Of a stretch of DNA of 29,510 nucleotides, positions 1 through 29,510 are shown piece by piece. This stretch comes from a virus. A program made the translations under genes and the position numbers. The stretch is taken from the IMG/VR virus record IMGVR_UViG_3300035212_003046, positions 1 to 29,510 of that record; one strand, 5' to 3'. The notes below the pieces were generated by a model that saw only the letters and a program-made list of their open reading frames with translations, had not been told where the DNA came from and did not search any database. Each line of letters begins with the position of its first letter. Position 1 is the stretch's first letter.

Positions 1-812
1 GTATCATAATAGTGATACCAAACTTTCATACCGTATAAGTCTTTTCTGATACCAATTAAGTCTTTTTTCTCAGGAGTTGAATACAAGTGAACCAAATGTG
101 TTCCATTTGCACCTGCAGTAATTTTATAAGTTAAATCTGATTTAAGAATTCTATTTTTCAATCCAAAATCTGCTGCTCTTGCAACAATATCATAAGCAGG
201 GGCAATGTAGTAAGCACCATTCAAAATATTGTAACCTGCACCACCGCTACCAACTGAGCCTGTAATACCTACCCCATTTAAAATAGTTCCATATCCTAAA
301 GATGCAAATGTAGCATGAGTAATGTCTGAAGGAGTTAACCACATCACTTGATTGATTTCTCTTCCTGCAGGAACTTCGTAAACCATTTTACCTTCTTCAA
401 GATAAAAATAATCTTTCTTTAATTCGTAGTTTCCTCTTGATTGTAATCCTACTTGTTTAGAATACGCTTGAGCAAATTGTAATTCATAATCAAATGAACG
501 TTGAGTTAATGCAAAACACATATCATTTTGAGTCAAAGATTTACCATTCAATGAGCTCCATTGATTTTGTATCAGCCACATTTGAATTGCAGCAATATAC
601 TCTTCGACAGCAAATTTCAATAATGAACACCATGCTTGAGATGTTAACTCAATTTTAACAATTCCACCACTCAAAAGATTTTTTATATCTTCAACTAAAC
701 ATTGTTTTTCCGCATTAGAAAGACAATCCTGTACATTATAATTTTGATGAAATTCAGATGGAGTTTTTTTATGATTTGCTCCTACAAAAGAATCAAGATT
801 TTTGTAATCCAT
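1..812 (-). CDS. Putative virion protein, partial (C-terminus beyond the left edge)
   Basis: An open reading frame on the minus strand begins at ATG 812-810 and stays open for about 270 codons to the window edge, so the 3' end is missing. The protein begins MDYKNLDSFVGANHKK. It has a mixed first part (about residues 1-130) and then a Gly-rich stretch around residues 170-200 (GSVGSGGAGYNILNGAYY), followed by DLTYKITAGANGTHLVHLYS. No enzyme motif or signal peptide is visible. The late-type motif ATATTTATATAAA at 822-834 lies just upstream on the same strand, as it does before the sheath, tube and tape measure genes, so I infer a late structural protein, perhaps of the head or neck. The family is not recognised with certainty. 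That it is coding is well supported by length and by the start context; the role is weak. Confidence 0.7.
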   Translation of the reverse strand, partial: MDYKNLDSFVGANHKKTPSEFHQNYNVQDCLSNAEKQCLVEDIKNLLSGGIVKIELTSQAWCSLLKFAVEEYIAAIQMWLIQNQWSSLNGKSLTQNDMCFALTQRSFDYELQFAQAYSKQVGLQSRGNYELKKDYFYLEEGKMVYEVPAGREINQVMWLTPSDITHATFASLGYGTILNGVGITGSVGSGGAGYNILNGAYYIAPAYDIVARAADFGLKNRILKSDLTYKITAGANGTHLVHLYSTPEKKDLIGIRKDLYGMKVWYHYYD

Positions 813-821
813 ATTTACATT

Positions 822-834
822 TTTATATAAATAT
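822..834 (-). promoter_or_regulatory. Candidate late promoter motif for the left-edge gene
   Basis: Read on the minus strand this is ATATTTATATAAA, identical to the copy before the tape measure gene. It begins 22 bases before the ATG of the left-edge gene. Its reverse complement contains TATAAATA. It is called only because the same motif recurs before the structural genes. Confidence 0.5.
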
Positions 835-845
835 TGACAACATTT

Positions 846-1253
846 TTAATCTATTAAATTGTTTTCATTATCTGAAGCCATTTCTCCATTAGGGTCTTCT
901 TCTATTTCATACATTTCATCTAAAGGGGGCATCATTCTTAAAAATACAAAGGGAAAAGCATAAATTCTTTCAGGTTTATCTTCACGTCTTATAATAAACC
1001 ACTGTAATCTTTTGTGGTTTTCTACAACCAAATCCCCTAAAGATTCAAAATATTTATCATCAGCAGGAAATATTTCTTTTGGAATAGAAAAATAATCTTT
1101 TGCCATAAACAAAATATCTCCTGTCATACCGCTATGAATTTCAATTACTCTTCTTCCTGTAACATAGTTATGATAATATTCTAATTCTTGTATATATTCA
1201 ACAACTTCTTTGGGAAGTTCATATTTTTTATTATTGATAACTATTTCTTCCAT
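846..1253 (-). CDS. Hypothetical protein, 135 aa, acidic C-terminus
   Basis: Not recognised. The protein begins MEEIVINNKKYELPKEVVEYIQELE, has a predicted mixed alpha/beta core, and ends in a strongly acidic tail from about residue 112 (DEMYEIEEDPNGEMASDNEN). There is no membrane segment and no visible catalytic motif. It lies directly behind the helicase gene on the minus strand: the helicase stop and this ATG are separated by one base (TAAAATG), so the two are almost certainly co-transcribed and translationally coupled. This suggests an accessory role in replication or recombination, or a mere passenger in an early operon. The start at 1253 is supported by that spacing. Confidence 0.8.
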   Translation of the reverse strand: MEEIVINNKKYELPKEVVEYIQELEYYHNYVTGRRVIEIHSGMTGDILFMAKDYFSIPKEIFPADDKYFESLGDLVVENHKRLQWFIIRREDKPERIYAFPFVFLRMMPPLDEMYEIEEDPNGEMASDNENNLID

Positions 1254-1254
1254 T

Positions 1255-3048
1255 TTAGTTTAGATTTTGTTCTCCATAAAATATATTTCTGTTTTTCTGT
1301 TTGCTATTTGAAACTCTATAAACATCTTCTTCTATAGAGCCATCAAATAAACAATAAAACACTTCCACATCATTTGTTCTACCAATCCTCCAAGCACGAC
1401 CTTCCGCTTGTTCATGTTCATCAGAACTCCATGATGGGCTATTAAAATAAATAACATCTGCTTTTGTTATATTTAAACCTGTGCCGATAGATTTTATGTT
1501 CCCTATCAATACTTTTTTATCGGGATTTTTCATAAATTCTTCAATCATGGCTTCTCTCCTTTTACCATCCATACCCGAATCAACACAGACCGCATGTTTG
1601 CTTAACTTTTTCTTCAATCTTTCATATTCTTCAACAAAATTTGTGAAAATTATACATGATTTATCATCTTCTATTGTTGATAGCACTGATAACACCGTAT
1701 GTTCAACTTTTTGAATTGCATAGAATTGCCTTAAAAGTATTCCTTCAGTTAAATCTCTTACTTCTTCTGCAGAACGATTGCCTTTCTTGAGCATATATTT
1801 TTCGAATAATTCTGAAGCTTCCTGTTGTTGCCTTTTAGTTAATTCAAAATAAAGTTCACTTATGATTTTATCAGGAAATCCCTCAATCATTTTTTCGGTT
1901 CTTCTTCTCCTTTGAATAAACTTTATTCGCTGAGATAGTTCATAGGTATTTGTATTGTCAGTTTTCCTTAAAAATTGTTTTTGACCGCCTTTCATATTCT
2001 GTTTGAATGCTCCGCAATATCTTTTAGCGTATTCTTCGTATTTTGCATACCAAACGTTAAAATGGTAATCATTGGAGGTGTAGATAATATCACTAACATT
2101 TAAATTTAGATTTCTACAGATATCATAGAATTCTTCATTTCTTTCAATAGCAGTTGCAGACATTGCCCAAACATATTTAATGTTAGGGTTTGAAGTTAAG
2201 GCTCTAACGACTTCACTTTTTTTAGCTTTAGGTTTTCTAAACTTTTGAACCTCATCTATAATGATGCAATCATATCCCTCATTATATAAAGGTCTGTATG
2301 GGATTTCTTTACTTTTTCCTCTTTTAGCCTCTTCATGATAAGCCATCAGAACATCACATCCTATAATTGTATAGGTGCATTCATCTTCAATCCAACCATT
2401 TTCACCCCAAATTACCTTACAATCTTGATTCCAATGAGCTAATTCTTTTTTCCAATCTAACTGCTTGCCTGCAATACAGATAATTAATACTTTTTTACAT
2501 TTGGCTGCTATTGTTGCTGCTATTGAAGAATAAGTCTTTCCTGCACCAACTGTATCCATCAAAAAACATTTTTTATGATACAAAAGAAATTGAACGGCTG
2601 TCTCTTGATGTTCAAATAATTTTCCTTTGGAAAAATTCTTATTTAACTCTTCGAAATCAATAGGAAGTCTTGTATAAATTTTTTCATATAAATCTCCTAC
2701 CTCACTTTTATAAATCCAAAAGTATGTAAAGCTATTAGAGGATTTTTTATACCTAACATGATACCAATCATCAGTTTCTCCCACTATCCCATTTATAGTT
2801 ACTTTTGGAGCAGGTCTATCTAAATTAAAATCTTCTTTAATCCGCTTTTCGGTAATTTCTCCTACTTCAATAGTTAAAGGTGAAAATTCATAAGGTTTGA
2901 ATTTATAATTCTTTATAAGGTATTCATTCTCAAAATCTGAAAGCTCAAAACCTCTTTCAGTTCTAAATCTTTTTTCAATTTCGAGTATAAATGGATTGTC
3001 ATCTATGTATGATGATAATTCTTTTGTATTAAATTCAGGATATTTCAT
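1255..3048 (-). CDS. SNF2-type superfamily 2 DNA helicase (functional analogue of T4 UvsW)
   Basis: The 597-aa protein carries the ordered motifs of a superfamily 2, SNF2-type ATPase. After an N-terminal region of about 140 residues without clear motifs come Q-motif-like LFEHQETAVQFLL (about 144-156), Walker A DTVGAGKT (165-172, Lys171), DEVQ (265-268, the DExQ/DExH box), SAT (297-299), and in the C-terminal RecA-like lobe IIFTNF, GTGLNIT and a motif VI-like QAEGRAWRIGR. Such phage helicases remodel forks and recombination intermediates; T4 UvsW is the functional comparison, though T4 UvsW is shorter (about 500 aa). It is the first gene of a two-gene minus-strand unit with a host-type TATATTTG -10 element upstream, which fits early or middle expression. 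The ATP-dependent helicase class is sure; the exact role is inferred. Confidence 0.9.
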   Translation of the reverse strand: MKYPEFNTKELSSYIDDNPFILEIEKRFRTERGFELSDFENEYLIKNYKFKPYEFSPLTIEVGEITEKRIKEDFNLDRPAPKVTINGIVGETDDWYHVRYKKSSNSFTYFWIYKSEVGDLYEKIYTRLPIDFEELNKNFSKGKLFEHQETAVQFLLYHKKCFLMDTVGAGKTYSSIAATIAAKCKKVLIICIAGKQLDWKKELAHWNQDCKVIWGENGWIEDECTYTIIGCDVLMAYHEEAKRGKSKEIPYRPLYNEGYDCIIIDEVQKFRKPKAKKSEVVRALTSNPNIKYVWAMSATAIERNEEFYDICRNLNLNVSDIIYTSNDYHFNVWYAKYEEYAKRYCGAFKQNMKGGQKQFLRKTDNTNTYELSQRIKFIQRRRRTEKMIEGFPDKIISELYFELTKRQQQEASELFEKYMLKKGNRSAEEVRDLTEGILLRQFYAIQKVEHTVLSVLSTIEDDKSCIIFTNFVEEYERLKKKLSKHAVCVDSGMDGKRREAMIEEFMKNPDKKVLIGNIKSIGTGLNITKADVIYFNSPSWSSDEHEQAEGRAWRIGRTNDVEVFYCLFDGSIEEDVYRVSNSKQKNRNIFYGEQNLN

Positions 3049-3056
3049 ATTTCAAA

Positions 3057-3068
3057 ATATTTATTAAA
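3057..3068 (+). promoter_or_regulatory. Candidate late promoter motif before the neck genes
   Basis: ATATTTATTAAA, the recurrent motif, starts 57 bases before the ATG at 3114. This is the longest spacing of the set, so it is less certain than the others. It lies in the divergent intergenic region and partly overlaps the expected leader of the minus-strand helicase transcript. Confidence 0.4.
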
Positions 3069-3083
3069 AAGCGGTACTTACTG

Positions 3084-3091
3084 CAAATATA
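3084..3091 (-). promoter_or_regulatory. Host-type (Bacteroidota) -10 element for the helicase operon
   Basis: On the minus strand this reads TATATTTG, matching the Bacteroidota primary sigma -10 consensus TAnnTTTG. A TTTG at 3106-3109 on the same strand could be the -33 element, but the 14-base gap is shorter than the usual 17-19 or so. The expected transcript start would be about 30 bases before the helicase ATG at 3048. Confidence 0.4.
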
Positions 3092-3113
3092 ATAAATATA
3101 AATTTCAAATAAA

Positions 3114-3626
3114 ATGAATTTAGCACCTTTAAATAATAATAACAAGTTTTTTTCCGATAATGAGTATAATTATTATGTTAGTCAGGCAAGAGAACATTTA
3201 GCTTCCCTTGATACTAAGATAATTTTTTATAAAGTGAATAAAGCTAAATCTCAAATAGATGATTTGTATGGTGAAGCATATGAAGAAGAAGTAACATTAG
3301 ATGGTGCAATTGAAATTCCTGCAATTGTAAAAATTGATGCTTCAGAGAATAAAGCTTACATTTCAGATAAATCTATACTTCGTTTTGAAGAATACGGAAA
3401 TTTGACTGCAAGTGTACTAATACAGGATTTAGAGTTCTATAATGCAAATATTGTTTATGGTGATTACATTGCATATAGATTTTCTGAAACTCAAGTTTTG
3501 TACTTTCAAGTGGCAAACGATTCTCAAAAACTGTCAAGCAAAAATACTTTCTTAGGTTATAAACCATATTGGAAAACAATTACCTGTACTCCTGTGAATA
3601 AAGGAGAAGAATTCTTTAGAGTGTAA
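3114..3626 (+). CDS. Putative neck protein, T4 gp14-like
   Basis: The 170-aa protein contains IIFYKVNKAKSQIDDLYGEAYEE (about residues 36-58) followed by IPAIVKID. I associate that pattern, a basic KxxxxxDDLYGE segment, with gp14-type neck proteins of T4-like phages, which help close the filled head and receive the tail. Later strands (DLEFYNANIVYGDYIAYRF, about 106-124) are beta-rich. It is the first gene of the plus-strand tail block and overlaps the next gene by one base (TAATG), then sheath follows, matching the T4 order 13-14-15-18. It is shorter than T4 gp14 (about 256 aa). The assignment is from motif memory and synteny; a generic head-tail connector is the alternative. Confidence 0.6.
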   Translation: MNLAPLNNNNKFFSDNEYNYYVSQAREHLASLDTKIIFYKVNKAKSQIDDLYGEAYEEEVTLDGAIEIPAIVKIDASENKAYISDKSILRFEEYGNLTASVLIQDLEFYNANIVYGDYIAYRFSETQVLYFQVANDSQKLSSKNTFLGYKPYWKTITCTPVNKGEEFFRV

Positions 3627-4639
3627 TGAAAAGAACAATTGATGATAATATAAAATTAAACGGTAAACAGCAACAAGTCAAACTCGTTGAAGATACTGTA
3701 AAGAATGATACTTTTTTTCCAAAAGGTGTTCATATTGATGATATGGACAGAGCTGTAAGAGATAATTTCAAAGAAAAGTTTGAAATTGTTTCTCAAGGAA
3801 AAGCTATTCCTTTTTTGGATATATTTTCTATTCAAAGGTTTTCTGAATTCATGAAAACTTGGCAAAATGTTGATGAGACGAATACTATCAATTTGCCATT
3901 TATTATAATGGTGCGTGAAAATTCAGAAAAAGGCACTAATCTCGGTGGAACTTTTAATATTGCAAGTGATATTACTTTTCCTGTTTGGAAAAGAAATACT
4001 GTAAGAAATGGTAGAGCAACTGTTGATTTCTATCAAATAGCTCAACCTGTCAATATAGATATAACTTATGTAGTTCATTTATTTACATCTCACCAAAGGG
4101 AAGTTAATATGATGGATGAAATGATGTTACACTCTTTTAAATCTGCACAATATTATGTTCTCGTTAATGGTCATCATATGCCTTTATTTTTAGAGAATAT
4201 TGATGATGATTCCCAAGTAGGTGATTTGGAAAAGAGAAAATATTACCATAAAAAATACACTTTGAAATTAAAGGGATATTTATTGAGAGAAGAGGATTTT
4301 AGAAAGCTACCTTCTATTGATAGAATAATTTTAAAGACTCATGCTTCTTATGAAAGCAATACTTATTGTGAAGTAAAAGAAGTTGATTTAAATTGTGATT
4401 TATGTTTGAATTATAAGTTCAATAGGAAATCACCTAATTCACAAACTTACAGGATTCCTAAGAAATTAGAATTTTATTATGACAATCAAAATCCTGTGAA
4501 TGATTATAGTTATTTTTTGAATGGAAATTTAGTCACTCTGCCCTTTATTGCAGAAAAAGGGGATGAGTTAACGGTAAGCCACAATTTGCACAAACAAAAC
4601 ATTATTAATATAACGGTGTGTGCAAAAAAATTAGATTAA
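3626..4639 (+). CDS. Putative tail terminator / sheath stabiliser, T4 gp15-like
   Basis: The 337-aa protein overlaps the end of the upstream neck gene by one base, so the two are translationally coupled. The central part reads PVNIDITYVVHLFTSHQREVNMMDEMM (about 139-165) followed by YVLVNGHHMPLFLENI and KKYTLKLKGYLL. This beta-strand, helix, beta-strand pattern, with a binary 'I-T-Y' strand and a long helix, is what tail-completion proteins such as T4 gp15 show. Its place directly before the sheath gene is the gp15 place in T4. In T4, gp15 forms a hexamer at the top of the tail that caps tube and sheath and binds the neck. It is somewhat longer than T4 gp15 (272 aa). Function is inferred mainly from synteny. 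Confidence 0.55.
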   Translation: MKRTIDDNIKLNGKQQQVKLVEDTVKNDTFFPKGVHIDDMDRAVRDNFKEKFEIVSQGKAIPFLDIFSIQRFSEFMKTWQNVDETNTINLPFIIMVRENSEKGTNLGGTFNIASDITFPVWKRNTVRNGRATVDFYQIAQPVNIDITYVVHLFTSHQREVNMMDEMMLHSFKSAQYYVLVNGHHMPLFLENIDDDSQVGDLEKRKYYHKKYTLKLKGYLLREEDFRKLPSIDRIILKTHASYESNTYCEVKEVDLNCDLCLNYKFNRKSPNSQTYRIPKKLEFYYDNQNPVNDYSYFLNGNLVTLPFIAEKGDELTVSHNLHKQNIINITVCAKKLD

Positions 4640-4664
4640 AAAAACACGTTTTCAAATAATTCAA

Positions 4665-4679
4665 ATATTTATAATTAAA
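4665..4679 (+). promoter_or_regulatory. Candidate late promoter motif of the tail sheath gene
   Basis: ATATTTATAATTAAA starts 26 bases before the sheath ATG. Its first nine bases are ATATTTATA, whose reverse complement holds TATAAATA. Between it and the ATG is an A-rich stretch with no Shine-Dalgarno sequence. Confidence 0.55.
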
Positions 4680-4690
4680 ATAAAAATACA

Positions 4691-7600
4691 ATGGCAATTC
4701 AAAAACCTAATCTTGCACCATCAATAAAATTCACTGAAACTGATTTAACTTTTACCACGAGAAATTTTGGTATTACTTCTCTCGGTATTTCAGGCGAATT
4801 TCCTAAAGGTAGAGCTTTTACTCCTGTAGCGATTGATAATGTCACTCTTTTCAAACAAGTATTTGGTGATAACAATCCTTGTAAATTCGAAGGAACACAA
4901 CAGCCTATATATGAAGGAGTTTACATTGCGAAACAATTTTTAACAGAATCTGACCAACTTTTCGCTTCGAGAGTTTTAGGTCTTACAGGATATGATGCAG
5001 GTGATGCTTGGGGGATTTCTTTCGGAGCAGCCCTTGACCCTGCAACTGTAGCAACTACTTCTACTTCAACTTTCACTGCGACAATCAATTATGTAAATGG
5101 AAGTGTTGGAAATGTAACATTTAGTAATCCTGTTCTTCAAGACTTATATGATGCAGGCGAAATTGCAGATGCATTACTTGGTGGAAGCACTTTGGTAACA
5201 GGTGACACTGTAGTTGTTGGAAATCAATTCATTGGAAATTGCGATACTTTTACAGGAGCAAGATTTAATATGACTGTAACTGATAAAGTTGAAACTTTCA
5301 TTTGTATCACAGGTGAAACTTCAGTAGGAACAAGTTTTGAAGTTCCAAGTGAGGTTCAAAATTGTGTTGTTCTTTACTCAGGTGGAACAATCACTTACGA
5401 TAGTACATTTGTAATTACAGTTGTAAATCCAATTGTAGTTCAGAATGTTGTTACAAATGAACTTACGGTTGTTCCTTCAGGAATTCTAACTTTGGTAGGT
5501 GGTACAATCACTCACGGTGTAGATGGTTCGGTTGTAATTGAAAGTGGTTCTATTTTCTTCCCGAATGGTGATGTTTTCACAGGTGGTGAATATAAAATAT
5601 GTGATTTGAATGATAATGTTGCAGTTTACGATTGTGATACAATTGATGGTATCAATTATACACTTACAACAGGAACTACAATTATCTATAATACTGTAAC
5701 TTCAGGTACAACTCAACAGATTGTATCTCAAATTCCTTCAGGACTTGTTCAAATTGATTTCTCAGGAACTGTAATTGAGCTTTCAGGTTCAGCTTATGCA
5801 CAATATGATAATATGGTTGTAGCATTGCTTCGTTCTTTTGCCGAATACAATGGAGATGAAGTTTTGAACTTCCAAGTAGAAGGTAATGTAATTTCAATTG
5901 AATCAATAGATGGTGGCATCATCAAACCTTTGGATGATTTCTTAATCAAAGGTACAAAAACTGATGGGTCTACTTTTGAATTCAATGTTTCTTTTGATAA
6001 ATCTAAATCTAACTACATCTTGAGAGTATTTGGTAACTTTATACCTTGTTGCCCTAATAATCTTCCATTGTATGTAGAAGATATTTTTGAAACAACTTTC
6101 AATAATCTTTTGGCTAACGGATTGATATACTGTATCAAACCTTCAATGTGTTACATTAACACTTTAAATAACTATAAAGAACCTTATCAGGGTGCAATGA
6201 CTCCTTGGATAGTTTCTGAATTAAGAGGTAATCGTGTATACAGATTGTTTAGAATTCACACATTCTCTGATGGAAATGCTGCGAATACTGATATCAAAGT
6301 TTCAATTACTAATATCAGACCTGATGCAAAAACTTTTGACATTCAAGTTCGTTCTTATGGTGATACAGATAAAAAACCTGTTGTTCTTGAATCTTATTCA
6401 AGATTGACATTAAGAGAGCAAGATAACAACTTCATCGGAAGAAGAATTGGTACTGTTGATGGTAACTATGTTCTTAATAGCAAGTATATTATGATTGAAT
6501 TGGCTGCAGAATGTTTGGATGAATCATTCCCTGCAGGTTTTGAAGGCTATCCTGTAAGAGATTACGATTGCATGATTAACCCTCAAATGATTTACAAAAC
6601 ACAATATGCAATAAATGATAAAGTTCGTCAAACATATCTTGGTTTCAATGATGTGGTTGGTTATGATGCGGATTTCTTTGATTACAAAGGAAAGCCTGCT
6701 AACGCTCTATTGCCTTATTGGACAGGAACTACACATGGTTTCCACTTGGATACTAATGCATCAGCAGTTACAGTTGATGGTGTAGGTACAGTTAACTTTG
6801 AAACAGGTGCTTATGGTTTCCAAAATGAAACTGATATCGTAGGTACAGCTTATGAAAAGATTGAATCAAGAAAATTCACAGTGCTTGTATTTGGTGGCTT
6901 TGATGGATGGGATATTCACAGAAAAACAAGAACTAACACAGATTTATATACAGTTAATGGTTCTTTAGGGCAAAAAGGTCTTACTTCAGGAGCTTTTGAT
7001 GTATATAGTTCTGAAAATATAAATGAAGGTCAAACTGTAATCAATTCTGACTACTATGCTTACTTAGAAGGAATTAGAAGTCTTCGTAACAGAAACGAAT
7101 TTAGAATTAACTTGCTTGCAACACCAAATGTTAATACAGCAGAAAATTCAAATCTTGTTGAAGAAGCAATTGATATGTGTGAAAACGAAAGATGTGATAC
7201 CTTCTATGTTACTACTACTTTGGACACAGATGCTTCAGGACAAGTATTACTTCCAAATGATGCTGTAAGTATTATTCAAGACTTGTATAACAGCTCTTAT
7301 GCAGCTACTTACTTCCCTTGGGGACAATTCCTTGATGAAGTTAACAATGTTTACCTTTGGTTGCCTCCAACTGCTGAAGTAATGCGTATCTTTGCTTTGA
7401 CTGATAAAATCAGAAGACCTTGGTTCGCAGGTGCAGGTTTTGTTGTAGGTGAAACTCAATTCAAACAGGCGAGAAAGAAACTTAGACAAGATGAAATGGA
7501 TGTTTTGTATGAAGGTCGTATAAACCCTATCTCAACATTCAGACAAGCTGATGGAACTTCACCTGTCTTTGTGTTTGGTAACAAAACTCTTCAAATTGCA

Positions 7601-7924
7601 GAATCTGCTCTTGATAGAATCAATGTACGAAGATTGTTGTTGTACGCTCAACGTTTGATTGAAGATGTAAGTTTACCACTTCTTTTCGACCAAAATGATG
7701 AAACTGTAAGACGTAAATTCGAAAACAAAGTGAATCCAATTCTTGCAAATATCAGAAATGAAAGAGGTATTTTCGCATTTGAAGTTCAACTTGACCGTTC
7801 AAATGAAGCGTTTAATTCAAATGAAATGAAAGGTAAAATTGGAATTCAACCAACAAGAACCCTTGAATATATTAACATTGAATTTGTATTAACACCTGCA
7901 GGTGCATCTTTCCAAGATATCTAA
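4691..7924 (+). CDS. Tail sheath protein (T4 gp18 family), enlarged
   Basis: The 1077-aa protein is the contractile sheath subunit. The N-terminal 110 residues (MAIQKPNLAPSIKF, then GEFPKGRAFTPVAI and QPIYEGVYIAKQFL) and the whole second half match the family pattern: FRIHTFSDGNAAN, FDIQVRSYGDTDKKPV, SRKFTVLVFGGFDGWD, and the conserved C-terminal domain ending NERGIFAFEVQLDRSNEAFN and EFVLTPAGASFQDI. That C-terminal domain packs on the tube and contracts. T4 gp18 is 659 aa; the extra length lies mostly at about residues 115-440, a Thr/Val/Gly-rich, beta-repeat-like stretch (for instance SGGTITYDSTFVITVV) with several cysteines, probably exposed on the outside of the tail. It has its own late-type motif and is followed after three bases by the next gene. 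Confidence 0.95.
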   Translation: MAIQKPNLAPSIKFTETDLTFTTRNFGITSLGISGEFPKGRAFTPVAIDNVTLFKQVFGDNNPCKFEGTQQPIYEGVYIAKQFLTESDQLFASRVLGLTGYDAGDAWGISFGAALDPATVATTSTSTFTATINYVNGSVGNVTFSNPVLQDLYDAGEIADALLGGSTLVTGDTVVVGNQFIGNCDTFTGARFNMTVTDKVETFICITGETSVGTSFEVPSEVQNCVVLYSGGTITYDSTFVITVVNPIVVQNVVTNELTVVPSGILTLVGGTITHGVDGSVVIESGSIFFPNGDVFTGGEYKICDLNDNVAVYDCDTIDGINYTLTTGTTIIYNTVTSGTTQQIVSQIPSGLVQIDFSGTVIELSGSAYAQYDNMVVALLRSFAEYNGDEVLNFQVEGNVISIESIDGGIIKPLDDFLIKGTKTDGSTFEFNVSFDKSKSNYILRVFGNFIPCCPNNLPLYVEDIFETTFNNLLANGLIYCIKPSMCYINTLNNYKEPYQGAMTPWIVSELRGNRVYRLFRIHTFSDGNAANTDIKVSITNIRPDAKTFDIQVRSYGDTDKKPVVLESYSRLTLREQDNNFIGRRIGTVDGNYVLNSKYIMIELAAECLDESFPAGFEGYPVRDYDCMINPQMIYKTQYAINDKVRQTYLGFNDVVGYDADFFDYKGKPANALLPYWTGTTHGFHLDTNASAVTVDGVGTVNFETGAYGFQNETDIVGTAYEKIESRKFTVLVFGGFDGWDIHRKTRTNTDLYTVNGSLGQKGLTSGAFDVYSSENINEGQTVINSDYYAYLEGIRSLRNRNEFRINLLATPNVNTAENSNLVEEAIDMCENERCDTFYVTTTLDTDASGQVLLPNDAVSIIQDLYNSSYAATYFPWGQFLDEVNNVYLWLPPTAEVMRIFALTDKIRRPWFAGAGFVVGETQFKQARKKLRQDEMDVLYEGRINPISTFRQADGTSPVFVFGNKTLQIAESALDRINVRRLLLYAQRLIEDVSLPLLFDQNDETVRRKFENKVNPILANIRNERGIFAFEVQLDRSNEAFNSNEMKGKIGIQPTRTLEYINIEFVLTPAGASFQDI

Positions 7925-7927
7925 AAT

Positions 7928-9004
7928 ATGAAAAAATTTATTATAAAAGAATTAAGAAGCGTAGGTAAATACCAAATGGATGAATCTTTAATGACTCAGA
8001 TGCCAACAGGATATACCTACGCTCTTCAAAATGGTTTTGAAAAGTGGGCTCAAGATAAAGATAAAGGCACACTTGCAAATATGAATAATACTGCTATTGA
8101 ATTAATAGCAAGTAAGTTCGATGGAGAATTTGCTGATTATTTAAGAACTTATTTAAAAAAATATGGTAAAAGTAGTTTCTTAGGTTTTAAATATAAAGGA
8201 AGAGGCTTTAGTTATGTAGAAATTTTAGGTATTATTTCAAGATACCTCGAAAATCCAAGTGGGAATGATTATGAAGCTGTATTTGAATTGATAGGTATTC
8301 CTATGATACAATATTATTTGAAAAGAACTTTTGGTGCAGATAGTTTTTTAAGCGGATTAAGACAAATGACTCCATTTTTACAAAAAGTTTCTACAGGAAA
8401 CAGTACTCTTGATAAAAAGATTTATGATGGCTTAAAGGCAGCTATAGTTAGCCCTAATTCAAGAAGTTATTTACAAAATCAAATGCAGTCATATATTGCA
8501 CCAAGAATTGCTAATATTGGTTCAGACCCTCAATTTAAAGATTTATTTAATGAGGGATTCTTGAAAAGAATGATTTACGGAAATGAAGCTGCAACTAAAA
8601 TGGAAATGATTAGCCAAGTTATCAGATTCTTACCTTGGTTAAGAGGTTCATTAAGAAGAGCTATAAAAGAAGCTTTGACAAAGGATTTAACTTACGATGA
8701 TGTGATGAGATTAGGATTCAATCCTAAGAATCGTATTCCAAATAGTTTAGTTATAGAAAAAGCTGCTGCATTAGCATCTCAGCCTATTTTAGACCATATA
8801 GCTACATCTGCTGCAAAATTATATTTTAAAGATAATGGATTTGATGCATTAAATCAAATTGTTGAAAATTTCCTTAAAAGTCCATTAGTATCATCAATAG
8901 TAAAAGAATATATTTACAGATTTATGAAAGAAGGCGTAAATAAAGCAATTGAACTTCAAAGGAAAAAAGAGGCTGCAAAAAGGTCAAGAAAATCAAGAAG
9001 ATAA
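7928..9004 (+). CDS. Hypothetical protein, 358 aa, between sheath and tube
   Basis: Not recognised. The protein is mostly alpha-helical by eye, begins MKKFIIKELRSVGKYQMDES, and ends in a very basic tail (QRKKEAAKRSRKSRR, residues about 344-358) that could bind nucleic acid or an acidic partner. Hydrophobic stretches such as LASQPILDHIATSAAKLYF are amphipathic rather than clear membrane spans. It starts three bases after the sheath stop, so it is expressed from the sheath transcript. T4 has no gene between 18 and 19, so this is an insertion relative to T4. A minor tail or assembly factor is possible, but nothing in the sequence proves it. Confidence 0.8.
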   Translation: MKKFIIKELRSVGKYQMDESLMTQMPTGYTYALQNGFEKWAQDKDKGTLANMNNTAIELIASKFDGEFADYLRTYLKKYGKSSFLGFKYKGRGFSYVEILGIISRYLENPSGNDYEAVFELIGIPMIQYYLKRTFGADSFLSGLRQMTPFLQKVSTGNSTLDKKIYDGLKAAIVSPNSRSYLQNQMQSYIAPRIANIGSDPQFKDLFNEGFLKRMIYGNEAATKMEMISQVIRFLPWLRGSLRRAIKEALTKDLTYDDVMRLGFNPKNRIPNSLVIEKAAALASQPILDHIATSAAKLYFKDNGFDALNQIVENFLKSPLVSSIVKEYIYRFMKEGVNKAIELQRKKEAAKRSRKSRR

Positions 9005-9018
9005 AAAAATAATAAAAA

Positions 9019-9204
9019 ATGATAGATTGTACAAAAGTAAGAAAAATGGTTATTAACCAAATTTTACCTAACGGTGAAGTTTTGCAATCAATAATTTATT
9101 TTGATGTTGATTCGGGAGACCAATTAACAGAAAATCAAGTTTCAAAATGTATAAACATACAAGCCTTGACTTTTTCATGTGCAGTTGTATGCAACCCTGC
9201 TTAA
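9019..9204 (+). CDS. Small hypothetical protein, 61 aa, first copy of a tandem duplication
   Basis: Begins MIDCTKVRKMVINQILPNGE and ends SCAVVCNPA, with cysteines at residue 4, in the VSKC segment, and near the C-terminus. It is closely similar over residues 1-55 to the protein encoded immediately downstream (9207). The predicted fold is a small beta sheet; function is unknown. It follows the 358-aa gene by 14 bases and lies on the same transcript. Conservation of the encoded sequence across the two copies, with many synonymous differences, shows that both are real genes. Confidence 0.8.
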   Translation: MIDCTKVRKMVINQILPNGEVLQSIIYFDVDSGDQLTENQVSKCINIQALTFSCAVVCNPA

Positions 9205-9367
9205 TTATGATAGATTGCACTAAGGTAAGAAAAATGGTTATTAACCAAATTCTTCCAAATGGAGATGTTTTACAATCAACAATATATTTTGATATAGATT
9301 TAGGTACTCAATTAACTGAAAGTCAAGTATCAAAATGTAAAAATATTGAACCTATAACTTTTATTTG
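9019..9367 (+). repeat. Diverged tandem gene duplication
   Basis: The coding sequences starting at 9019 and 9207 are related over about 160 bases each. The encoded segments share MIDCTKVRKMVINQILPNG, then QLTE-QVSKC and a Thr-Phe-x-Cys strand. Third-position changes are common, so the duplication is not recent. Confidence 0.8.
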
Positions 9368-9467
9368 TGCTGATATTTGTACAAGTGAAGTTAATCTCAA
9401 TTGTTGGTCAACTCCTTTAGAAGGCTGTTGGGAACTTCCTTCGGGAGGTTTTTGGGAATTACCTTAA
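9207..9467 (+). CDS. Small hypothetical protein, 86 aa, second copy, with WELP repeat tail
   Basis: I place the start at ATG 9207, two bases after the stop of the first copy, because from there the protein aligns with that copy from its first residue (MIDCTKVRKMVINQILPNGD). The frame is open further upstream to a Met codon at 9147, but that part lies inside copy one and has no matching sequence. Residues 1-55 parallel copy one; the extra tail has cysteines (ICADICTSEVNLNCWS) and a short repeat GCWELPSGGFWELP. The DNA of that repeat forms a UUCG hairpin with a T-run, so the end of the gene doubles as a terminator. Function unknown; possibly a small tail or decoration component. Confidence 0.8.
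   Translation: MIDCTKVRKMVINQILPNGDVLQSTIYFDIDLGTQLTESQVSKCKNIEPITFICADICTSEVNLNCWSTPLEGCWELPSGGFWELP
9433..9453 (+). terminator. UUCG-loop terminator inside the end of the second duplicate gene
   Basis: AACTTCC, loop TTCG, GGAGGTT (one G-T pair), followed by T's to 9453. The C(UUCG)G closure is the classic very stable tetraloop. The structure lies before the stop codon at 9465-9467 and just before the tail tube promoter, so it would insulate the tube gene from the sheath transcript. Confidence 0.55.
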
Positions 9468-9483
9468 AAAAAGTTTTTTTCTG

Positions 9484-9496
9484 ATATTTATTTAAA
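9484..9496 (+). promoter_or_regulatory. Candidate late promoter motif of the tail tube gene
   Basis: ATATTTATTTAAA starts 45 bases before the tube ATG at 9529, in an AT-only leader, and directly follows the UUCG terminator. Confidence 0.55.
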
Positions 9497-9528
9497 AAAA
9501 ATTATAAAATAAAAATAACAAATATTAT

Positions 9529-10023
9529 ATGGCTAATTTACTTCTTCAAGCACCATTAAAATACGAACCGAAAACACAGAATAGATGGGTGTTATTGTTT
9601 CCTGATGATGTCGGAATCCAAACATGGGCGGTTAAAAGTGTTGATACTCCTAAAATTACAATGGAAAAGAAAACTATTCAATTTTTGAATACCGAAACTT
9701 ATTTCACTGCAAGTTACAAATGGGAGGATATGAATGTGACCATTCGTGATTTTATTGCTCCATCTCAATCAGAAGCTCTTATGGAATGGGTTCGCCTTCA
9801 TGCTGAATCTGTTACAGGTCGTATGGGTTATAACGTTGGTATGGCAAAGGATATTATTTTACAATCTCTTGACCCAACAGGTGTTGCTACTGAAGAGTGG
9901 TTGTTGAAAAATGTTATTGTTACAGGTTCTGTTGAATTTGGTTCATTTGATTATACAGGTTCTGAGATTCGTGAATTGAAATTCACAATGTCTCCTCAGT
10001 ATTGCGTTCACTTATTCGGTTAA
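9529..10023 (+). CDS. Tail tube protein (T4 gp19 family)
   Basis: The 164-aa protein matches the gp19 length (163 aa) and pattern: an N-terminal APLKYEPKTQNRWVLLFPDD with the conserved 'NRW' strand, VKSVDTPKI, YFTASYKWEDMNVTIRDF (about 59-76), a helix ALMEWVRLHAESVTGRMGYN, then the beta hairpin LKNVIVTGSVEFGSFDY and the terminal strand EIRELKFTMSPQYCVHLF. These subunits stack as hexamers to make the inner tube through which DNA passes. The gene has its own late-type motif and is flanked by a terminator on each side, consistent with a separately tuned high-copy transcript. Confidence 0.95.
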   Translation: MANLLLQAPLKYEPKTQNRWVLLFPDDVGIQTWAVKSVDTPKITMEKKTIQFLNTETYFTASYKWEDMNVTIRDFIAPSQSEALMEWVRLHAESVTGRMGYNVGMAKDIILQSLDPTGVATEEWLLKNVIVTGSVEFGSFDYTGSEIRELKFTMSPQYCVHLFG

Positions 10024-10044
10024 GAAATACAAAAATATTATTAT

Positions 10045-10087
10045 AAAGTTGGGTCTATCAAAAATGATAGATTCAACTTTTTTTTTA
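10045..10087 (+). terminator. Strong rho-independent terminator after the tail tube gene
   Basis: A 16-bp stem (AAAGTTGGGTCTATCA with TGATAGATTCAACTTT, two G-T pairs) around an AAAA loop at 10061-10064, running into about ten T's. It ends the tail tube transcript. Confidence 0.9.
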
Positions 10088-10094
10088 TTTTTTT

Positions 10095-10107
10095 ATATTT
10101 ATTCATA
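10095..10107 (+). promoter_or_regulatory. Candidate late promoter motif of the gp26-like gene
   Basis: ATATTTATTCATA starts 34 bases before the ATG at 10129 and directly follows the T-run of the tail tube terminator. Confidence 0.55.
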
Positions 10108-10128
10108 CATTAATATAAAAATTATAAT

Positions 10129-10914
10129 ATGGAATTCGAAAAAAATGTAATGCAACAACCTAATCCTTTTCAAGGATATGAACCACAATCTGAAACATTT
10201 CATCTACCTTCAAAAGGAATGTTTTATCCTGAAGTGGAAGGTCAAAGAATAACGAGTGTAAAAGTTTATGATTTGGTTACTCAGGATGAAAATATTCTTT
10301 TATCACAACCTTTGATTGAATCAGGAGAAATGATAGATGTTCTTTTGAGAAAAAAAGTTGTGTCTCCTTATCCTGTTGATAAATTCACAACAGGAGACAG
10401 GTTATCTCTTTTGATTTATATCAGAGCTACAATGGAACAAATGTACAAAATTCGTGTAGTAGACCCTGAAACAGGAAATCCTTTTGACCATGATGTGGAT
10501 TTAATGAGTTTGAATATGAAAGAAATGGTACATCTTCCAAATCAAAATGGGCATTTTGAATTTAAACTTCCTAAAGATGGAAGAATTGTTACCTTTAGAC
10601 TGCTTACAGGTGAAGACGAAAAAATTATACGTCAAAAGGAGAAAAAAGAACAGCAATTGAAAGGTAACTCTGAATCTTTTTATAAAATTTTTAGATTAGA
10701 GCAACAAATTGTTTCAATTGAAGGTATCACTGATGTATTTGAAAAAGCAAAATATATCAGAAATATGAAAATTATGGATAGTAGAAAACTTATAAGTTTT
10801 ATGGATGAATGTATACCTACTATTGATTTTAATATTGAGGTGTCCGCTCCAAGCGGAAATCGGTTTTCTGCAAACATCCCTTTCACCGCTGAATTCTTTT
10901 ACCCCAATATATAA
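10129..10914 (+). CDS. Baseplate hub assembly protein, T4 gp26-like
   Basis: The 261-aa protein contains ETFHLPSKGMFYPEVEGQRI (about residues 23-42), the 'LPSKGxxY' opening typical of gp26-type hub-assembly proteins of contractile phages. It is followed by VYDLVTQDENILLSQPLIESG, VLLRKKVVSPYPVDKFTTGDRLSLLIYIRATM (about 72-103) and a beta-rich domain around RVVDPETGNPF. A charged helix KEKKEQQLKG and a C-terminal ISFMDECIPTIDFNIEV complete it. In T4, gp26 takes part in building the central hub of the baseplate. The small ORF that follows in the +1 frame is its usual partner type. The position between tube and tape measure supports a tail-assembly role. Confidence 0.7.
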   Translation: MEFEKNVMQQPNPFQGYEPQSETFHLPSKGMFYPEVEGQRITSVKVYDLVTQDENILLSQPLIESGEMIDVLLRKKVVSPYPVDKFTTGDRLSLLIYIRATMEQMYKIRVVDPETGNPFDHDVDLMSLNMKEMVHLPNQNGHFEFKLPKDGRIVTFRLLTGEDEKIIRQKEKKEQQLKGNSESFYKIFRLEQQIVSIEGITDVFEKAKYIRNMKIMDSRKLISFMDECIPTIDFNIEVSAPSGNRFSANIPFTAEFFYPNI

Positions 10915-10939
10915 TTCAGAAAGCGTTGAATATTATTTG

Positions 10940-11077
10940 ATGCAAAGATTGTATATTATAAAGAGAGGTGGATTTACATGGCAAGATTTAATGTTGATGC
11001 CTATTTGGGAAAAAAATTACTATTATAATAAATTAGTAGAAATTCAACAAAGAGAAGAAGAAGCTAATAAAAAATAA
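10940..11077 (+). CDS. Small tail-assembly partner, 45 aa, gp51-like
   Basis: Begins MQRLYIIKRGGFTWQDLMLM and continues PIWEKNYYYNKLVEIQQREEE. The pattern 'hydrophobic helix, GGF(T/S)-x-x-x-(L/I)-x-x-MP, then (Y/F)YxxKL' is one I know from small proteins that follow gp26-type genes in contractile phages (hub assembly or chaperone-like). I use the ATG at 10940, 25 bases after the upstream stop. The frame is open further upstream, into the end of the gp26-like gene, so a +1 frameshift product cannot be excluded. A hairpin terminator follows directly. Too short for certainty, but the fit with family and place is good. Confidence 0.65.
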   Translation: MQRLYIIKRGGFTWQDLMLMPIWEKNYYYNKLVEIQQREEEANKK

Positions 11078-11084
11078 CAAACAC

Positions 11085-11119
11085 AAAGAGGCTATTTTTC
11101 CAAAAAAAATAGTCTCTTT
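11085..11119 (+). terminator. Hairpin terminator before the tape measure gene
   Basis: AAAGAGGCTATTTTT (11085-11099) pairs with AAAAATAGTCTCTTT (11105-11119), one G-T pair, five-base loop. The 3' arm runs straight into the next promoter motif (11120). The T-run is weak, so termination may be partial. Confidence 0.7.
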
Positions 11120-11132
11120 ATATTTATATAAA
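11120..11132 (+). promoter_or_regulatory. Candidate late promoter motif of the tape measure gene
   Basis: ATATTTATATAAA starts 24 bases before the ATG at 11144 and is identical to the copy at 822-834 on the other strand. It abuts the preceding terminator stem. Confidence 0.55.
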
Positions 11133-11143
11133 AAAATAACTTT

Positions 11144-13186
11144 ATGAGCGGTATAATAGAATTTTTTACAGGTTTAGCTAAATGGGCAGTACCTGAAGCA
11201 GCTTTAGGGGGTAAAGAAGGTTTACAAATGGCAGCTCTTTCTAAAGGATTAGAAGCTGCACAAACCGTTATTTCTAAAGTTGCAAAAGATGTAAAAATAG
11301 GTGCAGAGGATTTTACACTATTAGGTTCAATAAGTTATTGGGATAATATCTTAGGTAAAATGAGTGATGCAAACCAAGCTTTAGGTATTGCAGGAAATCT
11401 TGGAATGAATCTTAAAGATTCTTTTAAGGGGGCATATGCTTCTGTTGTAGAAATGGGTATTACTGATGAACAATTAGGTAAAAGTATTGAATCATTTTTT
11501 GAAAAAACAGGAAGAGCTCGGATACTTTCATCAAATCAAATGTCAGAATTGGCAAAGATGTCTAAGACTTTTGGTGCTGAATCTTTAGAAATTGTAACAA
11601 CTTATGGACAAATGGGGCTTAGTATAACTTCTGCTACCTCAAGAATGCGTAATTTGATAGTTCAATCTGATAAATTTGGAGTATTACCTGTAAAAGTTTC
11701 AGGTATTTTAAAAAATAATATTGATAAGGTAAATTCTTATAATTTTAAGAACGGTGTTAGTGCATTAGAAAAAATGGCAATATACGCTGCAAAAACTAAT
11801 ACTGATATGAAAGGTGCATTTGCTATGGCAGATAAGCTTCTTGAGGGTAGTATTGAAGGTGCAATGGAAATGAGTACTAATTTGCAGCTAATAGGTGGTT
11901 CGGTTGGCAATATGGGCGATATGGCAGAATTGATGTATATCGCAAGGAATGAACCTGAAAAGTTTCAAGAAATGTTTGAAAAAGCCGCTGCAGGGATGGG
12001 GGAATTAAATGAACAAACAGGTGAAATTAAATTTAATGCTGAAGCAAGGCAAAGATTGAAAGCAATTGCTCAAGCTACAGGGCAGGATTTTAATGATTTG
12101 ATAAAGCAAGGTCAAAATCTGAAAAAATCCATGAGTATTGGTGAAGATTTAGATTCAAGTCTTAAAGGTCTAAGTAATTATGAGGAGTTACTTACAAAAG
12201 TTTCAGGTGCTGCAGAAAAAAATAAATTAGGTGAATGGGTTGTAAAATTAAAGCAAGATGGAAAAGAAGTAGAGACTGCTGTTAGTGCTTTAACTCAAGA
12301 CCAAATTAAACAGATTTCGTTTACAGATGAAAGTAAGGGACCTGAACAAGCATTTGAAAATATTGCAAAATCAAATGAAAAACTTAGTGAAACGTTACAG
12401 CGTTTGATTGATACTTTAAAAGTTGAAGCTTTAAGTACAGGTGCATATGAAAAATTTAATGTCATGGCACGAGATGCTGCTGATAATATAAAAGCGATGG
12501 CTGCACCTTTTATAGATTTTATTCAAGTAACAAATAAAACTGCTTTAGAAAATTTTGAAAAAGTTGCAAAACCTCTTTCTGAAGGGAATGTTGGTGAAGC
12601 ATTAAAGGGAGCAGGAGAAAATTTGGCTGACGCAGGCGGTATGCTTTGGGGTGTTACTAAAGATGTAGGAAAAATGCTTTATAATGTATTTGCAAATGCA
12701 GCAAAATTTTTGGCTGCAGGACTTGAATGGGGTTTTAAAAGAGGTGTTATTATTTTACAAAATGGTTTTATAGCAGCTTATAATGCAACACCTCTTGTAA
12801 GGGCTTTTGGTGAAGCAAAATATATTGAACCTCCTAAAGAAGCGAGCTTTTCAGAAATATTAAGTACTTATGATTTAAAAGGAGTTACATCAGGAACTGA
12901 ATTTGAAAAATGGTGGACTGATTTCTCAAAAAATAATCCTGCTCCAAATACTACAACTCAATCGAATACTACTACCAATGCCCCTGTGGAAAATAAACCT
13001 GTTCCTGAAGTGAAAAAAGAAACTGAAGTTCAAAATAAATTGACTAATACTGAAGATAATAAAAATAAAAAAGTAGAGGTTGAATTTAAAAATGGTATAG
13101 ATGTAAATGTTCAAGGTAAAACATCCGAATTACCAAATGAAAATAGAGTAACAGAAATGATTAAAGATGCTTTAAGAGCGAATTAA
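11144..13186 (+). CDS. Tail tape measure protein
   Basis: The 680-aa protein is almost entirely alpha-helical, rich in Ala, Lys, Glu and Met. It has long heptad-like stretches (about residues 90-330), a hydrophobic, Gly/Ala-rich segment at about 485-550 (GGMLWGVTKDVGKMLYNVFANAAKFLAAG), and a flexible Pro/Thr/Asn-rich stretch at about 596-620 before a charged C-terminus. This is the composition of tape measure proteins, which set tail length inside the tube and are ejected ahead of the DNA; the hydrophobic part would insert in the host membrane. T4 gp29 has 590 aa. At about 0.15 nm per residue the length would predict a tail near 100 nm (inference). Its place after the gp26-like pair and before baseplate genes fits. 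Confidence 0.85.
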   Translation: MSGIIEFFTGLAKWAVPEAALGGKEGLQMAALSKGLEAAQTVISKVAKDVKIGAEDFTLLGSISYWDNILGKMSDANQALGIAGNLGMNLKDSFKGAYASVVEMGITDEQLGKSIESFFEKTGRARILSSNQMSELAKMSKTFGAESLEIVTTYGQMGLSITSATSRMRNLIVQSDKFGVLPVKVSGILKNNIDKVNSYNFKNGVSALEKMAIYAAKTNTDMKGAFAMADKLLEGSIEGAMEMSTNLQLIGGSVGNMGDMAELMYIARNEPEKFQEMFEKAAAGMGELNEQTGEIKFNAEARQRLKAIAQATGQDFNDLIKQGQNLKKSMSIGEDLDSSLKGLSNYEELLTKVSGAAEKNKLGEWVVKLKQDGKEVETAVSALTQDQIKQISFTDESKGPEQAFENIAKSNEKLSETLQRLIDTLKVEALSTGAYEKFNVMARDAADNIKAMAAPFIDFIQVTNKTALENFEKVAKPLSEGNVGEALKGAGENLADAGGMLWGVTKDVGKMLYNVFANAAKFLAAGLEWGFKRGVIILQNGFIAAYNATPLVRAFGEAKYIEPPKEASFSEILSTYDLKGVTSGTEFEKWWTDFSKNNPAPNTTTQSNTTTNAPVENKPVPEVKKETEVQNKLTNTEDNKNKKVEVEFKNGIDVNVQGKTSELPNENRVTEMIKDALRAN

Positions 13187-13212
13187 TAAACTATAAAAAA
13201 ACTCAAATGAAC

Positions 13213-13225
13213 ATATTTAAATAAA
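13213..13225 (+). promoter_or_regulatory. Candidate late promoter motif of the 1399-aa baseplate gene
   Basis: ATATTTAAATAAA starts only 17 bases before the ATG at 13230, the closest of the set. If it works as a -10 element, the leader would be only a few bases long. Confidence 0.4.
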
Positions 13226-13229
13226 AAAG

Positions 13230-16200
13230 ATGGCAACATTATTATCTTTAATAGGCGAAAGTGAAAGATTTCGTATAAAGCCAAAAAATCTGCAACCGAC
13301 AGACGATGTTACAGAGAATGGTTTTTCATCTTATCTTGATGATTATGGCACTGTTGCGCTTCAAGACTATACAAATGATACAAATGTAGAGTCTCCAAGT
13401 GTATTAGATATTGGTACAATTGCAATAGCAGACCGAAAGGATTACAATGTTTTTCCTCAAGATGTTTACAGTGAAGCTGAAGTAGAAAGGATAGATGTTT
13501 CTGTTATTGATATGCCTTCTATTGAGGATATAAGTGAAGACATATATCTTGGTAACACTATTTATAACAAATATGCAAATTTAGAATATATTCCATTTGA
13601 AGTTGAGGATGCTGTTGCAGTTCAGACTTCAACTGAAGATTATGGCGAATATATCGCAAGAGTTTTAGCTAATCTTGAACAAAGAGGAAATAGTTTAGCT
13701 GATATATTTATTGGTCAATGGAACAGAGATGATTCTCCAATAGGAGTTATTGGAGGTCAAGCTTTGAATGTAGCATTGCAGAATCAATTCAAAGATGGTG
13801 TTGAAAGGAAAATATTCAGTATTGTAAATAAAAGTCTTCTAAATGTAATTGAAGGTGGTTCTATTATAAGACAAAATTATAATATTACTACAGGAAAAAC
13901 ATTCTTAGGAAGGGCTGCTGAATTTTTGGCTAAATTAGGGAGTTTAGAAAACCCTATATCTTACCTCCCTGAGAACGTTTTTAATTTCAATAGACCAAAA
14001 GTTGTTAACAATGGAAAAGTCACATATACAGGTTCAGGATTATCTTATAGTGAACAGGTGAATCTTTTATTAGAATATACAGGATTAGGTCAACAGAAAC
14101 AATTATTAAATCTGTTGGAAATGAATATATATAAAGATAAAATTGAAGGTAGAAAGAAGACTTTAGATGCTAATTTATATATTCCTTATACTCATTTTAA
14201 TCCAACTTCATTAAATGCTTCTAATTTTGTTAAAGCCGAATCTGAATATTATGAACCTTATGGGGTTGTAAGTAGACATAAAAATATTGAAAGTTTAAAA
14301 GACCCTTTTGATAAACAAATTTTTTCCGATGGATATTGGTTTGTATGGACTAATGATGAAAGAAGAGGTGATATAGGATGGACTAATAAAAAAAATAACC
14401 CTTTTAAAGATAAACCTCAATCACTTTTATTTAAAACACAAGAACTTTTAAAGGAAGGTAGCGGTATTAATGCATTTTTAGATTTAAGTGCAAAGTCTTT
14501 TGATGAAGTTATTGATGGTCAAACAAAAACTATTTCAAGAGGTGATGGAACTACTGCTTCTGCAGATGCTTTTGATGAAAATGGAACACGCATTCAAACG
14601 AAAGGTGAATATTTTCGTGTATGGACTAAAAGAATAGGATATAACCGACTTGAAAGGGCATTAAGACATCGAGGATTAGATAATGGTGATAAAAGAAGTG
14701 TTTTAAATGATAACGGTATTCCAAATTATGCTCCAACTACAAGAGAGGCTAATGGACGGAATGTTACCTCAGATACTCTTATCAAGAGATATATGTTTTC
14801 TCTTGAGAATCTTGCATGGAATGACCATATGGATGATTTGCCTGAATGTGAGCAAGGTGCAGGAGACCCTTTGACAGGTACAAGGGGAAGAATTATGTGG
14901 TTTCCACCATATGACTTAGATTTTGATGAGAATGTTAGTGTAGATTGGAATCCCCATTCTTTTATAGGCAGAGGTGAAAAATTTTATACTTATAATAATA
15001 CAGATAGAACAGGAAAACTTTCTTTTTCAATTTTAGTAGACCATCCCGATATTGTTCATTTAGAAGAACTACGAGGAAAAAGTACTCAATATTGGGAAAG
15101 ATATTTCAAAGGTGATAAGGCAATTGAAAAAGATGCATTAGATAAGTACAATGTACAAAAAAAGATTTCTCAAAACGAACTTGATGCATTAAATGTAATA
15201 AAAAAACCTATTCCTCCGAAATATAAGAAAGTTACTAAGACTATTAAGACTGTAAAAAGAGTAGAACAAGAAAAGAAAATTGAAGTAAAGAAAAAAGAAG
15301 AACAAAAGGGATATGGTGAAACTGTTTTGAGCATCTATTTCCCAAATAATGATACTGCAGTAACTCGTTCAACTTTTGTTCCTAACAGAGCTTCTGTAGA
15401 ACCTGATTCTATTCCCGATAAATCAATCAATTTTGCTGAAATGAAATTGAAAAATATTGGCTATGAAGATGCAGGTAGAGCTGATGGTTTTGTTTCTTCG
15501 GATGGTTATACTATTAAAACTTCAAGTGGACTACAGTATAAAGATTCTAAAGGAAATGTTGTAAATAAGGGTGGTATTACTACTCAAGCAACTTATAATT
15601 TCGGTAAAATCTTTGTTTATAGTGGTGGTCCATGTAAAACATATAATAATGAAGCTTATCCTGATGATACGAATTTTAAATTAAATGAACCATTTTATTT
15701 TCAATGGCAAAAGAAATTTGTAGATGCTATAAGTGGAAAAACAAAAGTTCAAGTGACTTTTATTGGAAATGCTTCAAAGCCTGCAGCTGCTGAAGGATAT
15801 ACTAATACTATATTATCAACTGAAAGAGCAAATAATGCTGCAAATTGGTTTGATACAAATGTTAAACCTTTATTGAAAAATTTGAATATAAATGTAGAAT
15901 TTGCACCTCATTTGAAAACATACAAATCCGACCAAGAGGATACTCAAAAGGCTGAACAAGCTGAAAAAAATACAGGAACTGAACCAAAGCCTGTTTTTTG
16001 TAAAAAATGTGATAGACCTAATTTAGAGCCATGTAAAAGAAGTAGAAGAGTCGATATATTTATAAAGGATTTAAGTCCTGCAAATACAGAACCTAATCCG
16101 CAGCCTGAAATATCAGATAATACTATTGAAGAAATTCAAACTTTTGAGGAATATGTTCTTGATACAGATGAAGGAAATGTAGACCCTGAAAACGATACAA

Positions 16201-17429
16201 CTCCGAATATTGATGAGAGTGTTATTAAGAAATTGATATACACCGAATGTGACTTTTTCAAATATTTGGAAATAAATGACCCTATTGCTTATCAAACAAT
16301 AAGTGAAAAAATAAAATATTTTACTCCTGCATTTCATTCAATTACTCCTCAAGGATTTAATTCAAGGTTGACATTTTTACATCAATGTACAAGGCAGGGC
16401 GAATCTATAGGATTAGATGGAGTTGATAATGTAAAAAATCTTGCTTTTGGTAGACCTCCTGTTTGTATTTTACGAATTGGTGATTTCTTCCATACTAAGA
16501 TTATTATAGAAAGTATGAGTATTACTTATAAGAATAATAACATTATGTGGGATTTAAATCCCGAAGGAATTGGAGTGCAACCTATGTATGCAACTATTTC
16601 TTTAGGAATAAAAATTCTCGGTGGGATGTCGATGACTGCACCTATAAATAGGTTACAAAATGCTTTAAGTTTTAATTTTTATGCTAATACTGAAATGTAT
16701 GATGCAAGAGCTGATAGTGTTGTTTTTCAACAACAATTCAATGCTGCAGGGGAATTAGATGAAAATGCAACTTATGGTACTCCAAAAGCAGCTAAAATTG
16801 TAGATGGTATCAAGCTTTCTTCGTTAATTAAAATTAGTGATGCAAAAAGACAGGAAAGATTAGCAAAATTGAGGCAAGATAGCCGTTTGACATTACAAAA
16901 TTCAACAGATGCAGTTGTCCCTACAGACCAAATTGAAAATCTTGGTACTGTAGAATCAATATTGGAATTCAAGAAGAGAGCAGGTTTACCTTTAACTGAA
17001 AAAGAAAAAATTGTTAAAAAGGTTGAAGATGAAACAAAGGATAAATTTCAATTGATAAATTTAGACCCTATTGACAGTAGGAATATAAAGATTACGATGA
17101 CAGAAAATTTAAAAACTGAAAATTCTTTATTAAACCAACAATCTAAAAATTTGTATTCAAACAGATTTAATTCAAAAAATCCTGATGATGTAGCATTCTT
17201 GAATAATTTATTAAAAAAGGATGAGCCTTTTATTCCTTTTGACCCTAAAAATCCTGAATCAGTTGCACAATTTAATAATTTTATAGAATCTGTTAGTCAA
17301 TACTCTCAAGCAAGTTCGAGTAATCCATCACAAATAACAGAAGAAAATAATAAAAAAACTGCAGAAGAATATTTAGGTGCATTCCAAAGGGTTTGGTTAA
17401 ACAGTAGAGGAGAATTTATAAAAATATAA
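13230..17429 (+). CDS. Large baseplate structural protein with an OmpA-like domain
   Basis: The 1399-aa protein has no T4 equivalent of this size. The N-terminal 600 residues are mixed and unrecognised. A Lys/Glu-rich linker (about 650-690) leads to a domain at about 785-950 that reads as OmpA-like: FGKIFVYSGG, VTFIGNASKPAAAEGYTN, then ILSTERANNAANWF (Arg866) and RSRRVDIFIKDL (Arg939, Arg940). The LSxxRAxxxxxxL and RRVxI signatures are those of OmpA C-terminal domains, which bind peptidoglycan. A cysteine cluster CKKCDRPNLEPCKR directly precedes RSRR. The region at about 1030-1165 (PPVCILRIGDFFHTK, WDLNPEGIGVQPMYA, LQNALSFNFYANT) resembles tube-fold baseplate proteins of the gp48/gp54 kind. 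It is followed after three bases by the LysM-like gene. The baseplate role is likely; the domain limits are by eye. Confidence 0.75.
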   Translation: MATLLSLIGESERFRIKPKNLQPTDDVTENGFSSYLDDYGTVALQDYTNDTNVESPSVLDIGTIAIADRKDYNVFPQDVYSEAEVERIDVSVIDMPSIEDISEDIYLGNTIYNKYANLEYIPFEVEDAVAVQTSTEDYGEYIARVLANLEQRGNSLADIFIGQWNRDDSPIGVIGGQALNVALQNQFKDGVERKIFSIVNKSLLNVIEGGSIIRQNYNITTGKTFLGRAAEFLAKLGSLENPISYLPENVFNFNRPKVVNNGKVTYTGSGLSYSEQVNLLLEYTGLGQQKQLLNLLEMNIYKDKIEGRKKTLDANLYIPYTHFNPTSLNASNFVKAESEYYEPYGVVSRHKNIESLKDPFDKQIFSDGYWFVWTNDERRGDIGWTNKKNNPFKDKPQSLLFKTQELLKEGSGINAFLDLSAKSFDEVIDGQTKTISRGDGTTASADAFDENGTRIQTKGEYFRVWTKRIGYNRLERALRHRGLDNGDKRSVLNDNGIPNYAPTTREANGRNVTSDTLIKRYMFSLENLAWNDHMDDLPECEQGAGDPLTGTRGRIMWFPPYDLDFDENVSVDWNPHSFIGRGEKFYTYNNTDRTGKLSFSILVDHPDIVHLEELRGKSTQYWERYFKGDKAIEKDALDKYNVQKKISQNELDALNVIKKPIPPKYKKVTKTIKTVKRVEQEKKIEVKKKEEQKGYGETVLSIYFPNNDTAVTRSTFVPNRASVEPDSIPDKSINFAEMKLKNIGYEDAGRADGFVSSDGYTIKTSSGLQYKDSKGNVVNKGGITTQATYNFGKIFVYSGGPCKTYNNEAYPDDTNFKLNEPFYFQWQKKFVDAISGKTKVQVTFIGNASKPAAAEGYTNTILSTERANNAANWFDTNVKPLLKNLNINVEFAPHLKTYKSDQEDTQKAEQAEKNTGTEPKPVFCKKCDRPNLEPCKRSRRVDIFIKDLSPANTEPNPQPEISDNTIEEIQTFEEYVLDTDEGNVDPENDTTPNIDESVIKKLIYTECDFFKYLEINDPIAYQTISEKIKYFTPAFHSITPQGFNSRLTFLHQCTRQGESIGLDGVDNVKNLAFGRPPVCILRIGDFFHTKIIIESMSITYKNNNIMWDLNPEGIGVQPMYATISLGIKILGGMSMTAPINRLQNALSFNFYANTEMYDARADSVVFQQQFNAAGELDENATYGTPKAAKIVDGIKLSSLIKISDAKRQERLAKLRQDSRLTLQNSTDAVVPTDQIENLGTVESILEFKKRAGLPLTEKEKIVKKVEDETKDKFQLINLDPIDSRNIKITMTENLKTENSLLNQQSKNLYSNRFNSKNPDDVAFLNNLLKKDEPFIPFDPKNPESVAQFNNFIESVSQYSQASSSNPSQITEENNKKTAEEYLGAFQRVWLNSRGEFIKI

Positions 17430-17432
17430 TTT

Positions 17433-17750
17433 ATGGCAAATTTTAATAGATATGCAAAAATAAGTATAAATGGTGAAACTAAGTTAATGCCATTTATAAG
17501 AATAAGAGAAAAGTCAACTGATAAAACATTGGTTTGGAATAGTGAGTTGCATCGTATGGATATTTTAAGTCAAAGGTATTATGGACTTCCTACTGAAGGG
17601 TGGTTAATCATGATGGCTAATCCTGAATTTGGTACAGATGAATTTGATATTCCTGATGGGACTATCATAAGGATTCCATTTCCATATACTACTTCTATTC
17701 AGTCTTTCATTGATGATATGAATAGATTTGATAACAAATTTGGTTTTTAA
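17433..17750 (+). CDS. LysM-like baseplate protein (T4 gp53-like)
   Basis: The 105-aa protein has the pattern ELHRMDILSQRYYGLPTEGWLIMMANPEF (about 37-65) followed by FDIPDGTIIRIPFPY (about 71-85). 'R-x-D-x-L-S-x-x-Y-Y-G ... W-x-I-x-x-A-N ... I-P-x-G-x-x-I-R-I-P' is the LysM-fold signature found in gp53 of T4 and gpX of P2, which sit around the baseplate hub. It lies between the two giant baseplate genes, three bases after the first, and 28 bases before the hub gene without an own promoter motif, so it belongs to the same transcript. Confidence 0.8.
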   Translation: MANFNRYAKISINGETKLMPFIRIREKSTDKTLVWNSELHRMDILSQRYYGLPTEGWLIMMANPEFGTDEFDIPDGTIIRIPFPYTTSIQSFIDDMNRFDNKFGF

Positions 17751-17778
17751 AAACTTTTCTTTAAATTAATAATAAAAA

Positions 17779-20700
17779 ATGGCAGGTTTTGAAACAATCT
17801 CTAATGAGAACTTTTTTACAGTTGTAGTTGACCCTAATGGCTTAAATAAAGAAAATGTTAGGCATGAAGATTTATTTATTTTTGTAGACTTTAGAGCAAT
17901 GCCTAAGAGTCGTTCAATAGTAGAAACGGATGGGACTATTACTAATGATATTTTTGATTCAAAAGGAATTAGTTTTATTGCTTCAACTACGCAAAATGGA
18001 AAAGAATATCTTACAACAAATTATACTAATATTGGAGGTAAACAAACGAAAGAAAAAGAGGCATTTGGTATTACAGATATAAAAATAGAATTTGGAAAAG
18101 ATTTAGCTCCGATTGTTCAAATAAAATTTGTTGATGCAAGAGGTGCAGGATTATTTAATGGGTATGAAACTGTAGATGAAAAAGGTGTATTGTCTAATGA
18201 TTCATATTTTTCCACTTTTTTTAGTTTACCTTATCCTGTTTTCCAATTAACAGTAAAAGGTTATTATGGGAAAGCTATTACTTATTGTTTAAATTTGATG
18301 AAATGGAATATCACATTCAATGCAGATAAAGGTGATTTTGAAATTGATGCGACTTTTCAAGGATTTACTTTTGCATTTCTTGCAGATATTCTAATGAGTC
18401 ATGTAATTGCAATAACAACTTCCAAAATTGGGCAAGAAGCTCTAAAAAAAGAAGGAGTGATAAGTATCACTGAATTGGTAGGGAGATTAGGTCAATTAAC
18501 TCAGATAAGTGAAGATTTTAAAAAAAGTAGCTCTTCTTATGAAGAATTAAAATTTGTCAATAGTTTATTGTTAGATAGAATAGATAAAATTATTGATGTT
18601 GTAGGTCAACCAATGACTAAATCTAATTTTTCTACTTTTGGAAATAAACTCCCTATACCTCAATTAAAGTTAAATACTGACCAAATTTTCGTAAGAGATG
18701 TTGGAGTTATTTCAGAAGAAAAATCTGTTGAAATAAAAGCTATAATTGAAGACCTTGACAAATATATAAAGGAGTATAATGATTTTATAAAAACTAATCT
18801 AACAAAGTATAGTTATGGAAATCAATACAAGATTGATAATTTTAATATCAATATACCTTCAATTTCTTATTTAATTGACGATAGTAGTACAAATAAAATA
18901 ATTACAGAAGCTTTAAAGGATGGTTTATCTGCAGACCCAAATATTACTACAACAGGTGCTTTAAGAAGTAGATTAAATCTACCTGAAGATTCAAAAAAGA
19001 AATTTTATATTATAGATTTTCATCCATTCAGAAAAGAACTTGCTGAAATAAAAGATGAATTGACAAAAAAGAAAAATGAATTAGAAAAGAAGGTAAATGA
19101 TGATTTAAATGCCAATATTGAAAATCAAATTGGATTAAAATTAAATATTCAAAATGTTTTCAATATTCTAACAGGAAATATTGATGCCTATTTAAAAGTT
19201 ATTTATGACCATGCAAGAGCTGCAGATAATCCTGATATTCAAAAGGAACGTGTAAAGGCTCTTAGGGGTGGCAAAAATGATATCAATGATGGCGTTAATA
19301 GGGTATTCCCTTTCCCTGCAGTTTTTGATTCAAAAGAAGATAAAGAAATTTGGATTGGAGATATTGTAGGTGAAGATAATCCCTATTTTCCCGAAATAAA
19401 TTTGGTTAGAACTACTATCAATTCATTTATTACTTCAAACGGTAAAAGTGCTAATAAAAATACAACAGATAATTCTAAAAATACTGTTGCCATTTCAGGC
19501 GATAGTTGGATTCCTATGAATCCAACTGATTATTCACCTATACCTTATGAAACGATAAATAAACAAAATTTCAATGGCAATCAAATACCTGCAGCATTAG
19601 CTACAGAAATTGTTAAAAGAGCTACAAATGCTTATAATAAAACAGGTCATAAAGAAACTACATTTAATTATATTTCTCAATTTGATGCAGCTTTTTCTTT
19701 CAGTAAAACAACTGAATCTGTTATTAAAAATATTATAAATAATACTGATTCAAATACTTTTGCAGATTCTGTTATTAATAGTGCTACTACAGGTACGGAT
19801 GTTACTTTAGGGAATTCTACTGTAACAAAAAATACTAAAGTTGAAAAAACAGATAATACTACAATAACCACAACTACTACTGAAACTGTTACAGTTATTG
19901 AGACAGTTGAACCTGTATTAGTATTACCTGATGATTATATCAAATATATTCTTTCATTTGAGAAAGCTTATAATTATCCAAATTATGGATTGAATGCATC
20001 AGACCCTAATGGTTCTTATGGAACAAGTTTCCCTAATAATAAGTTTCCTGCTAATTTTAGTATGAATGATGCCATTAATCTTTATAATACTGCATTTTAT
20101 ATTCCATTTTTAACGGATGTTCCTGAAGGATTAAAACCTATTCTTTTAGATATTTGTGTAAATCAAGTTGACCCTTTAGGGATGTTGATTGCAGCTGCTA
20201 ATAGGTTGGATGATGCTATTAATATGCCATTAAGCTCTATAAGAATAAGATGGTTTGGAGGTTCAATGATTTATACAGTTCCACAAAATACTATACCTTT
20301 TCCAAGTCAATATACTACTACAACTTCTTATAGTGATTTTCAAACATATAAGCCTGCTATTTTTGCTTTATACAATGCTAATCCGAAAGCTTTAATTGAT
20401 GAGCTTTCAAAAGTGAGATTAATGTATTATAGTGAAGCAAGTGGAAAGGAAAAAACAGGCAGAAATAAGGTTACATTTTTTACCGAATGGAGTATTCGTA
20501 CTTTTGCTATGGCACAATTCGCTAAAGATATATCTATAAATAAAGCGCAAGAATATAATTATTATCATGGCATAAATTCAGAATTTTATAAAAGAGGTAC
20601 TAATTTTTCTTTTGAATTAAAAAGTGCGAAAGATTCAGAAGAAAGCCTTCTTTGGTTTAATAAAGTTGGCAATAATGCAACTCCATATCTATCAAATGTA

Positions 20701-23601
20701 AATCCTGAGCTTAATACTAATAAAAATGTAAATACAACTTTACCTATTACAGATGTAAATAAAATCATTTTATTAGGTACAAATCGTTTTACTGATGATG
20801 ATACACAGATTGCAGCCTTTAATGCTCAAAATAAAAGAGATTTATCTTCATTTGTAACAACTAAGATAACTGAAACAAAACTTTCTATTGAAGATATTTT
20901 AATTCCTAAGAAGTTTAAAGATGTCCATAGAAGTTTAGATAAGAAGACTTATGTTACAAAAGGTGATATAACCGATTTAATTTGGAAAGATGATGTTAAA
21001 GCTTCTATAAAGAAGTTTCATAAATCAAAAACAAGTAATGACTTATTACCTGATAAATCTTATGCAGGCGTAATAATCTCTCAAATAAATGATTTATGTG
21101 TATTTGATGGTCAAAGAAACCCTTTAATAGATTTTGTAAGTACTCCTGATGTGAATTCAAAGTATACAAATTTATTAAGGAAGTATATAGGATTTGGACT
21201 TCTAAAAGGTGTAGATACAGATAAGCTTCTTTTTAACCAATATTATTATGTAAATTCTAATATTAATGAAAAAGCTTATATGTTTCTTTTGACTATTCCT
21301 CTTGAAACTATTTCAGATTTTAATAAGATTCTGAATATGGGTGGAATATATAAAATGACAAAAATTCAATTGGCTTGGGTTGCAGCACAGTTTTGGAGAG
21401 CTAAGTTGATAAGAGATACAAAAAAAGATGTTTTTGATAATATACTATCGCAAATAGCTAATTTAGTTGGAACTAATTCTACAGAATTGACTCCTGAACA
21501 AATTCAAATATATTTGAATGGATTATTTGATTTACAAAAGAGTAAGCTTAGTTACCTCCCAAATCTTGATGATTATAGTGAAGTGTTTATTCAAAAGCTT
21601 TCTAAATATTATGAAGATTGGATAACTAATGACTTCTTTTATCCTCAGAATTATATGTTGTCAGATTTTAATGCTTCAAAAATAAAATTGGAGGATTATG
21701 TAACACAATATCATACTTTCTTTTTATTATCTGCAGAATCCCCTCAATCTAAAAGTCATGAGGATTTTAAATTTTATTATAATAAAGTATTGGAAACTTT
21801 AATTGAGCCTGTTGATATTCATGTGAATGATATAAATGCTATCAAAAAAACTTTGAAGAAAGAAGATATCTTATCACAAGAAATTCTAAAACAATATTTA
21901 GTTAGTTGGATAAATACATACAAGTCTTTTGTAACTCAAGAATTAAAAAATCCAAAGAAAGAAAATACTGTAAATACAGGTACTGAAACATTTTATACAA
22001 CAGATAAAGATACAAAAGTTGCAGTTTATAGACATTACAAAAATCTTTATGATAAATGGATAGGTGGAACTCTTGATGGAAAGATATATAATCTTTGTTC
22101 AAATAGTGGGACTGCACAAAGCGGAAGAAAGCTTATTGACAGATTCCATTTTGTGGATGCAGCATTTAATCCAATAGGAGATAAGGCTGTTATAGACCCT
22201 AAAGCTCTTATGAAGTTATCTACACAATCTTCTGAAGATTTTCATATATTCTTAGGTTCATTAGCAAGAGATTCAAATTTTTTATTACATTCTTTACCAT
22301 CTTCTATTCATTATAAAACTCCTCAAGATGGACTTGATATGTGGAAGCCATATACTACAGCTAATGATGCTAATAGTGGTGCTGCATATATTTTACAATA
22401 CAGGGGTGGGAATTCTAAACATTTAGATTTAGGAAAAAAATCTCTTTATGTTAATGATGGATTTGATTTTAGAGAATCTGATATTGGAAAAATTCCTGAT
22501 GCATTCAAAAAAAGAATTCCTATGAATGCAAATAATGTTCCAAAAGATAAAGATAAATATAATTTGGTTATATTCCGTGTTGGATATGCTGACCAAAATC
22601 AATCTATTTTTAAATCAATAACTTTAAATCAATCTGAGCATAAAGAAACTGATGAATACTATAAAGCATTTGCGGATGCTATTGATAATAGAGGTGGAAC
22701 AAAGCCAATGTATAAAAAAGTAAACTTATATAATTTATTTGCTATAAGAAGTTATAAATGTAGTGTTACTTGTTTAGGTAATATGATGGTTAATGCATTA
22801 AATTATTTCCAATTAGATAATGTTCCTTTTTTTCATGGAGCATATCAAATTGCTAAAGTGAGCCATAGTATTTCTGCGCATAATATTGAAACTACCTTTG
22901 AAGGATATAGAATGCCAAGATTTACTTATCCATTTATTGATAGTGTAATAGCTTATGTACAAATACCTCTTTCAGAAACTTTATTTAGTGCAGACCAAAA
23001 AGCAAAACCTGTTATTAGACCATTAGGAGGAAAAAGTTATTCTGAAGCTGAGATAACAAGTGCCAATAGTACTAATTTAGTTGGTAGTGATAAACCTTTA
23101 AGAAATGATTTAGAAAGTACTGTAGCTTTAATGCATCCAAGTGTTCAAAGTACATTTAGAGCATTTTTTCAAGATGTTGAAACAATATTAGGTTATAAAA
23201 TCGTATATGTTTCTTCATATAGAGGTTGGGCAGATAGCTACAAGGTTTGGAGTACAAATTCTGAAGTACAAAAGTGTTGTCAGCCTGGGCAGGATTACCA
23301 CTTCTTCGGTCTTTCCGCAGATATAACTATATCAAAAGATAATAAAGTTTTAGGTTTAAATACACCAAAAGCTGATTGGGAAGCTACAGGTATTAGAGAA
23401 ATCGCAAGAAAATATAAAATGCGATGGGGTATTGATTTCGCATTTGGAACTGTAGGAGACCCTATTCACTTTGATTTACCATTACATCCAATGGCTGATT
23501 TAGTTAAAAGAGCTAAAGAAAAGTATGGTAGCTTAGAAAAAGCTGAAGGAAATAAAATGGATTTTACAGGATTACCTACGCAAACATGGAAAATTGCTTA
23601 A
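17779..23601 (+). CDS. Giant baseplate hub protein with GH108-like and M15 peptidase-like domains
   Basis: At 1940 aa this is the largest gene. The N-terminal 220 residues (MAGFETISNENFFTVVVDPN, VDARGAGLFNGYE, FQLTVKGYYGKAITYCLNLM) and a later segment near 1650-1720 (RSYKCSVTCLGNMMVNALNY, VPFFHGAYQIAKVSHSI) look like hub proteins of the gp27 type. Coiled coil is likely at about 420-450. Residues about 715-810 resemble glycoside hydrolase 108 muramidases: ILSFEKAYNY with Glu728 at the catalytic place, DAINLYNTAFYIPF, and LLDICVNQVDPLGMLIAAANRL. Residues about 1790-1920 resemble M15 zinc peptidases: SSYRG (Arg1815), HFFGLSADIT (His1841, Asp1848) and PIHFD (His1897). The protein would build the hub and cut the wall during injection, as gp5 lysozyme does in T4. 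GH108 is the weaker call. Confidence 0.8.
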   Translation: MAGFETISNENFFTVVVDPNGLNKENVRHEDLFIFVDFRAMPKSRSIVETDGTITNDIFDSKGISFIASTTQNGKEYLTTNYTNIGGKQTKEKEAFGITDIKIEFGKDLAPIVQIKFVDARGAGLFNGYETVDEKGVLSNDSYFSTFFSLPYPVFQLTVKGYYGKAITYCLNLMKWNITFNADKGDFEIDATFQGFTFAFLADILMSHVIAITTSKIGQEALKKEGVISITELVGRLGQLTQISEDFKKSSSSYEELKFVNSLLLDRIDKIIDVVGQPMTKSNFSTFGNKLPIPQLKLNTDQIFVRDVGVISEEKSVEIKAIIEDLDKYIKEYNDFIKTNLTKYSYGNQYKIDNFNINIPSISYLIDDSSTNKIITEALKDGLSADPNITTTGALRSRLNLPEDSKKKFYIIDFHPFRKELAEIKDELTKKKNELEKKVNDDLNANIENQIGLKLNIQNVFNILTGNIDAYLKVIYDHARAADNPDIQKERVKALRGGKNDINDGVNRVFPFPAVFDSKEDKEIWIGDIVGEDNPYFPEINLVRTTINSFITSNGKSANKNTTDNSKNTVAISGDSWIPMNPTDYSPIPYETINKQNFNGNQIPAALATEIVKRATNAYNKTGHKETTFNYISQFDAAFSFSKTTESVIKNIINNTDSNTFADSVINSATTGTDVTLGNSTVTKNTKVEKTDNTTITTTTTETVTVIETVEPVLVLPDDYIKYILSFEKAYNYPNYGLNASDPNGSYGTSFPNNKFPANFSMNDAINLYNTAFYIPFLTDVPEGLKPILLDICVNQVDPLGMLIAAANRLDDAINMPLSSIRIRWFGGSMIYTVPQNTIPFPSQYTTTTSYSDFQTYKPAIFALYNANPKALIDELSKVRLMYYSEASGKEKTGRNKVTFFTEWSIRTFAMAQFAKDISINKAQEYNYYHGINSEFYKRGTNFSFELKSAKDSEESLLWFNKVGNNATPYLSNVNPELNTNKNVNTTLPITDVNKIILLGTNRFTDDDTQIAAFNAQNKRDLSSFVTTKITETKLSIEDILIPKKFKDVHRSLDKKTYVTKGDITDLIWKDDVKASIKKFHKSKTSNDLLPDKSYAGVIISQINDLCVFDGQRNPLIDFVSTPDVNSKYTNLLRKYIGFGLLKGVDTDKLLFNQYYYVNSNINEKAYMFLLTIPLETISDFNKILNMGGIYKMTKIQLAWVAAQFWRAKLIRDTKKDVFDNILSQIANLVGTNSTELTPEQIQIYLNGLFDLQKSKLSYLPNLDDYSEVFIQKLSKYYEDWITNDFFYPQNYMLSDFNASKIKLEDYVTQYHTFFLLSAESPQSKSHEDFKFYYNKVLETLIEPVDIHVNDINAIKKTLKKEDILSQEILKQYLVSWINTYKSFVTQELKNPKKENTVNTGTETFYTTDKDTKVAVYRHYKNLYDKWIGGTLDGKIYNLCSNSGTAQSGRKLIDRFHFVDAAFNPIGDKAVIDPKALMKLSTQSSEDFHIFLGSLARDSNFLLHSLPSSIHYKTPQDGLDMWKPYTTANDANSGAAYILQYRGGNSKHLDLGKKSLYVNDGFDFRESDIGKIPDAFKKRIPMNANNVPKDKDKYNLVIFRVGYADQNQSIFKSITLNQSEHKETDEYYKAFADAIDNRGGTKPMYKKVNLYNLFAIRSYKCSVTCLGNMMVNALNYFQLDNVPFFHGAYQIAKVSHSISAHNIETTFEGYRMPRFTYPFIDSVIAYVQIPLSETLFSADQKAKPVIRPLGGKSYSEAEITSANSTNLVGSDKPLRNDLESTVALMHPSVQSTFRAFFQDVETILGYKIVYVSSYRGWADSYKVWSTNSEVQKCCQPGQDYHFFGLSADITISKDNKVLGLNTPKADWEATGIREIARKYKMRWGIDFAFGTVGDPIHFDLPLHPMADLVKRAKEKYGSLEKAEGNKMDFTGLPTQTWKIA

Positions 23602-23612
23602 ATATATAAAAT

Positions 23613-24467
23613 ATGAATACATTAAAATTTTCAGATATAAAAGTTAAGGAGTTTAATAGATTATTAAAAACAAATTTTAATCCTAATTCGCCTAAAAAAT
23701 ATGGTACAACTTCGTACCAAAGTTTTGCATGGGTTAAAAGTGCTTTAAATGAACTTGGGGTTACTTTTGATGATGAAATTAATTCTGCTTGGGCGTTATT
23801 TTCTAAATTGGATAATATTAATATGAGATATATTAAGAAGGCTAAATTTAGAGAAGGTGTTCAAAACGGATTTGATAATAATACTCTTGCAAAAGTAATA
23901 CCTGATGGTTCAATTGTATTTGGTTATTTTGTAGGTAATCCTTATGTATTTAGGTCTATAGATGAAATGTTTGCTTTAAATTTAAGTTTAGGAATCGTTA
24001 AACAGCTTTTTTTAAGACCTTATTTGAAATTAGATGATATACCAAATGTAAACGAAGATACAAATGACTTTGGATGGTATGATTCAACTCCAATCAGTCA
24101 AATGAAATTTTCTGAAGAAGGATTTAAAACAAAATGGGATAAAGTTAAAAATAAAATCCTTATTGGTAAAAAACTACCTTTTGTTCCTATTAACCATATT
24201 GGTATATTTGCAAATGGACATTTATTACATTATTGTTCAGATATTTTAGTAGAACCATCAGATTCTTTAAGAATTGTTGCATATTATGATTTTAAAACCT
24301 TATATTTGTTAGATGCAGTTAAAAGGTTCGGAGAATCTATTGTGAATTCTGAAATAGTACAAACAGGTTTAGCACTTGCTGCAACTGCTACAAATAGTAG
24401 TGAAAGTTTAACTAATTTAAAAGATGCTTCTGATATTATTAATATAAGTAAAAAATTTAACATTTAA
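23613..24467 (+). CDS. Hypothetical baseplate-region protein, 284 aa
   Basis: Not recognised. It begins MNTLKFSDIKVKEFNRLLKT and has a central VIPDGSIVFGYFVGNPYVFRSIDEMF (about 89-114) and later PFVPINHIGIFANGHLLHYCSD (about 193-214). The second segment has a faint look of NlpC/P60 or YiiX-type papain folds (His in a 'HIGIF' strand), but I see no suitable catalytic Cys before it. The C-terminal 40 residues are Ala/Ser-rich and helical. It follows the hub gene by 11 bases, and overlaps the next gene by one base. A tail-associated role is inferred from position only. Confidence 0.75.
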   Translation: MNTLKFSDIKVKEFNRLLKTNFNPNSPKKYGTTSYQSFAWVKSALNELGVTFDDEINSAWALFSKLDNINMRYIKKAKFREGVQNGFDNNTLAKVIPDGSIVFGYFVGNPYVFRSIDEMFALNLSLGIVKQLFLRPYLKLDDIPNVNEDTNDFGWYDSTPISQMKFSEEGFKTKWDKVKNKILIGKKLPFVPINHIGIFANGHLLHYCSDILVEPSDSLRIVAYYDFKTLYLLDAVKRFGESIVNSEIVQTGLALAATATNSSESLTNLKDASDIINISKKFNI

Positions 24468-24979
24468 TGAAAATAGGCAACATTTATAATTATGATTTTA
24501 ATATACCTGATTTTTTTAATAAAACTAATAAAATAGACAATGATGAGATGACATTAATTGTTGGATGGAAAATGGCAAAACAGATTTATCCCGATATGTC
24601 AATTTTAAATTGGAAAATAAGTGACAATCTTTATTGGACTGTAGAACCTGATGAAGATAAAATAATATTTGAAAAAAACTTAGTGAATTTTAAAAAAGTA
24701 TGCATAGATAGAATAATAAGTCAATACAAATATCATTATGTGGATTTATTACTCAATCCCATGCCACAACTTGATTTGAGCTCACAAACAGTTATACTTT
24801 TGAAAAATAATATATTCTATATAAAGAACTTCAAAAATATATATGGAATATCGTTAGAATTAAGTACCCATCTTAATCTTAGCTTAAAAAATCAACTTTT
24901 AAACCAAAAATCCGAAATTGAAGATGACATACAAGAAAAATTTGGTATTGAAGATAGATTTTTAGTGTGTTTTTTATAA
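24467..24979 (+). CDS. Hypothetical protein, 170 aa
   Basis: Not recognised. It begins MKIGNIYNYDFNIPDFFNKT, has aromatic strands (NWKISDNLYWTVEPDEDKII, about 48-67), a helix (LVNFKKVCIDRIISQYKYHYVDLLL) and ends GIEDRFLVCFL. Its ATG overlaps the stop of the 284-aa gene (TAATG), so it is translationally coupled to it. It is the last gene of the tail transcript; the next gene has its own late-type motif. No enzyme motif, signal peptide or membrane span is visible. Confidence 0.75.
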   Translation: MKIGNIYNYDFNIPDFFNKTNKIDNDEMTLIVGWKMAKQIYPDMSILNWKISDNLYWTVEPDEDKIIFEKNLVNFKKVCIDRIISQYKYHYVDLLLNPMPQLDLSSQTVILLKNNIFYIKNFKNIYGISLELSTHLNLSLKNQLLNQKSEIEDDIQEKFGIEDRFLVCFL

Positions 24980-24986
24980 GTTTAAG

Positions 24987-25000
24987 ATATTTATTATAAA
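24987..25000 (+). promoter_or_regulatory. Candidate late promoter motif of the small-gene/head-like cluster
   Basis: ATATTTATTATAAA starts 39 bases before the ATG at 25026. Between them lies an A/T-rich leader without Shine-Dalgarno sequence. Confidence 0.5.
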
Positions 25001-25025
25001 CAATTAACAATTAAACTAATTAAAA

Positions 25026-25166
25026 ATGGCTTGCAATTCAACTATTGGTCGTGTATTCCCTTATGGTCTGTGCGTTACTCCTGATAAAAGAACTAACTAC
25101 AAATATCCACAAGATGTGCCTTCTTTGAATGCTGTGGCTCTTTTTAAAGCTAAGTATGGCTTCTAA
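25026..25166 (+). CDS. Small hypothetical protein, 46 aa
   Basis: The gene encodes MACNSTIGRVFPYGLCVTPD, then a Tyr/Lys/Pro stretch and an ending LNAVALFKAKYGF. It has its own late-type motif upstream, an A-rich start context like the tail genes (AAAAATGGC), and a next gene 11 bases downstream. Function unknown. The clean start, promoter and tight spacing argue that it is real. Confidence 0.7.
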   Translation: MACNSTIGRVFPYGLCVTPDKRTNYKYPQDVPSLNAVALFKAKYGF

Positions 25167-25177
25167 TCAAAACTATT

Positions 25178-25354
25178 ATGGAAAAGGAAAAAATTGAAGC
25201 TGCATTTGATAACTTTTTGAATCCTGAAGAATCAAAAATCGAAACTAAAGCAGTTAACGTAAAAACAAAAAAAATTATCAAAAAATCTGACGGAATCATC
25301 GAACACGTTGAAAAGAAACTTGTAGTTGAGGATGGAAGAGAATTACTACTCTAA
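25178..25354 (+). CDS. Small hypothetical protein, 58 aa, charged
   Basis: Encodes MEKEKIEAAFDNFLNPEESK, a Lys-rich middle (VKTKKIIKKSDGIIEHVEKK) and the ending LVVEDGRELLL. The short, charged, helical composition and the 'EDGRELL' ending are similar to small prohead-core or head-gene-cluster proteins I know from T4-like phages, but this is a vague resemblance. It lies 11 bases after the 46-aa gene and one base before the preferred start of the next gene. Confidence 0.7.
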   Translation: MEKEKIEAAFDNFLNPEESKIETKAVNVKTKKIIKKSDGIIEHVEKKLVVEDGRELLL

Positions 25355-25355
25355 T

Positions 25356-26099
25356 ATGCGAAATTTAGACATTGACAAAATAAGCAAAAGGTTATTTATA
25401 ATTTCAGAATACGGAAATCCTAATTACTATAATCCTTCTTATGGTGATGAAGATGAGACTTTAACTGAACAAGATGCAGCACCAACTCCTGCAGATGATG
25501 CAATTGCAGGTGAACTTGATGCGTTAGGCGCAGCTCCTGCTCCTGCTCCTGCTCCTGCTGATGCAACCGCTCCTGCCCCTGCTGATGCAACTGCTCCTAC
25601 TGCAGAAATGCCTGCAACAGATGTACCACCTATGCCCGAAGTTCCTGCTGAAGGCGGTACTGAAGATGAGGTAGAAATTGATGTTACTGATATTGTTAGT
25701 GGCGTTAAGAAAGCTGAAGATACAGTTGAAGAATTGGATGATAAAGTTGAAGGCTTAGGAAGTCAAGTAAATGACTATATTGAAAAACTTCTTCAATCAA
25801 ATGAAATGTTGATGAACAAAGTAAGTGAATTGGAAAAAAATATGAACAAGCAATTTGTTCAAAGAACTCCTACTCCTTATGAACAATTGATGCTTCGTTC
25901 AATGTCTTCTTATCCTTATACACAACAGTTGACAGATTATTGGAAGCAAGGTTCTGAAAAAGGCATGTATATGTCAAACAAAGAAATGCAATCAGATGAA
26001 GAGGAATCTGAAGAAGATGAAACTCCAAAAGAATATAACTTGACTTATAAAGATATCAATGATACTTTTTCTGACGTAGATGTTAGAAAAACTTTTTAA
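25356..26099 (+). CDS. Ala/Pro-linker coiled-coil protein, possibly prohead core or processed virion protein
   Basis: From ATG 25356 the product has 247 aa; an in-frame ATG at 25332 would add eight residues but overlap the upstream gene by 23 bases. The N-terminus MRNLDIDKISKRLFIISEYG holds I-S-E, which fits the (I/L)xE cleavage rule of the T4 gp21 prohead protease, giving an 18-residue propeptide (inference). Then follow an acidic, Ala/Pro-rich linker (about residues 45-100, with APAPAPA repeats), a coiled coil at about 118-165 (VEELDDKVEGLGSQVNDYIE), and an acidic C-terminus (about 208-225). Scaffold or decoration roles would fit; no family is recognised. It is the last gene of the late-motif unit at 24987. 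Confidence 0.75.
   Translation: MRNLDIDKISKRLFIISEYGNPNYYNPSYGDEDETLTEQDAAPTPADDAIAGELDALGAAPAPAPAPADATAPAPADATAPTAEMPATDVPPMPEVPAEGGTEDEVEIDVTDIVSGVKKAEDTVEELDDKVEGLGSQVNDYIEKLLQSNEMLMNKVSELEKNMNKQFVQRTPTPYEQLMLRSMSSYPYTQQLTDYWKQGSEKGMYMSNKEMQSDEEESEEDETPKEYNLTYKDINDTFSDVDVRKTF
25533..25598 (+). repeat. GCTCCT microsatellite-like repeat coding Ala-Pro
   Basis: Four GCTCCT units, then two imperfect GCTGATGCAAC-GCTCCT blocks, encode the APAPAPA and ADATAP linker of the coiled-coil protein. It is more GC-rich than its surroundings and may vary in length between related phages. Confidence 0.8.
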
Positions 26100-26140
26100 A
26101 AAAAACTTTAAAAAAATTACAACTTAATCAAAAAAACCAC

Positions 26141-26148
26141 TATATTTG
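26141..26148 (+). promoter_or_regulatory. Host-type (Bacteroidota) -10 element of the SSB-like gene
   Basis: TATATTTG matches TAnnTTTG and lies inside the inverted repeat CCAC-TATATTT-GTGG (26137-26151), 51 bases before the ATG at 26199. No clear TTG -33 element is seen. There is no ATATTTA late motif here, which fits early or middle expression; CATTTATTAA near 26165 is only a partial match. Confidence 0.5.
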
Positions 26149-26198
26149 TGGTCTATATACATCTTAACATTTATTAACAACTTAATTTTTTACAACTT

Positions 26199-27311
26199 AT
26201 GGCTTTAGGAAATCCAAATGCTACAAAAGGTAGCAAGAAAAATGAATCCCCTTTTAAAGGGTTTGAAAATTACAATGTTCAGGTTTACACCAAAAACGGA
26301 GAAAATTTTTTCAAGGTGGAACGTAGTTTTATCATGAATGCTCCAACAGAAGATTACTTCGAAAATGAAGAAGATTTTCTCCGTGCAGAAGCTGAACATA
26401 AAAAGTTGATGAATAAGTACAACAAACATCTATCTAAATGGCTTGAGAGTCCTATGGATAGAGAAAATGCTTCTTATTTAAAACAGCACGAAAGAAACAT
26501 GAGAATTTTATCAGAAGGTGAAGGTAAAGTTGCTTATGGTACATTTCCTGCAGATTCTCCCACAATTGCAAGTTTAGATGGCGTTATTTACAATATGTCA
26601 CAAAAACTTGATGTTATCGTTTCAACAAATCAAAAGACTGAAAAACTTTATTTTGATATGGTTGATTTCAATAACAAACAAATCTACCGAATTAATTCAT
26701 CTTTTTCAACTGCAACTCGTAATTGGCTTGATTCGATTATGAGGCTTGATTCTTTGAAAACTCCAATTCAATTGAAGTTTGAAACAGAAATGAAACCTGA
26801 ATCAAATTTCAAAGAACCAAAAATGAAAGATGGGAAGCCTGTTATTTCAGCTGTAATGATGAGCGAATTCAGAGATGGGTATTATCGTAAAAAAGTAAAA
26901 CCTTTGTATTACAATTACGATAAAGAACGTAATCACCTTTGTGAAGAAAGTGATGCAAAAGATTACAATGATGCGCTTCAATTTGCAATCAAAAAAGGTT
27001 TCAATGGAGATATTATTGAATTCTTTGTAAAAAAAGCTAATGATGTAATAATTCCAAGACTTCAAAGGGAGATGAAATCTTTCTTTGGTGAAATGGGATT
27101 TGAAGTCGAGTACCTTAAAAATGATAAAATTGGATTATTTATTCCAAATTTCAAAAAAGAAGGTTCTGATGATGATTCCGATGACAACTTCGAAGAATAC
27201 ACTCCTAAACAAGAGGTATTGGAAACCCCTACAAAAGATGCTGCAGTAGAAAAGAATACTAAAAAGTCTAAAAAAGCTTCAACTGCAGACGATGAAGACT
27301 TACCGTTTTAA
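26199..27311 (+). CDS. Single-stranded DNA-binding protein (gp32 counterpart) with SSB-type C-terminal tip
   Basis: The 370-aa protein begins MALGNPNATKGSKKNESPFK and ends TADDEDLPF. An acidic, disordered tail closing in DDxxLPF or DDDIPF is the hallmark of bacterial SSB proteins, where it binds partner enzymes; T4 gp32 has an acidic but different tail. The middle (about 110-200: VAYGTFPADSPTIASLDGVI, KLYFDMVDFNNKQIYRINSS) is beta-rich and could be an OB fold. The last 50 residues are acidic then Lys/Ala-rich. The gene sits at the head of a block with the exonuclease, as gene 32 does with rnh in T4. It has a host-type promoter and a terminator behind it. OB fold identity is inferred. Confidence 0.75.
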   Translation: MALGNPNATKGSKKNESPFKGFENYNVQVYTKNGENFFKVERSFIMNAPTEDYFENEEDFLRAEAEHKKLMNKYNKHLSKWLESPMDRENASYLKQHERNMRILSEGEGKVAYGTFPADSPTIASLDGVIYNMSQKLDVIVSTNQKTEKLYFDMVDFNNKQIYRINSSFSTATRNWLDSIMRLDSLKTPIQLKFETEMKPESNFKEPKMKDGKPVISAVMMSEFRDGYYRKKVKPLYYNYDKERNHLCEESDAKDYNDALQFAIKKGFNGDIIEFFVKKANDVIIPRLQREMKSFFGEMGFEVEYLKNDKIGLFIPNFKKEGSDDDSDDNFEEYTPKQEVLETPTKDAAVEKNTKKSKKASTADDEDLPF

Positions 27312-27334
27312 TTCTTGAATTTTTAATTAACTTT

Positions 27335-27364
27335 GCTCACTTCCTCATTGGAAGTGGGCTTTTT
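27335..27364 (+). terminator. Rho-independent terminator after the SSB-like gene
   Basis: GCTCACTTCC (27335-27344), loop TCATT, GGAAGTGGGC (27350-27359), one T-G pair, then TTTTT. It separates the SSB-like transcript from the downstream block, probably with partial read-through because the next ATG (27377) has no clear promoter of its own. Confidence 0.85.
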
Positions 27365-27376
27365 AAATTCCTTATT

Positions 27377-27883
27377 ATGTCTTTATACGAAATAAATAAT
27401 CAACTCCTAAGAGGAAAAAGTCTTGCTGATGGAGATTTTAGTAACAAAGTACTCGAAACTTTAATCAATATCTTTGAAGAAGCTGCAAACTATAATGATA
27501 AAGTTATGCATAATTCTGACTCAGATTTAGATTATATTTCTGCAGATGAAATGGGTATTGCTGCTTATATCACAACCATAGGAATGGCAAAGTCAATTGC
27601 AAAATCTGTTCTTGAGAACAAACTTTCAGTTGCAGATGAAAAATGGAGAAAAACTGATTTGAGCGATTATAAACAATCTTCAAAATCTTCAACCATTCAT
27701 ATGAACAACTTGAGAGGTTTGACTGAAATCATGCCCTTCAATCAAATCAATGAGCTTCTAACGACACTTTATTATGATTTGAACACCAAGTTCAAAGCAT
27801 TGCAATCAATAGCCTCAAATCGAAAATTTGAGATTGAAAAAGGTTTAGTGGAATATACTATAAGAAAAAGAATTACTAAATGA
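27377..27883 (+). CDS. Hypothetical protein, 168 aa, in the gp59 position
   Basis: Not recognised by sequence. It begins MSLYEINNQLLRGKSLADGD and is almost wholly helical, with a Ser/Lys-rich patch (SDYKQSSKSSTIHMN, about 95-109) and a basic C-terminus (YTIRKRITK). It lies between the SSB-like gene and the exonuclease, where the mirror order of T4 (32-59-33-rnh) would place the helicase loader gp59 (217 aa). That is a positional hint only. The parS-like palindrome begins six bases after its stop. Confidence 0.8.
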   Translation: MSLYEINNQLLRGKSLADGDFSNKVLETLINIFEEAANYNDKVMHNSDSDLDYISADEMGIAAYITTIGMAKSIAKSVLENKLSVADEKWRKTDLSDYKQSSKSSTIHMNNLRGLTEIMPFNQINELLTTLYYDLNTKFKALQSIASNRKFEIEKGLVEYTIRKRITK

Positions 27884-27888
27884 TATTA

Positions 27889-27904
27889 TGTTCCACGTGG
27901 AACA
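27889..27904. promoter_or_regulatory. Perfect parS-like palindrome (candidate ParB binding site)
   Basis: TGTTCCACGTGGAACA is a perfect 16-bp inverted repeat. It agrees with the bacterial chromosomal parS consensus TGTTnCACGTGnAACA, where ParB (Spo0J) loads onto DNA. Flanking bases do not extend the symmetry. It lies in the 51-base gap between two genes and is the only copy I see in the window. No parA or parB gene is visible here. It could instead be the operator of an unknown dimeric regulator. Confidence 0.6.
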
Positions 27905-27934
27905 ATTATTAATTAACTCGCTAAAAATAGTAAA

Positions 27935-28174
27935 ATGGTAGCTGAAATAATGGAAAAATATCCTGATGAAGAATTTCTTTTAGCTGATGGATTCAATGAG
28001 GCTGTATTAGGAGTAGATGAAAAGTCTATGAGGTTAATTTATTCTATTTCTAAATGTATAAACATTCTAATGGAAGATATGTCAGAAGAAGATGCTTTTG
28101 AATATTTCTATTATAATGTAAGTGGCGCATATATGGGGGAAAAAACTCCTATTTGGTGTGATGATATCCTATAA
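27935..28174 (+). CDS. Small acidic conserved-looking phage protein, 79 aa
   Basis: Encodes MVAEIMEKYPDEEFLLADGF, then SMRLIYSISKCINILMEDMS, EEDAFEYFYYNVSGAYMGEK and an ending TPIWCDDIL. The 'EDAxEYFxxNVxGAYxGExTPIWCxD' pattern is one I remember from small proteins in many phages, of no settled function. In the T4 mirror order this is the place of gp33, the late-transcription coactivator (112 aa), also small and acidic; I regard that as a weak positional hint. It starts 30 bases after the parS-like site and ends five bases before the exonuclease ATG. Confidence 0.8.
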   Translation: MVAEIMEKYPDEEFLLADGFNEAVLGVDEKSMRLIYSISKCINILMEDMSEEDAFEYFYYNVSGAYMGEKTPIWCDDIL

Positions 28175-28179
28175 CCCCT

Positions 28180-29229
28180 ATGAATACATTATTAGTAGAT
28201 GGAAATTCTTTGTTAAAGAATTCATTTGAAGCAACACTTTCTACAGAGGAGTACAAGAAAAATTTCAATGGAATTTACTTGTTCCTTTTGAAATTGAGAA
28301 TTATCCTCGATTCAGATTCTTATACTCATTTGAGAGTAGTTTTTGATGGAAAGGAAAGTGGTTCTTTGAGAAGAGTAGTTTATCCTGATTATAAGCTAAA
28401 AAGGCATACTAAGGAAAAAACTCCTTTCGAAGTAGAAAAGTCTTTAAAATTTAATCAGCAAAAAATATCGTTAAAAGATTACCTATCTTATTTCTGCAGT
28501 GTATATGAAGATAAATCTGTAGAAGCTGATGATATTATTGCTGCTTATATAAGACAAAAGAGTTCAAATGAAAAAGTTACAATCGTTACAGGTGATTTTG
28601 ATTTGCTAAGTCAAATCTCTAATACAGTAAATGTTTATTATCTAAATAAGTCTTTTAAATTCAAAACAAGAGTAGTTGAAAGATATGAAAAAGAAGTAGA
28701 AAGAAAAAATTTAGTAATAGACCATAAAAATTTTAAAAAAATATTTGGATTTCCTTACGAAAATATTATATTAATAAAAACAATCTGTGGTGATAATTCA
28801 GATGAGATAAAAAACATCAAAGGTGTAAAAGAAACAAGTTTATTTAATTGCTTCCCTGATATTCAAAAGAAGCCTCTTAAAATAGAAGAAATTTTGGAAC
28901 AATGTAAGATTATAACAGAATCTGATACGACTGTTCTAAAGAAAATAAAGCAAAATATTTTAGAAGGAGTTACTGATGGGTTACAAGGGAAAGACATATT
29001 GAAAATAAATAGTAGAATTGTAGACCTTTCAAATGAAGAATTTATTACCAAAGAATGTATTGATAATTTAAATGAAATTGGTTTTTTCTCTAAAGAAAAG
29101 TTTGTTCCTAAAGATTCAACTTTGATGGTGGAAAAAATGAAAGAAAGTGGATTATTAGATTTTATTAGTAATAAATCAAAGAATGTCAAATATTTTTTTA
29201 AACCCTTTTTAAAAACGTTAAATAAATGA
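28180..29229 (+). CDS. rnh: 5'-3' exonuclease / flap nuclease, T4 RNase H-like
   Basis: The 349-aa protein is a PIN-fold FEN-family nuclease. The metal-binding acidic residues are in place: LLVDGN (Asp7), VVFDGK (Asp56), EADDIIAAY (Glu115, Asp117, Asp118), TGDFDLLSQ (Asp139, Asp141) and GDNSDEIKNIKGV (Asp205, Asp208), the last running into the helix-hairpin-helix that grips DNA. YPDYKLKR (about 68-75) is the basic segment near the helical arch. In T4 this enzyme removes RNA primers and flaps during lagging-strand synthesis, stimulated by gp32. T4 RNase H has 305 aa, so this one is slightly longer. It overlaps the next gene by four bases (ATGA). Confidence 0.9.
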   Translation: MNTLLVDGNSLLKNSFEATLSTEEYKKNFNGIYLFLLKLRIILDSDSYTHLRVVFDGKESGSLRRVVYPDYKLKRHTKEKTPFEVEKSLKFNQQKISLKDYLSYFCSVYEDKSVEADDIIAAYIRQKSSNEKVTIVTGDFDLLSQISNTVNVYYLNKSFKFKTRVVERYEKEVERKNLVIDHKNFKKIFGFPYENIILIKTICGDNSDEIKNIKGVKETSLFNCFPDIQKKPLKIEEILEQCKIITESDTTVLKKIKQNILEGVTDGLQGKDILKINSRIVDLSNEEFITKECIDNLNEIGFFSKEKFVPKDSTLMVEKMKESGLLDFISNKSKNVKYFFKPFLKTLNK

Positions 29230-29510
29230 GAGATTACTCAAAAAAACCGAATCGTTTTACTTTTAAATTGCTTTACAATAATGAGGTAGTAACGGCAACA
29301 GATAACTATGGTAATATCAGACCTGCAGAAAGGCATTTTGATTCACCATTTTTTGAACCCTATAACTTAAATCCTTACTTGGACAAAAAAGTAAGTTTAA
29401 GAGAAGGCGAATCTGCAATGGATTATCTTAAATATACAAAGACCTTTGAAAATTCATGGGAATCTGTAGAACTTGGTGAAGCAGTTGCAGACATTTTTAG
29501 ATTGATTTTA
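29226..29510 (+). CDS. Hypothetical protein, partial (C-terminus beyond the right edge)
   Basis: Starts at ATG 29226, overlapping the exonuclease stop by four bases (ATGA), and is open for 95 codons to the window edge. It begins MRDYSKKPNRFTFKLLYNNE and continues with Asn/Tyr/Pro-rich sequence (FFEPYNLNPYLDKKVSLREG, about 45-64). Not recognised. Coupling to the exonuclease suggests a place in the same replication or recombination operon. Confidence 0.7.
   Translation, partial: MRDYSKKPNRFTFKLLYNNEVVTATDNYGNIRPAERHFDSPFFEPYNLNPYLDKKVSLREGESAMDYLKYTKTFENSWESVELGEAVADIFRLIL

Follow-up and report, generated by a model that had tools for sequence, protein, structure and literature searches.

The tail gene cluster and its 1940-aa open reading frame

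The DNA analysed here (the window) is a complete IMG/VR virus record of 29.5 kb. On its plus strand we identified an open frame of 1940 aa with an ATG start (Table 1), confirming the chain that the original prediction had delimited. The frame belongs to a tail gene cluster in the order sheath, tube, gp26/51-like hub protein, tape measure, gp53-like wedge and 1940-aa ORF, and the wedge gene lies directly upstream of it.

The sheath ORF (1077 aa) gave tblastn matches in 2573 phage records, among which T4-like ones were prominent. Known sheath profiles match only its residues 782-1074, and a large N-terminal part falls outside the match. The tail tube ORF matched T4 gp19 at 1.1e-4, and the phrog_150-type protein showed 26% identity to the hub subunit of Immutovirus (Flavobacterium phage immuto). 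The phage is T4-like. Based on the sheath match to immuto and the low GC, its host probably belongs to the Bacteroidota. In the same cluster, residues ~700-960 of a 1399-aa baseplate-region protein (13230-17429) resemble an OmpA-type peptidoglycan-binding domain, for which the Pfam scan gave no match. A cellular origin or an artefact was ruled out for the 1940-aa ORF by the flanking tail genes and by its relatives, found on IMG/VR contigs as long as 184 kb.

Table 1. Positions in the window of the tail genes and of the parts of the 1940-aa protein
Feature	Position	Strand	Evidence
Tail sheath protein	4691..7924	+	phrog_23 tail sheath, E=4.9e-44; tblastn to T4-like sheaths
Tail tube protein, gp19-like	9529..10023	+	phrog_4542 tail tube, E=1.9e-16
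gp26/gp51-type baseplate hub protein	10129..10914	+	phrog_150 baseplate hub, E=4.1e-8
gp53-like baseplate wedge / LysM-type protein	17433..17750	+	phrog_7145 baseplate wedge, E=1.7e-5
1940-aa baseplate hub-position protein	17779..23601	+	open frame; tail-cluster position; core kept in relatives
N-terminal hub core, residues 1-676	17779..19806	+	48-57% identity to six relatives
Insert, residues 677-992 (316 aa)	19807..20754	+	only 16-28 residues there in relatives; seven-hub alignment
GH108-like domain, residues 715-930	19921..20568	+	hhalign; HMM shuffles; seeded AF2 model
Glu728 codon, counterpart of the invariant Glu in the GH108 EGG motif	19960..19962	+	hhalign with A3; alignment A10
C-terminal hub core, residues 993-1757, with hub-like final domain	20755..23049	+	relatives 44-57% identical over 1016-1757
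M15 (M15C-like) peptidase domain, residues ~1776-1912	23104..23514	+	Pfam/PHROG matches; endopeptidase alignment
His1841, predicted zinc ligand	23299..23301	+	invariant column, A8
Asp1848, predicted zinc ligand	23320..23322	+	invariant column, A8
Asp1894, predicted catalytic acid position of DxxHF motif	23458..23460	+	invariant column, A8
His1897, predicted zinc ligand	23467..23469	+	invariant column, A8
284-aa protein, homologous to L007 hub C-terminal module	23613..24467	+	alignment A11, 30% identity

The 1940-aa ORF occupies the position of a T4-like hub in the tail cluster. Furthermore, the final domain of its core matched the final domain of Rm378p069 (P0008) of Rhodothermus phage RM378 (P=3.4e-4, reached by 0/60 shuffles). 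The whole protein gave no match in the phage database, and a scan of genome contigs with the hub domain returned no relatives. When PDB sequences were searched with a profile of the hub domain, only chance matches and none to gp27 were found, and the N-terminal domain scored within shuffles against immuto, RM378 and Mel-JY01 proteins. With both the gp27 match and an N-terminal signal absent, gene order and the match of the final domain are what the hub role depends on. These two support the hub role in the original prediction, whereas the sequence match to gp27 was not obtained. The data thus support the 1940-aa protein as the putative hub of a T4-like tail, with a presumed hub fold.

A C-terminal M15 peptidase domain

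The M15 relationship proposed for the C-terminus was found in profile searches. The domain alone matched VanY (E=6.7e-4) and M15_4 (E=6.6e-4) in Pfam, both under the curated cut-offs, and phrog_2649 (endolysin, E=1.5e-5) in PHROG. Its nearest phage proteins are mostly L-alanoyl-D-glutamate peptidases or lysins (best E=6e-4), and a scan of viral contigs with the domain alone found no relatives.

We aligned the domain with five L-Ala-D-Glu endopeptidases (alignment A8, six rows). The three residues named in the original prediction, His1841, Asp1848 and His1897, are at the stated positions and are correctly chosen, as the predicted zinc ligands; D1894 and R1815, likewise invariant in A8, can be added. 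A profile of A8, in which the hub domain is one of six rows, finds Ply500 2vo9 (4e-32) and LysB4 6akv. Like the M15C endopeptidases (Ply500 2VO9, LysB4 6AKV, Riemerella phage lysins), the domain has the H..D..D..H pattern and the conserved Arg, but it is ~22-29% identical to them and is fused to a hub-position protein, whereas they are free enzymes. Judged by its sequence, the C-terminal domain is firmly assigned as an M15 peptidase with all zinc and catalytic residues present. It appears nearest to the M15C L-alanyl-D-glutamate endopeptidases, and from them we infer the exact bond that it would cut. The GC content of the linker and M15 segment is 0.337 versus 0.28 in the core, which is consistent with separate acquisition but is weak evidence for it.

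A GH108-like insert within the hub core

The two parts of the hub core are separated by an insert that is present in the 1940-aa hub only; all relatives covering the site (6/6) are without it. A Thr-rich linker is visible at its residues 685-713. The original prediction placed a GH108-like region around Glu728, which is at the position given. Pfam and PHROG scans of the insert yielded nothing usable, with no match to PF05838 (GH108), and a scan of viral contigs with the insert alone found no relatives. A match to farnesyl-diphosphate synthase (E=0.08) was dismissed as chance.

We compared the insert with ten GH108 phage lysins by hhalign. The alignment was collinear over 157 columns and placed E728 on the invariant Glu, with a pairwise P of 0.0064 that is uncorrected for the choice among the several profiles, aligners and domain boundaries tried. 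Its score was 24.5, compared to a maximum of 22.3 in 200 shuffles. With three of four GH108 profiles, the HMM score of the insert exceeded 3000/3000 shuffles, and non-self decoys cut from phage proteins scored lower. In a MAFFT alignment with 20 viral GH108s, the insert showed 13-23% identity and E728 was invariant. The insert appears to share with the GH108 muramidases (N4 gp61, Brucella SagA 7DNP, TtsA 6V40) a collinear two-part layout with E728 on the catalytic Glu. It differs from them in its low identity to viral GH108s, in having no Pfam match and in the loss of EGG.

The catalytic loop of the insert is degenerate, with EGG changed to EKA and the GG.T motif mostly gone, and this change makes its activity uncertain. 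The insert may be a GH108 descendant that lost catalysis and now has a peptidoglycan-binding or structural role, with M15 as the only working hydrolase. Such a loss would fit the distribution of the profile agreement, which is best in the helical middle, with a conserved Asp/Asn (LDICVN), and in the PG_binding_3-like C-terminal half, and not in the catalytic motif. A degenerate GH108-like protein is also encoded in the genome of one relative, L027. However, E728 and a nearby Asp (742) are both kept, and GH108 enzymes of Bacteroidota vary in the same loop. We consider a loss of catalysis unlikely.

AF2 modelling from the single insert sequence gave a pLDDT of 30 and was unusable. A later model, built on an alignment with GH108 rows, reached a pLDDT of 64 and a pTM of 0.60. 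In Foldseek, two GH108 structures ranked on top with weak E-values (0.16 and 2.0), and VIA-align placed four GH108 structures (7dnp, the Brucella SagA, Z 12.2; 2ikb 9.1; 2is5 8.8; 6v40 8.3) far above the next row (4.2). Since the alignment contained GH108 rows, this model demonstrates compatibility and is not independent proof.

The resemblance could also have arisen by chance in a helical domain of another kind, for example one for host binding or assembly. Profile comparison gave scores of just 7-10 bits, the fourth profile, in which close viral GH108s predominate, left the insert at noise level, and hhalign with two further profiles fell within or near the shuffle or decoy range; the missing Pfam match points the same way. 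The placement of E728 on the catalytic Glu in an alignment that is collinear over the full length, the 3000 shuffles exceeded with three profiles and the structural matches of the seeded model are against coincidence, which we regard as slightly less credible still than a loss of catalysis.

Taken together, GH108 ancestry of the insert is probable. The collinear alignment and three of four profiles favour the GH108 assignment at Glu728, while PF05838, the fourth profile and the change of EGG to EKA do not. That the insert is a working glycosidase falls a little short of an even prospect.

Two other GH108-related proteins were observed. The degenerate GH108 relative from the 184-kb L027 genome (L195:1342-2022) is a stand-alone protein of 226 aa without a recognisable EGG motif. 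It scored 22.3 bits in the genome search, over the cut-off, and 20.8 bits in hmmscan, just under it. In a Bacteroidota genome (L199), a GH108 plus PG_binding_3 domain lies inside a predicted 1374-aa open frame.

Different predicted hydrolase modules in related hubs

Scans of viral sequences identified six useful hub relatives (L002, L003, L004, L005, L007 and L027) and one fragment (L006). These records overstate the number of independent lineages, as L003 and L004 are near-duplicates over much of the hub and L006 and L005 are almost the same.

We found that the C-terminal module differs between these hubs. Five relatives (L002, L003, L004, L005, L027) end in a different M15 type, with DxxHF and HAYGxAxD motifs. 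M15_4 was over the cut-off in the hub C-termini of L002, L004, L005 and L027, and phrog_17001 matched those of L002, L004 and L005 with E ~1e-22 to 1e-28. M15 is thus fused in frame to a structural protein of the baseplate cluster in the 1940-aa hub and in five relatives. The combination of a GH108-like and an M15 module was in none of the relatives found.

The hub of L007 ends in a cysteine-hydrolase-like module (L007:10901-11518) with a putative catalytic Cys in the motif YCARWVK and a His. The 284-aa protein encoded downstream of the 1940-aa ORF is homologous to this module. Stand-alone copies have replaced this Cys by Ser but retain the His in 5/5 cases; from these residues, the Ser-bearing 284-aa protein is possibly a pseudoenzyme. 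A PDB search with a profile of the 284-aa family gave chance matches only, and the cysteine-hydrolase label is therefore by motif only. Elsewhere in L007, visual inspection alone suggests that the gene for a DnaB-type helicase (L007:18779-20821) is interrupted by an intein-like sequence (CRIYTPNG... to ...LTHN).

Since close relatives keep the scaffold and swap or lack the cutting parts, the hub resembles a drill head with interchangeable bits rather than a machine of a new kind. We tentatively propose, with somewhat less than even confidence, that in a clade of T4-like phages, probably infecting Bacteroidota, the hub is an open platform with two sites at which unrelated wall-cutting enzymes are swapped among close relatives. 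The middle site would take the GH108-like module and the end one of two M15 types or the cysteine-hydrolase-like module, so that glycan and peptide cutting could be combined on one hub. In most relatives the cysteine-hydrolase-like module would lie next door, as a separate Ser-for-Cys protein.

Comparison with known systems

T4 carries a single lysozyme, on gp5. The window resembles the T4 gp27/gp5 system in its T4-like gene neighbourhood and in having a hydrolase at the tip of a contractile tail. Unlike in T4, the hydrolases are fused into the hub-like chain and not placed on a separate spike, a peptidase is present, and the candidate glycosidase is GH108-like and not of the T4 lysozyme type.

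The tail gene order of Flavobacterium phage immuto is as in the window, and its protein KNV73_gp033 likewise follows a gp53-like gene; the two wedge proteins match weakly. KNV73_gp033, annotated as a carboxypeptidase, has a C-terminal VanY/M15 domain above the cut-off (E=6.6e-10). It differs from the 1940-aa hub in its length (938 aa) and in having no detected middle hydrolase, and the similarity between the two cores was undetectable with the profiles used. An M15 tail on a protein in the hub position has therefore been recorded before, in a cultured and sequenced phage.

In RM378, the gene order is unlike that of the window, and Rm378p069 shares only the final domain described above. It has no C-terminal peptidase, and its middle stretch is not GH108-like; in mid-chain it was matched weakly by phrog_28672 (metallo-endopeptidase, E=3e-4) and by phrog_90 (endolysin, E=6e-3). 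In the published RM378 genome, this protein (L011:36568-39420) is annotated as hypothetical only.

Two cutting activities are combined in phi29 gp13, HydH5, the phiMR11 virion lysin (VAL) and CwlP, four proteins of phages that infect Gram-positive hosts and have other kinds of tail. One half of phi29 gp13 is a glycosidase. The structural case is gp13 (3CSQ), with an M23 half (PMC9662197). HydH5 of phiIPLA88 has CHAP and LYZ2 domains (PMC3665550), phiMR11 VAL shows CHAP as well as lysozyme activity (PMC6024856), and CwlP of SPbeta has muramidase and DD-endopeptidase domains according to work cited in PMC9662197. In each of the four, a single tail-associated or virion chain bears both a glycosidase and a peptidase, but the domain families are others (CHAP, LYZ2, M23). 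A glycosidase and a peptidase on a single virion-associated chain are thus established knowledge, and the novelty implied by the original prediction was overstated, given phi29 gp13, HydH5, CwlP and the immuto protein. What is new is the location of the modules in a T4-like protein at the hub position, and the variation of these modules between close relatives at two sites. The dual-hydrolase hub as originally proposed is, as a whole, partly supported.

A possible role of the hub in cell wall penetration

We propose that a contractile tail of T4-like type has a central hub enlarged by two exchangeable peptidoglycan-hydrolase modules that act jointly on entry, a model for which we see the chances as evenly balanced. 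Linkers would hold a GH108-like muramidase domain in mid-scaffold, and an M15C-type L-alanyl-D-glutamate (or related) endopeptidase would sit at the C-terminal end. Contraction of the sheath would push the hub through the outer membrane, where the two modules could cut glycan strands and stem peptides and open a local hole, through which the tube would reach the inner membrane. In this model, the hub fold, the glycosidase activity of the insert and the cooperation of the two modules where injection takes place are presumed, whereas the ORF, the M15 domain with its full set of ligands, the insert, the gene order and the differing modules of the relatives are demonstrated. T4 gp5 is cleaved after assembly. 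It is very unlikely that the M15 domain serves as the endolysin for host lysis, or is set free by cleavage, with no role on entry: its nearest relatives are free endolysins and no other endolysin was recognised among the part of the 29.5-kb fragment's proteins that was scanned, but M15 is in frame on a baseplate-cluster protein in this hub, five relatives and immuto, and the analysis identified no cleavage site.

Provided that both domains work, a single protein at the centre of the baseplate would open the wall through both sugar and peptide bonds. Closely related phages with swapped cutters on a kept scaffold would then form a natural set for tests of the fit between entry enzymes and host walls, and could supply muralytic domains. 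Several functions can also hide behind the one annotation of a large hub gene.

Follow-up and report, generated by a model that had tools for sequence, protein, structure and literature searches.

The 16-bp palindrome TGTTCCACGTGGAACA at positions 27889–27904 of the window, by which we mean the whole 29,510-bp virus record analysed here and which is probably a piece of a larger genome, is, judging from its sequence, a genuine chromosomal-type parS under selection in a phage family. We assign a probability of roughly 0.75 to the reading that this palindrome loads host ParB onto phage DNA and so serves as a borrowed centromere, a figure that covers the loading of host ParB and not any single benefit that might follow from it. 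The site persists among relatives of the phage, even in one where it has changed place, and no ParB gene was found in them, so the phage probably borrows the chromosome-partition protein of its host. The first-pass annotation had proposed a bacterial parS, and this reading is supported, on sequence grounds, by conservation of the site, the lack of a phage ParB and the presence of the same site in host chromosomes. The features of the window referred to below are as follows.

10024..10128, no strand, intergenic gap without parS, homologous to the gap in which relative G007 has its single parS
26199..27311, plus strand, 370-aa protein, putatively in the place of a single-strand DNA-binding protein gene, to judge by its position and acidic tail
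27335..27359, plus strand, strong terminator-like hairpin with T tail, 3' of the 370-aa gene and upstream of the 168-aa gene
27377..27883, plus strand, 168-aa protein, left neighbour of the site, with homologues 51–97% identical in relatives L002, L003, L004 and G007
27884..27934, no strand, 51-bp intergenic gap holding parS, between the 168-aa and 79-aa ORFs
27889..27904, no strand, parS-type palindrome TGTTCCACGTGGAACA, an exact consensus match kept in relatives and the proposed loading site of host ParB
27935..28174, plus strand, 79-aa protein of unknown function, right neighbour of the site (PHROG match, phrog_13182)
28180..29229, plus strand, 5'-3' exonuclease (phrog_107 / PF02739)

The only exact match to the parS consensus TGTTNCACGTGNAACA in the 29,510-bp record was that at 27889–27904. 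Five further matches in the window had three mismatches each, and shuffled sequences averaged 1.1 matches at three or fewer mismatches. The number of exact parS sites expected per window was 7.4e-5 from base composition, 3.4e-5 from an order-1 Markov model and 2.8e-5 from an order-2 model. Perfect palindromes of at least 14 bp numbered five (two of 16 bp and one of 18 bp), among which a GC-rich core was found only in the 27889–27904 site. Two earlier claims, an exact consensus match with perfect symmetry and the improbability of such a palindrome in AT-rich DNA (approximately 3e-5 to 7e-5 sites expected), were thus both upheld.

The surroundings of the site had also been described as a phage replication block, which was borne out by relatives in which a DnaB-type helicase gene follows the exonuclease gene, with a ribonucleotide-reductase small-subunit gene beyond it (the latter by ORF reading). 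At the thresholds applied, the 168-aa protein gave no Pfam or PHROG match and the 370-aa protein no family match. The 79-aa protein was 70% identical to a small ORF of relative L004 and, by reading, similar to its counterpart in L002, and showed no relationship to the small ORF of L003. The DnaB-type helicase gene of two relatives is interrupted by an in-frame insertion whose ends resemble those of an intein (L002, 5726–8191; L006, 2129–4612), giving proteins of 821 and 827 aa, respectively, in comparison to 476–479 aa in L003, L004, L130 and L131.

The exonuclease served as the anchor in the search for related contigs, which returned seven in addition to a distant one (L133/G008). Alignment identities to the exonuclease of the window were 89% for L002/G001, 67% for L003/G002, 62% for L004/G003, 59% for L130/G006 and 55% for L131/G007, the tblastn identities being slightly below these figures. 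L004 and L005 (G004) were counted once because they show no difference over 11,083 bp, and L006/G005 was left out of the site count, since this contig is cut inside the exonuclease gene and does not cover the spot. Among the five distinct relatives covering it (L002, L003, L004, L130 and G007), four carried parS in the stretch separating the 168-aa gene from the exonuclease, with exonucleases 59–89% identical to that of the window. Absence of the palindrome from this place in close relatives had been named as grounds for rejecting the parS reading; these four keep it in place and the fifth carries it elsewhere. One site was present at the spot in L002 and L130 (a contig that begins in the second gap) and two in L003 and L004, with one copy on either side of a small ORF; in L003 additional ORFs intervene between the 168-aa homologue and the first parS.

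Sequence variation in these sites was confined to the positions that parS leaves open. In all eight distinct family sites (six CC/GG and two CC/GA) the open positions conformed to Y/R (TGTTYCACGTGRAACA) and no change occurred elsewhere, the pre-exonuclease site of L004 and L130, TGTTCCACGTGAAACA, differing at one such position. The window and L002 agreed at 16 of 16 positions of the site and at 23 of 35 in the remainder of the 51-bp gap, and the gaps of the other relatives had no visible likeness outside the site. A family search by the 168-aa protein added no new members, and parS was absent from distant relative G008 and from 80 loci (910 kb) of distant helicase relatives (approximately 30–33% identical).

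G007 is the only long family contig (184,534 bp, no terminal repeat), other family records being pieces of 4.6–33 kb. At the spot in question G007 has no parS, and its 167-aa gene overlaps that of the exonuclease; its parS lies at 94,753, approximately 17.1 kb upstream of the exonuclease and between two tail genes, and was the single site in the contig even with one mismatch allowed, against a chance expectation of approximately 2.5e-4 to 5.5e-4 sites. To the left of this site is a homologue of window ORF 9529–10023 (75% identical, tail-tube-like by inference) and to the right a homologue of window ORF 10129–10914 (56% identical; baseplate hub, phrog_150). That the G007 site is displaced yet single argues for a genome-level function in cis rather than control of neighbouring genes. 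Tandem paralogous small proteins (MIDCTKVRK.../MDCSKIRK...) are encoded beside the tail-tube-like gene at 9019–9467 of the window and, by reading, G007 also has such paralogues (L252, 421–871).

Profile searches agreed with the earlier remark that no ParA or ParB was in view, as the family profiles stayed below cut-off in the window and its relatives. TIGR00180 (ParB) matched none of 6 records of the window and relatives and PF02195 (ParB) none of 9 above cut-off, HTH_ParB and tyrosine integrase were each absent from 18 records, and AAA_31 (ParA) was absent above cut-off from 9 records with five weak matches, of which both that were mapped (G002 and G007) fall within the DnaB helicase gene. 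A phage-coded ParB was rejected as a candidate, with no match above cut-off in these records and the lone weak PF02195 match (G007) being a GmrSD_N protein. In G007 (L258), a GmrSD_N-domain protein of 185 aa (431–988) has as its neighbour a protein that bears the type IX secretion sorting domain (985–2511). Phage-plasmids such as P1, N15 and the extrachromosomal mycobacterial prophages are phage genomes that carry a centromere with their own ParA/ParB and persist as plasmid prophages, whereas the window family has no ParB, ParA or tyrosine-integrase match above cut-off. As far as the sequence searched shows, then, the family appears to have no phage-encoded ParABS of the P1/N15 kind, as no ParB or ParA gene was present.

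The sorting domain of the G007 protein was identified by both TIGR04183 and PF18962 above cut-off, and type IX secretion sorting domains are a mark of Bacteroidota. Similarity to Flavobacterium phage immuto was seen in the exonuclease (29%) and in the C-terminal part of the sheath (35%). The hosts of these T4-like phages, that of the phage in the window among them, are probably Bacteroidota. Chromosomal parS was present in all 20 Flavobacteriaceae genomes searched (assigned by record title, one being titled only Flavobacteriales), with 46 sites at 1–4 per genome and none for the reversed control. All 46 were Y/R at the open positions and by hand count comprised 21 CC/GG, 22 mixed and 3 TC/GA sites. 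The sites were all within 2 kb of each other in 17 of 18 multi-site genomes, and many were paired approximately 1.9–2.0 kb apart (for example in G017, G018 and G024). In a draw from the Bacteroidota phylum, 45 of 61 genomes possessed parS (G009 included again), and the 75 sites listed were by hand count 54 TC/GA, 16 mixed and 5 CC/GG. The variants of the phage family (six CC/GG and two mixed) thus appear to resemble those of Flavobacteriaceae more than those of the phylum at large. Comparison with the parS of candidate Bacteroidota hosts, as suggested in the first-pass annotation, therefore showed the same variants in 20 of 20 Flavobacteriaceae genomes.

ParB of Flavobacteriaceae gave at least 583 matches, and parS was found near parB in none of 80 loci (up to 6 kb on each side), the sites being located by whole-genome search. 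Chromosomal parS of ParABS systems (the Spo0J/ParB sites near oriC) has the identical 16-bp sequence, Y/R variants and few copies; the putative ParB site described here differs in lying on a phage contig, away from a chromosomal origin and with no parA/parB match above cut-off. The phage site is accordingly neither chromosomal nor placed beside parAB matches on the contigs searched.

The occurrence of host-type parS in other phages was determined from 50,697 deposited phage records using blastn set to report 16-bp exact matches without flanks, which superseded an initial blastn with AT flanks that gave 184 mixed records. Of these records, 58 contained the CC/GG site TGTTCCACGTGGAACA (134 places counting both strands, or 67 sites) and 286 the TC/GA site TGTTTCACGTGAAACA (824 places, or 412 sites), while two reversed palindromes and one arm-scrambled palindrome used as controls gave none. 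An off-consensus control, TGTTGCACGTGCAACA, was found in 63 records, all Synechococcus, of which the 30 listed were S-RIM2 with the match in a hypothetical gene; these records are apparently one lineage. Phage record counts are consequently to be read by lineage, because redundancy inflates them. By the first words of organism names, CC/GG matches span 18 names and TC/GA matches 27, and host-type parS was found in tailed phages and in 5-kb Microviridae alike. The palindrome had been described for this one T4-like phage; its presence there stands, but it is not peculiar to it, since many isolated phages carry host-type parS.

The variant seems to track the host group, on the sequences compared. 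Among the 58 CC/GG records, 17 were Pseudomonas phages and none were Escherichia, Salmonella or Shigella phages, although these are among the commonest names of sheath-bearing records in the same collection (634, 201 and 87, respectively); we know of no chromosomal ParABS in E. coli. Among the 286 TC/GA records, of which 60 were listed one by one, the commonest names were Listeria, Microbacterium, Arthrobacter and Gordonia; Pseudomonas fell outside the top ten, and TC/GA records also include alphaproteobacterial phages. Klebsiella phages made up 10 of the 58 CC/GG records; eight of these are of approximately 346–358 kb, with the site under an annotated gene in seven of eight. Some matches look incidental, namely those in the eight large Klebsiella records and those in a Xenohaliotis phage and a microvirus, where parS falls within a gene. 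The site was located between genes in BUCTxx99, Perkons and another microvirus.

In whole-record searches of 16 chosen phages, 14 had sites, although a CC/GG site was the reason for choosing each of these 14; the other two, Flavobacterium phages immuto and MaF61, had none. As G008 lacks the site as well, parS can be regarded as dispensable for such phages. Six Pseudomonas phages of the 14 contained nine extra sites that lay outside the selection, and all nine were Y/R (chance approximately 0.25 each). ParB_N was above cut-off in 1 of the 16 phages, Stenotrophomonas phage BUCTxx99, indicating that some parS-bearing phages do have ParB-like proteins. In this record (OR529408.1) parS lies at 19276 and two ParB_N matches at 34175–35064 (L401 and L402). 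The degenerate pattern matched at least 120 IMG/VR stretches, with 138 of the 145 sites listed being Y/R, and an 18-mer including AT likewise matched at least that many stretches while reversed and arm-scrambled 18-mers gave none. By crude gene calls, 86 of the 145 degenerate-pattern sites fell in coding sequence, 53 between genes and 6 at gene edges, in comparison to 16.2 non-coding sites expected. These IMG/VR counts lend weak support, because host contamination and virus are indistinguishable there.

Pseudomonas phages Amme-3, UAVern, Lana, KPP25, SYP, ventosus, XD2, phiR18 and Ep020 are alike in possessing host-type parS. Each has 1–5 sites, all Y/R, those of Amme-3 being at 60431 and 66260, and no ParB_N match; the CC/GG site was intergenic in seven of eight annotated phages read, that of phiR18 lying under a short ORF, and no tyrosine integrase was found in the eight searched. 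Their hosts and gene neighbourhoods differ from those of the window family. The parS2 and parS3 sites of P. aeruginosa and the parS of P. putida are the exact CC/GG 16-mer (PMC4368675, PMC7022226), and a single parS is reported to be sufficient for P. aeruginosa to segregate its chromosome (PMC4368675).

If the palindrome does load host ParB, the protein would recognise parS on injected phage DNA, close as a CTP-dependent clamp and spread along the phage genome. ParB bound in this manner could enlist host ParA and ParB-recruited SMC to position, untangle and keep phage genomes, for which a slowly dividing or carrier cell would be the setting. ParB-CTP has been described to load at parS, clamp shut, spread and activate ParA (PMC12704722). 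In lambda-parS reporter phages, ParB assembles on the parS of infecting phage DNA while replication and lysis continue; these phages differ from ours in being engineered and in having CFP-ParB supplied (PMC13190303). With regard to the benefit, positioning and keeping of phage genomes through ParA and SMC is preferred and carries the largest share of the weight, though somewhat less than half. Titration of host ParB, folding by SMC alone, and regulation or anti-defence through ParB clamps each carry about half as much.

The alternative that survives best is that replicated phage parS copies act as a sink, drawing ParB from the chromosomal sites and disturbing host segregation. This is a sub-case of host ParB loading and so overlaps our best explanation, and as an account of the site it is rather unlikely. 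Flavobacteriaceae chromosomes have just 1–4 sites, which replicated phage DNA would soon outnumber, yet family contigs carry only one or two sites where a sink should profit from many, and segregation is of little import in a cell near lysis. Both P. aeruginosa and P. putida can live without ParB (PMC7022226), so its titration should not decide the outcome of infection in such hosts.

Less probable again is an operator role, in which an unrelated dimeric regulator, of phage or host, would bind the palindrome and control the neighbouring replication genes. This would suit a site that precedes the 79-aa and exonuclease genes, and the L003 and L004 copies that bracket a small ORF. The flanks of the family sites are also shared and asymmetric, with AT following all eight sites and A preceding seven of eight, G007 included, which is a counterpoint to the ParB reading because ParB alone does not explain it. 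The shared flank may mean that the element was copied as approximately 19 bp, or may reflect a constraint other than ParB, perhaps translation in L003. Against an operator, the G007 site lies between tail genes 17 kb from the replication-block position, the palindrome is a full-length chromosomal parS that varies only at the open parS positions, an identical site occurs in the likely hosts, and the motif recurs in other neighbourhoods in phages whose hosts are unrelated. The small number of sites per genome, the relocation in G007 and the match to host sites together favour the borrowed-centromere reading over both the sink and the operator.

It is very doubtful that the site is an RNA or coding element, either a hairpin terminator or a start-codon region, with only a coincidental likeness to parS. 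A terminator scan does list the site (6-bp stem), and the A before seven of eight sites means that ATG-TTC-CAC-GTG could begin a frame. In L003 each of the two sites has an ATG in frame with it and reads into the next ORF, which in one case is the exonuclease, so the site is possibly translated there. The frames outside L003 are nevertheless short and dissimilar (by reading, 6 codons in G007 and 17 in the window), and an ATG is missing from one of the L004 sites. The hairpin at 27335–27359 provides a local example of a terminator and the parS site is unlike it. A terminator or RNA element was rejected since the L003 sites have no T tail, the fold is ordinary (z -1.17) and the CC/GA variant of L004 and L130 disrupts an inner stem pair while remaining a legal parS. 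Least credible of all is a chance origin or a recent, functionless pick-up of host DNA, for although phages do acquire host DNA, fewer than 1e-4 sites are expected in the window by the composition and Markov models and the letters persist across lineages with exonucleases 55–67% identical to that of the window and with otherwise different gaps.

Considered across phages, these results raise an idea that we regard as evenly balanced, namely that phages widely follow an overlooked strategy of capturing the host centromere, in which those infecting many different hosts with ParABS carry one to a few copies of the parS variant of the host, mostly without ParB. Clamps of host ParB, with ParA or SMC, would then position, fold or keep phage genomes during infection. 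In the openly licensed PMC text consulted, we found no description of host-type parS occurring naturally in phages. Should host ParB load at these sites, phages would exploit the chromosome-segregation machinery by means of a 16-bp site and no protein. The family would, if this is true, offer a phage-side test bed for ParB-CTP clamps and tie ParABS and SMC to infection, and the parS variants carried would be a clue to the hosts of uncultured phages. Culturable Pseudomonas phages carry the same site, so the idea is open to direct test.
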